A stretch of DNA of 59,592 bases. It comes from an uncultured bacterium. GTDB lineage: Bacteria; Patescibacteriota; Minisyncoccia; Moranbacterales; UBA2206. The stretch is taken from positions 1-59,592 of the forward strand of contig CAIZXS010000011.1 in NCBI GenBank assembly GCA_903937035.1. The letters run 5' to 3'. The notes beneath the pieces are model-generated. The model was given only the letters and a program-made list of their open reading frames with translations, had not been told where the DNA came from and ran no database searches. This document shows positions 1-59,592 of this stretch, piece by piece. Made by a program: the position numbers and the translations under genes. Each line of letters starts with the position of its first letter. Within the stretch, counting starts at the first letter, position 1.

Positions 1-71
1 TATTTTCTAGTCTTATCTGACATATCTGGGGTATTATTGATTACTGTTCCATTGCTTAGTAATAATTTCAT
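1..71 (-). CDS. Small cassette protein, N-terminal fragment (gene runs off the window)
   Basis: The gene reads leftward from an ATG at 71-69 and is cut by the window edge, so only 23 codons are visible. The peptide begins MKLLLSNGTVINNTPDMSDK. It matches the start of the 66-residue protein at 11109-11309 (MKMLLNNGKIISNAPDMSEE) and is identical to the fragment at 59522-59592. Function is unknown. No Shine-Dalgarno sequence is visible; the leader at 72-137 is A-rich and starts with a hairpin. The gene is divergent from the TrmB-type regulator at 331. That it is a real gene rests on the conserved protein start, conserved leader and good promoter at three loci. Confidence 0.72.
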   Translation of the reverse strand, partial: MKLLLSNGTVINNTPDMSDKTRK

Positions 72-96
72 AGTTTTTTTGCTTAATGATTAGTTT

Positions 97-137
97 GTTA
101 AGATATTGCTGGTCTTTTTTTGGTGATTTATCTTAAC
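97..137 (-). ncRNA. 5'-terminal leader hairpin of the small cassette gene (left copy)
   Basis: On the minus strand the predicted transcript starts at about 137 with GTTAAGATA (137-129), which pairs perfectly with TATCTTAAC (105-97) across a 23-nt A-rich loop. A further arm CATTAAGC (90-83) could compete for the CTTAA of the second strand. The same arrangement occurs at 11047 and 59456. Regulatory function is inferred. Confidence 0.55.
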
Positions 138-142
138 AGCGC

Positions 143-171
143 AGTATACAGCATTTTTAGCCAAACGTCAA
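143..171 (-). promoter_or_regulatory. Promoter of the left small cassette gene
   Basis: On the minus strand TTGACG (171-166), a 17-bp spacer and TATACT (148-143) lie directly upstream of the conserved leader hairpin. The predicted start point falls on the first bases of the hairpin. Confidence 0.75.
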
Positions 172-219
172 TAAATATGCCTAAATATAATTGAAATAAC
201 TAGCTAAGAATAGTTAAAT

Positions 220-246
220 AGTGCTTAATATTAGCCAATAAGCACT
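220..246. promoter_or_regulatory. Inverted repeat, candidate operator between divergent genes
   Basis: AGTGCTTA (220-227) and TAAGCACT (239-246) form perfect 8-bp arms around an 11-bp loop in the region between the small gene and the TrmB-type regulator. It is a plausible binding site for the adjacent regulator; the role is inferred. Confidence 0.4.
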
Positions 247-273
247 TTTAGCGTTATTTGGTTGTCAGTATCG

Positions 274-313
274 TTGACTATTACGCCGAATCGTGCTAGA
301 ATTGAGGCGTAAT
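274..313 (+). promoter_or_regulatory. Promoter of TrmB-type regulator 1 with inverted repeat over the -10
   Basis: TTGACT (274-279), 17 bp, TAGAAT (297-302), preceded by TGC. ATTACGCC (280-287) and GGCGTAAT (306-313) form an 8-bp inverted repeat that brackets the -10 box, as expected for an autorepression site. Function is inferred. Confidence 0.7.
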
Positions 314-330
314 TAGCTAAACGGACTATT

Positions 331-1110
331 ATGGAACATTTAATCGAGCCGCTAAAAAATCTGGGTTTGTCAGAAAAGGAAGTGCTGGTATATTTAGCGC
401 TCTTGCAAATTGGCTCAGCTACGCCTTATCAGATTGCTAAAAAATCGGGTATTAAAAGGCCGACCGCCTATGTTGTCGCGGAAGAGCTGGTTAAGAAGGG
501 TTTAATCATTCATATTCCTGGTGAAGAGAAAAAGCGATATATTGCTAAAAAACCCGATGCCTTTTTCGAGGAGCAGGAGGGAAAGTTGGCAGCGGCGCGG
601 AAGATTTTGCCAGAATTGCGATCATACCAGAAAAATATCGCCGAAAAACCGAGTATTTTGTATTTTGAAGGACTTGATGGTTTGCGTCAGGCACATGAAT
701 ATCGGCAGAAGGAGTTACATGGAAAGGAAACCGTAAGCTTTTTTGCTGCTAATGATGATGCTACTTCTGATGTAACGCAGTACTTGTTGCATTTTAATGA
801 ATATCGAGAAAAGCATAATATGTATGTGCGAGGTGTTACGGTGGATAATCCTAACTTGAAGCCTTATTCTAAGTTTATTGCTGAAGGAATCGGCACGATG
901 ACTACAAAATTTTTGCCACAAAAGATGTATAATTCCAAGATTTCTATTGAATCTTGTGATAATCAATTCGTACGCATCTTTTTGTTTGAAAGTGTGGAGA
1001 CATTGATCATTGAGTCGCCGAAATTTGCAACTGCCATCAAAGAAATTTTTGAGTTAGTTTGGAAGTCGATGGCAGGTAAATATGATAAACCAGAGACTTG
1101 GGTTGGGTAG
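331..1110 (+). CDS. TrmB-family transcriptional regulator 1
   Basis: Predicted cytoplasmic DNA-binding regulator of 259 residues. Residues 1-75 form a winged helix (L-S-E-K-E-V-x-V-Y-L-A-L-L, then Y-Q-I-A-K-K-S-G-I-K-R-P-T-A-Y as recognition region), followed by a linker helix to about 105. The effector part opens with K-P-S-I-L-Y-F-E-G-L, a signature shared with the regulators at 10129, 30236 and 58534, and ends in a hydrophobic I-F-E-L-V-W helix. Family knowledge: TrmB-like proteins sense small ligands, often sugars; the ligand here is unknown. It is divergent from the small cassette gene at 1-71, which it probably controls. An inverted repeat over its own -10 suggests autoregulation. The start follows a clear promoter by about 22 nt. 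Confidence 0.85.
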   Translation: MEHLIEPLKNLGLSEKEVLVYLALLQIGSATPYQIAKKSGIKRPTAYVVAEELVKKGLIIHIPGEEKKRYIAKKPDAFFEEQEGKLAAARKILPELRSYQKNIAEKPSILYFEGLDGLRQAHEYRQKELHGKETVSFFAANDDATSDVTQYLLHFNEYREKHNMYVRGVTVDNPNLKPYSKFIAEGIGTMTTKFLPQKMYNSKISIESCDNQFVRIFLFESVETLIIESPKFATAIKEIFELVWKSMAGKYDKPETWVG

Positions 1111-1155
1111 TATGATTTTGCAGAGATCATATTCGCTATTTTGGGATATTTTTGC

Positions 1156-1161
1156 TAGAAT
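1156..1161 (+). promoter_or_regulatory. Extended -10 box, probably driving a leaderless cca transcript
   Basis: TTTGC-TAGAAT ends 7 nt before the ATG at 1169, so the transcript would start at or next to that ATG. No convincing -35 was found. The same spacing is seen for rplS and for the gene at 54198. Confidence 0.5.
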
Positions 1162-1168
1162 GGTGAAT

Positions 1169-2707
1169 ATGAAAAAGGAAAATAGGCTGAATTCTAATAT
1201 ACCCAAACATGTTCTCTTAGTGATGGAAAGGCTTGAGGAGGCTAGTTTCGAGGCGTATGTCGTGGGCGGTTGCGTGCGGGATTTATTGTTGGGCAAAGCG
1301 CCGAAAGATTGGGATATCGCAACTAATGCTAGGCCAGATGATGTGCAAAAAATATTTCCGGATTCTGTGTATGAAAATAACTTTGGGACAGTAGGAATCA
1401 AGATTAGAAATCAAGATGCAGACGGAAAAGAAATTGTTGAGGTGGTTGAAGTGACGACTTATCGCATTGAATCAAAATATTCCGATAAGAGGCACCCAGA
1501 TGAGGTGAAGTTTGCGAAAACTTTGAAGGAAGATTTATCTAGACGTGATTTTACGATTAATGCGTTGGCGCTTAGGGTCAGTGAACAGGAATCAGTAAGC
1601 AGTGATCAGCAAAAAATTGAAAAAATAGCTGGAACCAAATTTGAATTAATAGATTTATTTTCTGGGCAGGAGGATTTGGAAAATAAATTGATTCGAGCAG
1701 TGGGTGATGCAAATGAGCGTTTCAATGAAGATGCGCTGCGAATGATGCGGGCGATTCGGTTTTCGGTGACGCTGGATTTTTCAATTGAGAAAAAAACTTT
1801 TCTGGCAATTCAAAAGAATTCCGAGAATTTAAAATTTATTTCACCAGAACGAATTCGGGATGAATTTTCAAAAATTATTTTATCGTCAACTCCTGCAAAA
1901 GGAATTGAACTTTTGCAAGAGGCGGGAATTTTAAGAATAATTTTACCAGAAATTGAAAGTGGGATTGGTGTGATGCAAAGTCATCATCACTATTATGGCC
2001 CATATAATACAGTCTACAAACATCTCGTGGCGTCTTTGGAAAAATGTCCATCAAAAAAATTAGAAGTGCGCTTGGCCTCGCTGCTTCATGATGTGGGAAA
2101 ACCAAAATCAAAAAGAGGCGAAGGAGAAAATGCGACTTTCTATAATCATGAATATATTGGAGAGAGAATGGCAAAAGATATTTTGGAGCGCTTGCGATTT
2201 CCGCGGAAGGTAATCGACAAAGTAACGCTTCTGGTGCGAAACCACATGTTTTATTATAATGTCGATGAGGTGGGCGAATCGGGCGTGCGCCGTGTGGTGC
2301 AAAAAATTGGTTTGGAAAATATTGGAGATTTGATTGATGTGCGGATTGCGGACAGATTGGGTAGTGGTGTGCCGAAAGCAGTGCCCTATAAATTGCGTCA
2401 CTTTCAGTTTATGGTAGAAAAAGTTTCGCATGATCCTATTTCTGTAAAACAACTTAAAATCGATGGTAATGATTTGATGGAGGAATTAATTGTTGATCCG
2501 GGGCCAAAAATTGGAGCGATTCTAGCAGTGCTGCTTTCAAAGGTTATTGACAATCCGACACTGAATGAAAAAGAGAATCTTTTGATTTTGGCGACAGAAT
2601 TGGCCAAGAGTAATGTTGGGGAACTGCGAAAGATGGCGGAGGATAAAATTAAAGCTGAGCAAAAAAAGGAAGAAGAGCTTATTAAGAAAAAACATAGAGT
2701 TAGTTAG
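1169..2707 (+). CDS. cca: CCA-adding tRNA nucleotidyltransferase (poly(A) polymerase superfamily) with HD domain
   Basis: Adds or repairs the 3' CCA of tRNAs; needed here because none of the ten tRNA genes in the window encodes CCA. The 512-residue protein has the nucleotidyltransferase motif GGCVRD at about residues 33-38, the catalytic D-W-D at 47-49, the R-R-D-F-T-I-N-A block, the R-F-N-E-D-A-L-R-M-M-R-A-I-R-F motif, and a C-terminal HD phosphohydrolase-like domain with L-L-H-D-V-G near residue 305. The frame is open from 1082, overlapping the previous gene, but 1169 is preferred because an extended -10 lies 7 nt upstream and the family begins close to this residue; 1160 is the alternative. 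Whether it adds CCA or only A cannot be judged from motifs. Confidence 0.9.
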   Translation: MKKENRLNSNIPKHVLLVMERLEEASFEAYVVGGCVRDLLLGKAPKDWDIATNARPDDVQKIFPDSVYENNFGTVGIKIRNQDADGKEIVEVVEVTTYRIESKYSDKRHPDEVKFAKTLKEDLSRRDFTINALALRVSEQESVSSDQQKIEKIAGTKFELIDLFSGQEDLENKLIRAVGDANERFNEDALRMMRAIRFSVTLDFSIEKKTFLAIQKNSENLKFISPERIRDEFSKIILSSTPAKGIELLQEAGILRIILPEIESGIGVMQSHHHYYGPYNTVYKHLVASLEKCPSKKLEVRLASLLHDVGKPKSKRGEGENATFYNHEYIGERMAKDILERLRFPRKVIDKVTLLVRNHMFYYNVDEVGESGVRRVVQKIGLENIGDLIDVRIADRLGSGVPKAVPYKLRHFQFMVEKVSHDPISVKQLKIDGNDLMEELIVDPGPKIGAILAVLLSKVIDNPTLNEKENLLILATELAKSNVGELRKMAEDKIKAEQKKEEELIKKKHRVS

Positions 2708-2732
2708 TATGGTCCAATCTGTTACTTTTTAA

Positions 2733-2868
2733 ACTTTCGCACTCACCCGAAAAATTGTTCCTAAAAGCGCGGCTTTCTCTTTTTGGTCAGTTTTTACTGG
2801 TTTACCAGACGACTTGGATGCTAAGAAAAATTGACGTGCGGAACAATTTTTCGGGCGAATGCGAAAGT
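2733..2868. repeat. 136-bp inverted-repeat element or structured RNA
   Basis: Arms of 29 bp (2733-2761 and 2840-2868) pair with two mismatches around a 78-nt interior that holds a small CTGG-TTTA-CCAG hairpin. Read on the minus strand both mismatches become G-U wobbles, giving an unbroken stem. It lies alone between cca and the gene at 2926. It could be a MITE-like element or an RNA gene; no coding potential was seen. Confidence 0.6.
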
Positions 2869-2925
2869 CTTGATCTATTCAAAAATAAATACTTCATACT
2901 AAATACAAAATACTAAACACCAACC

Positions 2926-3588
2926 ATGGCCTCACAAATTGCGCATATAGTTTATGCAAAAAAATATTTTGATAAGATTGAAACTGGAAAGGCTGATGAT
3001 GATTTTTTGGATGAAGAAAAAATCAATCAAAATCATAAAATTAATAAAGACGAATTTCTACTTGGTGTTGTCTTTCCAGATATCAGAAGGATTGAACCGA
3101 AGATAAAAAGAAGGGATACGCACTTAAGTTTTCAGCCACTGAATTTGGATTTTTCTGGATTAACTTCATTTGAGGCGGGTTGGAAGTTTCATCTCTATTG
3201 TGATATGCGGCGCGATGAAATTCTTAATGCTCAGGGTTTTTTTAAATTAGAAAAGACAACCGAACTGTTTGGCCATCCTGCAAAGTTTTTGGAAGATGAG
3301 TTGTTATATGATTGCTATAATAATTGGGAAAAGCTGGTGAACTATTTTAGAAATCCGCCTCTAGTTAATTTGGAAATCAAAGCAGACCGACCGACGTTTG
3401 TTCTATGGTATGCGATTCTTGCAAAGTATCTCGAAGAAAAGCCTAGTGAAAAATCAGTACGAATATTTCTTTCTAAGCAACTTAGTCTTTCTCAAAAAAC
3501 TAAAGATATAACAGTTGCAATTTCTGCGTTGCGGAAGAATAAAAAGGTAGTAGAAGGTTTGAGGAAGGTTTTGAGTGAAATTGTGTGA
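2926..3588 (+). CDS. Zinc-dependent phospholipase C-like hydrolase family protein, putative
   Basis: A 220-residue soluble protein. The start M-A-S-Q-I-A-H-I-V-Y-A, the motif F-L-L-G-V-V-F-P-D-I-R, a T-H in the next segment and W-K-F-H-L-Y-C-D resemble the metal-ligand pattern of the zinc-dependent phospholipase C/S1-P1 nuclease fold as it appears in many uncharacterised bacterial proteins. Substrate is unknown and no signal peptide is visible, so a secreted phospholipase role is unlikely. It stands alone between the inverted-repeat element and dxs, on the same strand as both neighbours. The family assignment is by motif memory only and moderately sure. Confidence 0.5.
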   Translation: MASQIAHIVYAKKYFDKIETGKADDDFLDEEKINQNHKINKDEFLLGVVFPDIRRIEPKIKRRDTHLSFQPLNLDFSGLTSFEAGWKFHLYCDMRRDEILNAQGFFKLEKTTELFGHPAKFLEDELLYDCYNNWEKLVNYFRNPPLVNLEIKADRPTFVLWYAILAKYLEEKPSEKSVRIFLSKQLSLSQKTKDITVAISALRKNKKVVEGLRKVLSEIV

Positions 3589-3631
3589 TTCTCCTTTGTC
3601 TCGCCAGGGCGGGGCTATGGCGTGTTGAAGT

Positions 3632-5491
3632 ATGGCAAAGAATAATATGAAAAAAATATTAGACTCGATTGATTTTCCTGCTGATTTGCGAAAGTTGCCC
3701 AAGGTTAAATTGCCGGAGCTTTGCGAAGAGATTCGGACATATTTGATTGAAAGTGTCGCTCAGAGTGGTGGGCACTTTGGATCAAATTTGGGCGTGATTG
3801 AACTTACTGTTGCTTTGCACTATGTTTTTGATACGCCTAAAGATCTTGTGGTCTGGGATGTTGGGCATCAGGCCTATGCGCACAAAATTCTGACTGGACG
3901 GAAAAAGCAGCTACACACAATTCGAAAAAAAGGAGGTCTCGCGCCGTTTCCCAGAAGAGAGGAGAGTGAATATGACACCTCAAACATGGGGCATACTAGC
4001 ACATCAATTAGCTTGGCAACGGGAATGGCAGTTGCGAATAGAAATAAAAAAAACGCGCCTTGTGTTGTTGCTCTGATCGGTGATGGGGCACTTGGTGGTG
4101 GGATGGCATTCGAAGCGCTTAATCACGCAGGGGATATTAAAGCAGATATTTTGGTTGTGCTTAATGATAATAAGATGTCGATTTCACCCAATGTTGGTGG
4201 GATGGAGAAATATCTGACAAGGCTTATTTCATCTCCTGCCTATGTTAATTTGCGTGATAAAGGTTTAGAAGCTCTGAAAAATATGCCAACTGTTCAAAAA
4301 TTAGTGCATCGTGCGGGAATTCAGGCACGAGGTGTAATTACCCCTGGAACATTGTTTGAGGAGTTGGGTTTTAAATATTATGGTCCCATTGATGGGCATG
4401 ATACGGAAACTCTAGTGGAGGTTATGGAGAATTTGAAAAAGCTAAAAGGACCACGTTTTTTGCATGTGATTACAAAAAAGGGCAAGGGTTACGCGCCAGC
4501 AGAAAAAGATGCTTTTTCTTTGCATGCGACAATCCCTTTTGATCCTGTTACTGGCAAGAAGAATGGCTCAGTCAAAGATATCGCTTACACAGACGTTTTT
4601 GCTAATTGGATTTGCGAGAAAGCAAAAAAAGACTTTAGTTTGCATGCTGTCACTCCGGCGATGGGTAGTGGCTCCGGCCTGATTAGTTTTAGTGAAAAAT
4701 TTCCCAAGCGTTATCATGATGTGGGGATTGCTGAGCAACACGCCCTAACTTTTGCCGCCGGGTTGGCCCTAGTGGGCAAAAAACCAGTCATAGCAATTTA
4801 TTCTTCTTTTTTGCAACGCGCCTATGATCAGTTAATTCACGATATTGCGCTTCAAAACTTGGATGTACTTTTGGTAATTGATCGAGCAGGAATCGTTGGA
4901 CCGGATGGCGCAACGCATGCAGGTAGTTTTGACCTGTCTTTTTTGCGTGTCGTACCAAATATGATCGTGATGGCACCATCCGATGAACATGAATGCTATG
5001 CGATGTTGGAAGTTGGCTACAATCACCCGGGACCGGCGTCCGTGCGTTATCCTAAGGGCGCCAATCTTTGTGGCTGTGGTGGAAAAAAAAGTCAGCCGAT
5101 TGAAATTGGTAAGGCCAGAATTGTAAGGGAAGGTAAGAATATGGCAATTTTGGCTTTTGGAACCATGGTGGGCAGAAGCAGAAAAGCCGCGGAAGTTTTG
5201 GACGGAACATTGGTTGATATGCGCTTTGCAAAACCGCTTGATGAAAAACTATTAAGAGAATTGGCTAAGTCTCATGAGTATTTTGTGACCATTGAGGATA
5301 ATGTTGTTATGGGTGGAGTGGGTAGCGCAGTAAATGAATTTTTTGCGAAAGCAAATTTGAGTGTTAAACTTAAAAACCTGGGATTACCGGACAAATTTTT
5401 GCCTCATGGATTACGCGGAGAAATTTTAGCTGAGGTTGGATTGGATGAGGAGGGGATATTGGAAGCAATTTCGGAATTTATAAAGGAGTGA
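3632..5491 (+). CDS. dxs: 1-deoxy-D-xylulose-5-phosphate synthase
   Basis: First enzyme of the MEP isoprenoid pathway: joins pyruvate and glyceraldehyde 3-phosphate using thiamine diphosphate, releasing CO2, in the cytoplasm. The 619 residues match the usual family length of about 620. Visible motifs are the N-terminal S-G-G-H-F-G-S-N-L-G-V block, the ThDP/Mg motif G-D-G-A-L-G-G-G at about residue 150 with L-N-D-N-K-M-S downstream, the catalytic E-Q-H-A near residue 368 and the C-terminal transketolase domain. No other MEP gene lies in the window. The gene ends in TGA, evidence against a TGA-recoding lineage. A short repeat-rich gap separates it from fhs. Confidence 0.97.
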   Translation: MAKNNMKKILDSIDFPADLRKLPKVKLPELCEEIRTYLIESVAQSGGHFGSNLGVIELTVALHYVFDTPKDLVVWDVGHQAYAHKILTGRKKQLHTIRKKGGLAPFPRREESEYDTSNMGHTSTSISLATGMAVANRNKKNAPCVVALIGDGALGGGMAFEALNHAGDIKADILVVLNDNKMSISPNVGGMEKYLTRLISSPAYVNLRDKGLEALKNMPTVQKLVHRAGIQARGVITPGTLFEELGFKYYGPIDGHDTETLVEVMENLKKLKGPRFLHVITKKGKGYAPAEKDAFSLHATIPFDPVTGKKNGSVKDIAYTDVFANWICEKAKKDFSLHAVTPAMGSGSGLISFSEKFPKRYHDVGIAEQHALTFAAGLALVGKKPVIAIYSSFLQRAYDQLIHDIALQNLDVLLVIDRAGIVGPDGATHAGSFDLSFLRVVPNMIVMAPSDEHECYAMLEVGYNHPGPASVRYPKGANLCGCGGKKSQPIEIGKARIVREGKNMAILAFGTMVGRSRKAAEVLDGTLVDMRFAKPLDEKLLRELAKSHEYFVTIEDNVVMGGVGSAVNEFFAKANLSVKLKNLGLPDKFLPHGLRGEILAEVGLDEEGILEAISEFIKE

Positions 5492-5506
5492 AATTTTTAT
5501 TTATTT

Positions 5507-5673
5507 CCCCTTCGCCCTCCAGGAGAAGGTGGCCGAAGGTCGGATGAGGGAAGGGGCTTTTGAAATTTTTTTATTCTCTATGATATAGCGCTTATACTAA
5601 TTACCCTTGCCCTCACCTGTCCTTCGGACATCCCTGCCTACCGGCAGGCAGGCTCTCCCGAGGGGCGAGGAGG
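5507..5673 (-). repeat. Composite palindromic repeat, copy 1
   Basis: Two GC-rich blocks: 5507-5550 (with GGAGAAGGTGGCCGAAGGTC) and 5601-5673 (with the palindrome core CCTGCCTACCGGCAGGCAGG at 5633-5652). The reverse complement of the whole unit, block order included, recurs at 16035-16198. It occupies the gap between dxs and fhs and has no coding signature. Confidence 0.7.
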
Positions 5674-5746
5674 ATATATTGAGTTACCGAGCTAACTGCA
5701 GATTTTCTTTGTTCATAGTAATCAATAATTTTTTAAAAATAATATT

Positions 5747-7417
5747 ATGAAATCAGACATCCAAATTACCAAGGAATCAAAAATGGAACCAATCGAAAAA
5801 GTGGCGGAAAAGATTGGTCTTGCGAAAAGTGATTTAGAATTGTATGGGGACTATAAAGCTAAACTAAAGCCGCAATTGTGGGAAAAAATCAAAAATCAAA
5901 AAGACGGAAAGTTGATTTTGGTCACGGCGATTAGTCCGACTCCGGCAGGAGAAGGGAAGACGACGACTTCGATTGGGCTTGCGATGGCGATGAATCGGTT
6001 GGGCAAAAAAACGATGCTGGCTTTGCGCGAACCTTCTCTTGGGCCGTGCATGGGTGTAAAGGGTGGCGCAGCGGGTGGTGGATATTCCCAGGTGATGCCG
6101 ATGGAAGAAATTAACTTGCATTTCACAGGCGATTTGCATGCGATCACGACGGCGAATAACTTGCTTTCGGCAATTATTGACAACCATATTTTTCAAGGTA
6201 ACGAGCTGCAAATTGACGCGCGACAAATTCTTTGGAAGCGGGCGATGGACTTGAATGACAGGACTTTGCGAAATACGGTTGTGGGCTTGGGCGGGAAGTC
6301 ACAGGGTGTGCCAAGAGAAGAAAGTTTCAACATCACGGTTGCATCAGAAATTATGGCTATTCTATGTCTGAGTAAAGATCTTGCTGATCTTAAGAAACGA
6401 TTGGGAAATATTTTAGCTGCTTACACTTTTTCCGGCGAGCCAGTTTATGCGCGCTCCCTTAAGGTGATTGGAGCGCTCACTGCAATCTTGAAAGATGCAC
6501 TGAAACCAAATTTAGTGCAAACATTGGAGCATACGCCAGTGATTATCCACGGCGGACCATTTGCTAATATTGCGCATGGTTGTAATAGTATTTTAGCAAC
6601 ACGTTATGGACTGAAGCTCGGTGATTATCTTGTGACAGAGGCGGGTTTCGGCGCGGATCTTGGCGCGGAGAAATTTTTTAACATCAAATGTCGTATCGCA
6701 GGACTGAAGCCCGATGCAGTTGTGATTGTGGCAACAGTGCGCGCGCTTAAATATTCCGGTGGAATGGAAAAAGAAACGCTGGTAATGCCAAGCCTCAATC
6801 ACCTGAAAAAAGGTTTTGCTAACTTGGAAAAGCATGTGGAGAATTTGAAAAAATTTGGCGTGCCGGTGGTGGTCGCCGTGAATGTTTTTCCATCTGACAC
6901 GCAAAAAGAATTAAAATTGCTCGAACAGATGGTGAAAAAACTAGGTGCGTCATATGCGTTGTCGCATGTTTGGGAAAAAGGTGGAGTTGGTGGAGAGGAT
7001 TTGGCAAAAGTTGTTCTGGAAACTCTGGCCAAGAAAAAGGCGAATTTTAAAGTTTTATATTCCGAGCAATCGCATATCAAAGTGAAGATTGCAGCGATTG
7101 CGCAAAAAATATATGGCGCGAAAAGTGTGGAGTTCAGTCCTAAGGCTCAAAAACAGATGGAAAAATTGGAAAAAGATAACTTAGATAAATTGCCAATTTG
7201 TATTGCCAAAACCCAGTATTCTTTTTCCGATGATCCAAAGCTCTTGGGACGACCGAAAGGTTTCACGATCAATATTCGAGAACTGAGAATCTCCAACGGC
7301 GCTGGGTTTGTTGTGGCGATCGCCGGAGAAATTATGACCATGCCGGGACTGCCAAAAATTCCCGCGGCGGAAAAGATCGATGTGAGTGAAGATGGGGAGA
7401 TTGAGGGTTTATTTTAA
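5747..7417 (+). CDS. fhs: Formate--tetrahydrofolate ligase
   Basis: ATP-dependent formation of 10-formyl-THF from formate and THF; with FolD (14874) it provides one-carbon units. The 556 residues match the family length. The P-loop-like T-P-A-G-E-G-K-T-T lies at about residues 65-73, followed by L-R-E-P-S-L-G-P, the G-G-A-A-G-G-G block and H-F-T-G-D-L-H-A. The C-terminus [15 protein letters not shown] is typical. The start M-K-S-D-I-Q-I-T-K matches the usual family N-terminus, favouring 5747 over the inner ATG at 5783. A strong bidirectional terminator follows. A degraded copy of the 3' end lies at 8787-8896. Confidence 0.97.
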
Positions 7418-7433
7418 TAGAAAGATTTTTATA

Positions 7434-7467
7434 TTAAAAGAGGCGCGAGTGGTTGCGCCTCTTTTAA
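7434..7467. terminator. Bidirectional terminator between fhs and TrmB-type regulator 2
   Basis: Perfect 13-bp stem TTAAAAGAGGCGC / GCGCCTCTTTTAA with an 8-nt loop, flanked by A and T runs so that it works for both converging genes. Confidence 0.9.
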
Positions 7468-7498
7468 TTATATTTTTGATAGTGCGAATGTTGGTAGA

Positions 7499-8245
7499 TT
7501 ATTTCAAGTATTCCCAAAGCTTTTGAAAAATCATCTTTTGAGTTTCATGAATCATTTGATTTTCAATTAGCACGCCTACAGGATTGCCTTCCGAATCGCG
7601 AGAAATGAAAGCGCACTTTCCCGCGTAAATTAGGATGAATGTTGCAGAATTTTTGTTAGTACCTAGCCAGCGGCGGTCATCTAGCCCATGCAAGTTGCCC
7701 CCTTCAGCTAGGGAGATCGATTTCACGCGAATTTTTCTCTTAACTCTTTCTTTCGTGAATGTTGGATAGGCCTTGTAAATATCTGCGCTTGCTTCGGTAG
7801 AGGAATAGATATGGTATTCTCTTTCACCTTCTGGCAGGGAATGCATCGAAGAAAGTAAATCATCCAGGATTGTTTTTATTCCTGCGCGGTTATCATATAA
7901 TTTGGAGACTGGTCTTAGATCTTTTTTATCCTGAATTGATTTTAACTCTGGAATAATATCTAGGATACCATTTTTAACATCCTTAATTTCAAGCTCTCTG
8001 CTTTTGAGGATTTCTAATAATTTTTCAGGTTCTTCTGCGACGAAGCGCTGTTTTTTTTCTTGATAATAATAGCTAACAAGACCAATTTCTTGCAAACGCT
8101 TTAGAACATCATAGGTTGTTCCGCGGTTTAGCTCGGAGATCTCTGCTAGTCCGCGAACTGAGATTGCTCCATACTCGAGTAGTTTTAGGTATATCTTGAC
8201 TTCTTTATCATTAAGGCCAATTTTTCTTAAGATTGTTGTGTCCAT
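7499..8245 (-). CDS. TrmB-family transcriptional regulator 2
   Basis: A 248-residue regulator with an N-terminal winged helix (L-N-D-K-E-V-K-I-Y-L-K-L-L, then R-G-L-A-E-I-S-E-L-N-R-G-T-T-Y as recognition region) to about residue 70, a charged linker helix, and an effector domain with K-L-Y-D-N-R-A-G-I-K and a C-terminal I-F-Q-K-L-W helix. The inner motif differs from the K-P-x-x-x-Y-F-E-G of the other four copies, so it is the most divergent. Its promoter at 8642-8670 predicts a leader of nearly 400 nt that contains the CTTCT tandem repeat, unlike the short leaders of its paralogues. No small cassette gene is seen beside it; the divergent side holds an fhs remnant. Ligand and targets are unknown. 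Confidence 0.82.
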   Translation of the reverse strand: MDTTILRKIGLNDKEVKIYLKLLEYGAISVRGLAEISELNRGTTYDVLKRLQEIGLVSYYYQEKKQRFVAEEPEKLLEILKSRELEIKDVKNGILDIIPELKSIQDKKDLRPVSKLYDNRAGIKTILDDLLSSMHSLPEGEREYHIYSSTEASADIYKAYPTFTKERVKRKIRVKSISLAEGGNLHGLDDRRWLGTNKNSATFILIYAGKCAFISRDSEGNPVGVLIENQMIHETQKMIFQKLWEYLK

Positions 8246-8340
8246 ATTTATAAATAAATTGTTTGTAAAAAAGAAAACAGGAATAAATGCGATGATTTAT
8301 TCCAGGGTGTGAGAGAGAAAAAGCGAGCGAGAAAGTTAAG

Positions 8341-8415
8341 AGAAGAGAAGAGAAGAGAAGAGAAGAGAAGAGAAGAGAAGAGAAGAGAAGAGAAGAGAAG
8401 AGAAGAGAAGAGAAG
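8341..8415. repeat. Pentanucleotide tandem repeat (AGAAG) x 15
   Basis: Fifteen exact copies of AGAAG, with partial units on each side, embedded in a purine-rich stretch (about 8320-8505). It lies inside the predicted 5' leader of the TrmB-type regulator at 7499, where the RNA would read as CTTCT repeats. Such repeats change length by slippage. The surrounding open frames encode only low-complexity L-L-F-S-S peptides. Confidence 0.95.
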
Positions 8416-8641
8416 AGGTGAAGAATAAGGTGAGAAGGTGAAGGGGAAGAAAAGAAGATAGAAAAATGGAAAGGTGAGAAAAAAGAGAGAAAGGAAAGAA
8501 AATGAGAGGGGATATTGGTAAGGTTTTACCAATAAAGAAATGAATCGGGAGAAATAATATTTCGCCCATCCCAATCAAATTCTGTATAACTTCGGCCGCT
8601 CCTCGCTGGCTTATGATGTTTAAAATGTACTAATTAAGTCC

Positions 8642-8670
8642 AGTATAGAGTAGTATTAAAAACTTGTCAA
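8642..8670 (-). promoter_or_regulatory. Promoter of TrmB-type regulator 2
   Basis: On the minus strand: TTGACA (8670-8665), 17-bp spacer, TATACT (8647-8642). It predicts a start near 8635 and a leader of about 390 nt before the ATG at 8245. Confidence 0.7.
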
Positions 8671-8786
8671 GTAATTCTCGAAAGAATATATGATAATTAC
8701 GTAAAAGACCGATAAAAAGCCATAAAAATAACTAAAAATGTCAATAAAATAACGACATAATTATTGGGATATTGAATGATTCGATT

Positions 8787-8896
8787 TATGCAGGCGATTT
8801 TTGTTGGGAGCTATGATGATATAGGGACTACCAAGGGTGTCTGCGGTGGAAAAGATTGATGTGAGTGGAAAAGGGGATATTGACAGTTTGCTTTAG
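8787..8896 (+). pseudogene. Remnant of a second fhs gene (3' end only)
   Basis: From 8825 to the TAG at 8894-8896 the sequence reads G-L-P-R-V-S-A-V-E-K-I-D-V-S-G-K-G-D-I-D-S-L-L, aligning end to end with the fhs C-terminus [23 protein letters not shown]. Just upstream G-A-M-M-I and an in-frame TAG align with G-E-I-M-T-M-P. No longer frame is left. It is a decayed duplicate of the neighbouring fhs or the scar of a displaced second copy. Confidence 0.75.
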
Positions 8897-9050
8897 GGAA
8901 TATTGGGTGTTGTGAGTGATTCAATTGTGGGGGGTGTGTGTGAATGCTGAAACACTTGTATGCAGAGGCATCTTTATTGAATTATTAGAAGCTGCATTAA
9001 AAGTGAGTACTAATATTGTGTATTTTTTAAATTTATTTCATGAAAACTAT
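8897..9050. other. Intergenic stretch after the fhs remnant
   Basis: Together with 8246-8786 this completes the roughly 800-bp gene-poor gap. Apart from the promoter, the pentanucleotide repeat and the fhs remnant nothing gene-like was seen. An open frame begins at 8916 but runs into the secreted-protein remnant, and its first 45 codons have no recognisable features. Confidence 0.5.
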
Positions 9051-9467
9051 ATGAATATGAGAAAAAAAACATTCGCCGTTTTTGTTGCAATATTTGCTTT
9101 TTTGTTTTTTGCAATTCCATCAAGGAATGTTTTTGCCGCAAAGAGTCCAAGTCTAAGAATAACTTAAATTGGAGGCATTTATTCTTCGGATATGCGAGTG
9201 CATTTTCAGCTCAATCCAATTAAGGCCGGTCAAATAATAAAGGTGAAGTATAAATTGAGTACGGAAAAATTTAATGATGTTAAATATAAAATTCCAAAAA
9301 ATGCAAAAAGATCAGGCATTGTTACCGCTGCGGCAAGCGCAACTGGATCGGCTATCGATTTGCATGATATGCCAAAAAGCCTAGAGAGGTTTATTTATAA
9401 AATTAAAGTGCAAGTCAAGGTTCCTGGAAAAACTTGGTCATCTTGGTCGAATGCATGTGCTATTTAG
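9051..9467 (+). pseudogene. Secreted protein gene interrupted by an in-frame stop
   Basis: The frame starts M-N-M-R-K-K-T-F with a clear signal peptide (hydrophobic core V-F-V-A-I-F-A-F-L-F-F-A, then an A-A cleavage region) and runs to TAA at 9165-9167. The same frame then continues without shift to 9467, giving I-G-G-I-Y-S-S-D-M-R-V and a beta-rich 100-residue segment ending K-T-W-S-S-W-S-N. One base (CAA or AAA to TAA) would explain the break. The mature part resembles an Ig or fibronectin-type module only loosely. It may be a true pseudogene, a sequencing error or two short genes; no ribosome site precedes the inner ATG at 9192, which argues against the last. Confidence 0.6.
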
Positions 9468-9612
9468 GCTGGGCTTGTTTTAGGCTTTTGCGTTGTTTAC
9501 TATGATTTTTTATTGATAGTTGCATTAAGATTCATGTGCTGGTAAGCTGTTAATGTGAAGTTCGATTTTTTCGAAAAGTTATTTTTAAAGTTTATTTAAG
9601 GAGGTATGACTT

Positions 9613-9984
9613 ATGGCAGAGACACTAAATGGTGAATTGTGGTACTGGCGAGATGTTATATGCGACTTGGAAACGCAAGGTGGAATTGGCGGGGTGAATA
9701 TCGATAAGATGAGTGCTTCTCGGCATTTCTTTGCTGGAAGAACTAAAAAGAACACTTGGTTTCACGTCTTGTGGGAAAAAAATGTATCTGTAGTAATAAG
9801 TGTTTCGCATGAAGAACCGGCGCTCATCAATGCTTTTGGAAAAGTTTTTGAATACCTGCCATTTTGTCGCTATATTAGTGAAAATGGCTTACTTACCTTC
9901 GAATGGAGCAAGGATGCTGCTGATGCTGAAAAGCGTTTTGCTGAATTGCAAGAAATGGGGGCAATGGAGCTTCAAAGAGTCTAG
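9613..9984 (+). CDS. Hypothetical protein, 123 residues
   Basis: I do not recognise this gene. It has an exemplary ribosome site (AAGGAGGT about 8 nt before the ATG) and a strong terminator just after it, so it is a real single-gene unit. The soluble protein is rich in aromatic residues (G-E-L-W-Y-W near the start, F-H-V-L-W, F-E-W), with a short helical C-terminus A-A-D-A-E-K-R-F-A-E-L-Q-E-M. It has no signal peptide or membrane segment. Its strong ribosome site sets it apart from the SD-less housekeeping genes nearby. Confidence 0.7.
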   Translation: MAETLNGELWYWRDVICDLETQGGIGGVNIDKMSASRHFFAGRTKKNTWFHVLWEKNVSVVISVSHEEPALINAFGKVFEYLPFCRYISENGLLTFEWSKDAADAEKRFAELQEMGAMELQRV

Positions 9985-10003
9985 CCATTGATCAATAGTA
10001 TTT

Positions 10004-10040
10004 ATAGCTCACAAGGATAACTTCTTGTGAGCTATTTTAT
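10004..10040 (+). terminator. Terminator after the 123-residue hypothetical gene
   Basis: 12-bp perfect stem ATAGCTCACAAG / CTTGTGAGCTAT followed by a T-rich tail. Confidence 0.85.
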
Positions 10041-10128
10041 TTTAGTGGTATTTTTTATATATATCTAAAAGTTATTAATTCTTTCGGCGAATAGTTCTGA
10101 TCCGAGCTTTTAAGATGAAGTTGGTGAT

Positions 10129-10875
10129 CTAGCGCTTCTCAATTTCTGGTAGGTGGTCCCATAATGCTTCAAAGATAAGCTTCAATGTGTTATATATTTC
10201 TGAACTCTCGATAATGACTGCTAAATTTTCCTTGGCGGAGATGAGCGATATTTTTGAATGTCCATAGATGTCTATTTCTATGGAAAAAGGATATTTATTT
10301 TTATCAATCAATTTTGTCGAGCGCAGCTCTTTCTGATCGTTTTCGCGGAGTATCTCTCGGACATAGTTTGTTTTTGGTAGGATTGCCCGCACGCTGACGC
10401 CCTTTTTTACTCTCTTTTTGATGAAGGCATTCATCCATTCCTGTTCGACAATCTTGACAATATCTTCCGAGCCGAAGGCGTAGAATCCTCCTGAATATTT
10501 TAAGGTGTCCATATACACTTCTTTAATGCCTTCAACTCCTTCATAAAACCGGATCTTTGGCTTGACTCCGGAGATGTTATAGAGAGAGCGGAATTGTGGC
10601 AACGCTTCCAGGAAGACCGCCTCCTTCCTTTCTAGGTCTTTTTTTAACTTTTCTGGATCTTCAGCAATGAATAATCTTCTTTTTTCCTTCGTTGACTCAA
10701 AAATCAGGCCCTTAATTTTTAGATCCAAGAGGATGTCATAGCAGGTAGTTCGTTTGATGTTGGCTTTCTTGGCGATTTGGATGGTTGTTCCTGAGCCCAA
10801 TTCCAAGGCGGCCAGATAGACACTAGCCTCATGACTGGTTAGCCCGATCTGCTCCAAAATATCTTTTAATTCCAT
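10129..10875 (-). CDS. TrmB-family transcriptional regulator 3
   Basis: A 248-residue regulator. Winged helix at residues 1-75 (L-T-S-H-E-A-S-V-Y-L-A-A-L-E-L-G, recognition region I-Q-I-A-K-K-A-N-I-K-R-T-T-C-Y), linker helix, then K-P-K-I-R-F-Y-E-G-V-E-G-I-K-E-V-Y-M-D and a C-terminal T-L-K-L-I-F-E-A-L-W helix. It is divergent from the complete small-protein/receiver operon at 11109-12159, with both promoters in the 233-bp gap. This arrangement predicts control of that operon and of itself. The N-terminal half is close to the regulators at 30236 and 58534, suggesting duplication within the genome. Ligand unknown. Confidence 0.85.
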   Translation of the reverse strand: MELKDILEQIGLTSHEASVYLAALELGSGTTIQIAKKANIKRTTCYDILLDLKIKGLIFESTKEKRRLFIAEDPEKLKKDLERKEAVFLEALPQFRSLYNISGVKPKIRFYEGVEGIKEVYMDTLKYSGGFYAFGSEDIVKIVEQEWMNAFIKKRVKKGVSVRAILPKTNYVREILRENDQKELRSTKLIDKNKYPFSIEIDIYGHSKISLISAKENLAVIIESSEIYNTLKLIFEALWDHLPEIEKR

Positions 10876-10914
10876 ATATTTTAGTTTAACGACGACGAAA
10901 CCGTCATCTTTTGT

Positions 10915-10943
10915 ATTATATCAAAATAAGTAAAAACAGTCAA
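10915..10943 (-). promoter_or_regulatory. Promoter of TrmB-type regulator 3
   Basis: On the minus strand: TTGACT (10943-10938), 17-bp spacer, TATAAT (10920-10915). The predicted leader contains GACG...CGTC (10891-10905), a possible operator. Confidence 0.72.
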
Positions 10944-11012
10944 TATGTGCTTTATTAAAAGAGTATGGCGCATAAAACCAGCCTGGCCGCTTACAAATAT
11001 TGACGTTTGTTT

Positions 11013-11041
11013 TGACATCGTTACATTTTGGCAGTATAATG
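11013..11041 (+). promoter_or_regulatory. Promoter of the central small-protein operon
   Basis: TTGACA (11013-11018), 17-bp spacer, TATAAT (11036-11041): a full-consensus promoter. The predicted start is at 11047-11048, the first base of the leader hairpin. Confidence 0.85.
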
Positions 11042-11046
11042 GCTAG

Positions 11047-11108
11047 TTAAGATAAAAAATCTAAAAAACCGCCGAAATCTTAGCAACCTAACCATTAAGC
11101 CAAAATAT
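11047..11108 (+). ncRNA. Conserved 5' leader hairpin of the central small cassette gene
   Basis: GTTAAGAT (11047-11054) pairs with ATCTTAGC (11078-11085) using one G-U pair where the window-end copies have A-U. The intervening A-rich loop and the downstream CTAACCATTAAGC also match the window-end leaders, although the loop sequence differs. TTAAG of the third arm can alternatively pair with CTTA of the second. No Shine-Dalgarno sequence is present before the ATG at 11109. Confidence 0.6.
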
Positions 11109-11309
11109 ATGAAAATGTTACTAAACAATGGAAAAATTATTAGCAATGCTCCGGATATGTCTGAAGAAGTCCGAAAACAACTCAGTAGTCTCTGGCACTT
11201 TCCCTCCAAGGAAGAAGTGGAGAAGGAAAAAGAAAAATATTATATCTTTGATTACAAAAGAGAAATTCACCGCAGAACCGATCAAGTTGAAAGCATAATC
11301 GAACCGTAA
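11109..11309 (+). CDS. Small cassette protein, complete copy (66 residues)
   Basis: Not a family I recognise. The first 23 residues match those encoded at both window ends: M-K-x-L-L-x-N-G, two hydrophobic residues around an N, then P-D-M-S and R-K. The rest is highly charged (a K-E-E-V-E-K-E-K-E-K stretch, then Y-Y-I-F-D-Y-K-R-E-I-H-R-R) with no membrane segment or cysteine. A polar start with N-G and P-D-M-S turns followed by a charged helix suggests a small binding or adaptor protein; this is inference. It is the first gene of an operon with two receiver-like proteins and is divergent from TrmB-type regulator 3. The leader lacks an SD, in contrast with the two genes downstream. Confidence 0.75.
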   Translation: MKMLLNNGKIISNAPDMSEEVRKQLSSLWHFPSKEEVEKEKEKYYIFDYKREIHRRTDQVESIIEP

Positions 11310-11313
11310 ATTC

Positions 11314-11352
11314 TAGTGGGAGATAGAAAGAAGCTTTCCGTCTCTCCTAGAG
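11314..11352 (+). promoter_or_regulatory. Intercistronic stem-loop
   Basis: CTAGTGGGAGA and TCTCTCCTAG pair with one bulged T, with an inner AAAG/CTTT stem. It lies just after the stop of the small cassette gene, 90 nt before the next start, without a T run, so it is more likely an RNA-processing or stability element than a terminator. Confidence 0.4.
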
Positions 11353-11441
11353 TTTGTCTAAATCTAGATAACTCACAGTTTTTTAAAAAACAACAAAAAT
11401 GCTGCCTGTATCGGCGGGATAGAAATGGAGCAAGGAGGAAA

Positions 11442-11849
11442 ATGAAGATTATTCTTTTAATCGAAGACAAGAGTGAAGAAATGGAAAAAGCCAAAATGAT
11501 CCTGACAGAAGAAGGATTTCGTTTTGTTTCAGCTGATAATTTGGACGATGCTATGCGCATCTGGTCAAGGCTGGCAGATAGGATTAGTGGGGTATTAACC
11601 GACCTTCATTTTCCCGAAACAACAGGTCAGAAAGAAGGGGCTTGTGGCTTCGCTGTAGTTACCCGCGCGGTACGCTTGGGAATTCCCGTTTCCATTTGTA
11701 CCGATGTCAATCACCATTTCTGCGGATATATTAAATATTTTGTGGAAGATATGGGCAAGCTTACTGGTCGGAAGATTCCATACACGATGGACAGTAAGGA
11801 CTGGCGGCAGGCGGTTCAGAAACTAGTTGAACAATTCAAGGAGGATTGA
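11442..11849 (+). CDS. Receiver-domain-like protein A (135 residues)
   Basis: A stand-alone response-regulator receiver-like domain. The start M-K-I-I-L-L-I-E-D supplies the acidic pair E8-D9 and L-T-D-L-H-F-P places D54 at the usual phosphoacceptor position; V-S-I-C-T-D occupies the place of the conserved Thr/Ser strand. No output domain follows; the C-terminus is a helix of about 20 residues. The start at 11442 follows AAGGAGG by 5 nt. The gene is second in the small-protein operon. No histidine kinase is in the window, so phosphorylation is uncertain; it may be a pseudo-receiver that binds a partner. Confidence 0.68.
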   Translation: MKIILLIEDKSEEMEKAKMILTEEGFRFVSADNLDDAMRIWSRLADRISGVLTDLHFPETTGQKEGACGFAVVTRAVRLGIPVSICTDVNHHFCGYIKYFVEDMGKLTGRKIPYTMDSKDWRQAVQKLVEQFKED

Positions 11850-11850
11850 T

Positions 11851-12159
11851 ATGAAGAAATTGATGATCGTTAGCGGAGATATTTTAGGAGAAACACTGAA
11901 AGTGGTTTTGGCGATCCATTTCGATGAGGTGTTTCTCGTAGAAAGCAAAAGTGCGTTGGAGGCTTTTCTTCTTGAGGATCCGACTCATGTTCTTGTCTCA
12001 GATATGATTCGCTCTCCCAAGGATGCGCAAGTGGTAAGGGACCTGCAAGGGGCCAATGTCTCGAGTCTTATTCTTAGATATGGATTCGACAATAAGGTAG
12101 ATATTCAACTTCCATTTGAAAAAAATAAACTCATCGATATTCTGATGGGCAAAACTTAA
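11851..12159 (+). CDS. Receiver-like protein B (102 residues)
   Basis: The third gene of the operon, starting 2 nt after the previous stop with AAGGAGG embedded in the end of that gene, so the two are translationally coupled. The fold pattern resembles a short receiver: M-K-K-L-M-I-V-S-G-D at strand 1 and H-V-L-V-S-D-M-I-R-S at strand 3, with the aspartate at the phosphoacceptor place. The acidic pair at the end of strand 1 is reduced to G-D and the C-terminal helices are short. It is probably a diverged partner of protein A. Function is unknown. Confidence 0.6.
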   Translation: MKKLMIVSGDILGETLKVVLAIHFDEVFLVESKSALEAFLLEDPTHVLVSDMIRSPKDAQVVRDLQGANVSSLILRYGFDNKVDIQLPFEKNKLIDILMGKT

Positions 12160-12229
12160 AAAAGGATTTGAAGCGAGGATGATTTATGGCGTCCTTAACA
12201 CTTAAGATTTTTAAACACAAATCGACTTT

Positions 12230-12259
12230 GAGCCAAGTCTTGAAACATGGCTCTTTTTT
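12230..12259 (+). terminator. Terminator of the small-protein/receiver operon
   Basis: GAGCCA / TGGCTC stem followed by TTTTTT. Confidence 0.75.
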
Positions 12260-12285
12260 ATTGGGGAAAGTTAGTAAATCATGTA

Positions 12286-13464
12286 CTATAAATATTTAGA
12301 ATTCCCCAACTCTTCCGGCAAATAACTCTGCTCGTGGCTATCTTCAAGTGGAGTGTATTTATAGCCTTTGCTATAACCCAATTCTTTCATTAGTTTTGTT
12401 GGTGCATTTCGGAGATGTAATGGGACAGGGAGATTGCCGAATTTTTCTACGTCTTTTTTGGCTTTGCCATAGGCGGCGTAGGCAGTGATGTCCTTTTTGG
12501 ATTTAGCCATATAGATCACACATTGGGTGAGGTGGACATTACATTCAGGATAGCCCAGTTTGTGGCAGGCATCAAAAACAGCATTAGCGAGAAGCAGAGC
12601 GGTGTTGTTGGCGAGGCCGATGTCTTCACTGGCAAAACGCACGAGGCGTCTTGCGATGAAAAGTGGATCTTCTCCGCCTTCAATCATTCGCGTCAGCCAA
12701 TAGACGGAAGCGTCAGGATTTCCTCCGCGCATTGATTTGTGCAGGGCGGAAATGATATTGTAGTGTTCTTCGCCGGATTTGTCATAGAGTAGGTGGGATT
12801 TTTGTAAAACCTCTCTTACTAGTTCTGGAGTGATATTTTTGGTTTGGTTAGTGCAAGCTTCTAAGGTATTTAGTGCCATGCGTGCGTCGCCGTTGGAAAG
12901 ATTGGTGAGTAGTTTTATGGTGTCAGAATTTATTTTAATTTTTTTAGTAGTTTTGATTTTTTCTAATGCGCGCGTGATAATTTTTTCCAAATCATCTGGT
13001 GTCAGTTTTTCCAAAACAAATACGCGTGTGCGGGAAACTAAAGCGGAGTTGACTTCGAAGCTGGGATTTTCCGTGGTCGCGCCAATAAGGGTGATTGTGC
13101 CATTTTCAACATAGGGCAAAAGCGCATCTTGTTGAGCTTTGTTCCAGCGATGGATTTCGTCGATGAAAAGAATTGTTTTTTTATTTTGCAGTTTATTCTC
13201 CTGGGCTTTGGCAATAATTTCAAGAAGCATTTTTTTGCCAGAGGAAACGGCGCTGATTTTCAAGAATTCTGATTTCGTGGCGGTGGCGATGATATGGGCG
13301 AGCGTGGTTTTTCCGGAACCGGGCGGACCCCACAGAATCATTGAAGGAATGTTGTCGTTTTCGATGGCACGAAAAAGATAGGAAGTTTTTCCAATCAACT
13401 TTTCTTGGCCAAAAAAATCAGAGAGATTTTGGGGGCGGATGAGATCAGGGAGTGGGGTTGGCAT
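12286..13464 (-). CDS. rarA: Replication-associated recombination protein A, AAA+ ATPase
   Basis: RarA/MgsA-type ATPase acting at stalled replication forks, related to clamp loaders. The 392 residues include Walker A G-P-P-G-S-G-K-T-T at about 46-54, Walker B L-F-I-D-E-I-H-R-W at about 99-107, a sensor-type T-T-E-N-P-S-F and the C-terminal tetramerisation region with G-G-E-D-P-L-F-I-A-R-R-L and A-Y-A-A-Y-G-K-A. Family lengths are usually 400-450, so this is a slightly short, complete copy. It converges on the receiver operon, separated by that operon's terminator. Confidence 0.93.
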   Translation of the reverse strand: MPTPLPDLIRPQNLSDFFGQEKLIGKTSYLFRAIENDNIPSMILWGPPGSGKTTLAHIIATATKSEFLKISAVSSGKKMLLEIIAKAQENKLQNKKTILFIDEIHRWNKAQQDALLPYVENGTITLIGATTENPSFEVNSALVSRTRVFVLEKLTPDDLEKIITRALEKIKTTKKIKINSDTIKLLTNLSNGDARMALNTLEACTNQTKNITPELVREVLQKSHLLYDKSGEEHYNIISALHKSMRGGNPDASVYWLTRMIEGGEDPLFIARRLVRFASEDIGLANNTALLLANAVFDACHKLGYPECNVHLTQCVIYMAKSKKDITAYAAYGKAKKDVEKFGNLPVPLHLRNAPTKLMKELGYSKGYKYTPLEDSHEQSYLPEELGNSKYL

Positions 13465-13588
13465 AAGTTTAGAAATCAGTCTAATTTCTAATTAATTTAA
13501 ATAAATTCAAGTTAGCATCTTCTGGGGATATTGTATCACTGATAATAATATTAGCGCAAGTGCTTGGATCTTGGTAAGGATGGTCAGA

Positions 13589-13617
13589 TTGACATTTATC
13601 TCAAATTGTGCTATTAT
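13589..13617 (+). promoter_or_regulatory. Promoter of the 173-residue secreted protein gene
   Basis: TTGACA (13589-13594), 17-bp spacer ending TGTGC, TATTAT (13612-13617). Confidence 0.8.
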
Positions 13618-13665
13618 CATTGGTCAATGAATAATTAATAAGTTAAATAGTTTCAAGAAAATAAT

Positions 13666-14187
13666 ATGAAGAAAGTCACTTTATCGTTTTTGATGTTAGC
13701 TTGTTTTCTTCCAGCTACATCTTATGCCTATGGTTCGGCATATGGTAGCAGCTACTCGCGTTCCTATACCCCTAGTTACAATAGCAGTAGCTATTGGAGA
13801 AATAATATTGACAGGCAAAATAGACTAAACCAAGAATCTCTGAAAAGATCTATGGATGATCTTAGTAGGCGGAATCAGCAAACCCTGAATGATAGCTATA
13901 AGCGGAGGAATGAAAACATCAAGCGAAGTAATGCTGCGATGGAGGAACGCTTAAGACGTTCACGGGCTAGCAGATTATACTCAGCTACTGCGCTACAAAA
14001 AATCAGTTCAGATGATTATTTCATCGATGACTCTGAGGTAAATTTTTTAGAAGGGAAAGTGAAAATCTTCTGTTCTGTCACTGGATCAGTAAAAAAATGT
14101 CAGAGATATTGTGAAAAACTAACCAACCTGGACAATGGAAATAAGCTTTGCCAGGGCAATCCAGCTGCCAAGGTGGCTAATCCATAA
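13666..14187 (+). CDS. Secreted hypothetical protein, Ser/Tyr- and Arg/Asn-rich
   Basis: A 173-residue protein with a typical signal peptide (residues 1-22: M-K-K, hydrophobic core, then A-T-S-Y-A-Y-G). The mature part starts with a Gly/Ser/Tyr-rich segment (about 22-45), continues as a charged helical region with repeating R-N-x-x-x-L-x-x-S patterns (about 46-105), and ends in a small domain with four cysteines (F-C-S-V-T, K-K-C-Q-R-Y-C, K-L-C-Q) likely to form disulfides outside the membrane. I recognise no family. It is a single gene with its own promoter and terminator. Confidence 0.75.
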   Translation: MKKVTLSFLMLACFLPATSYAYGSAYGSSYSRSYTPSYNSSSYWRNNIDRQNRLNQESLKRSMDDLSRRNQQTLNDSYKRRNENIKRSNAAMEERLRRSRASRLYSATALQKISSDDYFIDDSEVNFLEGKVKIFCSVTGSVKKCQRYCEKLTNLDNGNKLCQGNPAAKVANP

Positions 14188-14211
14188 AAAATCAAAAGAG
14201 CTTAACTGAAA

Positions 14212-14238
14212 AACTGCCAATTTTTGGCAGTTTTTTTT
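14212..14238 (+). terminator. Terminator after the secreted hypothetical gene
   Basis: AACTGCCAA / TTGGCAGTT with a 3-nt loop and a run of eight T. Confidence 0.92.
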
Positions 14239-14309
14239 ATGTGCTATAATTAATTAAAAGCAGCCAAGTTGTTCCTTGTTTGAGTTTAAGACTTTTAAAA
14301 TAAAGAACT

Positions 14310-14864
14310 ATGAGAAAATGGAAAATAATCAAGGAAAGTGACGTCTCTCCGAGTAAATGGTTTCCAGTTTTGCGGCACACCGTCGAATTACCCGATGGGA
14401 AGATCGTTGATGATTATTTCATTTCTCCTATGGGCAATGTTGCGATGGTTTTGCCGATAACATCGAAAAAGGAGATAGTTCTCGTGAAGCAATATAAACA
14501 TGCTTTGGGAGAGATATTGATTGAACTCCCAGCTGGTTTTCAGCAGAAAGGGAAAACCTTGGAAGAATCAGCAATAGCAGAACTCGAAGAAGAAGTTGGT
14601 ATAAAGACGACCACTGATAAGCTAGTTTTTCTTGGCAAAACTGCTAACAATCCAACTAAGACAACCCACGTGACGTATTGTTACTTAGCTAGGGATCTGG
14701 AATTTAATTCGGAGCAGAACCTGGAGGAAACAGAGGAAATTGAAATAATTAAAGTATCTCCGCAAAAAGCTTTGGAGATGGTGAGGGATGGGGATATTTG
14801 GGTGGCGGATTCTGTTGCTAATATACTAAGAGCGGCATTGCAATATCCTGAAATTTTTAAATAA
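14310..14864 (+). CDS. Nudix hydrolase, ADP-ribose pyrophosphatase-like
   Basis: A 184-residue protein of the ADP-sugar pyrophosphatase branch of the Nudix family, hydrolysing nucleoside diphosphates linked to another moiety. The N-terminal beta sheet is followed by E-L-P-A-G and the Nudix box region. Against the box G-x5-E-x7-R-E-U-x-E-E-x-G-U the protein reads G-x5-K-x7-A-E-L-x-E-E-x-G-I: the metal-binding glutamates are kept, but the first Glu is Lys and the Arg is Ala. A TGCTATAAT box at 14242-14250 lies about 60 nt upstream. folD follows after 9 nt, so the two are probably co-transcribed. Confidence 0.85.
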   Translation: MRKWKIIKESDVSPSKWFPVLRHTVELPDGKIVDDYFISPMGNVAMVLPITSKKEIVLVKQYKHALGEILIELPAGFQQKGKTLEESAIAELEEEVGIKTTTDKLVFLGKTANNPTKTTHVTYCYLARDLEFNSEQNLEETEEIEIIKVSPQKALEMVRDGDIWVADSVANILRAALQYPEIFK

Positions 14865-14873
14865 TAAAAAGCT

Positions 14874-15725
14874 ATGGCAAGAATAATTGACGGAAAAAAA
14901 ATTTCAGAAGAAATTAAGGAAGAATTGAAAAGCGAAGTTTTGGCCTTAGGAGAAAAAGGTATTGTGCCGGAACTGGCTGTGATTTTGGTCGGGGAGGATG
15001 GCGCTTCGCAGATTTATGTTAAAAATAAAGAGCGAGTGGCGAAAGAGGTTGGGATAAGTTCTGAGGTCATGAGGTTGTCGGTGGAAACTTCGCAAGAAGA
15101 GTTGGAAAAAATAATTTTGCAATATAATGCGGATGAAAAAATACACGGGATTTTAGTGCAGCTACCATTGTCAAAACATATTGATGCAAAAAGAATAATC
15201 AACTTGATTGATCCAAAAAAAGATGTGGATTGTTTCCATCCAGAAAATGTTGGCAAGCTCATGATTGGTGACGCGCGTTTTTTGCCCTGTACTCCGGCGG
15301 GAATTTTAGAACTACTTGAGCGAAGTGAACTTTTAGTCGAAGGAAAAAATGTGGTGGTTGTGGGGAGGAGTAATATTGTCGGAAAACCACTCGCGGTGAT
15401 GCTTATTAATCTTGGTGCAACTGTGACGGTTTGCAATTCCAAGACGAAAAACTTGAAAGAAATTTGCGCGCAGGCGGACATATTGGTTTCTGCGACGGGG
15501 CGAGCAGGGTTAATCTGCGAGGATATGGTGAAGCAAGCTGCTGTTGTTATTGATGTTGGAATGAATCGGGATGAAAATGGAAAGCTATGTGGCGATGTTG
15601 ATTATATCCACGTTTGTGATAAAACACATTGTATCACTCCTGTCCCAGGTGGAGTTGGTCCGATGACGATTATGATGCTGATGCGGAACACTATTTTAGC
15701 TGCAAAAAATAAATTTGTAATTTAA
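14874..15725 (+). CDS. folD: Bifunctional methylenetetrahydrofolate dehydrogenase/cyclohydrolase
   Basis: Interconverts 5,10-methylene-THF and 10-formyl-THF with NADP(H), connecting to Fhs at 5747. The 283 residues match the family. Motifs include Y-V-K-N-K with the catalytic lysine, the substrate block I-L-V-Q-L-P-L-S-K-H, D-V-D-C-F-H-P-E-N-V-G, and the Rossmann signature V-V-G-R-S-N-I-V-G-K-P. The C-terminus T-P-V-P-G-G-V-G-P-M-T is diagnostic. It follows the Nudix gene closely and is followed 4 nt later by a small conserved gene, implying a three-gene operon. Confidence 0.96.
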   Translation: MARIIDGKKISEEIKEELKSEVLALGEKGIVPELAVILVGEDGASQIYVKNKERVAKEVGISSEVMRLSVETSQEELEKIILQYNADEKIHGILVQLPLSKHIDAKRIINLIDPKKDVDCFHPENVGKLMIGDARFLPCTPAGILELLERSELLVEGKNVVVVGRSNIVGKPLAVMLINLGATVTVCNSKTKNLKEICAQADILVSATGRAGLICEDMVKQAAVVIDVGMNRDENGKLCGDVDYIHVCDKTHCITPVPGGVGPMTIMMLMRNTILAAKNKFVI

Positions 15726-15729
15726 ATAT

Positions 15730-16023
15730 ATGCAAATAGACGTCAAAAATGTCGAAGGTAATCCAGTGAATAATTTGCGCCGGCTTGGGTATTCATTTCA
15801 AAGGCACGAGGGAGACGAGATGAGTTTTGTGCGGCCACTTGCGGCGGCGGGGTATCCCAGATTTCATATGTATGTCAAAGTAAGCGGGACAGATATACTG
15901 ATTAATATTCATCTCGATGTGAAAAAGGAAACTTATGGGGACAATACTAGGCATCATGGAGAATATGGCAATGATGGAGCTTTAAAAGAGGAAGTCCGGC
16001 GGCTTAAGGCGCTTTTAGCGTAA
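15730..16023 (+). CDS. Conserved hypothetical protein, 97 residues
   Basis: A small soluble protein starting M-Q-I-D-V-K-N-V-E-G, with a pattern of alternating strands (M-S-F-V-R-P-L, F-H-M-Y-V-K-V, I-L-I-N-I-H-L-D-V-K), the motif T-R-H-H-G-E-Y and a C-terminal helix R-R-L-K-A-L-L. It starts 4 nt after folD and is probably translated in the same operon. I recall proteins of this kind in other Patescibacteria but know no function. Confidence 0.7.
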   Translation: MQIDVKNVEGNPVNNLRRLGYSFQRHEGDEMSFVRPLAAAGYPRFHMYVKVSGTDILINIHLDVKKETYGDNTRHHGEYGNDGALKEEVRRLKALLA

Positions 16024-16034
16024 CCTATGTATTC

Positions 16035-16198
16035 TCCTCTCCCTTTGGGAGAGCCTGCCTGCCGGTAGGCAGGGATGTCCCGTAGGACGGGTGAGGGTTC
16101 TTGTCTGTATAGGAAAAACTATCTGTTAAAATAAAGCTGGATGATATCACAAAGCGCCCTCATCCGGCCTCCGGCCACCTTCTTTCGAGGGGAGAAGC
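16035..16198 (+). repeat. Composite palindromic repeat, copy 2
   Basis: Block 1 (16035-16090) holds a CTCCCTTTGGGAG hairpin and the core CCTGCCTGCCGGTAGGCAGG at 16054-16073. Block 2 (16154-16198) holds CCGGCCTCCGGCCACCTTCT. Sequence and block order correspond to the reverse complement of 5507-5673. It ends about 80 bp before a tRNA-Leu gene. Confidence 0.7.
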
Positions 16199-16276
16199 GG
16201 CTTTATCTACAATTTAGATAAAAACCAAAAGTTTGCTAAAAACACTTTTACGTCGTATGATGAATTGGTGTATATC

Positions 16277-16360
16277 GGGGGTGTGGTGAAATTGGTATAC
16301 ACGTAGCGTTCAGAACGCTATGATCGCAAGGTCGTGAGAGTTCAAATCTCTCCATCCCCA
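16277..16360 (+). tRNA. tRNA-Leu (anticodon CAG)
   Basis: Acceptor GGGGGTG / CATCCCC, anticodon stem GCGTT-CAG-AACGC, long class II variable arm, T arm GAGAG-TTCAAAT-CTCTC, discriminator A. CCA is not encoded. Confidence 0.95.
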
Positions 16361-16401
16361 CAAAATCATGTAGCATATAACATGAAACAAAAATTAAATA
16401 T

Positions 16402-16485
16402 GCCCAGATGGCGGAATTGGTATACGCGCCAGTCTTAGGAACTGGTTCTCGCAAGGGATTGGAGGTTCGAGTCCTCTTCTGGGCA
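16402..16485 (+). tRNA. tRNA-Leu (anticodon TAG)
   Basis: Acceptor GCCCAGA / TCTGGGC, anticodon loop CTTAGGA, long variable arm, T loop TTCGAGT, discriminator A, no encoded CCA. Lies 41 bp after the previous tRNA-Leu. Confidence 0.95.
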
Positions 16486-16573
16486 CACAAATAATGTACT
16501 ATAGTGGCGTTTTCAGATAAGAGTCCGTATGGATTCTTTTGTTTTTCTTAAGTAAGCTATGTTTAATGAGTAT

Positions 16574-17533
16574 ATGCAAAAAATAATTATTACAAAAGAT
16601 AGCGCAGGTGAACGATTGGATAAATTCCTCAGTAGTGGGATTCTTTTTGATGGCAAGATTACGCGTAGTGAAATTTCTCGGCAGATTAAGGCGGAGAGAA
16701 TTTTAGTAAACAAAGAAAAAGTGAAATCAGGCTATGTTTTAAAAAATAATGATGAAATTACTTTTGACTTTATTTTTACGGAAGAAAAGGTAATTTTGCC
16801 TAAGGCTAAAAAAGAATTGCCAATTATTTATTCTGATGGAAATATTATCGTGATTGATAAGTCGGTAGGTATGCAGGTGCATCCAGATGATACGCGAAAA
16901 GAAGAAACGCTCGTGAATTATTTAGTGTCACAATTTCCGGAAATTGAAAATGTTTGCGATGATACAAAAGAGGGTAAGTTGCGGCCAGGGATTGTGCATC
17001 GGCTAGATAAAGACACTAGCGGTGTGATTGTGATTGCAAGAAATATGGAAACTTTTTTGGAGTTGAAACGGCAGTTTCAGGACAAAGAGATTGAAAAAAA
17101 ATATCAAGCAATTGTTTATGGCGTGCCCGTTCCGGCTGAGGGTGTGATTAAGAAGGCCTTGGCACGCTCAGCTGATTATAGACGGCAGGTGGTGGCTGGA
17201 CATAAAACTAGGACAAGAATTCGTGACGCTGAGACTGGATTCCGAACCATAGGGACTTTGGGAGATGGATATGCTCTTTTGGAGCTTTCCCCTAAAACCG
17301 GGAGAATGCACCAGATTCGAGTGCATTTGACATCGATTGGTCATCCAATTGTAGGGGACAAAAAATACTTTTTGCGAGGCATAGACCGTCTTGATAGTGC
17401 TAGAAGGCAATTGCTCCACGCGCAGTCTATTAAGTTTGTGCTTTTTGGTAATGGCTATGAGTTTAATTCTCCACTTCCTCAAGATTTTCTAGATTTCGGC
17501 CATTTCCTTGACGAAACAGAGGAAAAGAGATAG
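16574..17533 (+). CDS. RluA-family 23S rRNA pseudouridine synthase, RluD-like
   Basis: Isomerises uridines in 23S rRNA or tRNA. The 319-residue protein has an N-terminal S4 RNA-binding domain (R-L-D-K-F-L through V-K-S-G-Y-V-L-K, about residues 12-60) and the catalytic signature G-I-V-H-R-L-D-K-D-T-S-G, whose aspartate is the nucleophile. The G-R-M-H-Q-I-R-V-H block follows. The frame is open from 16559, but 16574 fits the usual M-x-K-I-I-V start. The exact target (RluC, RluD or RluA type) cannot be decided; the S4 domain favours RluC or RluD. Confidence 0.92.
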   Translation: MQKIIITKDSAGERLDKFLSSGILFDGKITRSEISRQIKAERILVNKEKVKSGYVLKNNDEITFDFIFTEEKVILPKAKKELPIIYSDGNIIVIDKSVGMQVHPDDTRKEETLVNYLVSQFPEIENVCDDTKEGKLRPGIVHRLDKDTSGVIVIARNMETFLELKRQFQDKEIEKKYQAIVYGVPVPAEGVIKKALARSADYRRQVVAGHKTRTRIRDAETGFRTIGTLGDGYALLELSPKTGRMHQIRVHLTSIGHPIVGDKKYFLRGIDRLDSARRQLLHAQSIKFVLFGNGYEFNSPLPQDFLDFGHFLDETEEKR

Positions 17534-17626
17534 TATATAAAAGCGAAAAATTACACCTCGTGGTGGGGTTTTTGGTGAAGTTTGAATGGCTTTTGAGGCC
17601 TATTTTAATTTAAGGTAATAATTTGC

Positions 17627-17632
17627 TATAAT
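17627..17632 (+). promoter_or_regulatory. Extended -10 of rplS, leaderless transcript likely
   Basis: TTTGC-TATAAT ends 6 nt before the rplS ATG at 17639, placing the predicted start point at the start codon. Confidence 0.65.
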
Positions 17633-17638
17633 AATTGT

Positions 17639-18091
17639 ATGGAAAAGAAGATTATCGAATTTAACAAGACCCAGAGAGCATTGAAAGACGAACAGAAATT
17701 TCACAGCGGAGATGTAGTGAAGGTATTTCTTAGAATTAAAGAAGGTGTTAAGGAAAGAACTCAGCTTTTTGAGGGTCTAGTAATTGCCGTTAAGGGTGGA
17801 CAGAGTTCTTCTCCAACAATTACGGTGCGAAAAGTAACTCATGATGTCGGTGTTGAAATGATCATACCAGTTGGCTCAAAAAATGTGGAAAAGATTGAAT
17901 TGGTGAAACGAGCGAAGGTGCGTAGAGCTAAACTTTATTATGTCCGAACGCTTACGACAAAACAAAGCCGTATGAAATATAAGGATATTAAGGATGTAAA
18001 CAAAAAAGACGAGTCGAAAGTAGAAGGCGCTAAAAAAGAAGAAGCGGTTGTTGAAAAAGTGGAGAAAAAAGTTGAAGAGAAAAAAGCCTAA
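17639..18091 (+). CDS. rplS: 50S ribosomal protein L19 with charged C-terminal tail
   Basis: Large-subunit protein at the 30S-50S interface. Residues 1-115 follow the L19 pattern (F-H-S-G-D-V-V-K-V-F-L-R-I-K-E-G, then R-T-Q-L-F-E-G-L-V-I-A, and R-R-A-K-L-Y-Y-V-R). Beyond that lies a lineage-type tail of about 35 Lys/Glu/Val-rich residues with no homologous counterpart in short L19 proteins; total 150 residues versus the usual 115. The gene appears leaderless. A tRNA-Leu follows 13 nt after the stop. Confidence 0.95.
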   Translation: MEKKIIEFNKTQRALKDEQKFHSGDVVKVFLRIKEGVKERTQLFEGLVIAVKGGQSSSPTITVRKVTHDVGVEMIIPVGSKNVEKIELVKRAKVRRAKLYYVRTLTTKQSRMKYKDIKDVNKKDESKVEGAKKEEAVVEKVEKKVEEKKA

Positions 18092-18104
18092 ATAATTTTT
18101 TCGA

Positions 18105-18187
18105 GCCTTCGTGGTGGAATTGGTATACACACATGCTTGAGGTGCATGGGTCGCAAGGCCGTGCGGGTTCGAGTCCCGCCGAAGGCA
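18105..18187 (+). tRNA. tRNA-Leu (anticodon GAG)
   Basis: Acceptor GCCTTCG / CGAAGGC, anticodon loop CTTGAGG, class II variable arm, T arm GCGGG-TTCGAGT-CCCGC, discriminator A followed by CC then G, so CCA is not complete. Confidence 0.95.
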
Positions 18188-18189
18188 CC

Positions 18190-18256
18190 GCAGGCAAGCG
18201 AGGTGCATGGGTCGTAAGCCCGCCACGGCGGGGGGTTCGAGTCCCGCCGAAGGCAC
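18190..18256 (+). repeat. Duplicated 3' half of tRNA-Leu(GAG)
   Basis: Directly after the tRNA a second copy of its 3' portion appears: GGTGCATGGGTCGTAAG, then a GC-rich segment, then GGGTTCGAGTCCCGCCGAAG and GCACC. The 5' half (acceptor strand and D arm) is missing, so it is not a functional tRNA. It resembles a tRNA fragment left by site-specific recombination or slippage. Confidence 0.8.
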
Positions 18257-18292
18257 CATGAAATTTAGAAAGAGAGATAATAGAAAGTGGTC

Positions 18293-18365
18293 GGATCCTT
18301 AGCTCAATGGCTAGAGCACCTCGTTTACACCGAGGGGGTTATAGGTTCGAGTCCTATAGGGTCCA
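18293..18365 (+). tRNA. tRNA-Val (anticodon TAC)
   Basis: Acceptor GGATCCT / AGGGTCC with one G-U pair, anticodon CTCGT-TTACACC-GAGGG region, T arm TATAG-GTTCGAGTC-CTATA, discriminator A. Confidence 0.95.
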
Positions 18366-18469
18366 CAAAATCATGTAGTATGCAACATGAAGTATGCTGT
18401 GCTTACCGGCAGGCAGGTAACAACAATTTCTTTCTTCGCACTGTTACATAAATTGCATTGGGCCAACAG

Positions 18470-18541
18470 GCCGAAGTAGCTCAGCGGTAGAGCGAAGGAC
18501 TGAAAATCCTTGCGTCGGCAGTTCAACTCTGCCCTTCGGCA
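18470..18541 (+). tRNA. tRNA-Phe (anticodon GAA)
   Basis: Acceptor GCCGAAG / CTTCGGC, anticodon stem-loop AGGA-CTGAAAA-TCCT, T arm GGCAG-TTCAACT-CTGCC, discriminator A. Confidence 0.95.
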
Positions 18542-18560
18542 CAAGATTGAAAAAAGAAAA

Positions 18561-18622
18561 GTCCGCCTTCGCGGACTACTAGCGGGCTTTGCCCGCCGTA
18601 GTCACGCTACGGCGTGACGAAG
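18561..18622. repeat. GC-rich double hairpin before tRNA-Gly(TCC)
   Basis: GTCCGCCTTCGCGGAC, then GCGGGCTTTGCCCGC, then GTCACGCTACGGCGTGAC form three hairpins running into the tRNA. A near-identical block lies at 53039-53101 before tRNA-Pro and a shorter one at 53224-53254 before tRNA-Gly(GCC). Confidence 0.7.
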
Positions 18623-18694
18623 GCGGGTGTCGTATAGTGGCTATTATATCAGCCTTCCAAGCTGAGGAGGGGGGTTCGATTCCCCCTACCCGCT
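18623..18694 (+). tRNA. tRNA-Gly (anticodon TCC)
   Basis: Acceptor GCGGGTG / TACCCGC with a terminal G-U, anticodon loop CTTCCAA, T arm GGGGG-TTCGATT-CCCCC, discriminator T. Confidence 0.95.
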
Positions 18695-18704
18695 CAGATA
18701 AAAT

Positions 18705-18740
18705 AGAAATCTCCCCAACAAGGAGGTTTTTATTTTGGTC
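18705..18740 (+). terminator. Terminator after tRNA-Gly(TCC)
   Basis: AAATCTCC / GGAGGTTTTT hairpin with a T-rich tail. Homologous to the hairpins at 53340 and 54145. Confidence 0.7.
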
Positions 18741-18754
18741 TGAGATTTTTTAGT

Positions 18755-18862
18755 AAGGGGGAGTCGAAGGGCGCGAGTGAAAAGCGAGCGTACGCAGCTT
18801 TTCTTGTGTGAAGCGCCCAGGCTCCGAGTCGGAGCGAGGAGGATTCCCCCTACCCGCTCAGG
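18755..18862 (+). repeat. tRNA-Gly(TCC)-derived inverted element
   Basis: AAGGGGGAGTCGAAGGG near 18755 resembles the complement of the tRNA T arm. An inner GAAAAGC / GCTTTTC hairpin follows. Near 18841 GGATTCCCCCTACCCGCTCA repeats the tRNA 3' end directly. The arms match this tRNA and not tRNA-Gly(GCC). A parallel element follows tRNA-Gly(GCC) at 53387-53520. Confidence 0.65.
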
Positions 18863-18982
18863 ATAAAAGCAGCTCTTGTGGGTTGTTTTTGTTTGTGAAA
18901 AATTAATTAATCAAGTGAAAATAGTTAACTGATTATTCTATGCTAAAAAACGTTTCCAAGCTATTGGGCTATTACATGCCTA

Positions 18983-19011
18983 TTGACAAAACAAGAATTT
19001 TAAGATATATT
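18983..19011 (+). promoter_or_regulatory. Promoter of the 647-residue membrane protein gene
   Basis: TTGACA (18983-18988), 17-bp spacer, TATATT (19006-19011). The leader carries a perfect hairpin AAGGAGCG / CGCTCCTT near 19027-19047, then the ribosome site AAGGGAGG before the ATG at 19081. Confidence 0.78.
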
Positions 19012-19080
19012 AAAGGGCTTCATAAAAGGAGCGTGGCGCTCCTTAAAAAATAAATATTTTAAGAAAAGGGAGGTTGTTTC

Positions 19081-21024
19081 ATGGAAATTTCCAGTAGAGT
19101 TAGCGGACTTTCTATAAAGCGGCTAGTGCTTGTTTCGGCTATGATTTTTTTTGGCTGGAACTTATTTTCGGCGATTGAGCGGGATGTATGTTTTTTTCCA
19201 GTTGGTAAGATTTTTTCCATCGAACTATTTTTATCGAATAGAATAGAGCCAATGGGTATGTCACTTTCAGTTATGGGCAGTATCGCCCGTGATATTAAAA
19301 AAATTTGGAAGGAAGAAAAGCTAGAGATTTATTTTCTTCCTGTGGAAGTAAAACATGAAAACAGTAGGAAATATCCAACCGGCGATCCGACTATGTGTGT
19401 TTTTTATCGGTTGGATGATTTTCAGGGAAAAAAACTCCGCAGATATGTGGACTTCGAGTATAATAAAAAATTTGCTGATTTAATACTCAAAGAGACCATA
19501 TTGATAGAGGGGATTGAGCCGGAAGATGATGAAGTTGCAGAAGGAAAAATGGCCCCATGGCAGAGGATGTTGCAAGAGGCAAATCAATTTAGTGAGGAAG
19601 GGTATGAAAAGATAAGGGAAGAGTTTCCCGGATTGGTCTATTCCTTTGAAGAACTGCGGGCAATCAGGGCGAGTGGCATCGCGATGTCGGCCGTTCACTC
19701 ACTTGCACATTTGACACAAGGGGGTGGGTGTCGGTTCGATAAATTTTCGAAGAGCTCGCGAAATTTCAAATTCAGCAAAGATCCTCTTATGGATCAATCA
19801 GCGACCATGTACAGTTCTTTCTTCTATGCGAAGTTTAAGAAATTGTGCTGGTTGGAGGATGCTAAGCATAAAAGTGAAATAATTCTTCCTATTCTAGCCT
19901 TGATGTTACTCACACTTCATTTTAGGATGGGTTTTTGGGGAATTCTCTCCCGTGAGCTTTCTGCTTGTCGCATGCAATTTGATTCTCGGCACCGAGTGCG
20001 GCTGTGTTTTAAGTTTTGGCGACAGTTTTTATTTCCCTTTTCCCAGTTGAAATTATCCGGGGTTGTTGCTGATATTTGCAACCATCAGAGGGGACATGAT
20101 GATCGGGAGAAAAAAAGAAGAACACTTGAAGAGGTTTCACTTGTGAGCGAAGAGTTGAAAAAAGAAATAGGTGACGATGTGTTTTTGGGAGATCGTTATC
20201 TACAGAATTTAGTTGAAATTGCTCAGGGCAAAGGTGACAAAAACTTAGCCTACAGGGAAAATTGCTTGCGTTTGCTTGGGGCATCTTTGGAAAAACTCAG
20301 AAAGAAAGATATCACTTCTGAGGTGATTCCATTGAGGGTAGTCCCAATTCAAAATGGCAATAGTGGTTCTTGTGAAAGCCGATCGAAGGCGAGGGCAAGA
20401 ATAGTAAGGCGAGAGGCGCTTTTATCAAAGGTAAAAAATTTATTACCAAAAACTTGCTCGCTAGAATTCGATTCCTGGAAGAATAGTGAGTTGGATGATT
20501 TATGTCTAACGCTTAGTCTGCTAAGGATTATAAATAACAACCTCGTGCATATTTTCCTTGGTCGGCCAAACTTTGAGTCGCTTATTAAGAACAAGCAGTC
20601 ATTGTTTATTGTTGCAGTCAAGGCTGACCGACGAGAGGAGGTTGCGAGCATTCTCAAAGAGTTTGGTGCTAGTAACCGTTTTGTGGAAGAAGCCGAAGTT
20701 GAATATCGATTTCCTGATGATCTGGAGATTGATGTGGTCTTTGGCGAAAAACCATGGGGGAAAGCTTCTCTAATAAAAAGAGCATTGATTGCACTTGGAG
20801 CAAGAACAGTTAATTGCTATGAAGCGTCCAAGGCTGGACAGTTACTGTCCATTGCAGGAAAGACTTCTGGCAATCGGCTTGTTGTAACAACTTTCCCGCC
20901 CCATGGACACGGAAATATAATTTTCGATAGTGGGTTGAGAAATTTCTGTGTTCAAATAACAAATGTTGATTTATTCGCAAGGGAGGTCGCAAAAAGATTT
21001 CATAAGCTTAACTGTCAAGAATAA
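19081..21024 (+). CDS. Hypothetical membrane-anchored protein, 647 residues
   Basis: I do not recognise a family. The N-terminus has one hydrophobic segment (about residues 14-30) and a second strong membrane segment lies near 265-290 (I-I-L-P-I-L-A-L-M-L-L-T-L). Between them is a soluble region of about 230 residues with A-V-H-S-L-A-H-L-T-Q-G-G-G-C. After the second segment the protein is charged and soluble, ending in a domain with H-G-H-G-N and several cysteines. The gene has its own promoter, a leader hairpin, a clear SD and a terminator, so it is a regulated single-gene unit. Its strong SD and Cys/His content differ from the neighbours, which may point to acquisition. An enzyme role is possible but not supported. 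Confidence 0.7.
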   Translation: MEISSRVSGLSIKRLVLVSAMIFFGWNLFSAIERDVCFFPVGKIFSIELFLSNRIEPMGMSLSVMGSIARDIKKIWKEEKLEIYFLPVEVKHENSRKYPTGDPTMCVFYRLDDFQGKKLRRYVDFEYNKKFADLILKETILIEGIEPEDDEVAEGKMAPWQRMLQEANQFSEEGYEKIREEFPGLVYSFEELRAIRASGIAMSAVHSLAHLTQGGGCRFDKFSKSSRNFKFSKDPLMDQSATMYSSFFYAKFKKLCWLEDAKHKSEIILPILALMLLTLHFRMGFWGILSRELSACRMQFDSRHRVRLCFKFWRQFLFPFSQLKLSGVVADICNHQRGHDDREKKRRTLEEVSLVSEELKKEIGDDVFLGDRYLQNLVEIAQGKGDKNLAYRENCLRLLGASLEKLRKKDITSEVIPLRVVPIQNGNSGSCESRSKARARIVRREALLSKVKNLLPKTCSLEFDSWKNSELDDLCLTLSLLRIINNNLVHIFLGRPNFESLIKNKQSLFIVAVKADRREEVASILKEFGASNRFVEEAEVEYRFPDDLEIDVVFGEKPWGKASLIKRALIALGARTVNCYEASKAGQLLSIAGKTSGNRLVVTTFPPHGHGNIIFDSGLRNFCVQITNVDLFAREVAKRFHKLNCQE

Positions 21025-21057
21025 ATACTAATCGTAAGCAGTTTGAGGAAGCTGCAG

Positions 21058-21083
21058 CCAGGTACGTTAAGCCTGGTTTTTTG
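21058..21083 (+). terminator. Terminator after the 647-residue gene
   Basis: CCAGG / CCTGG stem with a 9-nt loop followed by TTTTTTG. Confidence 0.75.
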
Positions 21084-21154
21084 TTTGCTTAAAATTATGT
21101 GGGCTTTAACTGATTTGACATAACCAGGGTTTTATCCTGAAATAAGCCAAAATT

Positions 21155-21182
21155 TTGACCTTTTTCTAATTTATGCTATGGT
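21155..21182 (+). promoter_or_regulatory. Promoter of the class A PBP gene
   Basis: TTGACC (21155-21160), 16-bp spacer ending ATGC, TATGGT (21177-21182). Confidence 0.55.
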
Positions 21183-21202
21183 GAGTGAGAAATGGGGGTA
21201 AT

Positions 21203-21238
21203 TATCTCCAAAATAAATCAACTCTCTTGCTGGAGATA
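21203..21238 (+). promoter_or_regulatory. Leader hairpin covering the ribosome site of the PBP gene
   Basis: TATCTCCA (21203-21210) pairs perfectly with TGGAGATA (21231-21238). The second arm contains the GGAG ribosome site and the A of the ATG, so the folded form would hide the start. Confidence 0.5.
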
Positions 21239-23232
21239 TGAAAAAACATAGATTTGGATATTATCTTAAGGAGGTTATTTTGGGCATCTTGGGTGCTTTA
21301 CTTATGGTGCTATTTGGCACGGCAATTGCCACTTTTTTTATTTATAAAAATCATACACCGAGTGTAGCTGATATTTCTAGTTTTCGGCCTCCACAAACAT
21401 CAATTATTTATGACCGAAGTGGAAAGATCGTGCTCTATGAAATTCATGGCGAGGAGAACCGTAAGGTCTTAATGCATGAGGAAATTCCCGATGTGGTGCG
21501 GATTGCGACCGTTGCGACGGAGGATAAAAATTTTTATAGTCATTTTGGAGTTGATCTTTTGTCGATATTGCGCGCGATGAGAGTTAATGTAAAAAATGGT
21601 GATATTTCTCAGGGAGGATCAACGATTACTCAACAGTTAGCACGTAATGTGTATCTGTCGCGTGAGAAAACGCTGCGCAGGAAGTTTATGGAGACATTGA
21701 TCGCTCTTAAGATTGAAAAGAATTTCACTAAAGATCAAATCTTGGATCGTTATCTCAATCAAGTGCCATATGGTTCTAACGCTTATGGTGTTGAAGCAGC
21801 AGCAGGAGTTTTTTTTGGAAAAGAGGCAAAAAATCTAAGTCTAGACGAAGCTGTTTTCTTGGCGGCGCTTCCTAAGGCCCCTACTTATTACTCTCCCTAT
21901 GGAAATAATGTGGAAAAATTAAACTCGCGTTATCAAAGCATTTTGGACAGGATAAATTCGCTTGGATTAGTCGGTTCTTCTGAGATTGAAAAAGCAAATA
22001 AAATAAATATTTTGGCTAAGGTGGAACCTTTTCGCGAGTCTATTTTGGCGCCTCATTTCGTATTTAATGTAATTGAGCAATTAGAGGCTAAGTACGGAAG
22101 AGATTTTCTAGAAAAAGGAGGATTGAAAATAATAACAACATTAGATTTTGAGTTACAAAAAACTGGTGAGAAAGTTGTGGCAGATGGCGGATTAAGAAAT
22201 CTTAGTCATGGCGCAAGTAATGCAGCGCTTGTTGCAATCGATCCGAAAAGTGGCGATGTGCTAACGATGGTGGGGAGTCGAGACTATTTTGACACAACGA
22301 TAGATGGGCAGGTGAATGTGGCACTGCGTTTGCGTCAGCCGGGGTCATCTTTCAAGCCGATTGTTTATGCGACGGCTTTTGAAAAGGGTTATCAGCCAGA
22401 AACACTCATAGCTGACGAACCAACAAATTTTGGACCGGATGGCGGAGGGATAAGCTATATTCCACAAAACTATGATGGCAAATTTCACGGCGTACTTCCA
22501 ATGAGAAAAACACTTTCAATGTCGCTTAATATTCCAGCTATAAAAACGCTCTCACTTGTTGGTATTGACAATGCAATCGATATGGCGCATCGACTTGGAA
22601 TTACAACACTAAATGATCGAAACCGCTATGGACTTTCGATGGCGATAGGAGGCGCCGAAGTGAAACTCGTTGATATGGTAAGCGCTTTTTCAGTATTTGC
22701 TACTGAGGGAAAGAGATTCCAATCGCATTCAATATTAGAAATTATTGATAATAATAATGAGTCATATTTGAACAAAGTCCAGGGTGAGCAGGTGATTGAT
22801 ATTGAGGTGGCTAGAAAAATCAATTCAATTCTTTCTGATAATGATGCTCGCTCGGCAATATTCGGACCGAGGAGTCCTCTCTATATTCCTGGAAGAGTTG
22901 TTGCGGCAAAAACGGGAACGTCTCAAGAGTTTCGTGATGCATGGACGGTTGGCTATACGCCATCAATCGCAGTTGGAGTTTGGGCTGGGAATAATGATTC
23001 GCATCCGATGAAAGCAGGTTCCGATGGAGTCTTTGTAGCAGCCCCGATTTGGCGCAGCTTTATGGATGCGGTGTTGTCTCGCTATCCTGACAATAACTTT
23101 ATTGGCTATAAGTCCGTTTCTTCTGATGAAAAAATGGTTTTGAACGAAGAGGAACTTAAGAAGTGGGAAGAGCAGAGAAAGAAAGAAGAGAAGGAGAAAA
23201 AGAAGGAGGAAAAGAGGAAAAAGAAAAAATGA
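21238..23232 (+). CDS. Class A penicillin-binding protein (glycosyltransferase/transpeptidase)
   Basis: PBP1A-type enzyme that polymerises lipid II and cross-links peptidoglycan on the outer face of the membrane. The 664 residues contain one N-terminal membrane anchor (about 15-36), the GT51 domain with T-E-D-K-N-F-Y and catalytic Glu near 95, the Q-G-G-S-T-I-T-Q-Q block, and a transpeptidase domain with the SxxK motif S-S-F-K (Ser370), S-L-N and K-T-G-T (558-561). It ends in a lysine/glutamate-rich tail of about 25 residues. The start is set by the ribosome site inside the leader hairpin. It lies alone between an orphan gene and a 3D-domain protein that probably also acts on the wall. Confidence 0.95.
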   Translation: MKKHRFGYYLKEVILGILGALLMVLFGTAIATFFIYKNHTPSVADISSFRPPQTSIIYDRSGKIVLYEIHGEENRKVLMHEEIPDVVRIATVATEDKNFYSHFGVDLLSILRAMRVNVKNGDISQGGSTITQQLARNVYLSREKTLRRKFMETLIALKIEKNFTKDQILDRYLNQVPYGSNAYGVEAAAGVFFGKEAKNLSLDEAVFLAALPKAPTYYSPYGNNVEKLNSRYQSILDRINSLGLVGSSEIEKANKINILAKVEPFRESILAPHFVFNVIEQLEAKYGRDFLEKGGLKIITTLDFELQKTGEKVVADGGLRNLSHGASNAALVAIDPKSGDVLTMVGSRDYFDTTIDGQVNVALRLRQPGSSFKPIVYATAFEKGYQPETLIADEPTNFGPDGGGISYIPQNYDGKFHGVLPMRKTLSMSLNIPAIKTLSLVGIDNAIDMAHRLGITTLNDRNRYGLSMAIGGAEVKLVDMVSAFSVFATEGKRFQSHSILEIIDNNNESYLNKVQGEQVIDIEVARKINSILSDNDARSAIFGPRSPLYIPGRVVAAKTGTSQEFRDAWTVGYTPSIAVGVWAGNNDSHPMKAGSDGVFVAAPIWRSFMDAVLSRYPDNNFIGYKSVSSDEKMVLNEEELKKWEEQRKKEEKEKKKEEKRKKKK

Positions 23233-23358
23233 TAGACATATTCGTGCTTATTAAAGCTTCTTTCGAGGCTTTTTTGATTTTTAGGGCTTATCTTGGCAGC
23301 TTATAGATAAAAGTGGCTAGTGCGATGGCTTATATCAGCCAAAAAGTAGCCGTATTGC

Positions 23359-23387
23359 TTGACTTTCCGGCAAATATTTGCTAACAT
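23359..23387 (+). promoter_or_regulatory. Promoter of the 3D-domain protein gene
   Basis: TTGACT (23359-23364), 17-bp spacer ending TTTGC, TAACAT (23382-23387). Confidence 0.7.
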
Positions 23388-23450
23388 TGTAGGTCAGTCT
23401 GAAAAGGGGAACTAGATCCCTGACTGGCAATTAACAATTAAAGTTTATGT

Positions 23451-24020
23451 ATGCGTATTAGCACGAAATTGGCTATTCTAGCTAGTTTCTCTCTAGTCCT
23501 GATTTTTGGGACAATGACTGAAACGGCTAAGGCTGACGAGTCTAATCAAACAAAAATAAACTTCAATATCGTCGAAAACATCCTTACTCTTGGTCAAACA
23601 AATGTTTGTATGGCCGAGGAGCTTGCTCCAACAGCGGAAGTTGCAGAGGAAAAGAAGGTGGAGGAAGTGGAAAAGGAGAAAAAAAATATAATTGAAACTA
23701 AAAAAGTACTTAAAAATAGCGACTTACCGAAAGGAAAGTTCACAATTAATGCTTCAGCGTATACTGCTGCGGCCGATGAGTGTGGCAAAAGTGATGGGAT
23801 TACTGCTTCAGGAAAGAAAGTTAAAGAAAACGAAACGATTGCTTGTCCCAAGAACTTTGCTTTTGGAACAAAGGTGAATATTGAAGGTTATGGAACCTAT
23901 ATCTGCCAAGATCGTGGAGGTGCAATCAAGGGGAATAAGATTGATATCTATGTGAAAACAAAAGCGCAAGCGTTTGCTTTCGGTAGACGAAACTTAGTAG
24001 CTGAGGTTGTGCTTGAATAA
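23451..24020 (+). CDS. Secreted 3D-domain protein (MltA-like double-psi barrel)
   Basis: A 189-residue exported protein: signal peptide at 1-28, a Glu/Lys-rich linker at about 62-88, and a C-terminal 3D domain (F-T-I-N-A-S-A-Y-T, then F-G-T-K-V-N-I-E-G-Y-G and D-R-G-G-A-I-K-G-N-K-I-D-I-Y, ending F-G-R-R-N-L-V-A-E-V). In this family three conserved aspartates line a groove like that of lytic transglycosylase MltA, as in Rpf-type wall enzymes. A role in cell-wall turnover is therefore likely but the catalytic reaction is not certain. Two cysteines inside the domain could form a disulfide. It sits downstream of the PBP with a separate promoter. Confidence 0.88.
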   Translation: MRISTKLAILASFSLVLIFGTMTETAKADESNQTKINFNIVENILTLGQTNVCMAEELAPTAEVAEEKKVEEVEKEKKNIIETKKVLKNSDLPKGKFTINASAYTAAADECGKSDGITASGKKVKENETIACPKNFAFGTKVNIEGYGTYICQDRGGAIKGNKIDIYVKTKAQAFAFGRRNLVAEVVLE

Positions 24021-24055
24021 AAAAAAGCACCCCGAGTAATCGGGGTGCTTTTTTT
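24021..24055 (+). terminator. Terminator after the 3D-domain gene
   Basis: AAAAAGCACCCCGA / TCGGGGTGCTTTTT with a 4-nt loop; strong and usable in both directions. Confidence 0.95.
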
Positions 24056-24110
24056 GTGCTCGAAGCCTGTCGGTTGACTTGAGCTCTTTGGCTTGGTACT
24101 ATTTACCTAT

Positions 24111-24181
24111 GGTCCGGTGGCCGAGCAGTTAGGCAAGGGTCTGCAAAACCCTGTACAGCAGTGCGAATCTGCTCCGGACCT
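24111..24181 (+). tRNA. tRNA-Cys (anticodon GCA)
   Basis: Acceptor GGTCCGG / CCGGACC, anticodon stem-loop AGGGT-CTGCAAA-ACCCT, T arm with GTGCGAATC, discriminator T. Confidence 0.95.
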
Positions 24182-24206
24182 CAAATTCATTTAGCACGTA
24201 ATATCT

Positions 24207-24290
24207 GCCCGGATGGTGGAATTGGTAGACACAAGGGACTTAAAATCCCTCGAGAGAAATCTCGTGCGAGTTCGAGTCTCGCTCTGGGCA
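24207..24290 (+). tRNA. tRNA-Leu (anticodon TAA)
   Basis: Acceptor GCCCGGA / TCTGGGC with one G-U, anticodon loop CTTAAAA, long variable arm CGAGAGAAATCTCG, T loop TTCGAGT, discriminator A. Confidence 0.95.
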
Positions 24291-24366
24291 CAAAAATAGT
24301 TTGTCTAAATTCTAGGCATTTTTTATTTTATCAACGTTCTTTAACTCCAAGAAAGGAAAGGTGCAG

Positions 24367-25338
24367 ATGAAAACAAGAGCGGAGCAGATGGAAATGTTGC
24401 GTAAAGGCGAGGCGCCTCCAGCAGACGCTGGACTTTTTGGGGCAACCTTAAGGGAGGAGCATTGTAAGTTGATGTTAATTCCTGTGCCATGGGATGGCAC
24501 AGCTTCTTACGGCAAAGGGACGGCATTGGCACCCGATGCTATTCGGCAAGCCAGTCATCAGCTGGATCTTGAAGATTTATTCTTCGGCAGGCCATATCAA
24601 AAAGGAATCGGGATGCTGGAAATTCCAGAGGAAATTTTGCTGATGAGTAAAACGAAGGCAACGCTGGAAGAAAGAAATTCTCACAGCAGAATTGTTAATC
24701 GGTATGTTTGCAATCAAGCCAAAAGACTTCAGGGTAAAGGAAAAATCGTTGGAGTTATCGGCGGTGAGCATTCTACACCCTTTGGTTTAATTGAGGCACT
24801 GGCAGAAGCATGTCCTGATTTTGGAATTCTGCATATTGATGCACACCACGATTTGCGTGAGGCCTACGAGGGCTTGCAATTCTCGCACGCGTCTATTATG
24901 TATAATGTGATGCAAAGCTTCCCTGGAATTTCATTGTGTCAAATCGGAATACGGGATTTTTGTTTAGATGAGAGGGAATATTCTAAGGAGCTTGGCCAAA
25001 GATCCAGAGTTTTTTATTGGCAAAACATATTTCAGTGGATGGACGAAGGGACTACTTTTAGGGCGATTATCGATGAAATTTCTGATTTTCTTCCCAAAGA
25101 GGTTTACATCTCTTTCGACATTGATGGGCTGGATCCATCTAATTGTCCCAATACCGGGACTCCTGTTCCAGGCGGGTTATCCTTTTCGCAGGCAGCCTAT
25201 CTCATCGAGAGACTTTCTGTAAGTCACAGGATCATCGGGTTTGATTTGTGCGAAGTTGCATCCGGAAAAGAGGGAGACTGGGATTGCAATGTTGGTGCTC
25301 GCATTTTGTATAAGCTTTGTGGGGCAGCTTTAAAATGA
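24367..25338 (+). CDS. Ureohydrolase family protein, agmatinase/arginase-like
   Basis: Predicted binuclear manganese hydrolase that releases urea from agmatine, arginine or a related guanidine. Metal-binding motifs are all present: G-G-E-H-S, H-I-D-A-H-H-D and S-F-D-I-D-G-L-D-P. The length (323 residues) is usual for agmatinases. A GTG at 24361 is in frame, but ATG 24367 is better spaced from AGGAAAGG. It is a single gene with a terminator and no polyamine or arginine genes around it, so the substrate is open. The strong SD contrasts with the neighbouring housekeeping genes. Confidence 0.88.
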   Translation: MKTRAEQMEMLRKGEAPPADAGLFGATLREEHCKLMLIPVPWDGTASYGKGTALAPDAIRQASHQLDLEDLFFGRPYQKGIGMLEIPEEILLMSKTKATLEERNSHSRIVNRYVCNQAKRLQGKGKIVGVIGGEHSTPFGLIEALAEACPDFGILHIDAHHDLREAYEGLQFSHASIMYNVMQSFPGISLCQIGIRDFCLDEREYSKELGQRSRVFYWQNIFQWMDEGTTFRAIIDEISDFLPKEVYISFDIDGLDPSNCPNTGTPVPGGLSFSQAAYLIERLSVSHRIIGFDLCEVASGKEGDWDCNVGARILYKLCGAALK

Positions 25339-25355
25339 TTTTTCATCGCAAACAT

Positions 25356-25397
25356 AAAAGCCGTTTTCAGGTTGAGGAACTGAGACGGCTTTTTTTA
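25356..25397 (+). terminator. Terminator after the ureohydrolase gene
   Basis: AAAAGCCGT / ACGGCTTTTTTT stem with a 20-nt loop. Confidence 0.85.
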
Positions 25398-25447
25398 ATT
25401 TCCATTCTTCTTGATCTAGCTTTGGCTAAATTTTGATTTTTCAAAAA

Positions 25448-26062
25448 TTATCTTATTTCTTCCTGCTCAATTTTTGCAATAATCTTCGGAATCCGTTTGA
25501 AATCTTTGATCAGTGTTTCGCGCATCGATCCATTATAGAGCGCCGCCGCTGGGTGATAAAGTGTGTAGAATACCTGCCTGCCGGCAGGCAGGTTTGCTTT
25601 GCCCATACCTTCGATTTCTTTTCTCAGCGCCTTGCCGTGGACTTCGGAAATCTTGAAGCCGGGTAAGAATCTTTCCATCGAGTGACGGCCAAGTGTAACA
25701 ATTAATTTTGGCTGGATAGTTTTGATTTGCGCAAGAAGCCATGGCCAGCAAGCAGCGACCTCTTTGGGAAGTGGATCGCGATTTTCTGGTGGGCGACATT
25801 TGCAGACATTAGCGATGTAGACGTCTTCGCGCTTAAGTTTTATTGTTCCAAGCATTTCATTGAGAAATTTTCCCGCTGCTCCAACAAAAGGTTCTCCGGT
25901 TTCATCTTCTTTCTTGCCTGGCGCTTCGCCGATGAAAAGAATGTTGGCTTCAGCCGAACCTGCGCCAGGGACGACTTGGGTGCAACCTTGTCTGAGCGCG
26001 CACTTTGAGCAGGCAAGCATCTCGGTGTTTAGTTTTTTAAGTTGTTCTTTTTTGGTTGCCAT
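25448..26062 (-). CDS. Uracil-DNA glycosylase, family 4 (iron-sulfur type), with PAGRQ repeat insertion
   Basis: Removes uracil from DNA, the first step of base excision repair. The 204 residues carry C18-x2-C21 and the later N-V-C-K-C and A-A-C cysteines of the [4Fe-4S] type, the catalytic motif G-E-A-P-G-K-K-E-D-E-T-G-E-P-F-V-G and the late motif H-P-A-A-A-L-Y-N. Between G-M-G-K-A and V-F-Y-T-L the protein carries about seven extra residues, N-L-P-A-G-R-Q, encoded by a perfect GC-rich palindrome that also occurs between genes in this window. The insertion keeps frame and lies in a loop before the H-P-A-A motif, so activity is probably retained. Confidence 0.93.
   Translation of the reverse strand: MATKKEQLKKLNTEMLACSKCALRQGCTQVVPGAGSAEANILFIGEAPGKKEDETGEPFVGAAGKFLNEMLGTIKLKREDVYIANVCKCRPPENRDPLPKEVAACWPWLLAQIKTIQPKLIVTLGRHSMERFLPGFKISEVHGKALRKEIEGMGKANLPAGRQVFYTLYHPAAALYNGSMRETLIKDFKRIPKIIAKIEQEEIR
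25572..25593. repeat. Palindromic repeat inserted in a coding region
   Basis: A perfect 22-bp palindrome with core CCTGCCTGCCGGCAGGCAGG (25573-25592) inside the UDG gene. Related cores occur between genes at 5633-5652, 16054-16073, 18403-18420 and 37633-37652. Confidence 0.9.
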
Positions 26063-26109
26063 ATATTTTTCTGATTATGACGAAAATCTTTGAAAAAATT
26101 ATATACTTG

Positions 26110-26285
26110 ATTGTCATCCCCGTGGAGACGGGGATCCAGGCACCTCAGGCGGAAGATAAAGAAAAAACTAATTATCAAAAATCTAAGACTGACTGAAATG
26201 AAAAATCCGTGAAGGTGTGATTCGATTTTCTAGAGTTTATAGCTGGTGGAGTCTGGATTCCCGCCTGCGCGGGAATGACACTTTC
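26110..26285. repeat. Pair of inverted TGTCATTCCCG-type repeats
   Basis: Left unit 26113-26148 (TGTCATCCCCG...CGGGGATCCAGG) and right unit 26246-26283 (CTGGATTCCCG...CGGGAATGACA) are inverted copies about 100 bp apart. Half copies appear at 37621-37673 and 39857-39907. With the surrounding bases they fill the 278-bp gap between the UDG and phosphoesterase genes, where no gene was seen. Confidence 0.7.
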
Positions 26286-26340
26286 GTTTAGTTTGCTTTT
26301 TGTGTCATTTGCGTATTTGCAGGAACGACACATGAGATAT

Positions 26341-26844
26341 TTATTTCAAATCATGAATTCTTAATAACTTAAAATTATCATTCTCAGTATTCCATATGGC
26401 AAAAGTCGGTGGATAGATTTCTCCGGCGACGTTTCCAGGATTGAGTATTTTACAATTGCCGATCATTTCCTCCCAAGGCTTGTGGGTGTGGCCATGAAAA
26501 ACGAAAGCGTATTTTCCGGTTTCCGCCAGTTTTTTGGCTTCGCGGGGAAAATGGACAAAGGCAATTTCTTTTTTATCCATCTCCATTTCGCCAAAACTTT
26601 TAAATAGAAAAGTATTGCGATATTTTTCCATTGAATCAAGTTCGCGCAGTTCAGTATAATCAGCATTACCAAAAGTGTAATAAATAACGCCTGCAAAATT
26701 ATCGTTCATGAGATCCAGCACTTCTTTTGATGCGAGATCACCACAGCAAATAAGCGTGATAATTTTTTGTTCTGCACAATAGCGCAAAACTTTTTCAAGA
26801 TTCACTTCGTTGTTGTGAATGTCTGAGGTGATGGCGATTTGCAT
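26341..26844 (-). CDS. Metallophosphoesterase, YfcE family
   Basis: A 167-residue calcineurin-like phosphoesterase. The metal-binding motifs are visible in order: S-D-I-H-N-N at the N-terminus, C-G-D-L-A in place of G-D-x-x-D, and F-H-G-H-T-H-K, followed by L-N-P-G-N-V. Proteins of this size act on phosphodiesters, but the substrate is not predictable. It lies downstream of folE on the same strand with a 64-bp gap, so it could be the last gene of the preQ0 operon or a separate unit. Confidence 0.87.
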   Translation of the reverse strand: MQIAITSDIHNNEVNLEKVLRYCAEQKIITLICCGDLASKEVLDLMNDNFAGVIYYTFGNADYTELRELDSMEKYRNTFLFKSFGEMEMDKKEIAFVHFPREAKKLAETGKYAFVFHGHTHKPWEEMIGNCKILNPGNVAGEIYPPTFAIWNTENDNFKLLRIHDLK

Positions 26845-26908
26845 AAATAAATATTAATTCTTATATCAAATCTATTATAACATGAACAGTCAAGGGGGGA
26901 TAAGTCGT

Positions 26909-27481
26909 TTAGCTTAGGCTCGAACTTAGGGCTAATATGTTCATAAACTCCTTTCTTTTATCATAATTTTCCTTGAAAATTCCTCGGGCGTCCATCGTGG
27001 TCATTTCACCGTTGTTTTTTTTGACTCCGCGCATTTCTTTGCATAGATGGCGTGCTTTCATGATGAGGATTGTGCCTTTTGGCTTCAACTCTTTTTCAAT
27101 TGTATCAAGTATTTCTTTAGTCAAATTTTCTTGCACCTGTAGCTTGGCTGAACAATAATCGATTAAGCGGGCGATTTTGCTCAGACCAATAATTTTTCCG
27201 TTTGGGATGTAGCCGAAATAATATTCCCCGAAAAATGGTACCATATGATGTTCGCAGTGACTGTAGAAATAGCCATGGTCTGAGACTATTTGGTCATAAT
27301 GCAAATTGGGATTGCTAAAACTTGTTAGTTTTGGTTTCTTTTTTGGGTCATATCCCAAAAACATTTCCTGGTACATTCGCGCCACTCTGTTTGGAGTATC
27401 CCTGAGTCCTTCGCGAGTTGGATTTTCGCCAAGTTCGATTAGAACGCCTTTCACTAAGCCGACTAATTTTTTCGTGCTCAT
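26909..27481 (-). CDS. folE: GTP cyclohydrolase I
   Basis: Converts GTP to 7,8-dihydroneopterin triphosphate, entry step for folate and for preQ0/queuosine. The 190 residues have the zinc/catalytic motif S-H-C-E-H-H-M-V-P-F, the G-L-S-K-I-A-R-L helix and the second zinc site R-H-L-C. The segment after H-H-M-V-P-F reads G-E-Y-Y-F-G-Y-I-P, where most homologues have G-x-x-H-I/V-x-Y-I-P. The start overlaps the queE stop by 4 nt, showing coupling to queE and placing it in the deazaguanine pathway; it may serve folate as well. Confidence 0.95.
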   Translation of the reverse strand: MSTKKLVGLVKGVLIELGENPTREGLRDTPNRVARMYQEMFLGYDPKKKPKLTSFSNPNLHYDQIVSDHGYFYSHCEHHMVPFFGEYYFGYIPNGKIIGLSKIARLIDYCSAKLQVQENLTKEILDTIEKELKPKGTILIMKARHLCKEMRGVKKNNGEMTTMDARGIFKENYDKRKEFMNILALSSSLS

Positions 27482-28074
27482 ATGTTTTTCTTATTACCAA
27501 AAATTAAATATTGCAATCTAGGAGAAAATAACTTACCAGTTCTCACGCAATATTGCCAAACAGCTTTTTCAATCACCTTGTTAGCCTTTTTATTTTTCGT
27601 GGTCAGTGGCATGACATAGTCTGCAAATTTAAGCATGTCTTTGTCAAAATCATTTCCATCACTGACAACTTTGATGTCGAGGGAAAAATATTTTTTAAGC
27701 GCATGGACTTTTTTTGCTGTCAAAATGTCTTTTGGAGAACAAGTGATATTATCGAAATGAATAGAATCTTCCTTGCCAAGTAAATCACCATTAGTTTCTA
27801 TCGTGTGGAATTTGTTTTTAGTCGCCTGGATTATTTGATAAATTAATTCTTTTTGCAAAAGCGGTTCTCCGCCAGTCCAGCAAATATTTTTCAACTTATT
27901 TTTTCTGATGATTGCTATGAGTTTTTCTGGAGCCATTGGTTTTGATTTGGTGTGATATTTAGTATCACAAAAACTACAATTTCTGGTGCACCCGCTCAGT
28001 CGGATAAAAAGTGTCGGGGTTCCCATAAATCTTCCTTCGCCTTGAATTGAACTAAAAATTTCTGAAATTTTCAT
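27478..28074 (-). CDS. queE: 7-carboxy-7-deazaguanine synthase (radical SAM)
   Basis: Radical SAM enzyme that contracts 6-carboxytetrahydropterin to 7-carboxy-7-deazaguanine. The 198 residues begin with the typical M-K-I-S-E-I-F-S-S-I-Q-G-E-G and contain the cluster motif C29-x3-C33-x2-C36 followed by D-T-K-Y, then W-T-G-G-E-P-L-L. It starts 1 nt after queD and overlaps folE by 4 nt. The order queD-queE-folE fits preQ0 synthesis; queC is not in the window. Confidence 0.95.
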   Translation of the reverse strand: MKISEIFSSIQGEGRFMGTPTLFIRLSGCTRNCSFCDTKYHTKSKPMAPEKLIAIIRKNKLKNICWTGGEPLLQKELIYQIIQATKNKFHTIETNGDLLGKEDSIHFDNITCSPKDILTAKKVHALKKYFSLDIKVVSDGNDFDKDMLKFADYVMPLTTKNKKANKVIEKAVWQYCVRTGKLFSPRLQYLIFGNKKNI

Positions 28075-28075
28075 A

Positions 28076-28426
28076 TTAGTTAGTATAGGTTATTGATGAA
28101 TTATCTGCTTCCCAAACTGTAATCGCTATATTTGTGTTTTTGTTGTTTTTAAAATTAAGATTGATCTTATCGTGAATATATTTGGAGATTAATTCCGCTG
28201 TTGGCTCAAAAGGCAAAAGCTTGTTGAGATTTTTGTGATCAAGTTCATTCACGATTTCTTTCAACTTAGTAAAGTCGATGACCATATTTTTTTTAAGTTT
28301 TTTTGAATTTATTTCAATCAAAACTTTCCAGTTGTGGCCATGAATCGAATCGTTGCATTTTTTATCATAGGCATTTGTCAGTTGATGTGCTGCACTGAAA
28401 TTTGTGGTTAATCTTAGAGTGTACAT
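28076..28426 (-). CDS. queD: 6-carboxytetrahydropterin synthase (QueD/PTPS family)
   Basis: Converts dihydroneopterin triphosphate to 6-carboxy-5,6,7,8-tetrahydropterin. The 116-residue protein has the zinc ligands H14, H29 and H31 (F-S-A-A-H and H-G-H-N), the catalytic C24, the L-D-H-K-N-L-N block and P-T-A-E near the C-terminus. The length fits QueD rather than the longer eukaryotic PTPS. It lies between the methyltransferase (19-nt gap) and queE (1-nt gap). Confidence 0.93.
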   Translation of the reverse strand: MYTLRLTTNFSAAHQLTNAYDKKCNDSIHGHNWKVLIEINSKKLKKNMVIDFTKLKEIVNELDHKNLNKLLPFEPTAELISKYIHDKINLNFKNNKNTNIAITVWEADNSSITYTN

Positions 28427-28445
28427 ATTGTTGTTAATTTAAAAA

Positions 28446-29153
28446 TTATTTTATTCTCAACTCATATAATCTCCATTTGTAATCCGTGCGAAAGGGTTTT
28501 TTAGCAATGATTTGCAATTCATACCCGGCATCAATAATCATTTTTTCTAAACCATCAAAGTCTGCATTTGAATTTTCCCTCTTTCCACTTTGCAAATTAG
28601 CATGAGGCAATAAGATTCGTCCGTTATCAGTGAGGTGTTTTTTAGCTTGCGCTAGAAAGTTTTTGTGGATTATGTGATTATTGTCATATAGCGCCAAGTC
28701 GATCAAGTCTTTTCCTCCGTCAAAATCAATAAAGGGAAGATTAGCTAAGATTAAATCATATTTTTTAGAGCTCTCGATCTTAGTAAAAAGATCTGACAAT
28801 ATGAATGTTATCTTTGCATCTACTTTGTTTATTTGAGCATTTTCCTTGGAACATTTTAATGCTTCGGGATTTATATCGATCGCGTCGATATGCCTTGCTC
28901 TAAAAAGAGCTGCACTAATTGCTTCAATTCCACTCCCCGTGCCAATATCAGCAACTTCGGCATTCGCGAGATCAGGAAAATTCTTCACAAATTCGCCGAG
29001 CAAAAATTCTTTTTGCGGCGGAAATACTTCGGGAAAGATCTTGAGTGAAATGTTTTTTCCCACGCAATTAACACTTATAGGATATACTCCTTTTTCAGAT
29101 TCACGTTTAATTTGATTGCGAAAATAAATTGTTGATTCTGGATTGATTTCCAT
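28446..29153 (-). CDS. Class I SAM-dependent methyltransferase, PrmC/HemK-like
   Basis: A 235-residue methyltransferase with the SAM motif D-I-G-T-G-S-G-I-E near residue 68, D-I-N-P-E-A-L and the catalytic-loop motif N-L-P-F, a variant of the N-P-P-Y type that methylates planar nitrogens in proteins, RNA or DNA. It is the first gene of the operon with queD, queE and folE. Whether it modifies an N atom in tRNA, protein glutamine (as PrmC) or a deazaguanine product is unknown; the operon position makes a link to preQ0 metabolism worth considering but is not proof. Confidence 0.82.
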   Translation of the reverse strand: MEINPESTIYFRNQIKRESEKGVYPISVNCVGKNISLKIFPEVFPPQKEFLLGEFVKNFPDLANAEVADIGTGSGIEAISAALFRARHIDAIDINPEALKCSKENAQINKVDAKITFILSDLFTKIESSKKYDLILANLPFIDFDGGKDLIDLALYDNNHIIHKNFLAQAKKHLTDNGRILLPHANLQSGKRENSNADFDGLEKMIIDAGYELQIIAKKPFRTDYKWRLYELRIK

Positions 29154-29218
29154 AAATTTTTTCTAATGGTTGAATTATTCTGCTTGATTATATAAAAAAT
29201 GTTGATTGATAAAATTAG

Positions 29219-29255
29219 GTGAGTCAGGATGCCTACAATAAGTATCCTGACTCAC
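29219..29255. terminator. Long hairpin after the UbiE-type methyltransferase gene
   Basis: Perfect 12-bp stem GTGAGTCAGGAT / ATCCTGACTCAC just beyond the stop of the minus-strand gene at 29258. In that direction a weak T-rich tail follows, so a terminator role is likely. Confidence 0.65.
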
Positions 29256-29257
29256 AA

Positions 29258-30019
29258 CTACTTGATGGCAAGTGCTTGCCAAAAGGCCGGGTAGCCAGTC
29301 TCGCCAGACTGGTTGCAGGCGTCGAGCGCCTTCTGGGTCACATAGCGACTCTGGGAGTGCACTACATTGAAGCCTGCTTGTTTAAGGAGGTCGATGAGTG
29401 TCTGGTGCGGATGGCACCAAATCACTGAATGAAATACCTCGCCCAGCGAATTCCGGTATTCCTCACGGAATTGCCGATTCTTAGTTGATGATTTCTCATC
29501 CGCCGGGAAGTATTTCGCCCAGCTAGATCGATTGGTCCGATTTGGGCTGTCTTCTCTGAAGAGATATTCATTCAGGGTGGATAAGACAATTCGCCCTCCA
29601 GGTTTCATCACTCGATAAGCTTCCTGAAAGAAAGACGAGCATTCTTCGGGGCTATCCTGCAACAAAACTGCGATGCAGGCAATGGCGTCAAAGTAATCCC
29701 CGGCATATGGCAGATTAGTAATGTCTGCTATGGAGTAGTTGATTCCCAGAGGCTTTGAGCACTCTAATTCCTTGGCCGCGGAGAGCAAAACTTCTGCTCT
29801 ATCACAACCAAAGACATTAGCTCCTGACCATGCCAGCCGACGTGTGCAGAATCCCGCACCGCAGCCAGCATCCAGAACTCTCTCGCTAGGCTGTGGCCTC
29901 AGGAGTTTGATGGCTGGCAAGCGACCAAGGTGGTCGCCCATGACCATCAGTTGGTCGCCTTTTTCTGTCCAAAATGATGCATGATCGTCATAGACTTTAA
30001 TTTCTGGGATGGTTTTCAT
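29258..30019 (-). CDS. SAM-dependent methyltransferase, UbiE/Methyltransf_11 type
   Basis: A 253-residue methyltransferase with V-L-D-A-G-C-G-A-G-F as SAM motif, G-C-D-R-A-E as acidic loop and A-D-I-T-N-L-P-Y-A-G-D-Y-F-D-A-I as motif II, then M-K-P-G-G-R-I-V-L-S. The substrate is unknown; such proteins modify quinones, lipids or small molecules. By eye the gene is clearly richer in G+C than its neighbours and is preceded by a GGGAGA ribosome site, consistent with horizontal acquisition. It is divergent from TrmB-type regulator 4, so the pair may be regulator and target. A hairpin follows the stop. Confidence 0.85.
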   Translation of the reverse strand: MKTIPEIKVYDDHASFWTEKGDQLMVMGDHLGRLPAIKLLRPQPSERVLDAGCGAGFCTRRLAWSGANVFGCDRAEVLLSAAKELECSKPLGINYSIADITNLPYAGDYFDAIACIAVLLQDSPEECSSFFQEAYRVMKPGGRIVLSTLNEYLFREDSPNRTNRSSWAKYFPADEKSSTKNRQFREEYRNSLGEVFHSVIWCHPHQTLIDLLKQAGFNVVHSQSRYVTQKALDACNQSGETGYPAFWQALAIK

Positions 30020-30136
30020 GCGTTCTCCCTTTTTTGGCTTTATTTAAGGTGCAGTGTCATGCTTCGGACGATCCTCAGCTTGACTCAACACTATACCATA
30101 AATACAAGAAAATGGTGGAAAATATGTCAAACTGCT

Positions 30137-30179
30137 AAATATAAGCTTTTATATTGCTTAAATATAGGCTTTTATATTG
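30137..30179. promoter_or_regulatory. Tandem 20-bp repeats upstream of TrmB-type regulator 4, candidate operators
   Basis: Two 20-bp direct repeats, AAATATAAGCTTTTATATTG (30137-30156) and the same with one A-to-G change (30160-30179), are separated by 3 bp. Each is itself an inverted repeat (AATATAA-GCTT-TTATATT in the first). They abut the -35 of the promoter at 30177. Confidence 0.65.
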
Positions 30180-30205
30180 ACAAATATAGCCAAATAGGCT
30201 ATACT
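30177..30205 (+). promoter_or_regulatory. Promoter of TrmB-type regulator 4 with an operator in the spacer
   Basis: TTGACA (30177-30182), 17-bp spacer, TATACT (30200-30205). The spacer and -10 contain the inverted repeat TATAGCC-AAATA-GGCTATA (30185-30203). A bound regulator would block polymerase, pointing to autorepression. Confidence 0.75.
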
Positions 30206-30235
30206 TACAGCGATGACATAAATAATATCATTTCT

Positions 30236-30973
30236 ATGAAAAATACATATAAAGACCTCGTCGAGGCAGGGCTTAAAGAAAAAGAAGCCAAAATATATAT
30301 GGCGATATTAGAGCTGGGAGAGGCGAATATCGCTCATATAAGCCTCAGGTCTGGCGTAAATCGCAGTACGGTCTATCTGGCACTCAAAACATTGAAGGAG
30401 AAGGGATTACTTTTGACTGTCAAAAAAAATAAAACACTATTTTATGCTGAAGATCCGCGAAAGATGCTTGGTGATTTGGAAAAAAAGAAAGCCGTTTTGG
30501 AACGGGCAATGCCAAATCTATTGGCTAGCTTTGCGTTTATTGATAAAAAACCTGAGGTGAAGTATTTTGAAGGTGAGGAGGGTATCAAGAAAATATATGA
30601 AGATGTTTTGAAAACGCCAAATTCTGAAATGTTGGCCTGGTATTCTAATGAGTATAAAGAATTTTTTGATGAGAAATTCTTTTTTGATTATTTTATTCCC
30701 GAGAGGAAACGGAAAAAAATTTGGCTGCGATCGATCTATCCGGAAGATGCTTCAATGCGTGCGCTGGCTTCGAATAATGAAGAGCAATTGAGACAGTCAC
30801 GTTTTATCAATAATGAAAAGTTTAAGATTGAAAGTGAGATTTGTCTTTACGAACATAATAAAATAGGCATTATTGCCTATAAGGATAAGTTGGGTGTCAT
30901 TATTTCCAGTCAAACTATTTTCAATACTTTAAAATCGATTTTTGAGGTGATGTGGGACGGGGCGAGTAAATAA
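30236..30973 (+). CDS. TrmB-family transcriptional regulator 4
   Basis: A 245-residue regulator. The open frame reaches back to 29981, but the promoter at 30177-30205 lies inside that extension and the ATG at 30236 follows it by about 25 nt, giving the usual family start M-K-N-T-Y-K-D-L-V-E-A-G-L-K-E-K-E-A-K-I. Winged helix to residue 70 (recognition region I-S-L-R-S-G-V-N-R-S-T-V-Y), then K-P-E-V-K-Y-F-E-G-E-E-G-I-K-K-I-Y-E-D and a C-terminal T-L-K-S-I-F-E-V-M-W helix. It is closest to the regulator at 58534. It is divergent from a G+C-rich methyltransferase gene instead of a small cassette gene. Operators over its own promoter suggest autoregulation. Confidence 0.85.
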   Translation: MKNTYKDLVEAGLKEKEAKIYMAILELGEANIAHISLRSGVNRSTVYLALKTLKEKGLLLTVKKNKTLFYAEDPRKMLGDLEKKKAVLERAMPNLLASFAFIDKKPEVKYFEGEEGIKKIYEDVLKTPNSEMLAWYSNEYKEFFDEKFFFDYFIPERKRKKIWLRSIYPEDASMRALASNNEEQLRQSRFINNEKFKIESEICLYEHNKIGIIAYKDKLGVIISSQTIFNTLKSIFEVMWDGASK

Positions 30974-30998
30974 AAAAACCAGTCAAAACGGGACTGGT
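30972..30998 (-). terminator. Terminator of the 169-residue hypothetical gene
   Basis: Read on the minus strand, ACCAGTC / GACTGGT is followed by seven T. It also overlaps the end of TrmB-type regulator 4. Confidence 0.8.
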
Positions 30999-31004
30999 AC
31001 CGGA

Positions 31005-31514
31005 TTATTTCTCTTTTTCTAGGTTTTTTGCTTGAGGGCAAATATTGCAAGAAAAAAAGAATTTATGCTTTTTTGCAAAGTCTGTGCAACCTTCGAGGAA
31101 GGGACAGTCGAGATTTTGATGGATATTGATTTCGTCGGAAGGAGGTTTGCATGATGTTTTAAGGAGCATGATTGAATGTCCGGGCACATCGTTTCGGACA
31201 TATCTTCTAACTGGCTTAAACTTAACTGTCCTTTGGCCGCTTTCAATATTTTCCACGCTTTCACGGTAGGTTGGAAGGGGAGTGATTTTTGGTGCTATCT
31301 TGTGATCAGCTTTTTGCTTTTCCCAATCAGCTATTCTCCAATATAGCCAAACCCTAATGGTTATCCCATAGACTACTCTCGTCCAAGCTCTTAGTGCTAG
31401 ACCGCTTTTTTCGAGTTCCAACTTCTCCCAGTCAGTTAGCCAGATGCGTGGATTTTTAGTCGACGCTATCGCAGCCTTTTGATTTTTTAAGAGATCATTT
31501 TCGTCATTTTTCAT
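31005..31514 (-). CDS. Hypothetical protein with C-terminal cysteine cluster, 169 residues
   Basis: I recognise no family. The N-terminal half is basic with a tryptophan-rich stretch (W-L-T-D-W-E-K, then V-W-L-Y-W-R-I-A-D-W-E-K), possibly amphipathic. The C-terminal half has the pattern C-P-x4-C-x12-C-x2-C-P, a likely zinc or metal site. A good ribosome site (GAGGTGG) precedes the ATG at 31514 and a strong terminator follows, so it is a real single-gene unit. It could be a small regulator or RNA-binding protein; nothing decides it. Confidence 0.65.
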   Translation of the reverse strand: MKNDENDLLKNQKAAIASTKNPRIWLTDWEKLELEKSGLALRAWTRVVYGITIRVWLYWRIADWEKQKADHKIAPKITPLPTYRESVENIESGQRTVKFKPVRRYVRNDVPGHSIMLLKTSCKPPSDEINIHQNLDCPFLEGCTDFAKKHKFFFSCNICPQAKNLEKEK

Positions 31515-31554
31515 TTAGACCACCTCGTATTTTTGTAAGAACTATGACTGTTGC

Positions 31555-32379
31555 TTAGTTATCACGAAAGGATTTCAAAAGATTGATATCTTTTTCCACC
31601 TCATCATGCTCAGTTTCCAAAATCATATCGACGTTGTTTTTATTTGCAAAAGCAGCGATATCTTGAAAGGCTTTTGCGCCGATTTTTCCTTCACCGATAT
31701 GGGCGTGGCGGTCGCGCTTGGAATTGAAATCAGTCAAGCTATCATTGATGTGAAAGAGTTTGATATTTTTCAGACCTAATTCTTGATTGATTCTCGCGAT
31801 AGTTTTTTTGTAATCTCGCCAGTCATAACCAGAAGCAAAAGAATGTTGAGTGTCGAGGCAAATTCCGGCGATGGATTTGCTATCTATGCCATCGATAATT
31901 GTTTTCAAATCTGCGAGCGAACTGCCAATGATTTCTCCGGCTCCGGCGCTATTTTCTAGGAGCAACTTAGTTTTGCCGGAATAATTTTCCAAAGTCTTCT
32001 TTAGTGTCTCAATTACTTTCTGAATCGATTCGTCGTGAGTCATGCCTTTAGCGGAGCCGAGATGGGTCATGACGTATTTCGCACCAATGAGACTTCCGCG
32101 CTCCAGTTCGTCGCGGACAATACTGACTGAACCATAGCGGATTTTATTATCCAAGGACGCGAAGTTGATGTAGTAGGGAGTATGAATGTAGGTATTTAGT
32201 ATTTGGTATTTAGCAGCTAGTATTTTAAATTCACCTATAACTTCCTTCGTCAGTTCCGGTGCTTTGCCACCGCGTGGAGAACGGGTGAAAATTTGCATTA
32301 TTTCGCAATCTAAACTAGCGGCTCTCTCGGGAGCATTGATTATTCCGCCTGCGATGGAGATGTGAGCGCCGATGTTCAT
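31555..32379 (-). CDS. nfo: Endonuclease IV
   Basis: AP endonuclease of the TIM-barrel family that cuts 5' of abasic sites, acting after glycosylases such as the UDG at 25448. The 274 residues show the zinc-binding pattern N-I-G-A-H-I-S, H-T-P-Y, T-H-L-G-S-A-K-G, L-L-E-N-S-A-G-A-G, C-L-D-T-Q-H-S-F-A-S-G-Y-D, H-I-N-D-S and R-H-A-H-I-G-E-G, in family order. The length is normal. It precedes the DHH phosphoesterase gene with a small gap on the same strand, perhaps separately transcribed. Confidence 0.95.
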   Translation of the reverse strand: MNIGAHISIAGGIINAPERAASLDCEIMQIFTRSPRGGKAPELTKEVIGEFKILAAKYQILNTYIHTPYYINFASLDNKIRYGSVSIVRDELERGSLIGAKYVMTHLGSAKGMTHDESIQKVIETLKKTLENYSGKTKLLLENSAGAGEIIGSSLADLKTIIDGIDSKSIAGICLDTQHSFASGYDWRDYKKTIARINQELGLKNIKLFHINDSLTDFNSKRDRHAHIGEGKIGAKAFQDIAAFANKNNVDMILETEHDEVEKDINLLKSFRDN

Positions 32380-32458
32380 TGTTGTATTGCTAATTTGTTA
32401 CATTGTTAAAAAATACAAAAAATAGTTTAACAATTTAACAATAAAACAATTTGACAAT

Positions 32459-33418
32459 TTATTCAATTTTCCACCCATTCTCCGTCTCAACAATTTTGCC
32501 TTTAATTTCAAATCCGCTAGCGAGTTCGTGTCCTCCGCCACCAAATTGGGCAGCGAGCTTGGAAACATTTACGCCTTTATATTTTTCACTGCGCAGGCTT
32601 CCTTTGATCATCCCATCTTCTCTTTCTGAAAGTACTAAGGAAAATTTTGTTCCCGGGACGGTATTGAGAATGGTGGCAACTTGTGCGATGTCTTCGGTGG
32701 TGGCGCCAAATTCCTTAATGTCTTCCATTGTGAGAACGGAAGTTATCATTCCATTCTCTTGGTTGATGCGTGCTCGTTCGAAAGCGCGACCCCATAATTT
32801 TAGGGTGGAAATTTTTTTACTATTAAAAGTGGCGTTGACAATTTTTGCCATTGGAGCACCTTTCTTCATTAGTTCGGAAATAATGCCTAAGACATGCGAG
32901 GTGGTGTTGGAGTGCTGTAGTATTCCGGTATCAGCGATAATGCCCAGCATCAAGAAGGTGGATGTTTCCCTGGCAATTTCAATTTTATTTGATATGAAAA
33001 ATTCGTAAATCATCTCACAAACTGAAGAGTAAGCTGGATCAACAATTTTAATATCAGCAAAAATGGTTATATCGGGATGATGGTCAATGATGGCAGTAAT
33101 TTGCTTTTTATCTATTTGAGGAAGGATTTTTTCAAAACCTCGCTCGACGCTATCTGTTGCTATGATTAGCTTGTATTTGGTAAGGTCAATTTTGTCAGGA
33201 TGAATAAATGTCGCGCTAGAGAGGGTCGCGAGATAATCAGGAAGCGGATCAAAGCAAGCAATGTCAACATTTTTTCCTAAAAGTTGGATGTATTCTCTTA
33301 GCGCCAAAACAGATCCGACAGTGTCTCCGTCAGGTCGGGTGTGGGCGAAAAGCAGAATATTTTCGCAGCCACGTATCGTGTAATTCAGGGTATGAAATTC
33401 ATTAGCAAATTTGTGCAT
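32459..33418 (-). CDS. DHH/DHHA1 phosphoesterase, NrnA-like oligoribonuclease
   Basis: A 319-residue protein degrading short RNA oligonucleotides or pAp-type phosphodiesters. The DHH domain has A-H-T-R-P-D-G-D-T-V-G-S, A-T-D-S-V-E and I-I-D-H-H-P-D; the DHHA1 domain ends with Q-F-G-G-G-G-H-E-L-A-S-G. The length fits NrnA rather than RecJ. Together with rbfA and infB on the same strand it forms the usual infB-rbfA-nrnA order of many bacteria, a role in RNA turnover linked with ribosome biogenesis. Confidence 0.92.
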   Translation of the reverse strand: MHKFANEFHTLNYTIRGCENILLFAHTRPDGDTVGSVLALREYIQLLGKNVDIACFDPLPDYLATLSSATFIHPDKIDLTKYKLIIATDSVERGFEKILPQIDKKQITAIIDHHPDITIFADIKIVDPAYSSVCEMIYEFFISNKIEIARETSTFLMLGIIADTGILQHSNTTSHVLGIISELMKKGAPMAKIVNATFNSKKISTLKLWGRAFERARINQENGMITSVLTMEDIKEFGATTEDIAQVATILNTVPGTKFSLVLSEREDGMIKGSLRSEKYKGVNVSKLAAQFGGGGHELASGFEIKGKIVETENGWKIE

Positions 33419-33487
33419 AAAATAACGTCGCCATTCTCTCCTTAGGAGAGATGGTTGTGCGTAGAGACAAGGAAGATTTAAATTTTT

Positions 33488-33820
33488 CTAGAGTTCTTTC
33501 AGTAGCTTTTCGATCTTGTCCGCTTCACTTTCGGTGAAATCACTGCGAAATTCAATGCGGGGAAGGGGTTTGATGCGAAGTTTTTTATTGAGACTTAATT
33601 GAATATTGTGGCGCTCTTTTTCGAGCGTTTTCAGGGCATAGGAAAACTCGCTTTCCGGAAAAACACTGACGAACACTCGAGTATAGCGAACATCAGGAGA
33701 AGTGTCAACTTTCGCAATGGTCAAAAAAACTCCGCTCTTAAGCGAGAGTTCTTTCAAGATTATGTCATTGACATATTTTCTTACGAGTTCATTGATTTTT
33801 GGGAGACGATTAGCTGGCAT
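33488..33820 (-). CDS. rbfA: Ribosome-binding factor A
   Basis: A 110-residue KH-type factor that assists 30S maturation of the 16S 5' end. The pattern R-L-P-K-I-N-E-L-V-R-K-Y-V, D-V-R-Y-T-R-V-F-V-S-V-F-P and the late P-L-P-R-I-E-F-R-S-D match. It starts 4 nt after the stop of infB, on the same strand. Confidence 0.9.
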   Translation of the reverse strand: MPANRLPKINELVRKYVNDIILKELSLKSGVFLTIAKVDTSPDVRYTRVFVSVFPESEFSYALKTLEKERHNIQLSLNKKLRIKPLPRIEFRSDFTESEADKIEKLLKEL

Positions 33821-33824
33821 GGGT

Positions 33825-35606
33825 TTATAGAACTTTTTTCTTCAAGTCTTCTTTAAATGAAATTAGGATATCATCGACTTTGATTTTTGTTTCGCCAATA
33901 AAAGTAATTCCACATTCATTTGGGGCCTTGCAATCAATCACATCAACTTTATTGGACTGAAGATTTCCCATTTTGCCTTTGCCAATAACAGTGTCATTTC
34001 TCTCGACCTCTAAAGAGGAATTGTTTTCAATTCGACCTGAGGTGACGCGTCCACCGATGATCATATCTTTTTTGCCAGTCTTGAAAATTGCAAGCACTTT
34101 CATTTTTCCAAAATCTTCTCTTTCAAATTCGTCTGGTAGCATGGCGACAAGACGAGCTTTAATATCATCAATTAGCTCGTAGATGATCTTATAATTTTTC
34201 ACTTCGACGTTTGCAGCATCCGCCATTCTTTTGGCAACCGGTGTTATTTCAACATTGAAGCCAAAAATTATGGACTTAGAGCTGCTGGCAAAGCGAACAT
34301 CTGATTCAGTGATGTTTCCTACGCCTGTTCCAACATAGTCAATTGCAACTTTGTCATTTTTAATTTCCCCGAGTATTTGCTGAATTGCTTCAAGTGAACC
34401 ATGCACATCAGATTTCACAATGATATTTAGTTTAGCGATATTTCCGCTGGCAATGCTGGAGTATATTTTTTCGGTATTAAGATTTGTTCCACTTTCGGCG
34501 TGAGAAAATATCTTAGCTTCATTTAATTTTGCTTGACCGATAGATTTCGATGCCACTACTTGCAAGATGTCATTGGAATTTGGGGTGGCATGTAGGCCGA
34601 TGAGGCTCACAGGTGTGCCTGGCCGAGCTTCCGTGATTCGTTTTCCGGTGAAATCTTCTAGTCGGCGTACGCGTCCAAAAGTGCTACCAGCTATCACATC
34701 TTGACCTTCTTTTAGTGTTCCAGTTTTAACTAGGATAGTGGAGACTGGTCCTTTGTGTGGATCGAGGTGGGCCTCAAGAACTATTCCAAGGGCAGTTCTC
34801 GCATGGTTAGCTTTGAAATCTTCAACTTCAGCGATGAGCAGGATATTATCCAAAAGATCGTCAATGCCGATATTTTGTTTGGCACTGACCTTTGAGGAAA
34901 GGACTTGTCCGCCCCATTCTTCAAGTAGGATGCCATTTTCAGCTAATTCTTGCTTTACTCTTTGCACGTTGACACCAGGCTTATCAATCTTATTGATCGC
35001 AACAACAACTGGAATTTTTTTAGCCAAAAGATATTCGATTACTTCCTTCGTCTGTGGACGAACACCATCATCAGCAGCAACAACCAAAACCGCGATATCA
35101 GCAAGGCTGACACCTCGTTCGCGCATGGCTGAAAAAGCTTCATGACCAGGAGTGTCGATAAATGTGATTAATTGGCCTTTTTTCTTTACTTGGTAGGCAC
35201 TGATATGCTGGGTGATTCCACCGGACTCTTTCATGGCAACGCTAGTCTTCCTGATTGTATCGAGAAGTGTGGTCTTCCCATGATCGACGTGGCCAAGAAT
35301 GGTCACGACTGGTGGGCGTGATTTCAGATTCTCTCCAGATCCAATCTCGCTCTTGCAGATTTCGACAACTTTTTCCAGTGTCATTGTGTCTCCAGCATCA
35401 AAAACCTCCTCAGTTGCATCAAAACCCAAATCACTGGCAATGATTGAAGCAGTTTCGAAGTCGATTTTTTCATTAATCGTGGCAAATATCCCGTTTTTAA
35501 TCAGTTCGGTGATAACAATATTGACCGGAGAAGATAGTAGTTCACTGAATTTTTTTACAGTGACTGACGGCGGGAGGATTACCTTTTTTCTTTCGACTTC
35601 TGTCAT
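33825..35606 (-). CDS. infB: Translation initiation factor IF-2, short form
   Basis: GTPase that places initiator tRNA on the 30S subunit. The 593 residues lack the long N-terminal extension of E. coli IF-2 but keep the N2-like core (S-V-T-V-K-K-F-S-E-L), the G1 motif G-H-V-D-H-G-K-T-T at about 105-113, D-T-P-G-H-E-A-F, N-K-I-D-K-P and the C-terminal domains. Short IF-2 is common in reduced genomes. It heads the operon infB-rbfA, with nrnA following. A DUF4446 gene lies just upstream on the same strand. Confidence 0.96.
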   Translation of the reverse strand: MTEVERKKVILPPSVTVKKFSELLSSPVNIVITELIKNGIFATINEKIDFETASIIASDLGFDATEEVFDAGDTMTLEKVVEICKSEIGSGENLKSRPPVVTILGHVDHGKTTLLDTIRKTSVAMKESGGITQHISAYQVKKKGQLITFIDTPGHEAFSAMRERGVSLADIAVLVVAADDGVRPQTKEVIEYLLAKKIPVVVAINKIDKPGVNVQRVKQELAENGILLEEWGGQVLSSKVSAKQNIGIDDLLDNILLIAEVEDFKANHARTALGIVLEAHLDPHKGPVSTILVKTGTLKEGQDVIAGSTFGRVRRLEDFTGKRITEARPGTPVSLIGLHATPNSNDILQVVASKSIGQAKLNEAKIFSHAESGTNLNTEKIYSSIASGNIAKLNIIVKSDVHGSLEAIQQILGEIKNDKVAIDYVGTGVGNITESDVRFASSSKSIIFGFNVEITPVAKRMADAANVEVKNYKIIYELIDDIKARLVAMLPDEFEREDFGKMKVLAIFKTGKKDMIIGGRVTSGRIENNSSLEVERNDTVIGKGKMGNLQSNKVDVIDCKAPNECGITFIGETKIKVDDILISFKEDLKKKVL

Positions 35607-35636
35607 GATATTTTTAAATTAGGGCTATTTATGGAC

Positions 35637-36155
35637 TTATTTCTTCTTTTTATCTTCAGGCAAGAGGGCTGTTTCAATGGCTTTCTTTTCTTCCTCAGTT
35701 AGGGGGAAATTGGTAGACTCACTGTTTGTTATAGCTTTTGAATAGACTCTGGTACCTTCCTTAGTGTAGAGCGCTGTGATGGTTATTCCGTTATTTTTGC
35801 CGTTTAGGAGTGCGATTGAGAAACTTTGATTTCCGCCGACATCTTTGAATGGATTGAAGCGAATAGCGGAAATCTTGTGAATTCCTCGCAGAGCAAGGTT
35901 GTTGATTTCATTGGAAATTGTATAGAGCTCCTGGATGTCCTTGTCGAGTACTTTGAGGTTTTTAGCTTGGTCTAGGAGCACTTCTTCCAGGTTTTTGACC
36001 TTTTCTCCCTTAAAAAAGGCTGCATTGGTAGCTTGAATTTTTCGGAGAGCTAGATGTAAGTAGATACTCCAAATCAGTGACACTAACAGTAAAACCAAAA
36101 AAATGGCCGATAAAAGCACTAAGTTGGTTTCGACTAGGGTTTTTAGTATTAGCAT
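35637..36155 (-). CDS. DUF4446 family membrane-anchored protein
   Basis: A 172-residue protein with one N-terminal membrane segment (about 10-34), a coiled-coil region, and the DUF4446 core R-F-N-P-F-K-D-V-G-G-N-Q-S-F with S-I-A-L-L-N-G-K-N-N-G and R-V-Y-S-K-A-I. The family is found in Firmicutes and Patescibacteria with unknown function. It is 30 bp upstream of infB on the same strand and may share its transcript. Confidence 0.85.
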   Translation of the reverse strand: MLILKTLVETNLVLLSAIFLVLLLVSLIWSIYLHLALRKIQATNAAFFKGEKVKNLEEVLLDQAKNLKVLDKDIQELYTISNEINNLALRGIHKISAIRFNPFKDVGGNQSFSIALLNGKNNGITITALYTKEGTRVYSKAITNSESTNFPLTEEEKKAIETALLPEDKKKK

Positions 36156-36344
36156 AATAACGCTTAAAATAAGTCTCTCTCCTTGTTAGGCTAGCATTAA
36201 AAATGAGGAATGTAAAGCTTTTTAGTATAATATTGAGTAGATCCTTGCTCCACCGCTAAAGCTAAGGCGGCACGCAGTCGACTTCATCATGATTACTATC
36301 AGGAATTCACTCAGAATGACAAAAAATTGCTATTTTTTTCCAAA

Positions 36345-36373
36345 TTGACCCAAAGCTTGTTTTGTGCTAAAAT
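36345..36373 (+). promoter_or_regulatory. Promoter of the 95-residue hypothetical gene
   Basis: TTGACC (36345-36350), 17-bp spacer ending TGTGC, TAAAAT (36368-36373). The rest of the 36156-36403 gap holds a degraded palindrome region near 36250-36310. Confidence 0.75.
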
Positions 36374-36403
36374 TAAAGGGCTAAATCATAAAAATCAAAA
36401 AAT

Positions 36404-36691
36404 ATGGATTGGAAAGCAAAACTAGAGGCACTTATTGGTTCGAGCGTACTTAGTGATGAAGACAAGGCTAGCTGGGCAGAATTAATCGCGACTTCCCAGG
36501 AGAATTTTATTGAAAGTTTGTCAGAAATTTTGGAGCAGTTTCCCGAAGAATTGGATTGGTTTAATGATGTATATAAGCGAAAAAAAGCAGCTTTCGCACT
36601 TTTTTCCAATAATAAAGCTGAGGGACAGGCGATACTCAAGGAGATATATGAAGAGGAAAAAGCTAAGCTAACAGAACTATTAGGTCGATAA
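36404..36691 (+). CDS. Hypothetical small helical protein, 95 residues
   Basis: An acidic, all-helical soluble protein (M-D-W-K-A-K-L-E-A-L, then F-I-E-S-L-S-E-I-L-E-Q-F-P-E-E-L-D-W-F and a K/E-rich end). I recognise no family. The clean promoter and the co-directional gene 24 nt after its stop indicate a two-gene operon. Confidence 0.65.
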   Translation: MDWKAKLEALIGSSVLSDEDKASWAELIATSQENFIESLSEILEQFPEELDWFNDVYKRKKAAFALFSNNKAEGQAILKEIYEEEKAKLTELLGR

Positions 36692-36715
36692 CATTAATCT
36701 TTATAGGATAAATTT

Positions 36716-37417
36716 ATGGAATTAAAAGAAAAAGCTACTGCAAAATTGTCTGAACAGGGTAAGGATGAGCTATTAGAGGATGAGATTGGAGAGGTCGGTC
36801 CAGAAAAAAAGTTAGAAGGGTTGGATAAGGATCTCCTGCAACAGGCAAAGAATATGTTGAAAACAGTGAGTGAAGGTATCCCTGAAGTGCTGGATTCTGA
36901 GACTGAAGCTTTGGTTGAAGAGGAAAGCGCAAGAGCAGAAGGCGTAGATTTGACTGATGGAGTGAATAAAAAGGAAAAAAAGAGAAGCGGGCGGCTTAAG
37001 CGGGCAGCACTTATTATGACTGTACTGGCAGGGATGATGGTTTCTTTTGCATCAAAAGCTGAAGCAAAAAATGTTATTAGTGATACTATTTCAATCCTCA
37101 TGACCGGTCAAACTGAAGATCAGCGCAGGACAACAGAAGCGGCGGGTAGGCGGGTGTATAATAATGCCGTAAACCGGAGTGAGCGGGCAAAGGATGTCAT
37201 GTTTCAGGAATGGTCAAAAGATGTTAAGAATCAGAGGAATAATATGCGTTCCAATCCGGCGGATAAAAAAATCGAAGCTGCAAACTGGAAGCTTGTGCAA
37301 GAGGCATTGAACAATTTAAAAAAAGATCCTCGCTATAACGGCAATGAACAAGGTAGAATAGATGCCGGACAAAAGATTCTGGATGAATACAACAAGCGGA
37401 TAAATGGTTTGAAATAA
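36716..37417 (+). CDS. Hypothetical protein with an internal membrane segment, 233 residues
   Basis: The N-terminal 95 residues are acidic and helical. A membrane segment (about 100-118, A-A-L-I-M-T-V-L-A-G-M-M-V-S-F-A) is preceded by K-K-R-S-G-R-L-K-R, and the A-S-K-A-E-A that follows looks like a signal-peptidase site placed far from the N-terminus. The C-terminal part is basic and helical. The first domain would be cytoplasmic and the second external, or the latter cleaved. No family was recognised. It is the second gene of the operon and ends at a strong terminator. Confidence 0.68.
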   Translation: MELKEKATAKLSEQGKDELLEDEIGEVGPEKKLEGLDKDLLQQAKNMLKTVSEGIPEVLDSETEALVEEESARAEGVDLTDGVNKKEKKRSGRLKRAALIMTVLAGMMVSFASKAEAKNVISDTISILMTGQTEDQRRTTEAAGRRVYNNAVNRSERAKDVMFQEWSKDVKNQRNNMRSNPADKKIEAANWKLVQEALNNLKKDPRYNGNEQGRIDAGQKILDEYNKRINGLK

Positions 37418-37436
37418 GTTCAAAATGTATTTTTTT

Positions 37437-37475
37437 AAAAAACGTCCAAGCAATTATTGCAACGGACGTTTTTTT
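37437..37475 (+). terminator. Terminator after the 233-residue gene
   Basis: AAAACGTCC / GGACGTTTT stem with an inner CAATTATTG hairpin and a long T run. Confidence 0.88.
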
Positions 37476-37620
37476 ATTTTTTTGAATCCTTGTTTTTGTT
37501 GGTTGTAGTTTTTTTGATTTTATTGTAAAATAAAGAAATAGAAAAGGTTACTTAATTTTTTTTGTCATTTATATTGTTACTCTTGTAAATATTTGGTTTA
37601 GTGTTCTTTACAGGAGATGC

Positions 37621-37673
37621 GAGACTGGATTCCCTGCCTACCGGCAGGTAGGCCGCATGTACGGGAATGACAA
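37621..37673 (+). repeat. Dispersed GC-rich palindrome repeat
   Basis: CTGGATTCCCTGCCTACCGG begins a unit that ends CGGGAATGACA, combining the TGTCATTCCCG-type repeat with the CCTGCC palindrome core. It ends just before the methyltransferase start, arguing against the longer open frame from 37657. Confidence 0.65.
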
Positions 37674-37683
37674 AAATAGACAA

Positions 37684-38277
37684 ATGGAAAATCAAAAAAA
37701 AATTAACGTTGGTGGTATCGCTGGTGATTTGGGAGATCTGTCTTTTGGGTTGAAATTTATCAATCCAAAATCTATCATTGATATGCTGGAAGTCACGACT
37801 GGGATGTTTGTGGGTGACTTTGGTTGTGGAACTGGCTATTTCACCTTTCCTTTGGCACAGAAGGTTGAGCAAAGTGGAAGGGTTTATGCCTTGGATATAT
37901 TGAAAGAAAAATTGGAGGCGATTGAGTCTGAAGCGAAAGTCTTGGGATTGAGCAATATCATCACCAAGCGGGCTAACCTAGAATTGGTCGGTGGATCGAA
38001 ATTAGACGAAAATAGCTTGGATTTGGTATGCTTAGTCAATATGCTGTTTCAAAATAAGGACAAAAACTTGATTATTGGAGAGGCGGTGCGGGTTTTGAAA
38101 AAAGGAGGAAAAATTTTAGTCGTTGAGTGGAATGTTAATGATTCTTCATTCGGTCCAGAGAGTGAATTGCGAGTTTCAAAAGAGGATGTGTTTGCATTGG
38201 CTGAGAGCAACGGACTTTCCGTTTTAAAAGAGATTAAAATCAGTGATTTTCATTTTGGGATAATCTTGGAAAAATAG
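37684..38277 (+). CDS. Class I SAM-dependent methyltransferase
   Basis: A 197-residue Rossmann-fold methyltransferase: V-G-D-F-G-C-G-T-G-Y-F as SAM motif, A-L-D-I-L-K-E-K-L-E as acidic loop and L-K-K-G-G-K-I-L-V-V-E-W near the end. Similar proteins act on arsenite, quinones or rRNA, but no substrate is indicated. The frame is open from 37657, but that start would lie in the dispersed repeat; 37684 gives a natural start. It is followed by the lipoprotein gene on the same strand, 66 bp away. Confidence 0.83.
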   Translation: MENQKKINVGGIAGDLGDLSFGLKFINPKSIIDMLEVTTGMFVGDFGCGTGYFTFPLAQKVEQSGRVYALDILKEKLEAIESEAKVLGLSNIITKRANLELVGGSKLDENSLDLVCLVNMLFQNKDKNLIIGEAVRVLKKGGKILVVEWNVNDSSFGPESELRVSKEDVFALAESNGLSVLKEIKISDFHFGIILEK

Positions 38278-38343
38278 GTTATTTGCTTCGCGAACCCGTA
38301 CTACAAAAACGGGACATGCGAATAATATTATATTAAAATTCTT

Positions 38344-39723
38344 ATGCGGCAAAATAAATTTAGAATTTTTTCAGTTTTGTTTCTGGCAATCGGCATTTTG
38401 ACGATTTCTGGTTGCGGGTGCAAACCAACAGTACAAAAATATAAGGTTGATTTGGAGGTTTGGGGTGCGCTGGATGATAGCGATGCTTACTCGGAAATAT
38501 TTAAAAATTATCGTGAGCTGAATCCGAATGTTGGAGAGATTATCTATAAGAAGCAACGCATCGAAACATATGAAAAAGATTTGGTTGACGCCTTGGCTTC
38601 AGGCAAAGGTCCAGATATCTTTTTGATTCACAATACATGGCTGCCTGCTTTTTCCAATAAGATTGTGGCTGCGCCGAAAGAGGTTTTGACGGAGCAGAAA
38701 TTCCGCAAAGATTTTGTGGATGTTTGCGCAAATGACTTTGTTTCTAAGGGGGATATTTTCGCGGTCCCACTTTCGGTCAATTCACTAGCGCTTTACTATA
38801 ATAAAGATTTGTTTAATGCAGTTGGGATTACGGCCCCACCGAAAACGTGGGATGAGTTCATTGCTGCGACAGAGAAAATTACAAAAATAAATGCTATAGG
38901 GGAGATTGTGCCTTCAGGCGCAGCAATGGGTACGGCTTTTAATATCAATCGTTCGACGGATATCTTGGGCGTTTTGATGATGCAAAATGGCACTAAGATG
39001 CGAGATACTAATGAGAGGGTGAGCTTTGGGAACGATGCTAGTGCGAAAAAAGCGTTAGAATTTTATACAGATTTTTCCAGAAATTCCGCGCCAAATTATT
39101 CATGGAATCCTCAGATGCATTATTCCGTTGATGCTTTCTCCGAAGGAACGCTCGCGATGATGCTCAATTATTCTTGGCAAGAGGGAGTGATTCGGGGCAA
39201 ATCACCTAAGTTGAATTTTTCTGTGTCAGAATTGCCACAATTAAATTTGGGCGCTCCAGTCAATTATGCAAATTATTGGGGATATGCAGTTTCGAGCAAC
39301 AAAATTATTAAAGCTGATCCGAAAAGTAAGTTGGCTCCAGTTTCAAATACTCTTCGTGTAACTGAAGCTTGGAAGTTTTTAACCTATCTAACGACAAGAG
39401 CAGAAACGCCAGTGGCAGTGTCAACCCCCGCAACAAGCGCTGTGAAGAAACCGGCAGGAAAATTTGATCCAGCAGAAAATTATTTGGAAAAAACAAAACA
39501 ACCGGCAGCGAGAAGAGACCTTATTGATAAGCAAAAAGACGATCTTGATCTGGGTGTTTTTGCGAGCAGTAATTTGGTGGCGAAAAGTTGGAAGCAAAAT
39601 GATCCTTTGGCGATAGAGTCAATCCTTGGAGAAATGATTGGTAATGTGAACCGAGGAGCGGCAAGTGTCGCGGACGCACTGAAAACAGCCGAAGGGAGAA
39701 TTCAGAAATTGGAAATGAAATAA
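38344..39723 (+). CDS. Extracellular solute-binding lipoprotein (ABC sugar-type)
   Basis: A 459-residue substrate-binding protein. The signal peptide ends in the lipobox L-T-I-S-G-C, with lipidation at C24. The mature part has the family-1 solute-binding pattern (L-E-V-W-G-A, Y-K-K-Q-R-I-E-T-Y, G-K-G-P-D-I-F-L-I-H-N-T-W and A-V-P-L-S-V-N-S-L-A-L-Y-Y-N). The second half keeps the G-A-A-M-G-T-A-F-N-I and N-Y-A-N-Y-W-G-Y blocks, with a P/A-rich insert (about 355-395). No permease or ATPase gene lies nearby, so it works with a transporter encoded elsewhere or as a surface receptor. Confidence 0.87.
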   Translation: MRQNKFRIFSVLFLAIGILTISGCGCKPTVQKYKVDLEVWGALDDSDAYSEIFKNYRELNPNVGEIIYKKQRIETYEKDLVDALASGKGPDIFLIHNTWLPAFSNKIVAAPKEVLTEQKFRKDFVDVCANDFVSKGDIFAVPLSVNSLALYYNKDLFNAVGITAPPKTWDEFIAATEKITKINAIGEIVPSGAAMGTAFNINRSTDILGVLMMQNGTKMRDTNERVSFGNDASAKKALEFYTDFSRNSAPNYSWNPQMHYSVDAFSEGTLAMMLNYSWQEGVIRGKSPKLNFSVSELPQLNLGAPVNYANYWGYAVSSNKIIKADPKSKLAPVSNTLRVTEAWKFLTYLTTRAETPVAVSTPATSAVKKPAGKFDPAENYLEKTKQPAARRDLIDKQKDDLDLGVFASSNLVAKSWKQNDPLAIESILGEMIGNVNRGAASVADALKTAEGRIQKLEMK

Positions 39724-39856
39724 ATCTCATATCATTCTCATAAAAGTTGAGATTTAGATGTTTTAAGGTTTATGTGAAGAGATGGTGGCATGCATGGCTT
39801 GGTAGTAAGAGTTGGTAGATTTATAATTTGCTTTGTGATAATAATTAGTCTTGTGG

Positions 39857-39907
39857 TGCCCGGATCCCCGCCGGAGTTTATACTCGTGAAGCGGGTGCGA
39901 GGATGAC
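39857..39907 (+). repeat. Partial TGTCAT-type dispersed repeat
   Basis: CCCGGATCCCCGCCGGAGTT opens a unit that ends GCGAGGATGACA, the inverted layout of the units at 26113 and 37621. It overlaps the ATG at 39903, so the later ATG 39921 is taken as the start of the next gene. Confidence 0.5.
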
Positions 39908-39920
39908 ACTCATTAAAAAA

Positions 39921-40829
39921 ATGCAAAAGAATAAATATTTTTTTAGTCTAGTGATTTTGATAGTTGCTTTCTCTGGTTTCTTTGGCGAAGCAATGGAAGC
40001 GGGGGCAGCGGATTGCTGTTATAATAATTTAAGCGGCACTGCTTCTTGCGACACTTGTCTGCCTGATATGAGTAATTGTATTGAGGATCCCGTTGCTGCT
40101 GCATCGTTGGGCGTTACGCTTTGTCCACAAAAAGTGTCCTGTTCAAGTTCTTTGTGTCCAGCTTCGGTGCAGTGTTGTGTTGATAATAGTCAGACTCCTC
40201 CAGTTTGTGGTAATCCGGTAGCTGGAGCTTGCACTATTGGTACTCTAAAAATTGGAGCTTGTTCAACTTTTTGCACAACGTCAAATCCTATCGGCACAGA
40301 GTCAACATCAACAACATTTACTAATCCAATTACATCAAACTCAATTAGTGATGTTCTTGGAAAGCTTATGTCTGCGCTATCAGGACTGGTGATTACGCTT
40401 GCGATTATTTTTATTGTTCTTGGTGGAATACTTTACATGATGTCGGCAGGGGATCCGGGCATGATTAAAAGGGCAAAGGATTGTTGGCTATTTTCCGTGA
40501 TTGGCCTGGCTATTGTTGTGGCGGCGCCAACGTTTCTCAAGGAGGTGATGGCAATTCTCGGTGGAACTTTGCAGAATGATACACTAAATTCTGCGCTAAC
40601 AATTACAGAGATTGCAACGAATGTTATGAATTTTCTCTTGTCGGTTGTAGGAATTATTGCTATAATTAGTTTAGTGATTGCTGGTGGAATGTATATGACA
40701 GCATACGGAGATGACACGCAAATGGGAAAAGCCAAAAAAATGGCAATGTGGGCGGTTGTTGGAATCGCAGTTGCACTGGGGTCACTTGTTTTAGTGAAGC
40801 AAGTTGCTGATTTAATTGCTGGACCGTAG
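39921..40829 (+). CDS. T4SS-pilin-like membrane protein with cysteine-rich ectodomain
   Basis: A 302-residue protein with a signal peptide (about 1-30), an external domain holding about 17 cysteines in the next 100 residues, and two consecutive pilin-like modules. Each module has two hydrophobic segments (L-V-I-T-L-A-I-I-F-I-V-L-G-G-I-L-Y then S-V-I-G-L-A-I-V-V-A-A-P; and F-L-L-S-V-V-G-I-I-A-I-I then M-W-A-V-V-G-I-A). Short polar loops with K/R follow each first segment. It is the largest of four consecutive genes of the VirB2/TrbC-like T4SS_pilin type. Role inferred: secretion or surface structure, with the cysteine domain outside the cell. Confidence 0.78.
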   Translation: MQKNKYFFSLVILIVAFSGFFGEAMEAGAADCCYNNLSGTASCDTCLPDMSNCIEDPVAAASLGVTLCPQKVSCSSSLCPASVQCCVDNSQTPPVCGNPVAGACTIGTLKIGACSTFCTTSNPIGTESTSTTFTNPITSNSISDVLGKLMSALSGLVITLAIIFIVLGGILYMMSAGDPGMIKRAKDCWLFSVIGLAIVVAAPTFLKEVMAILGGTLQNDTLNSALTITEIATNVMNFLLSVVGIIAIISLVIAGGMYMTAYGDDTQMGKAKKMAMWAVVGIAVALGSLVLVKQVADLIAGP

Positions 40830-40887
40830 AGAAGAAAAAATTGATTCAAAGATATAAATAAAAATAAAAATAGAAGGAGGTGTATCA

Positions 40888-41262
40888 ATGAAAAATAAAA
40901 TTAAAGGAATGGTATATGGCGCATCAGCTTTGGCATTGACTTTGCCTACGCTAGTTTTCGGTGCAGCGGGTTATGGAACTTTTGATCCGGAAGCAGGTGG
41001 TTCAACTGGCCTTGCTGGAGGTAGTATCATGGAAATCGTAACTAATATCATGAAGTGGCTTCTCACGGCAGTGGGAATTGCCGGCGTGATTGGGTTTGCG
41101 ATTGCTGGTATTCTATATCTCACAGCAGCGGGAGACGAGACCAGAATCAAAAGTGCAAAATCAGCCATGGTCGCTTCTATCACGGGAGTGATTGTTGCAA
41201 TTGTTGGTGTCGTAGCGCTTACAGCTGCTAACACTATGCTTAAGGGAGACGCGGCGTTCTAG
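40888..41262 (+). CDS. T4SS-pilin-like small membrane protein 1
   Basis: A 124-residue protein of the TrbC/VirB2-like pilin type: signal segment at 1-26 (to V-F-G-A-A-G), then hydrophobic segment I-M-K-W-L-L-T-A-V-G-I-A-G-V-I-G-F-A-I-A-G, a short polar loop D-E-T-R-I-K-S-A-K and the second segment V-A-S-I-T-G-V-I-V-A-I-V-G-V-V-A. A strong ribosome site (AAGGAGGTG) precedes the ATG by 8 nt, the best of the four genes, suggesting the most abundant product. A terminator follows, so it ends the first part of the cluster. Confidence 0.85.
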   Translation: MKNKIKGMVYGASALALTLPTLVFGAAGYGTFDPEAGGSTGLAGGSIMEIVTNIMKWLLTAVGIAGVIGFAIAGILYLTAAGDETRIKSAKSAMVASITGVIVAIVGVVALTAANTMLKGDAAF

Positions 41263-41284
41263 TAAAAAATTTTTTGTTAGTTTG

Positions 41285-41318
41285 AAATAGTCCCGATTTG
41301 TCGGGACTATTTTTATTT
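41285..41318 (+). terminator. Terminator after the first small pilin-like gene
   Basis: Perfect 12-bp stem AAATAGTCCCGA / TCGGGACTATTT with a 4-nt loop and T-rich tail. Confidence 0.92.
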
Positions 41319-41423
41319 TTATTTTTATGGTATAATTTTAGTGTAATAAATTTATTTAAATTTAATTACTACGCTTCATTTTCATATTGCAATATGATTA
41401 AAAGAATCGTAGAAAACAATAAA

Positions 41424-41792
41424 ATGAAAATAAAAAAAATATATCCTGCGATGGGATTGAGTCTGGGCTTATTGTTTGTTTTCAATAAAGTGGCTAAGGC
41501 CGCTTGGGATGTTTCTTCCTTGGATGCTTATGATCTTCCTGATCCATCTGACGGCATCTATGGTATAATTTCAAATATTTTAGAGTGGCTTTTGACAATA
41601 GTGGGAATCGCTGGCGTGATTGGTTTTATTATCGCGGGGCTGATGTATCTGACTTCTACGGGCGAAGAGGCAAAGATTAAGGTTGCAAAAAGTGCGATGA
41701 CCGCTAGTATTATGGGTGTGATTGTAGCAATCTGTGGAGTTGTTGTGATTAAAGCGGTGGACAATATATTGAACGCTGAGTCTGCTTTTTAA
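41424..41792 (+). CDS. T4SS-pilin-like small membrane protein 2
   Basis: A 122-residue paralogue of the preceding protein: signal segment ending V-A-K-A-A-W, then L-E-W-L-L-T-I-V-G-I-A-G-V-I-G-F-I-I-A-G, the loop E-E-A-K-I-K-V-A-K-S-A-M and T-A-S-I-M-G-V-I-V-A-I-C-G-V. The open frame runs back to 41298, across the terminator; starts at 41394 or 41424 are possible and 41424 gives the family length. It differs from protein 1 mainly in the acidic spacer after the signal. Confidence 0.83.
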   Translation: MKIKKIYPAMGLSLGLLFVFNKVAKAAWDVSSLDAYDLPDPSDGIYGIISNILEWLLTIVGIAGVIGFIIAGLMYLTSTGEEAKIKVAKSAMTASIMGVIVAICGVVVIKAVDNILNAESAF

Positions 41793-41846
41793 GCGTTTAA
41801 AATAATTGCTCCTATTGAATGGATAAGTTGGATGACGGGATAATCT

Positions 41847-42206
41847 ATGAAAAAAAAGATAAAATTAATTTTAGTTGTGAGTTTGTTTTTTGTTGTGGCG
41901 CTGGTTCTTTTTAATGATGTTCAGGCCGCAACAACATTGACTTATCCAACTACATCGGGGTTACCGGAAAATACGGAGGGCGTCAAGGGTATTTTTGCAA
42001 ATGTTGCTAACTGGCTTTTGAGTGTCATTGGTATTGTTGCTGTTATTGCTTTTGTGATTTCTGGTTTTCAATATTTTCTCGTGGCAACAGATGAGAAGAT
42101 GTTGCAAACAGCCAAAAAATCAATGGTTGCTTCTGCGATTGGCATTGCGGTGGCATTGTCGGGAGTAATTGCGATTAAAGCGGTGGAGATGTTGCTTACG
42201 GGTTAG
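41847..42206 (+). CDS. T4SS-pilin-like small membrane protein 3
   Basis: A 119-residue paralogue: M-K-K-K-I-K then signal segment to V-Q-A-A-T, hydrophobic segment L-L-S-V-I-G-I-V-A-V-I-A-F-V-I-S-G, polar loop D-E-K-M-L-Q-T-A-K-K-S and segment A-S-A-I-G-I-A-V-A-L-S-G-V-I-A-I. It is more diverged in the loop (no T-A-A-G-D or T-S-T-G-E before the K). With the three preceding genes it forms a pilin-like cluster, ending at a bidirectional terminator before the converging membrane operon. Confidence 0.82.
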   Translation: MKKKIKLILVVSLFFVVALVLFNDVQAATTLTYPTTSGLPENTEGVKGIFANVANWLLSVIGIVAVIAFVISGFQYFLVATDEKMLQTAKKSMVASAIGIAVALSGVIAIKAVEMLLTG

Positions 42207-42268
42207 AAGCTTTTGTGTGAAACTTTTTTTGATATCATTTTTTTGGGAAAAATAAAAAATAGACAAGG

Positions 42269-42308
42269 AAAAAGGGCAGTCTCGAGTAAATCGAATCTGC
42301 CCTTTTTT
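42269..42308. terminator. Bidirectional terminator between pilin-like and membrane operons
   Basis: AAAAAGGGCAG / CTGCCCTTTTTT stem with an inner TCGA pairing; serves both converging transcripts. Confidence 0.9.
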
Positions 42309-42318
42309 GTCACAATTT

Positions 42319-43416
42319 TTATCTTTGAAAAATCGTGACAGTTGAACTTCCAGATGGGGATAATACCCCGATTGTCTGGCGTGAATTTGTGATTTCAAAT
42401 TCGCCAGTACCTCTTGCATTCCATCCTTCCCCAAGATTAACCTTGGTATCAGATGGGACCACTCGGTATTTTCCGGTTTTTATTTCCCGGGTTTCGAAAT
42501 AACTTTTTCCGCCAGTAATTTGAATTGTTGCCGGAAATGTCGATAGTAATTGATTTTGCATGGGTGGTGGGTTTGCGGTACCACCATCGACCGGTGGTGC
42601 TAAAATTTTCTCATCAGCCTTGAGTTTGGCCTTAAACTCATCCAAGGTTAGGCCTTGTTTGGCTGCTATCATGTCCTGCTCTACTTCCGTAGGCAATGCT
42701 TTTCCTGGATGGCTAATTTGCCAAGCCGCTGCCTTCTCCGTTGCTTTTGTGAGCATAGCTTGGCGCTGTCTTTCGCGAAGCGCATTTACTTTGCTAAGTT
42801 CACGCGCGTTTTCACCTGCTAGCTTTCCTGCTCTCAGCTTTGCGACTCCCTCTGAAACAAGGGGAATATATCCAACTTGTGGGAACATATCGTATCCTGC
42901 AACAAGAAGGAAGATGCTAATGGTCATGACAGCGACTGTGCGGAAAATCCACAGACCTGCCTTTATGGAGATCATGGCAATAGCGAATATTACCATAATC
43001 AGAATCGGCAGCCATAATCTTCCACCACTTGTTAAGTTAAAATACAACGGAGCGGCAAGAAAAATTATTGTCTGAGCCAGCCACACATTAATGGCATACT
43101 TTCGATAAGTTGCCGCCAATTCGCTGTCCCAGATTGTCTTGTTTGTTTCGGGACCGATAGCTTGAAAGCTATCCAGCATCTCCCCAGCGATGGCTACATG
43201 AAGATAGCGCCAAATTCCGAAAATTCTATAGGCACTGAAAAGCCACAGTGGGAAAGAAATATAGAATGAGTGAGCAATTGGCGTTCCGAAGAAAGCCGGT
43301 AAAACACCAATGATTGTTAGGATGAAAACCAACCCAAGCGTCCAACTGATTTGCTCCACAGTAAGACGCACCCTTGCCCATGAACCAATGAAAAAATTTG
43401 GTATAAATTGGAACAT
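42319..43416 (-). CDS. Hypothetical polytopic membrane protein with periplasmic-like C-terminus
   Basis: A 365-residue protein. The first half has about five hydrophobic segments (from about residue 26 to 185). The rest is soluble: a charged helical part (about 200-275), a P-rich linker and a beta-rich tail that reads like a jelly-roll (I-Q-I-T-G-G-K-S-Y-F-E-T-R-E). The start at 43416 follows AAGGAGG by 8 nt, though the frame is open 26 codons further. It is the second gene of the operon beginning at 44080, 31 nt after the first. A role in a secretion machine with the pilin-like genes is possible but only from proximity. Confidence 0.68.
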   Translation of the reverse strand: MFQFIPNFFIGSWARVRLTVEQISWTLGLVFILTIIGVLPAFFGTPIAHSFYISFPLWLFSAYRIFGIWRYLHVAIAGEMLDSFQAIGPETNKTIWDSELAATYRKYAINVWLAQTIIFLAAPLYFNLTSGGRLWLPILIMVIFAIAMISIKAGLWIFRTVAVMTISIFLLVAGYDMFPQVGYIPLVSEGVAKLRAGKLAGENARELSKVNALRERQRQAMLTKATEKAAAWQISHPGKALPTEVEQDMIAAKQGLTLDEFKAKLKADEKILAPPVDGGTANPPPMQNQLLSTFPATIQITGGKSYFETREIKTGKYRVVPSDTKVNLGEGWNARGTGEFEITNSRQTIGVLSPSGSSTVTIFQR

Positions 43417-43447
43417 TTGCGTTCCTCCTTGTATTTTTTTGACTTGT

Positions 43448-44080
43448 TTAATTTGAAAACATTTTTTTCCACCAAGGGCGATCTTGGAACTCATTCAAAG
43501 CTGTTTCCGAAGATTGTCTGAAATTATTAGAAACAACATTAACTTGTCCCACAAATCCTTTAATTTCATTCCAGGCACCAATCGCCCATTTTTGGACAAT
43601 AGCAATTTTTTTCTTAGTTTCCGCGTCAGTGCCAATGTGGATAATATTATCCTTGATCATTTGTACCCTTGAATCATCATCGGCGTATTCACTTATTCGA
43701 TGGATGAACCCATGGATGATTTGTTCGCCCGGGCGTTTTTTTGTTTTTTCATCAGGATTGCCCAGAGCAACCAGGATGATGAAGTTATTGGCAATTTGCT
43801 TTTCTTCTTCAGTGCCAGACCTCAACTCTTTGAATGCACGAATAAGAAGTGCGCGTTCTGCCGTTGTTAGGTTGCATTCACCGAGAATATAACCATATAT
43901 GGCTTCATTCTCGAGACCCTTACCGCTAGCGAGAGATTTGATGAAATCAGCTCCTGCTTCAATACCCTTTTCCTTGATAATTCCTCTTAGGGCATCCATC
44001 AGGCCAACGGCGACAGCACTTCCCATTAAAACTTGGAAAGCACCTTTTAAATTCTCATATGCGTTCCTAAACATACTCAT
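43448..44080 (-). CDS. Hypothetical protein, 210 residues
   Basis: I recognise no family. The protein is mostly helical and charged, with one moderately hydrophobic stretch near the N-terminus (about 13-29, F-Q-V-L-M-G-S-A-V-A-V-G-L-M) that could be a membrane anchor. The ribosome site is AGGTAGG before the ATG at 44080 and a good promoter with a leader hairpin lies upstream. It forms an operon with the polytopic protein at 42319. Confidence 0.62.
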   Translation of the reverse strand: MSMFRNAYENLKGAFQVLMGSAVAVGLMDALRGIIKEKGIEAGADFIKSLASGKGLENEAIYGYILGECNLTTAERALLIRAFKELRSGTEEEKQIANNFIILVALGNPDEKTKKRPGEQIIHGFIHRISEYADDDSRVQMIKDNIIHIGTDAETKKKIAIVQKWAIGAWNEIKGFVGQVNVVSNNFRQSSETALNEFQDRPWWKKMFSN

Positions 44081-44137
44081 CTTTTCCTACCTTTCCGCCT
44101 TATCAGCGTAGAAAATATTATATAAAATTGTCAAAGA

Positions 44138-44159
44138 ACCGATCATCCGGTTCTTGGTT
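44138..44159 (-). promoter_or_regulatory. Leader hairpin of the membrane operon
   Basis: AAGAACCG / CGGTTCTT with a 6-nt loop near 44138-44159, inside the 5' leader on the minus strand. Confidence 0.4.
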
Positions 44160-44201
44160 TTCCCAATTTGCCGAGTCGACGCTTTGTTGCGTTAACCTTA
44201 T

Positions 44202-44230
44202 ATATTAGCACAAAATAGTAAAAAAGTCAA
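44202..44230 (-). promoter_or_regulatory. Promoter of the two-gene membrane operon
   Basis: On the minus strand TTGACT (44230-44225), 17-bp spacer ending TGTGC, TAATAT (44207-44202). The remaining gap to the nusA promoter (44231-44376) shows nothing gene-like. Confidence 0.7.
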
Positions 44231-44376
44231 TAAATAGTTGATCTGACGGCTAGATTTACCTAAAATAGGGCATAAAATTGATAGTTTTCTTCACGGATAG
44301 GCATAATGTCGCCTTATAGAGCCAAAATATTAAAAAAATGGTTATTTTTGGCCTATTTGTGGGAAATGTCGCGTAT

Positions 44377-44406
44377 TTGACAAAACCTAGCTTTACGAGC
44401 TATAAT
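44377..44406 (+). promoter_or_regulatory. Promoter of nusA
   Basis: TTGACA (44377-44382), 18-bp spacer, TATAAT (44401-44406), about 190 nt upstream of the nusA ATG. Confidence 0.8.
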
Positions 44407-44431
44407 GCGAGTGTTGATAGATTGATGACTC

Positions 44432-44458
44432 AGGTTCGCGAAAGCGGGCTTTTTATTT
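44432..44458 (+). promoter_or_regulatory. Candidate attenuator in the nusA leader
   Basis: GGTTCGC-GAAA-GCGGGCT forms a stem with G-U pairs and is followed by TTTTTATTT, about 20 nt after the predicted start. It looks like an early intrinsic terminator. Downstream (44468-44495) a palindromic repeat CGCTGAAGCTTCGGCGGACG lies in the same leader. Confidence 0.45.
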
Positions 44459-44599
44459 AAGTTAATCCTCCTACGCTGAAGCTTCGGCGGACGAGCTAAC
44501 TTGGAGTAAATTCTCCGTGGCTTGCCACGATTAGGGTCCGGGGATTGCCCTAGAGTTTATGCCCTTAATTTAGGATTTTAATTATTTAAAAATAATACT

Positions 44600-45946
44600 A
44601 TGCGAAAACTTGGACAAATTAGAAAGCCAAGAAAGGATAAAGAGGAAGAAGAGGCTCCAAAAGGAACTGGTGATTTTGGAAGCGCAATTTCTGCTCTTTG
44701 TGAAGAAAAGGGAATTTCAAAGGAAAAAGTGATTGAAACAATTGCGGCGGCGTTGGCTGCGGCTTACAAGAAAGATTATGGAAAAAAGGGACAAAATATT
44801 CGCGCAGAATTTGATGAGGTGAGCGGTGGTGCAAAGTTCTATCTTGTAAAAGAAGTTGTTGATGAGACGACGCGAGAATTTGTAGAGGAAAAAGAAGATG
44901 GTGAGGCGGAAGAGAAGCATGGTTATGCGGAAAGAGCTCATGGTGGCAGAGACTCATCTTTTGCTGAAGCGGTAGACGAGGAGAGATTGCCTCGTTTTAA
45001 TCCAGAACGTGATTTGACATTGGAGCAAGCAAGAAAGCAAAAGAAAAAAGCGGTTGTTGGCGACATCATTGAGACGGTTTTGCCAGAGGAAAAAGACTAC
45101 GGTCGCGTGGCAGCACAAACTGCAAAACAAGTAATCATTCAACGTATCCGCGAAGCTGAAAGAGATTCGATGTTTGAGGAGTATAAAAATAAGGAGGGCG
45201 AAGTGATTAGCGGTGTTGTGCAGAGAGTGGAAGGGCGCAATGTTTTTATCGATATTGGAAAATCGGTTGGCGTGCTTTTTCCTGGTGAACAAGTGGAAAG
45301 AGAGAATTATCGTATTGGCCAACGCGTTAAGGTGTATTTGGCAAAAGTTGATGCAGGAACAAAAGGTCCTGGGATTACTCTCAGTCGAGTTCACCCTGAT
45401 ATGGTGCGACGACTTTTTGAACTTGAGGTGCCGGAAATTTTTGCCGGAACGGTTGAAATTAAAGCCATTGCCAGGGAAGCTGGTGAGCGTACAAAAGTTG
45501 CCGTGGCTTCAACGGAAGAAGGGATTGATCCAATTGGATCTTGCGTCGGACAGAAGGGCACAAGAGTGCAAGCGATTATTGAGGAACTGGGCGGCGAAAA
45601 GATTGATATTATTCTTTGGAATGAGGATATCGCTAAATTTATCTCAGCGGCGCTTAGCCCTGCAAAGGTTTTGCGAGTTGACTTGAATGAGGCCGAGAAA
45701 AAAGCAACAACTATTGTGCCGGAGGAACAGCTATCACTAGCTATTGGAAAACGTGGACAAAATGTGCGTTTAGCTGCAAAACTAACTGGCTGGAAGATTG
45801 ATATTGCGGGAGTGAAATCTGAGGAAGAGGGTGATGCGTCAGAAAGCAGTGAGCAGCAGGCAGAAGAGGAAAAGAGTGATGTTGCAGAAGTTGTTTCGCC
45901 TGAAGTTGTGGAAGATGAAGTGGTTGATGATAAGGCAGTAGAGTAG
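44600..45946 (+). CDS. nusA: Transcription termination/antitermination protein NusA
   Basis: RNA polymerase-binding factor that controls pausing and termination. The 448 residues comprise the N-terminal domain, an S1 domain (V-I-S-G-V-V-Q-R-V-E-G-R-N-V-F-I-D-I-G) and two KH domains (P-I-G-S-C-V-G-Q-K-G-T-R-V-Q; L-S-L-A-I-G-K-R-G-Q-N-V-R-L-A), then an acidic tail. In the N-terminal domain an acidic/polar insertion of about 35 residues (E-E-K-E-D-G-E-A-E-E-K through E-E-R-L-P-R) separates V-V-D-E-T from N-P-E-R-D, partly resembling palindrome-derived sequence. The long leader with a possible attenuator suggests autoregulation. Confidence 0.94.
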   Translation: MRKLGQIRKPRKDKEEEEAPKGTGDFGSAISALCEEKGISKEKVIETIAAALAAAYKKDYGKKGQNIRAEFDEVSGGAKFYLVKEVVDETTREFVEEKEDGEAEEKHGYAERAHGGRDSSFAEAVDEERLPRFNPERDLTLEQARKQKKKAVVGDIIETVLPEEKDYGRVAAQTAKQVIIQRIREAERDSMFEEYKNKEGEVISGVVQRVEGRNVFIDIGKSVGVLFPGEQVERENYRIGQRVKVYLAKVDAGTKGPGITLSRVHPDMVRRLFELEVPEIFAGTVEIKAIAREAGERTKVAVASTEEGIDPIGSCVGQKGTRVQAIIEELGGEKIDIILWNEDIAKFISAALSPAKVLRVDLNEAEKKATTIVPEEQLSLAIGKRGQNVRLAAKLTGWKIDIAGVKSEEEGDASESSEQQAEEEKSDVAEVVSPEVVEDEVVDDKAVE

Positions 45947-46013
45947 AAGCTTAAATTGTGCTATTCCTGCGAAGGCGAGAATGGCAGTGGGATAAATAAT
46001 TATTGTCAAAAAG

Positions 46014-46943
46014 ATGAATAAAACAATTATTATTGGACACAAAAATCCAGATACCGACTCAATCGTTTCCAGCTTGATTGCAGAACATTATTACAAGAAT
46101 GTTCTCAAAATCGATGCTGTGGCATATCGCGCAGGCGAACTTAATAATGAGTCGAAATTTATTCTTGAAAAATTTTCATTTAAAACTCCACAGTTACTAA
46201 AAAAAGCAAGTGGAAATGAACGGTTTATTTTGGTGGATCATAATGAGCTCAGCCAAACTGTGGATGGTTTGCAGGGCGGACAAATTGAAAGAATTATTGA
46301 TCATCATAAGGTTAATCTGCAGGTAGAAGCTCCGTTGTATCTGCGAGTTGATCCAATCGGAAGCACAGCCTCGGTTCTTGCAAGAATGTACGGCGAGGCG
46401 GGAAAGAGAATTCCAGCGAATATTGCAAAAATAATACTGGCAGGAATTCTTTCTGATACGCTAAACTTAAATTCACCCACCACAACGGATGTAGATCGAA
46501 AATTAGTGAGAGAATTGAATAAGATTGCCAAGCTTGATTTGAAGCAATTTGTGGCTGATTTATTTTCTGCCAAATCAAGTCTGAAGGGGATTTCTTTACC
46601 ATTGCTTATCACTCAAGATTACAAGATATTTGAAATGGGGACGAATAAGGTGGGCATTTCAGCGTGGGAAACTACCAATCCAGGTAGTGTAACTTCGGAG
46701 AAGGAAAAAATTATAAAATTGTTAGTTGAAAAAAAACAGCAAGAAAAGTTGGATTATATCATTTTCATGCTAGTAGACATAGTTAAGGAAAATTGTACGC
46801 TGTTTATTGTTGGAGAAAAAGAACAATCAATTTTGCAAAAAGTATTTGCAGGAAAAATTGTTGGCGATGAGATGTTTTTGCCTGGTGTAGTTTCTCGCAA
46901 GAAACAAATCGTACCACAGTTGACCGAAGCTCTAAGTAAATAA
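46014..46943 (+). CDS. ppaC: Manganese-dependent inorganic pyrophosphatase (DHH family)
   Basis: Family II pyrophosphatase that hydrolyses PPi. The 309 residues start I-I-I-G-H-K-N-P-D-T-D-S with the metal ligands H9, D13 and D15, followed by V-D-H-N-E, I-I-D-H-H-K and, near the C-terminus, the R-K-K-Q-I-V-P-Q-L signature that binds phosphate. The length is standard. It is not in an evident operon: nusA ends 67 bp upstream and tig starts 17 bp downstream, so it may be transcribed with tig. Confidence 0.93.
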   Translation: MNKTIIIGHKNPDTDSIVSSLIAEHYYKNVLKIDAVAYRAGELNNESKFILEKFSFKTPQLLKKASGNERFILVDHNELSQTVDGLQGGQIERIIDHHKVNLQVEAPLYLRVDPIGSTASVLARMYGEAGKRIPANIAKIILAGILSDTLNLNSPTTTDVDRKLVRELNKIAKLDLKQFVADLFSAKSSLKGISLPLLITQDYKIFEMGTNKVGISAWETTNPGSVTSEKEKIIKLLVEKKQQEKLDYIIFMLVDIVKENCTLFIVGEKEQSILQKVFAGKIVGDEMFLPGVVSRKKQIVPQLTEALSK

Positions 46944-46960
46944 TTATTTTTTAAGTTGTT

Positions 46961-48244
46961 ATGATTAAAAAATTACCTAAATCGAAAATTGAAGTTGAAT
47001 TGACTGTTTTTTGGAAGGACTGGGAAAAGTTTATTATTCCTGCTGTGGCGGAAATTTCTGCTGAATTTAAGTTTCCAGGATTCCGTCCAGGAAAAGCTCC
47101 GCGAAACTTGGTAGAGCAAAAAGTGGGCAAGGAAATGATTTTGAGCCATGCGGCGGAAAAAGCAATCAGTAAGAGTTATTCTGATTTTGTCGTCCGCGAA
47201 AAATTGGCAGTCCTTGGGAGTCCGAAAGTGGAGATTGATAAGATTGAAGAGGGTGGCGATTTAGTGTTTAAAGCGACAGTATCAGTGATGCCAAAAGTCG
47301 CAGTGTTGGATAAATATAAGGAAGCAATAAAAAAGATTAATGCGGAGTATCAGAAAAAAACAACAGAGATTGGCGAGGAAGAAATAATGTTAGAGTTGGA
47401 GAAAATCGCCAATAGTCGCGTGAAGCTGGTGACAGTTCGGCGTGCGGTGGCTAATAACGACAGTGTGGAAGTAGACTTTGCTGTTAGTGTTGACGGGAAA
47501 GTGATTGAAGGCGGTGAGAGCAAGAACCATGCGCTTGTAATTGGCAAGGGTGTATTTATTCCCGGTTTTGAAGAAGAGCTGATTGGCATGAATGAAGGAG
47601 AGGAGAAAGTATTCGAACTGACTTTTCCGAAAGATTATCATAAAAAAGACTTGGCTGGAAAAGCAGCTAGTTTTCAGGTGAAAATGAATTTAGTGCAGGA
47701 GAGGCAAGTGCCGGAAATAAATGATGAGTTTGCGATATCATTGGGAAAATTCAAAGATCTTTCTGAGTTAAAGGTTAACATCAAAGAAGGTTTCGAGCAT
47801 GAAAACGAGCATAAGATGAAAGAGGAGAAACATACTAAATATTTAGATGAGATTGTGAAAAATCTGGAAGGAGAGTTGCCAGATGCACTTGTCGCTGATG
47901 AGCTGAATCGCATGGTTCAAGAATTCGAAGGTCAAATTCAATCAACGGGAATGACGCTGGATAATTATCTGGAAAAACTGAAGAAAACCAAGGCGGAACT
48001 ATTGAAAGAATGGGAGCCACAAGCTGAAAAAAGAATAAAATCAGCTTTAGCATTGAAGGAAATTGCTAAACTAGAAGAGATTAAGATGGATTCAGCTGAG
48101 ATTGAAGCAGAGATGAATAAAACCCTTCAGTATTACAAGGAAGTGAAGGATTTTGAAAAAAATGTGGATATGGAGCGACTATATAGTTATGTCAAAGGAA
48201 CTTTGGAGAATGATAAGGTATTTGAATTGTTGGAGAAATTATAA
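46961..48244 (+). CDS. tig: Trigger factor
   Basis: Ribosome-associated chaperone with peptidyl-prolyl isomerase activity. The 427 residues have the ribosome-binding signature F-P-G-F-R-P-G-K-A-P near residue 45, the FKBP-like domain (D-S-V-E-V-D-F through F-I-P-G-F-E-E-E-L-I-G-M and F-P-K-D-Y) and a long helical C-terminal domain. clpP starts 21 nt after the stop, the tig-clpP pairing seen in many bacteria; clpX is absent here. Confidence 0.95.
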   Translation: MIKKLPKSKIEVELTVFWKDWEKFIIPAVAEISAEFKFPGFRPGKAPRNLVEQKVGKEMILSHAAEKAISKSYSDFVVREKLAVLGSPKVEIDKIEEGGDLVFKATVSVMPKVAVLDKYKEAIKKINAEYQKKTTEIGEEEIMLELEKIANSRVKLVTVRRAVANNDSVEVDFAVSVDGKVIEGGESKNHALVIGKGVFIPGFEEELIGMNEGEEKVFELTFPKDYHKKDLAGKAASFQVKMNLVQERQVPEINDEFAISLGKFKDLSELKVNIKEGFEHENEHKMKEEKHTKYLDEIVKNLEGELPDALVADELNRMVQEFEGQIQSTGMTLDNYLEKLKKTKAELLKEWEPQAEKRIKSALALKEIAKLEEIKMDSAEIEAEMNKTLQYYKEVKDFEKNVDMERLYSYVKGTLENDKVFELLEKL

Positions 48245-48265
48245 TTGTTTATAATTGCCAAAGCT

Positions 48266-48862
48266 ATGCAAAATAAAATTACAAATCAATATCTCATTCC
48301 AACCGTAATTGAGAAGACTAATAATGGCGAGCGAGCTTATGATATTTATTCGCGTCTTCTGAAGGATCGCATAATTTTCTTGGGCAGTCCAATTGATGAT
48401 GTATCGGCCAATATTATCATCGCGCAGCTTTTATTTTTAGATTCACAAAATGCGAAAGAGGATATCAAGCTCTATATTAACTCGCCTGGTGGATCAGTTA
48501 CATCAGCGCTAGCAATCTATGACACGATGCAATTTGTCAAAGCCGATGTCTCGACAATTTGCATCGGAATCGCAGCGAGCGCCGCTGCTTTGCTTTTGTC
48601 TTCTGGGGCCAAAGGTAAGCGAATAGCGCTTCCTAATAGCGAGGTGATGATTCATCAGGTTATGGGCGGCGCACAAGGGCAGGCGACGGATATTGATATC
48701 CATGCGAGACATATTTTGAAAACAAAGGAGCGTTTAAATGAGATTCTGGCACGGCATACCGGGCAATCAATTTCTAGAATTGCCATTGATGCAGAGCGCG
48801 ATTTCTTTATGAGCGCGATTGAGGCGAAGAAATATGGAATTGTGGATAAGATTATTAAATGA
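48266..48862 (+). CDS. clpP: ATP-dependent Clp protease proteolytic subunit
   Basis: Serine protease forming the barrel of the Clp complex. The 198 residues carry the triad S105 (in G-I-A-A-S-A-A), H130 (M-I-H-Q) and D179 (A-E-R-D-F-F), with the S-P-G-G-S-V oxyanion segment. The start motif [16 protein letters not shown] fits; an open frame begins earlier at a TTG (48245) but ATG 48266 is better. The unfoldase ClpX is not in the window. A terminator follows. Confidence 0.96.
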
Positions 48863-48883
48863 TTTAGTTCTATGTTTATATAT

Positions 48884-48916
48884 AAAAAACACCCTGCTTA
48901 AGGCGGGGTGTTTTTT
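48884..48916. terminator. Bidirectional terminator between clpP and gpmI
   Basis: AAAAAACACCC / GGGTGTTTTTT stem with an 11-nt loop; serves both converging genes. Confidence 0.92.
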
Positions 48917-48931
48917 ATAGTCAAACTTGTG

Positions 48932-50509
48932 CTATTTTACATAACCCAAAAATGACAAGAGGCTTTCGCCGGACATTTTCGTTGGTTTCTTGATGTTCAG
49001 GAGGTCTAGAACTGTCGGTGCGATGTCACTGAGTAGCCCCGATACCTCAAATGTGTAGGCACTTCCACCTGTTTGGTGGTTTTCATTTGTAATAAACCAA
49101 AGAGGGACAGGATTGGCTGAATGCTCGGTGTTTCTTTCGCCCGTTCTGACGCTAACCATTTCCTCAACATTTCCATGGTCAGCGGTAATGAGTAAGCAGC
49201 CATTTTTAGAAAGGACAGCCCCAATGAGTTCTTCTACGCATTTGTCGACAGTTTGGACTGCTAAAATTGCAGCTTCTTCATTTCCTGTGTGACCAATGAT
49301 GTCAGCATTGGCATAGTTGATTAGGATGAAATCATATTTTTCCTCTCTAATGAAGCCACAAACTTTTTCAGTGATTTCTTTCGCGCTCATTTCCGGCGCT
49401 TCATCAAAACGTGCCACATCTTTGGATGGTATGATTAGGCGATCTTCCAGGGGGAAGGGTTCTTCGTTTCCTCCATTGAAAAAGTAGGTGACATGAGCAA
49501 ATTTTTCTGTTTCTGCGATGCGTAATTGAGTGAGTTTGTTTTCAGCCAAAACTCCCCCCAAACAAGTGTTTACTTCAACTATCGGGAAAGCAATATCGTT
49601 TACTGGTAGGTCGGCTTCATATTGAACCATGGCAACAAAATGAAGATTATTGATTGGTGCTTTTTCGAATTTATTAAAACCAGGCAATACGAAGGCTTTT
49701 GTTATCTCTCGAGCACGGTCTTCGCGAAAATTGAAAAAAATAAGAGAATCGTTTTCTTTTATTGTGGCAACTGGTTTTCCGCCTTCAGTGACAACTGCTG
49801 GTTCAATGTATTCATCAAATATATCCTTTTTGTAAGATTTTTTAAGGTATTCGATTGGATCTTCGATTTGATTTTCAGTTCCCTTGGTCATTGAGTCATA
49901 GGCGAGCTTGACGCGATCCCAGTTATTATTTCGATCCATGCCGTAATAGCGGCCGCCAATGGAGGCGATTTTTCCAACACCATAACCATTGATTCTTTTT
50001 TGTAACTCTGCGATGCAGTCTGTTCCCGAAGTGGGGGCGCAATCTCTTCCGTCGGTGAAGATATGCAGATATACTTTTTTAAATTTCTGATCTTGCATCA
50101 GCTCTAAGAGGCCATAGAGATGATCGACATTAGAATGGATGCCGCCTTTTCCCAAGAGGCCCATTATATGAACGGCTGCATCATTTTTTTTGGCATGTTC
50201 AATCGCACCCAAAAAAGCATGGTTTTTGAAAAACTCTCCATTTTGAATTGACATTGTGATGCGAGGAAGGTTTTGATAGAGAGTTTGCCCTGTGCCCAAT
50301 GTAAGATGGCCAACTTCAGAGTTTCCTGGCTCTCCCCATGGAATACCAACTGATATCCCTGATGCCTGGAGGGCGATGTGTGGGTAAAACTGGTTGAGTT
50401 TGTCGATGGTGGGTAGTTTTGCAGTGCTTAGCGGGTTACCTTGTTGCTTCTCGCTGATGCCCCAGCCGTCTAATATTACTAAAACAATTGGTTTGAAGAT
50501 GCTTTTCAT
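48932..50509 (-). CDS. gpmI: 2,3-bisphosphoglycerate-independent phosphoglycerate mutase
   Basis: Interconverts 3- and 2-phosphoglycerate in glycolysis with two Mn ions. The 525 residues show V-L-V-I-L-D-G-W-G near the start, the nucleophile Ser64 in G-N-S-E-V-G-H, I-F-T-D-G-R-D, G-R-Y-Y-G-M-D-R and the second metal cluster with A-D-H-G-N near residue 450. The length is normal. It is the only glycolytic gene in the window. Confidence 0.96.
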   Translation of the reverse strand: MKSIFKPIVLVILDGWGISEKQQGNPLSTAKLPTIDKLNQFYPHIALQASGISVGIPWGEPGNSEVGHLTLGTGQTLYQNLPRITMSIQNGEFFKNHAFLGAIEHAKKNDAAVHIMGLLGKGGIHSNVDHLYGLLELMQDQKFKKVYLHIFTDGRDCAPTSGTDCIAELQKRINGYGVGKIASIGGRYYGMDRNNNWDRVKLAYDSMTKGTENQIEDPIEYLKKSYKKDIFDEYIEPAVVTEGGKPVATIKENDSLIFFNFREDRAREITKAFVLPGFNKFEKAPINNLHFVAMVQYEADLPVNDIAFPIVEVNTCLGGVLAENKLTQLRIAETEKFAHVTYFFNGGNEEPFPLEDRLIIPSKDVARFDEAPEMSAKEITEKVCGFIREEKYDFILINYANADIIGHTGNEEAAILAVQTVDKCVEELIGAVLSKNGCLLITADHGNVEEMVSVRTGERNTEHSANPVPLWFITNENHQTGGSAYTFEVSGLLSDIAPTVLDLLNIKKPTKMSGESLLSFLGYVK

Positions 50510-50648
50510 ATTCTGGGTGTGTTTTTCTAATTCTTACTGATAAATAATAACACTTCTCGTACTTTTTGACAAAAGACGGCCATTGTAATACCATTAGGGG
50601 GGTAGATAATTGTTTAAATAAGTCTAGCTTATATTGGTAAAGGGAAAT

Positions 50649-50680
50649 AATTGGGGGTGGAAGCCCAATTTTTCGAAAAA
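50649..50680 (+). promoter_or_regulatory. Hairpin in the rny leader
   Basis: AATTGGG / CCCAATT followed by TTTTC, about 60 nt before rny. It could be a weak attenuator or the end of an unseen transcript. Confidence 0.35.
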
Positions 50681-50733
50681 ATAATTGTGTCTAAGTGCAT
50701 TTATGATTTATCAATTGATTAGAAAAAAATATT

Positions 50734-52266
50734 ATGGAAATAGGTCTCACGGTGCTTGTCACCGGTGTTTTATCTTTGGGAATAGGTGCGGTCTTGGGCT
50801 ATTATGCAAGACAGACAATTGCTAAAAAGCAGCTTTCTACAGCAGAAGGCAAGGCGGTGAAGGTAGAGGAAGAAGCCGAAAAAAAAGGACAAGAAATAAT
50901 TTTAGAGGCGAAAAATAAGGCAGTTAATATCCTGGAGGAAGCAAAGAAAAAGGAATATGACCGGGAAGAACTGCTCAGAAGAACAGAGGTGCGTTTGGAC
51001 AAGAAGGAAGAAGGATTGGAAGCGAAAATCTTAGAGCTAGAAAAAGAAAAAGATCTTTTGGTCCAAAAATCGGAAGAAGTGAGGACTATTAGGAAGGAAG
51101 TGGATGAAGCTAGAAAGCAGGAACTAAAAAGACTGGAAAAAATTGCTGGTCTTTCTAAGGAGGCGGCAAAAAAAATTCTCTTGCAACTTACAGAGGAGGA
51201 GAGTCGCGACTTGTTAGCCAAAAGAATGAAATCATTGGAAATAGAGGGCCGCGATACTCTTGAGAAAAAGGCTCGAGATATAATGACTCAGGCAATCCAA
51301 AAATATGCTGGCTCTCACGCTGCAGATGTCACAACAAGCATTGTGGCAATCCCATCGGATGAGGTGAAAGGTAGGATTATTGGAAGAGAAGGAAGGAATA
51401 TTAAGGCCTTGGAGCGTCTTACGGGAATTGAAATTATTGTCGATGACACTCCAGAGGCAATTGTTATTTCTGGTTTTGATCCAATACGCAGAGAGATTGC
51501 GAGGATTGCGATTGAGAGGTTGATTTCTGATGGTCGGATTCACCCAACCAAGATCGAGGAAGCAGTCGATTTTGCTAAACTAGAGATAAATAACAAAATT
51601 CGTGAAGCAGGAGACGCCGCGGCGTATGATGTGGGTGTCGCCGGCTTGGATCCTAAATTGGTGCATATTTTGGGACGCCTGCGTTATCGAACAAGTTATG
51701 GTCAAAATGCGCTTTTGCATTCTTTGGAGGTGGCACATTTGTCCGGAGCATTGGCTGCTGAACTTGGAGCTGATGTGAGTCTTGCAAAGAAAGCTGGACT
51801 TTTGCATGATATTGGGAAAGCGATTGATCATGAAGTGCAAGGAACACATGTTGAAATTGGTATCAAAATTTTGGAGAAATTTAAGATTGGAAAAGAAATT
51901 ATTGATGCGATGAAATCACACCATGAAGATTATCCATTCGAAACTCCTGAATCAATGATAATTTCAGCAGCGGATGCGATCTCAGCATCTCGTCCGGGAG
52001 CAAGAAAAGACACATTGGAAAATTATCTGAAGCGCCTGGAGGAGTTGGAGGCGGTAGCGACATCTTTTCCTGAGGTTGAAAAAACTTATGCGATTCAAGC
52101 TGGAAGAGAGATTCGCGTCTTTGTTAAGCCTGATAAGATTGATGATTTGGGTTCGATAAAATTGAGTCGTGCGATTGCTGACAAAATTGAAAAAGAATTG
52201 AAATATCCAGGAGAGATAAAGGTTAACGTTATCAGAGAAACTCGAGTTGTGGAATATGCTCGCTAG
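50734..52266 (+). CDS. rny: Ribonuclease Y
   Basis: Membrane-bound endoribonuclease initiating mRNA decay. The 510 residues have an N-terminal membrane helix (about 2-24), a long coiled coil rich in K/E (about 30-160), a KH domain (G-R-I-I-G-R-E-G-R-N-I-K-A-L-E) and an HD domain with A-G-L-L-H-D-I-G-K-A near residue 356, ending with the usual G-E-I-K-V-N-V-I-R-E-T-R. The length matches the family (about 510-520). Confidence 0.97.
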   Translation: MEIGLTVLVTGVLSLGIGAVLGYYARQTIAKKQLSTAEGKAVKVEEEAEKKGQEIILEAKNKAVNILEEAKKKEYDREELLRRTEVRLDKKEEGLEAKILELEKEKDLLVQKSEEVRTIRKEVDEARKQELKRLEKIAGLSKEAAKKILLQLTEEESRDLLAKRMKSLEIEGRDTLEKKARDIMTQAIQKYAGSHAADVTTSIVAIPSDEVKGRIIGREGRNIKALERLTGIEIIVDDTPEAIVISGFDPIRREIARIAIERLISDGRIHPTKIEEAVDFAKLEINNKIREAGDAAAYDVGVAGLDPKLVHILGRLRYRTSYGQNALLHSLEVAHLSGALAAELGADVSLAKKAGLLHDIGKAIDHEVQGTHVEIGIKILEKFKIGKEIIDAMKSHHEDYPFETPESMIISAADAISASRPGARKDTLENYLKRLEELEAVATSFPEVEKTYAIQAGREIRVFVKPDKIDDLGSIKLSRAIADKIEKELKYPGEIKVNVIRETRVVEYAR

Positions 52267-52272
52267 GAGCCA

Positions 52273-52395
52273 TCCCGCACTAACTCTGCACTTTCTTCGG
52301 GTAAAATAAGTTATTTGGAGTAAAAATAAAAAACATTTATCTTGGTGTTGTGGAAAACTTTTGGCACTCTGTGCCAGTGCAAAGTTAGTGTGGGA
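52273..52395 (+). repeat. 123-bp inverted-repeat element or structured RNA
   Basis: Arms of 20 bp (52273-52292 and 52376-52395) pair with one G-U and one mismatch. An internal TGGCAC / GTGCCA hairpin (near 52362-52375) lies next to the right arm. The layout is like that of 2733-2868 but the sequence differs. It occupies most of the gap between rny and the HU gene; apart from a likely HU promoter (TTGCTT...TAAAAT near 52410-52435) nothing else was seen. Confidence 0.5.
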
Positions 52396-52572
52396 AAAAC
52401 CATTTGCTTTATTTAAAGCAATTGTAGTAAAATAGAAAGACAGATAAAGATGGCCTGCCTATATCGCTTCGCGCGAAGTGTGGTGGGTGGGGATAATAAT
52501 TAAAGTACACGCCAAAGTTTAGTTTCCGAAAAATTAAAGGACTTGGCGAAACTATTGAAAGGAGGTGATAAT

Positions 52573-52857
52573 ATGGCAGGCAATATTAATAAAGATGCTT
52601 TGGTAAGTGCAATCAGCGAAAAAACTGAATTGTCAAAGAAGGACATCGAAATGGTGCTCGAAACAATGATCGAAGTTATCACTAAATCTTTGAAAAGCGG
52701 AGATAAGGTGACAATGACCGGTTTTGGAACATTTAAGGTTTCCAATCGTGCAGCTAGAGAGGGTATCAATCCTCAAACTAAGGCTAAGATCCAAATTCCA
52801 GCAATGACCGTTCCTAAATTTACAGCAGGAAAGGCTTTGAAAGAGGCTGTTAAATAA
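52573..52857 (+). CDS. HU-family DNA-binding protein
   Basis: A 94-residue nucleoid protein that bends DNA. M-A-G-N-I-N-K-D-A-L-V-S-A-I, the T-M-T-G-F-G-T-F-K-V motif and the DNA-binding arm N-P-Q-T-K-A-K-I-Q-I-P-A are typical. The start at 52573 follows AAAGGAGGTG by 8 nt, among the strongest ribosome sites in the window, fitting an abundant protein. A strong terminator follows. Whether it is HU-alpha or -beta type cannot be told. Confidence 0.95.
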   Translation: MAGNINKDALVSAISEKTELSKKDIEMVLETMIEVITKSLKSGDKVTMTGFGTFKVSNRAAREGINPQTKAKIQIPAMTVPKFTAGKALKEAVK

Positions 52858-52904
52858 GGTCTAGTCTAAAATTATTTTCTAGAAAATAAATTAGAAGATA
52901 GAGG

Positions 52905-52930
52905 CAAAATCCCGCGCAAGCGGGATTTTG
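52905..52930 (+). terminator. Terminator after the HU gene
   Basis: CAAAATCCCGC / GCGGGATTTTG with a 4-nt loop. Confidence 0.88.
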
Positions 52931-53038
52931 TTATGGCTGTTGACTTAAGCGCTATTTACGGATATGATTTATAAGTAATATTTGCGGTTGTTCTCTTTAG
53001 CGAGCTTGCTCGCCGAATCGGAGCTTCAATTTGGCGAA

Positions 53039-53101
53039 GTCCTCCTTCGCGGTCTATTTGCGGGCTTTGCCCGCCGTAGTCACGCTCTAGCGGGACGAAG
53101 G
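53039..53101. repeat. GC-rich hairpins before tRNA-Pro
   Basis: TCCTCCTTCGCGGTC, then GCGGGCTTTGCCCGC and GTAGTCACGCT. The stretch from GCGGGC to GTCACGCT repeats 18583-18608 exactly. The tRNA-Pro start lies at its right end. Confidence 0.7.
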
Positions 53102-53172
53102 CGGGGCGTTGTGTAATGGTAGCGCGCTTGGTTTGGGACCAAGTAGTCCGAGTTCGAGTCTCGGCGCCCCGA
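53102..53172 (+). tRNA. tRNA-Pro (anticodon TGG)
   Basis: Acceptor CGGGGCG / CGCCCCG, anticodon stem-loop CTTGG-TTTGGGA-CCAAG, T arm CCGAG-TTCGAGT-CTCGG, discriminator A, no CCA. Confidence 0.95.
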
Positions 53173-53223
53173 CATTTAGAATAGAATCGCAAGGCTATTT
53201 TTTTTAGCTTTTGTCTAATGCCT

Positions 53224-53254
53224 AGCGGGCTTGCCCGCCGAAGCTTTAGCGAAG
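53224..53254. repeat. GC-rich hairpin before tRNA-Gly(GCC)
   Basis: GCGGGCTTGCCCGCC and AAGCTTTAGCGAAGG form a shortened version of the pre-tRNA hairpins at 18561 and 53039. Confidence 0.65.
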
Positions 53255-53326
53255 GCGGGTATCGTATAGTGGCTAATATACGTCCTTGCCAAGGACGAGC
53301 GACGGGTTCGATTCCCGTTACCCGCT
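53255..53326 (+). tRNA. tRNA-Gly (anticodon GCC)
   Basis: Acceptor GCGGGTA / TACCCGC, anticodon stem-loop GTCCT-TGCCA-AGGAC, T arm ACGGG-TTCGATT-CCCGT, discriminator T. Confidence 0.95.
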
Positions 53327-53348
53327 CAGATATGATAAGAATCTCCCT
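53322..53348 (+). repeat. 27-bp direct repeat, left copy (tRNA-Gly end and terminator)
   Basis: Starts with CCGCTCAGATATGATAAGAA, the last tRNA bases and flank, and is exactly repeated at 54127-54153 after the PAS gene. It runs into a terminator (AATCTCC / GGAGATT, 53342-53365). Confidence 0.9.
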
Positions 53349-53386
53349 TAAAAAGGAGATTTTTGTTATTTATGCAAAGTTGAGAT

Positions 53387-53520
53387 TGGAGGGAATCGAA
53401 GGGTATTTTAAAAAAGTGAACTGCTTCACTTTTTTGAAAATCCAGGTTTTGAGGGGGGGATGGAGCCTGTGCCGTAGGCACGTGCGAAGTGACGGACGAG
53501 AAAGATTCCCGTTACCCGCT
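53387..53520 (+). repeat. tRNA-Gly(GCC)-derived inverted element
   Basis: GGAGGGAATCGAAGGG (53387) mirrors the tRNA T arm. A perfect hairpin AAAAAAGTGAA / TTCACTTTTTT follows. At 53502-53520 GATTCCCGTTACCCGCTCA repeats the tRNA 3' end directly, followed by its own hairpin terminator (53522-53560). The arms match this tRNA and not tRNA-Gly(TCC). Confidence 0.7.
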
Positions 53521-53521
53521 C

Positions 53522-53560
53522 AAACGAAAAGTCCTCCGATAAGGATGGCCTTTTCGTTTT
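53522..53560 (+). terminator. Terminator after the duplicated tRNA-Gly end
   Basis: AAACGAAAAG / CTTTTCGTTT stem with T-rich tail. Confidence 0.75.
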
Positions 53561-53611
53561 GATATTATTTGTGATAAAATAAATTAGTAAGAAGGTTAAT
53601 AATAAAATATT

Positions 53612-54085
53612 ATGCAAAAAGAACTTTATTTGCGCATCTTGGATCAATTTCCTAATCCAATCTGGCGCTCGGGGCTAGACGCGAAATGCGATTATTTTAA
53701 TAGCGCTTGGTTGGCTTTTACCGGAAGAAAAATAGAAGAAGAAATGGGAGATGGCTGGGTTAAGGGAGTTCATCCTGATGATCTTAATCCTTGCGTCAAA
53801 ACCTATCTAGATTCTTTCAAGGCCAGAAAGCCTTTTGAAATGGAATACCGACTAAAGCATAACGATGGAACATATCATTGGTTGCTTGATTCCGGCAGTC
53901 CATTCTTTGATGATAGTAATAACTTCATGGGCTATATCGGATCTTGCTATGATATAAATGAAGTTAAAAAGCACATGACAGAGATTGAGGAAATGAATAG
54001 ATATATGACTGACCGAGAACTGAAGATGGTTAAGATGAAGAAGCAAATAACTGATCTGGAAAATAAACTGAATCAGCAAAAATAA
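53612..54085 (+). CDS. Stand-alone PAS-domain protein
   Basis: A 157-residue protein with one PAS fold (residues 5-120): F-P-N-P-I-W-R, then Y-F-N-S-A-W-L-A-F-T-G-R, V-H-P-D-D and F-E-M-E-Y-R-L-K-H-N-D-G-T-Y-H-W-L-L-D-S-G-S-P, ending in G-Y-I-G-S-C-Y-D-I-N-E. A coiled coil (about 122-157) follows. The usual histidine kinase or cyclase output is absent. The gene is bracketed by the 27-bp tRNA-Gly repeat (53322 and 54127), which makes it a candidate cargo of a small integrated element. It may be a sensor adaptor. Confidence 0.85.
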   Translation: MQKELYLRILDQFPNPIWRSGLDAKCDYFNSAWLAFTGRKIEEEMGDGWVKGVHPDDLNPCVKTYLDSFKARKPFEMEYRLKHNDGTYHWLLDSGSPFFDDSNNFMGYIGSCYDINEVKKHMTEIEEMNRYMTDRELKMVKMKKQITDLENKLNQQK

Positions 54086-54126
54086 AATCCTCTTCCCTCC
54101 ACCCAATCCGAACTGTCTAAACTTCT

Positions 54127-54180
54127 CCGCTCAGATATGATAAGAATCTCCCTGAGGAGGAGATTTTTATTTTTTTATAT
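54127..54180 (+). repeat. 27-bp direct repeat, right copy, with terminator
   Basis: 54127-54153 is identical to 53322-53348 and continues into AATCTCC / GGAGATT and a T run, ending the PAS unit. Confidence 0.9.
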
Positions 54181-54184
54181 ATGC

Positions 54185-54190
54185 TATAAT
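54185..54190 (+). promoter_or_regulatory. Extended -10 of the metzincin gene, leaderless transcript likely
   Basis: ATGC-TATAAT ends 7 nt before the ATG at 54198. No clear -35 was found. Confidence 0.55.
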
Positions 54191-54197
54191 TAATCTT

Positions 54198-54929
54198 ATG
54201 CGTATAATAAAATTATTAGTTGTAATTGCGTTGGTTTTTGTTATTATTGTTTCGTTTGGTTTTGTCTATTTTAAAGTATCAGCGCAAAACACAGGAAGCA
54301 ATTATTTTAATAACAATTTGCGCCATAAGTTTGCGCGGTATCCTATCGCGCGCCAAATATTGGGACTGCACTTTGATGGCGATGCGAAAGCGGATTATTT
54401 AGCCAATAGATATCAAAATATAACGATAAAAATCATTTCGATGAATGGTCTCGGTATCAGCGAAGAAACTGCTAAGGTGTTTTCAAAGAGAGTGGAAAAT
54501 GTAACAGGGAAAAAAACAAAGTATCTCTTTTATCCAAGCATCGCATATAAACCTTTGGTGGGTATGGAAGAATTGCGAAAGAGCTTGGGTGCGATGGGTT
54601 CTTCTCGAGACGCAGCTTTGTATGTTTTTGTTGTAAGTCAAGATGCTGATAGCGAGATTTTGGGTTCGACGGTTTTGGAGAATGGAATGGTGCTATTTAA
54701 AAATTCCCTTGCTAATAATATGCGGATGGATAGCGAAAAGAATATCGATTCCTACGTTGCGAGTTTGCTTCTTCACGAATTTGGACATCAGATCGGACTT
54801 GGGCATAATTTGGCGTCGGGGTGTCTTATGAACGAGAAAACGGAATTTAGTGATGGGGGCAGGCTACTGGAGAAGATTGATGATTTTTGTGAATTTGAAA
54901 AAAAACAGGTCAAAAACAGCGTCCTTTGA
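54198..54929 (+). CDS. Membrane-anchored metzincin-type metalloprotease
   Basis: A 243-residue protein with an N-terminal hydrophobic segment (about 5-27) as signal anchor and a zinc protease domain. The motif H-E-F-G-H-Q-I-G-L-G-H (residues 193-203) is the metzincin zinc site and the following S-G-C-L-M-N supplies the Met-turn. The extended pattern fits small matrixin/archaemetzincin-like proteases with no prodomain cysteine switch visible. It would act outside the cell. It precedes a membrane-anchored protein of unknown function. Confidence 0.85.
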   Translation: MRIIKLLVVIALVFVIIVSFGFVYFKVSAQNTGSNYFNNNLRHKFARYPIARQILGLHFDGDAKADYLANRYQNITIKIISMNGLGISEETAKVFSKRVENVTGKKTKYLFYPSIAYKPLVGMEELRKSLGAMGSSRDAALYVFVVSQDADSEILGSTVLENGMVLFKNSLANNMRMDSEKNIDSYVASLLLHEFGHQIGLGHNLASGCLMNEKTEFSDGGRLLEKIDDFCEFEKKQVKNSVL

Positions 54930-55068
54930 TTTTTGCATCTTACTTTTTTGACGCAAATGCTTGTTTTTGTAGCTTGTCTTTATGGTATTTGTTTTTTGGG
55001 CTATAATATAGATTGGTTAAGTTTGGAGTTGGGCATTTTCGAAAAAGTTTAATTCCAGCCAAAAACAA

Positions 55069-56286
55069 ATGGACTTCAATCTTTATAAACCGGAAAAAAA
55101 ACCTTCGATTTGGCGATTGCAAATTTCATTTAAGTTTGCTGTTTTTGCAATGATACTTTTGTCATTAGGAGTTTTGTGGATGTTATATATACAAAACAAA
55201 ATCAGTTCTGTCCGATATGATTATCCCGCCATTACACACAAAAAACATGTAGCCAAAGTTATTCCAGATGTCCCAGTGAAGGACGAATGGCGTTTTGTCC
55301 CCGGACCAATTTCTATGGAGCAGATAAAAAAGAATGGTTGCGTAGCAGATGGGTTTCTTTCCGGCTATGGTGATAAGACGGCTGAGATTTCTAGAATGCT
55401 TGAGCGTTCTAATTGTGTTTATTTGCACAGAGCCCTTGAGACATGGCTTCGTCCGCCGGATTTTGAAAAAGCAGTCAAAATAATGAAAAATGTTGACAAA
55501 AAGCCAGTCGTTTATGGTATGTTTATTGCCGAGGCAATCTCAACTTGGAGAAAATATTCTGATCCAGATTGGGACCATAAGTTTGAGTTCAAGAAAATGT
55601 GCCGAAATGGAAATTATAACCAATGGGAAAAAAATAGTTGCATTCCATCGGTTAATAATCCAGAGTATCGCAGGTATCTCAAGTCAATCACGCAAAGAGC
55701 AATGGACACGGGAATCCAGAGTTTTCTCTTCGGTCAAATTAAATTGCAAGATGAAAATCCTAATTTTGAAGAAACGGAAATAAAAAGCGTTCTTTCAGAT
55801 ATGCGCGAGTATGCGAAAGCAAAAAATATGCAAATCATTATTGGAGCTCAGACTGATGATATTACTGATGAGAAGTATTTGCGTCTATTTGATTACATCG
55901 AAGGCGGAGTGGGAATCGATGCAAATGGTTCCGTGGAAAATCAGCCGTGTTCTAGTAAATTTTCCAGTTGTTGGGGGCTTTTGTGGGACAAGGAATATAG
56001 CGCACGTGCAAACGCAGTTTTGCTCCACCTTGATTGGAGTGGGCTCACCTGGGATGATATGGGTATATTCGCGAGAATGCCTCAGGATAAGCGGATTGAG
56101 ACGTTGAGAAGCTTGTATGGCAAGTTTACTGGGCAAAACATGGGCTTTTTGATGCCATTCCTCGCTGTGCTTAATCATGAAAATGAAGGTTGCTATGGAC
56201 CGAGCAAGCATTTTTATACTCCGAGCAACAAATATCGTTGTAGTGATGAAGATAAAATTAATAAAATGATGCCGAGTGTGAAATAA
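55069..56286 (+). CDS. Hypothetical membrane-anchored extracellular protein, barrel-like
   Basis: A 405-residue protein with an N-terminal membrane segment (about 23-44) and a large external domain. Strand-helix alternation with acidic residues at strand ends (V-Y-G-M-F-I-A-E-A-I, I-I-I-G-A-Q-T-D-D-I-T, Y-I-E-G-G-V-G-I-D and V-L-L-H-L-D-W-S-G) resembles a TIM-barrel glycoside-hydrolase fold, with about nine cysteines likely in disulfides. Catalytic acids are not assigned. It may be a surface glycan enzyme or binding protein. Confidence 0.6.
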   Translation: MDFNLYKPEKKPSIWRLQISFKFAVFAMILLSLGVLWMLYIQNKISSVRYDYPAITHKKHVAKVIPDVPVKDEWRFVPGPISMEQIKKNGCVADGFLSGYGDKTAEISRMLERSNCVYLHRALETWLRPPDFEKAVKIMKNVDKKPVVYGMFIAEAISTWRKYSDPDWDHKFEFKKMCRNGNYNQWEKNSCIPSVNNPEYRRYLKSITQRAMDTGIQSFLFGQIKLQDENPNFEETEIKSVLSDMREYAKAKNMQIIIGAQTDDITDEKYLRLFDYIEGGVGIDANGSVENQPCSSKFSSCWGLLWDKEYSARANAVLLHLDWSGLTWDDMGIFARMPQDKRIETLRSLYGKFTGQNMGFLMPFLAVLNHENEGCYGPSKHFYTPSNKYRCSDEDKINKMMPSVK

Positions 56287-56339
56287 TAGTTTAAAAAATG
56301 GCAGTATTGTAATAGATGCAATACTTGATTTTATTTCTT

Positions 56340-58526
56340 ATGCAAAAAACCCTCAAAAAATATTTCGGCTATGACGAATTTCGTCCGCTGCAGGCGGAGA
56401 TTATTTCACACGTACTTGAGAAAAATAACGCGTTTGTGCTCATGCCTACTGGAGGTGGGAAGTCGCTTTGCTTCCAATTGCCGGCGCTCAAGTTTCCTGG
56501 GATTACGCTTGTCATTTCACCGCTGATTGCACTGATGAAAGACCAAGTTGATGCGCTGCGTGCCAATGGGGTTGAGGCGGAGTTTATCAATAGCTCACTG
56601 ACGTCCACAGAGATAAATCGAATTGAAAATCGATCCAGAAAAGGGGAGATTAAGATTTTATACTTAGCGCCGGAGCGTTTGGCACTTTCAACCTTTCAAT
56701 ATTTTCTCAAAAGTTTGGAAATTAGTCTCATTGCAATTGACGAAGCGCACTGTATCTCTGAGTGGGGACATGATTTTCGTCCGGATTATCGCAATCTTGC
56801 AAAATTGCGAAATATTTTTCCGTCTGTGCCGGTAATAGCGCTCACGGCGACAGCGACAGACAAGGTGCGAGAGGATATTGTGCGGCAGTTGGAAATGAAA
56901 GACGCCCCGGTCTTCATTTCTAGTTTTAATCGGCCCAATCTAACTTACGTCGTGCGACCAAAGAAGAATGCTTTTGCTAACTTAGTGAATTTGCTCAAGA
57001 AATATCCAGATCGCTCGGTGATTATTTATTGCTTCTCTCGCAAGGAAACGGAAAGCATCGCGGCTGATTTGAAGCAGAAGGGTTTTAAGGCGGCGGCCTA
57101 TCATGCGGGGTTGGAAAATGAGAAAAGAAGAAAGACTCAGGAGAAGTTTGTGCGTGATGAAGTGCAAATTATTGTGGCGACAATTGCCTTTGGGATGGGG
57201 ATCGATAAACCAGATGTGCGTTTGATTGTGCATTATTCGCTGCCCAAATCAATCGAAGGCTATTATCAAGAAACCGGGCGCGCGGGACGTGATGGGCTCC
57301 CTAGTGAGTGTGTGCTTTTCTATTCCTACGGAGACACAATGAAACATAATTATTTCCTGCGGGATATTCAAGACGAGAATGAACGAAAAGGTGCTCAAAA
57401 AAAGTTGGCGCAAGTAGTTGAGTATGCAGAGCTTCGGACGTGTCGGCGTGCATATCTGTTGGGTTATTTTAGCGAAAAACAAGAGGCAGAGGGTTGCGGA
57501 GGCTGTGATGTATGCCTTCGCCCGAAAGAGGAAGTTGACGCGACAATTATTTCTCAAAAAATTCTCTCCGCCATTGTGCGCACGGGGGAGCGGTTTGGCG
57601 GAAGATATGTGATGAGTGTGTTGCGCGGGTCGCGCGTCAAAAAAGTGCTGGAGTTTGGGCATGATCAGCTTTCTGTTTTTGGAATTGCCAAAGATTCAAG
57701 TGAGGAGGAAATTATGTATTTTATTAATTTACTCATTGCCAAGGGATATGCGGCCAAGAGTGAGGGTGAATACCCGATGATATATCTTACAAACTTGGGA
57801 AAGAAATTTTTGAATAATCGGGAGAAAATATTTTTACTCAGTCCTCAATTTGAAAAAGAATCGGAGTTGGAGGTTAAAAAGAAAAAGGGCGCACTGGAAT
57901 ATGACACGCAGTTATTTGAACAGCTCAGAGCTATTAGAAAAAGTCTAGCCGAGCAAAAAGGCGTACCTCCGTTTATTGTTTTTAGTGATGTTGCGCTGCA
58001 AGAGATGGCCTACTATTTCCCGCAAAACAAAGAGAGCTTTTTGCAGATCAGTGGCGTGGGAGCAATGAAGCTTTCTGAATACGGAGAGAAATTTATGGGT
58101 GTGATTGGAGATTATGCGAAGAAAAATAATTTAGTTGAAAAACAAAATATTTCCCATAGAGACGCGCCGTCACTGCGCCTCAAAAACAATCGAAATCAGG
58201 ACAAAGAAGTTCTGGCGAGGCGTATCCATGGAGGTGCGGGTTCTACATATATGGAAACGAAAGAAAGGCTGAATGCGGGGATGAGTTTGGGGCGAATTGC
58301 CAGTGAGCGCAAATTATCTCTAGTAACGATTATTGCCCACATTGAAAAGTTGAAAGAAAGCGGAGAAGAAATTGAAATTGAACATTTGCGATTGCCAGAA
58401 AAAAGATTTCAAGAAATCAAAGTGGCTTTTGAAAAATCCGGCGGAGCATTGCTTTCCCCGGTGCTAAATATTTTAGGAGAAGATTATAGCTATGAAGAGT
58501 TGAGAGTGGCGCGGTTGTTCTTGTGA
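56340..58526 (+). CDS. recQ: ATP-dependent DNA helicase RecQ
   Basis: 3'-5' helicase in recombination and fork repair. The 728 residues comprise the helicase core (T-G-G-G-K-S Walker A near 37-42, D-E-A-H at 134-137, Q-E-x-G-R-A-G-R-D motif VI), a zinc-binding region with the cysteines of L-R-T-C and C-G-G-C-D-V-C, the RQC winged helix, an HRDC domain and a further helix-turn-helix C-terminal domain. The frame is open from 56316, but 56340 (M-Q-K-T-L-K-K-Y-F-G) matches the family start. Confidence 0.96.
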   Translation: MQKTLKKYFGYDEFRPLQAEIISHVLEKNNAFVLMPTGGGKSLCFQLPALKFPGITLVISPLIALMKDQVDALRANGVEAEFINSSLTSTEINRIENRSRKGEIKILYLAPERLALSTFQYFLKSLEISLIAIDEAHCISEWGHDFRPDYRNLAKLRNIFPSVPVIALTATATDKVREDIVRQLEMKDAPVFISSFNRPNLTYVVRPKKNAFANLVNLLKKYPDRSVIIYCFSRKETESIAADLKQKGFKAAAYHAGLENEKRRKTQEKFVRDEVQIIVATIAFGMGIDKPDVRLIVHYSLPKSIEGYYQETGRAGRDGLPSECVLFYSYGDTMKHNYFLRDIQDENERKGAQKKLAQVVEYAELRTCRRAYLLGYFSEKQEAEGCGGCDVCLRPKEEVDATIISQKILSAIVRTGERFGGRYVMSVLRGSRVKKVLEFGHDQLSVFGIAKDSSEEEIMYFINLLIAKGYAAKSEGEYPMIYLTNLGKKFLNNREKIFLLSPQFEKESELEVKKKKGALEYDTQLFEQLRAIRKSLAEQKGVPPFIVFSDVALQEMAYYFPQNKESFLQISGVGAMKLSEYGEKFMGVIGDYAKKNNLVEKQNISHRDAPSLRLKNNRNQDKEVLARRIHGGAGSTYMETKERLNAGMSLGRIASERKLSLVTIIAHIEKLKESGEEIEIEHLRLPEKRFQEIKVAFEKSGGALLSPVLNILGEDYSYEELRVARLFL

Positions 58527-58533
58527 TTGAGAA

Positions 58534-59283
58534 TTATGCTAATTCTGGATTCAGCTTTTTTTCACTAATCTCCCACATTGTCTCAAAAAAACTCTTTTGC
58601 GTGTTATGGATCATCTGGCTTTCGATGATGATGGCGATTTCTTCTTCATAGGAAACCATGCCAATCTTGTTTCCGCCATAAATGACCATTTCAATTTCTA
58701 CTTTGAATTTTTCTGATTGAATGGTGCGGCTTTGGAAGAAATGTTTGTCTTCATCCTGGGCGATGGTGCGAAGTTCTTTACTGCTGGGAAAAAGGATTCT
58801 AGCCCAGATTTTCTTTTCTTTTCGCTTGGGGATGAAATAGCTCATGAAATAGTTGTCGAAATCGAAAAATTTTTCGTTTAAAGTCCCAAGCATCTCGCTT
58901 CCAGGGTATTTTAGGACATCCTTGAAAACCTCCCGATAGGCCTCACGGCCTTCAAAAAATTGGATTTTAGGCTTTTTATCAATTAGATTGGTGAAAGCCA
59001 AGAGCTCCGGCATAACTTTGTCGAGGGCTTTTTTCTTTTCTTCAAGCATTTCTGCCAGTTTTTTGGGGTTTTCGGCAAAACAAACAGCTATATTGTTGCT
59101 AGTGTAGCTGTTCATGAGACCTTTTTCTTTTAGTGTTTCCACGGCCAAATAGGTGGTTGTGCGCTTTACGAGCGACTTTTTGGCCAAACGATAGACGCTG
59201 GTTTCGCCCAATTCCAGGGCGGCCAGGTAGACCTTAGCCTCATTTTCGGAGAGTCCGGCGTTTTTAAGTTCGTCTAAATGCAT
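58534..59283 (-). CDS. TrmB-family transcriptional regulator 5
   Basis: A 249-residue regulator. The open frame runs to 59373, but the extra 30 residues are hydrophobic and cover the likely promoter; ATG 59283 gives the family start M-H-L-D-E-L-K-N-A-G-L-S-E-N. Winged helix to about 70 (recognition region Y-R-L-A-K-K-S-L-V-K-R-T-T-T-Y), then K-P-K-I-Q-F-F-E-G-R-E-A-Y-R-E-V-F-K-D and a C-terminal T-Q-K-S-F-F-E-T-M-W helix. Most like the regulator at 30236. It is divergent from the small cassette gene at 59522, with 238 bp between. Confidence 0.85.
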   Translation of the reverse strand: MHLDELKNAGLSENEAKVYLAALELGETSVYRLAKKSLVKRTTTYLAVETLKEKGLMNSYTSNNIAVCFAENPKKLAEMLEEKKKALDKVMPELLAFTNLIDKKPKIQFFEGREAYREVFKDVLKYPGSEMLGTLNEKFFDFDNYFMSYFIPKRKEKKIWARILFPSSKELRTIAQDEDKHFFQSRTIQSEKFKVEIEMVIYGGNKIGMVSYEEEIAIIIESQMIHNTQKSFFETMWEISEKKLNPELA

Positions 59284-59421
59284 AAAATGTGGTGTTATAG
59301 TGCTTACTGCCATCAAAAGTGACGACAATATTATTATAACATAGCTTGTCAAAAATAGCAATAGATAAGCCAAATAGTTGGGTTTCCTAAAATTGCTAAA
59401 CTTGACAATAGTCGTTAACTA

Positions 59422-59450
59422 TGGACTAGTTGCCAATTTTCTGATATACT
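59422..59450 (+). promoter_or_regulatory. Promoter of the right small cassette gene
   Basis: TGGACT (59422-59427), 17-bp spacer, TATACT (59445-59450). The -35 lies in a short inverted repeat AACTA-TGGAC-TAGTT, a possible operator. The -35 is weaker than that of the left copy, so the two copies may differ in strength. Confidence 0.65.
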
Positions 59451-59455
59451 ACGCT

Positions 59456-59496
59456 GTTAAGATAAATCACCAAAAAAAGACCAGCAATATCTTAAC
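59456..59496 (+). ncRNA. 5'-terminal leader hairpin of the small cassette gene (right copy)
   Basis: GTTAAGATA (59456-59464) pairs with TATCTTAAC (59488-59496). Same structure as at 97-137 and 11047-11085. Confidence 0.55.
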
Positions 59497-59521
59497 AAAC
59501 TAATCATTAAGCAAAAAAACT

Positions 59522-59592
59522 ATGAAATTATTACTAAGCAATGGAACAGTAATCAATAATACCCCAGATATGTCAGATAAGACTAGAAAATA
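59522..59592 (+). CDS. Small cassette protein, N-terminal fragment (gene runs off the window)
   Basis: ATG at 59522 followed by 22 further codons to the window edge, identical to the fragment at 1-71. See 11109-11309 for the complete relative. It is divergent from TrmB-type regulator 5. What lies downstream, including any receiver-like genes, is outside the window. Confidence 0.72.
   Translation, partial: MKLLLSNGTVINNTPDMSDKTRK

Follow-up and report, generated by a model that had tools for sequence, protein, structure and literature searches.

Results

Three TrmB-like regulator loci and their divergent units

The window analysed here, a stretch of 59,592 nucleotides, is the entire contig C11 of an uncultured bacterium of the order Moranbacterales (Patescibacteriota), whose genome assembly comprises 1.22 Mb in 26 contigs. 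The features at three loci of the window (left, central and right) are collected in Table 1. At each locus a gene for a TrmB-like regulator lies divergent to a small reading frame. These divergent pairs, the common start of the small frames (M-K-x-L-L-x-N-G..P-D-M-S..R-K) and the leader stem-loop, which the initial annotation had described as shared by the three loci, are found in 3/3 copies, but the left and right loci are not whole: the contig ends cut each of their small frames after 23 codons. A 148-nt inverted repeat is present between the two ends of C11 (1-148 vs 59445-59592), its outermost 141 nt being exact, and the first 141 nt of contigs C5 and C6 are exactly common to both. An assembly graph with k=141 is expected to leave such identical 141-nt overlaps where a repeat interrupts it. 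The missing parts of the end copies, 28 identical codons and the 3′ hairpin, form the starts of C5 and C6, which then carry different genes. The module of leader, small gene and hairpin is thus present in three copies, a diverged central one and two that flank C11 in inverted orientation. Since the middle of both end copies is absent from the assembly, we infer their full identity.

Table 1. Features of the central, left and right loci of the window.
Feature	Position	Strand	Evidence
TrmB-like regulator, central, 248 aa	10129..10875	-	Pfam PF01978 E 2e-12
TrmB-like regulator, left	331..1110	+	PF01978 E 1e-16
TrmB-like regulator, right	58534..59283	-	PF01978 E 3e-11
Predicted promoter of central TrmB gene, TTGACT-17-TATAAT	10915..10943	-	11/12 consensus
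Predicted promoter of central leader and small gene, TTGACA-17-TATAAT	11012..11040	+	12/12 consensus; covariance model match 11012-11088
Central leader stem-loop, GTTAAGAT (11046-11053) with ATCTTAGC (11077-11084)	11046..11084	+	covariation; stem common to leaders in other genomes
Small protein gene, 66 aa, without visible Shine-Dalgarno	11109..11309	+	paralogue comparison; third-position excess
Two consecutive hairpins past small-gene stop (11309-11354, 11355-11370)	11309..11370	+	fold z -4.1 and -4.6
Cargo 1, central: receiver-like, DD..D..TDxxHH..KDW family	11442..11849	+	Pfam Response_reg E 2e-4; PDB 3jte E 0.0045
Cargo 2, central: short degenerate receiver-like	11851..12159	+	20% alignment with cargo 1; no Pfam match
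Left leader/small-gene module	1..148	-	cut by contig end, 23 codons; inverted repeat with 59445-59592
Left promoter and leader stem-loop, stem 130-137 with 97-104	93..171	-	covariance model match
Right promoter (TGGACT-17-TATACT) and leader stem-loop, stem 59456-59463 with 59489-59496	59422..59500	+	covariance model match; fold z -2.5
Right small gene, first 23 codons	59522..59590	+	cut by contig end; continues at C5:1 or C6:1

All three regulators score 43-61 bits against the PF01978 winged helix, for which the curated cut-off is 25.6. The start of the right one was placed at 59283 and not at the TTG of a 279-aa frame. The central regulator is composed of a winged helix-turn-helix domain, a helical linker and a PLD-like C-terminal domain with a degenerate HKD motif (GHSKISLIS). 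Its AlphaFold2 model (pLDDT 81) has TrmBL2 (5bpi, E 1e-12) and TrmB (3qph) as best PDB matches. Foldseek E values against TrmB/TrmBL2 range from 1e-12 to 4e-10 with a whole-length TM of only 0.4, a value probably due to the orientation of the domains. The C-terminal part of the model is similar to phospholipase-D-like folds, and in an alignment of five window-encoded TrmB-type proteins, judged by eye, an intact HKD motif is absent at the matching place. The NCBIfam equivalog cut-offs for sugar-sensing TrmB/TrmBL1 are not reached (at most 29-30 bits vs 500-650), and a sugar ligand is therefore not to be assumed. The host species has six TrmB loci, three of which carry the small-gene module. At another TrmB gene of the window, 7499-8245 (-), a GAGAA pentanucleotide repeat of about 80 nt (8335-8418) lies directly upstream, where slipped-strand variation is possible; probable orthologues of this gene in two other genomes (G002, L130; G006, L138) have upstream regions that seem to be of low complexity and purine-rich.

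A 5′-terminal leader stem-loop recurs beside TrmB genes

A strong predicted promoter pair lies between the central genes, the two divergent promoters matching the consensus at nearly every position (Table 1). The leader stem is of 8 bp and begins 5 nt past the -10 box, at the predicted first transcribed nucleotide; in the end copies GTTAAGAT pairs with ATCTTAAC. A search with Rfam 15 at gathering scores of the window and of two further loci (L020, L021) yielded tRNAs only, with no match to the leader. No paper on TrmB in Patescibacteria, CPR or Parcubacteria was found in a literature search that reached few subscription papers, and which therefore shows little.

To describe the leader across the order, 74 TrmB genes from 25 genomes, host genome included, were surveyed. 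Divergent promoters of the same layout, with stems starting GTTAAGATGA, GTTACGATGA, GTCATGATGA and similar, are frequent among them. In seven seed leaders 96% of the stem pairs; sliding it lowers this to 41% or less. Two pairs have changed on both sides; this covariation is modest because the seeds are mostly GTTAAGAT. A covariance model of the promoter columns and the leader stem, seeded from TrmB loci, was then searched over 38 whole genomes and gave 20 matches at E<1e-4 with seeds and window copies left out. Twelve of these are directly divergent to a TrmB gene, and a 13th is set apart from one by an inserted transposase-like gene; three face an Lrp/AsnC-like regulator (about 340 aa) in divergent orientation, one falls on the promoter of a TrmB gene itself and three adjoin neither regulator type. 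By chance a TrmB start would be expected within 700 nt at well under 1% of sites, there being about 3 TrmB genes per Mb and about 3 per genome. The arrangement of regulator, leader and operon put forward in the initial annotation is thus real and recurrent, its matches in whole genomes mostly adjoining TrmB genes. A divergent leader match at E<=0.05 accompanies only about one in three of the 74 TrmB genes surveyed, and TrmB is not the sole partner, as the leader also occurs beside Lrp/AsnC-like regulators. Leaders divergent to these regulators were seen at L184, L187, L196 and L213. At L099 (G002:C52), the gene between the TrmB gene and its leader resembles REP-associated transposases.

The leader could be a mere feature of strong promoters, a 5′-terminal stem by which strongly expressed mRNAs of the order are stabilised in general, without a particular link to TrmB. 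Such a stem is a classical stabiliser of mRNA, and some of the matches do lie beside Lrp-like regulators or beside neither type. This explanation is nevertheless unlikely, since the good whole-genome matches concentrate beside a gene type with so few members per genome and so small a fraction of them lacks both regulators. In viral contigs, used as a negative control, the exact string TATAMT-N5-GTTAAGATGA occurred 27 times, always without the 3′ stem and without a good -35 box; a phage origin of the leader was rejected on these grounds.

A boxA-like motif follows the stem in many relatives, and an anti-Shine-Dalgarno-like motif in some

A boxA-like scoring matrix was built from the order's 16S leaders, which contain GAACTTTGACAA; the boxA of the host genome's own 16S leader is GAACTTTAACAA. 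With this matrix a boxA-like motif after the stem was found at p<=0.05 in 16/41 leaders (binomial 5e-11), and was not significant in the leader copies of the window (p 0.43-0.88). The heptamer TCACCTC, part of the order's 16S rRNA 3′ end GGATCACCTCC (anti-Shine-Dalgarno), is present in 7/39 leaders from four genomes vs 0.09 expected; the window copies have no significant motif of this type. It stands directly after the boxA-like motif in the leaders L091, L114, L137, L184, L185, L187 and L193. In E. coli rrn leaders a hairpin is likewise followed by boxA, to which NusB/NusE bind (PMC6614801). Given the same order of elements, a role of the leader in antitermination is plausible by analogy.

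The small frame evolves as a protein-coding gene within the host genome

Between the central and end small genes, 29/51 comparable residues are kept, while 98/153 bases (64%) are identical. The BLOSUM score of the paralogues was reached in 0/5000 neutral placements of the same substitutions, and the frame stays open in just 8% of neutral simulations. Similarity of a degree never reached in 5000 neutral trials marks the frame as a protein-coding gene under selection within the host genome; from the substitutions, purifying selection between the paralogues is clear. The cargo genes have visible Shine-Dalgarno sequences, unlike the small gene, the translation of which is accordingly deduced from selection alone. 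An AlphaFold2 model of the small protein is helical (mean pLDDT 70).

No homologue of the small protein was detected in 130 other genomes of the order, in 379 genomes of a phylum sample, in IMG/VR viral contigs or in phages, and its matches in 55 relatives were no better than noise. Pfam, PHROG and PADLOC gave no match and NCBIfam a sub-threshold match only. A weak match in G030 (L022) was examined and found to be due to chance. The initial annotation had staked its conserved small protein, as a partner of TrmB, on both homologues and purifying selection. Selection between the paralogues is present, but among the genomes searched homologues were found in the host genome only; as a widespread protein family, or a conserved protein of TrmB loci in general, the small protein was therefore rejected.

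The hairpins past the small-gene stop are also present at the starts of C5 and C6, where they fold like the central ones. The first has no U-tract and no intrinsic terminator was called. Two matches of the 3′ hairpin string in GTDB contigs were both due to chance, and a DNA similarity search of 34 family genomes found no part of the module. Sequestration of the cargo Shine-Dalgarno by a hairpin was rejected, as complementarity between the hairpin 3′ arm and the Shine-Dalgarno is not above shuffles (p 0.38-0.96).

Two other roles for the frame were weighed against these data. In a leader-peptide attenuator, translation of the 66 codons would alter the folding of the hairpins after the stop and so control the cargo. 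The frame does end directly before two hairpins, which are kept in 3/3 copies, and the cargo starts about 70-200 nt downstream. The missing U-tract and terminator call and the shuffle-level complementarity speak against such a device, as does the frame itself, in which no codon run is apparent and 66 codons under selection at the amino-acid level are long for a leader peptide; an attenuator is thus quite unlikely. Alternatively, the frame may not be a gene at all and form part of a structured RNA, in keeping with the lack of a Shine-Dalgarno and of homologues outside the host genome and with its conserved RNA-like flanks. That is highly improbable in view of the neutral simulations, for amino-acid similarity as for freedom from stops, and because the DNA of the frame is less conserved between copies (64%) than that of the leader (74%) and the 3′ part (79%).

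Receiver-like and other cargo genes

The start of cargo 1 is at 11442, after AAGGAGG, and not at 11316. In an alignment of 12 relatives the acidic pair, the acceptor Asp, the Thr/Ser and the Lys of receivers are present in cargo 1; its Response_reg score is 21.7 bits, under the curated cut-off of 30.2. Cargo 2 is without the acidic pair. Cargo genes are not peculiar to the central copy, to which the initial annotation had assigned two receiver-like proteins: the end copies also precede cargo, of other families (about 182-188 aa on C6; 136 and 107 aa on C5). The C6 family is scattered through relatives. Its member (L021:308-853) has a domain of LGLxLCPxExGP pattern, which recurs at L066-L073 in several relatives, often in longer proteins. 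A search of the cargo against defence and phage families was uninformative, with weak receiver-like or sub-threshold matches only.

Relatives of cargo 1 with the DD..D..TDxxHH..KDW motifs adjoin TrmB genes in at least five other genomes (G005, G010, G011, G034, G046), and one lies beside an Lrp-like regulator in G033. Degenerate receiver-like cargo adjoins TrmB in G012 and G038. The pairing of receiver-like genes with TrmB thus has a broader distribution than the small gene and is probably older. A zinc-ribbon-like CxxC..CxxC insertion before KDW was noted in the receiver-like cargo at L121, L134 and L190.

The end modules are identical, where both are seen, between different regulators and cargo

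The end copies are identical at every visible base from the predicted transcription start to beyond the first hairpin. Upstream of the identical block the left and right sequences are about 53% alike in global alignment, i.e. unrelated, and the promoters, regulators and cargo all differ between the two end copies. Silent positions between end and central copies are saturated (dS about 2, N-terminal part), so the identity of the end copies is not forced by sequence constraint. Identical modules between differing promoters, regulators and cargo suggest recent copying or homogenisation in which the cargo stayed different; the simplest reading would be that only the module was copied or underwent gene conversion. 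The proposal of a modular unit copied around the genome holds in that one leader/small-gene module precedes three different cargos. It does not extend beyond that module, as the end regulators have just 29-37% identity with the central regulator and the cargos bear no relation to one another. In appearance the unit is a regulated cassette whose cargo can be exchanged. That the identical modules are inverted repeats which let the 59.6-kb C11 flip, swapping cargo between TrmB-controlled promoters, would suit their inverted placing at both contig ends and the 141 nt with which C5 and C6 begin, yet an assembly breaks at any identical repeat, flipping or not, and we hold such a switch to be very improbable.

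Other repeats were observed in the window. A 54-nt inverted repeat (5626-5679 vs 16027-16080, 10 kb apart) is 91% complementary and contains CTGCCTACCGGCAGGCAGG, and repeated intergenic blocks around tRNA genes (18559-18731 and 53037-53363) are 75-88% identical.

Discussion

The reading to which we give moderate confidence is that of a two-promoter unit in which TrmB control is combined with a leader acting at the mRNA level on variable cargo, its module having been recently copied or homogenised. TrmB-family regulators are commonly transcribed beside the genes under their control. A TrmB-like protein with a PLD-like putative sensor domain would be transcribed one way, and the operon the other way, from a control region with two promoters. 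The operon would begin with the leader stem-loop at the predicted first nucleotide, followed by a boxA-like element in many relatives and last by variable, often receiver-like, cargo. The regulator may bind between the two promoters and set the initiation of both in response to a ligand or state. After initiation the leader would act, most likely by 5′-end protection and/or recruitment of Nus factors, and thereby let transcription extend into the cargo. At three of the six TrmB loci a presumably translated 66-codon gene and two hairpins separate the leader stem from the cargo, apparently as an insertion, and the small protein may act together with, or on, the cargo.

A wider reading can be entertained only tentatively and is rather doubtful: the leader would be a dedicated class of cis-regulatory RNA and, together with TrmB- and Lrp-like regulators, make up a modular order-wide regulon; the leader/small-gene module would pass between loci through gene conversion, allowing regulators and cargo to be recombined.

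The components are each of a known kind; neither Rfam nor the literature searched contained their combination. The leader, with its tie to TrmB- and Lrp-type regulators, is more general and of greater interest than the genome-private small protein. Regulation in small-genome bacteria such as this one is poorly known. A leader that a model can find, and which predicts a neighbouring TrmB- or Lrp-type regulator, offers a handle on a regulon of mostly unnamed proteins, and also on the family of receiver-like proteins tied to it.

Each component can be set against a known system. With TrmB, TrmBL1 and TrmBL2 (PF01978) the regulators share the TrmB-type winged helix, and the overall fold is closest to archaeal TrmBL2 and TrmB. 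They differ in their size of about 250 aa, the PLD-like C-terminal domain with its degenerate HKD and their below-equivalog scores. Like stand-alone CheY-like receivers, the cargo-1 family has the acidic pair, a phospho-acceptor-like Asp and a Lys at the expected places; it differs in the extra TDxxHH and KDW motifs, in the zinc-ribbon insertion of some members and in the sub-cut-off Pfam score.

In rrn-type antitermination leaders (boxB hairpin, boxA, boxC; NusB/NusE) a hairpin comes before boxA, as in E. coli (PMC6614801); in the leader set the stem is followed by a boxA-like motif at p<=0.05 in 16/41 members, and this enriched motif is similar to the boxA of the order's 16S leaders. The TrmB-linked leader differs in that it precedes protein operons, its stem starts from the first nucleotide and the motif is not significant in the window. 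With 5′-terminal stabilising stem-loops of the ompA-like kind it shares the position of the stem at the mRNA 5′ end; it is set apart from them by its TrmB and Lrp neighbourhoods, its large A-rich loop and the common start GTTAAGATGA.
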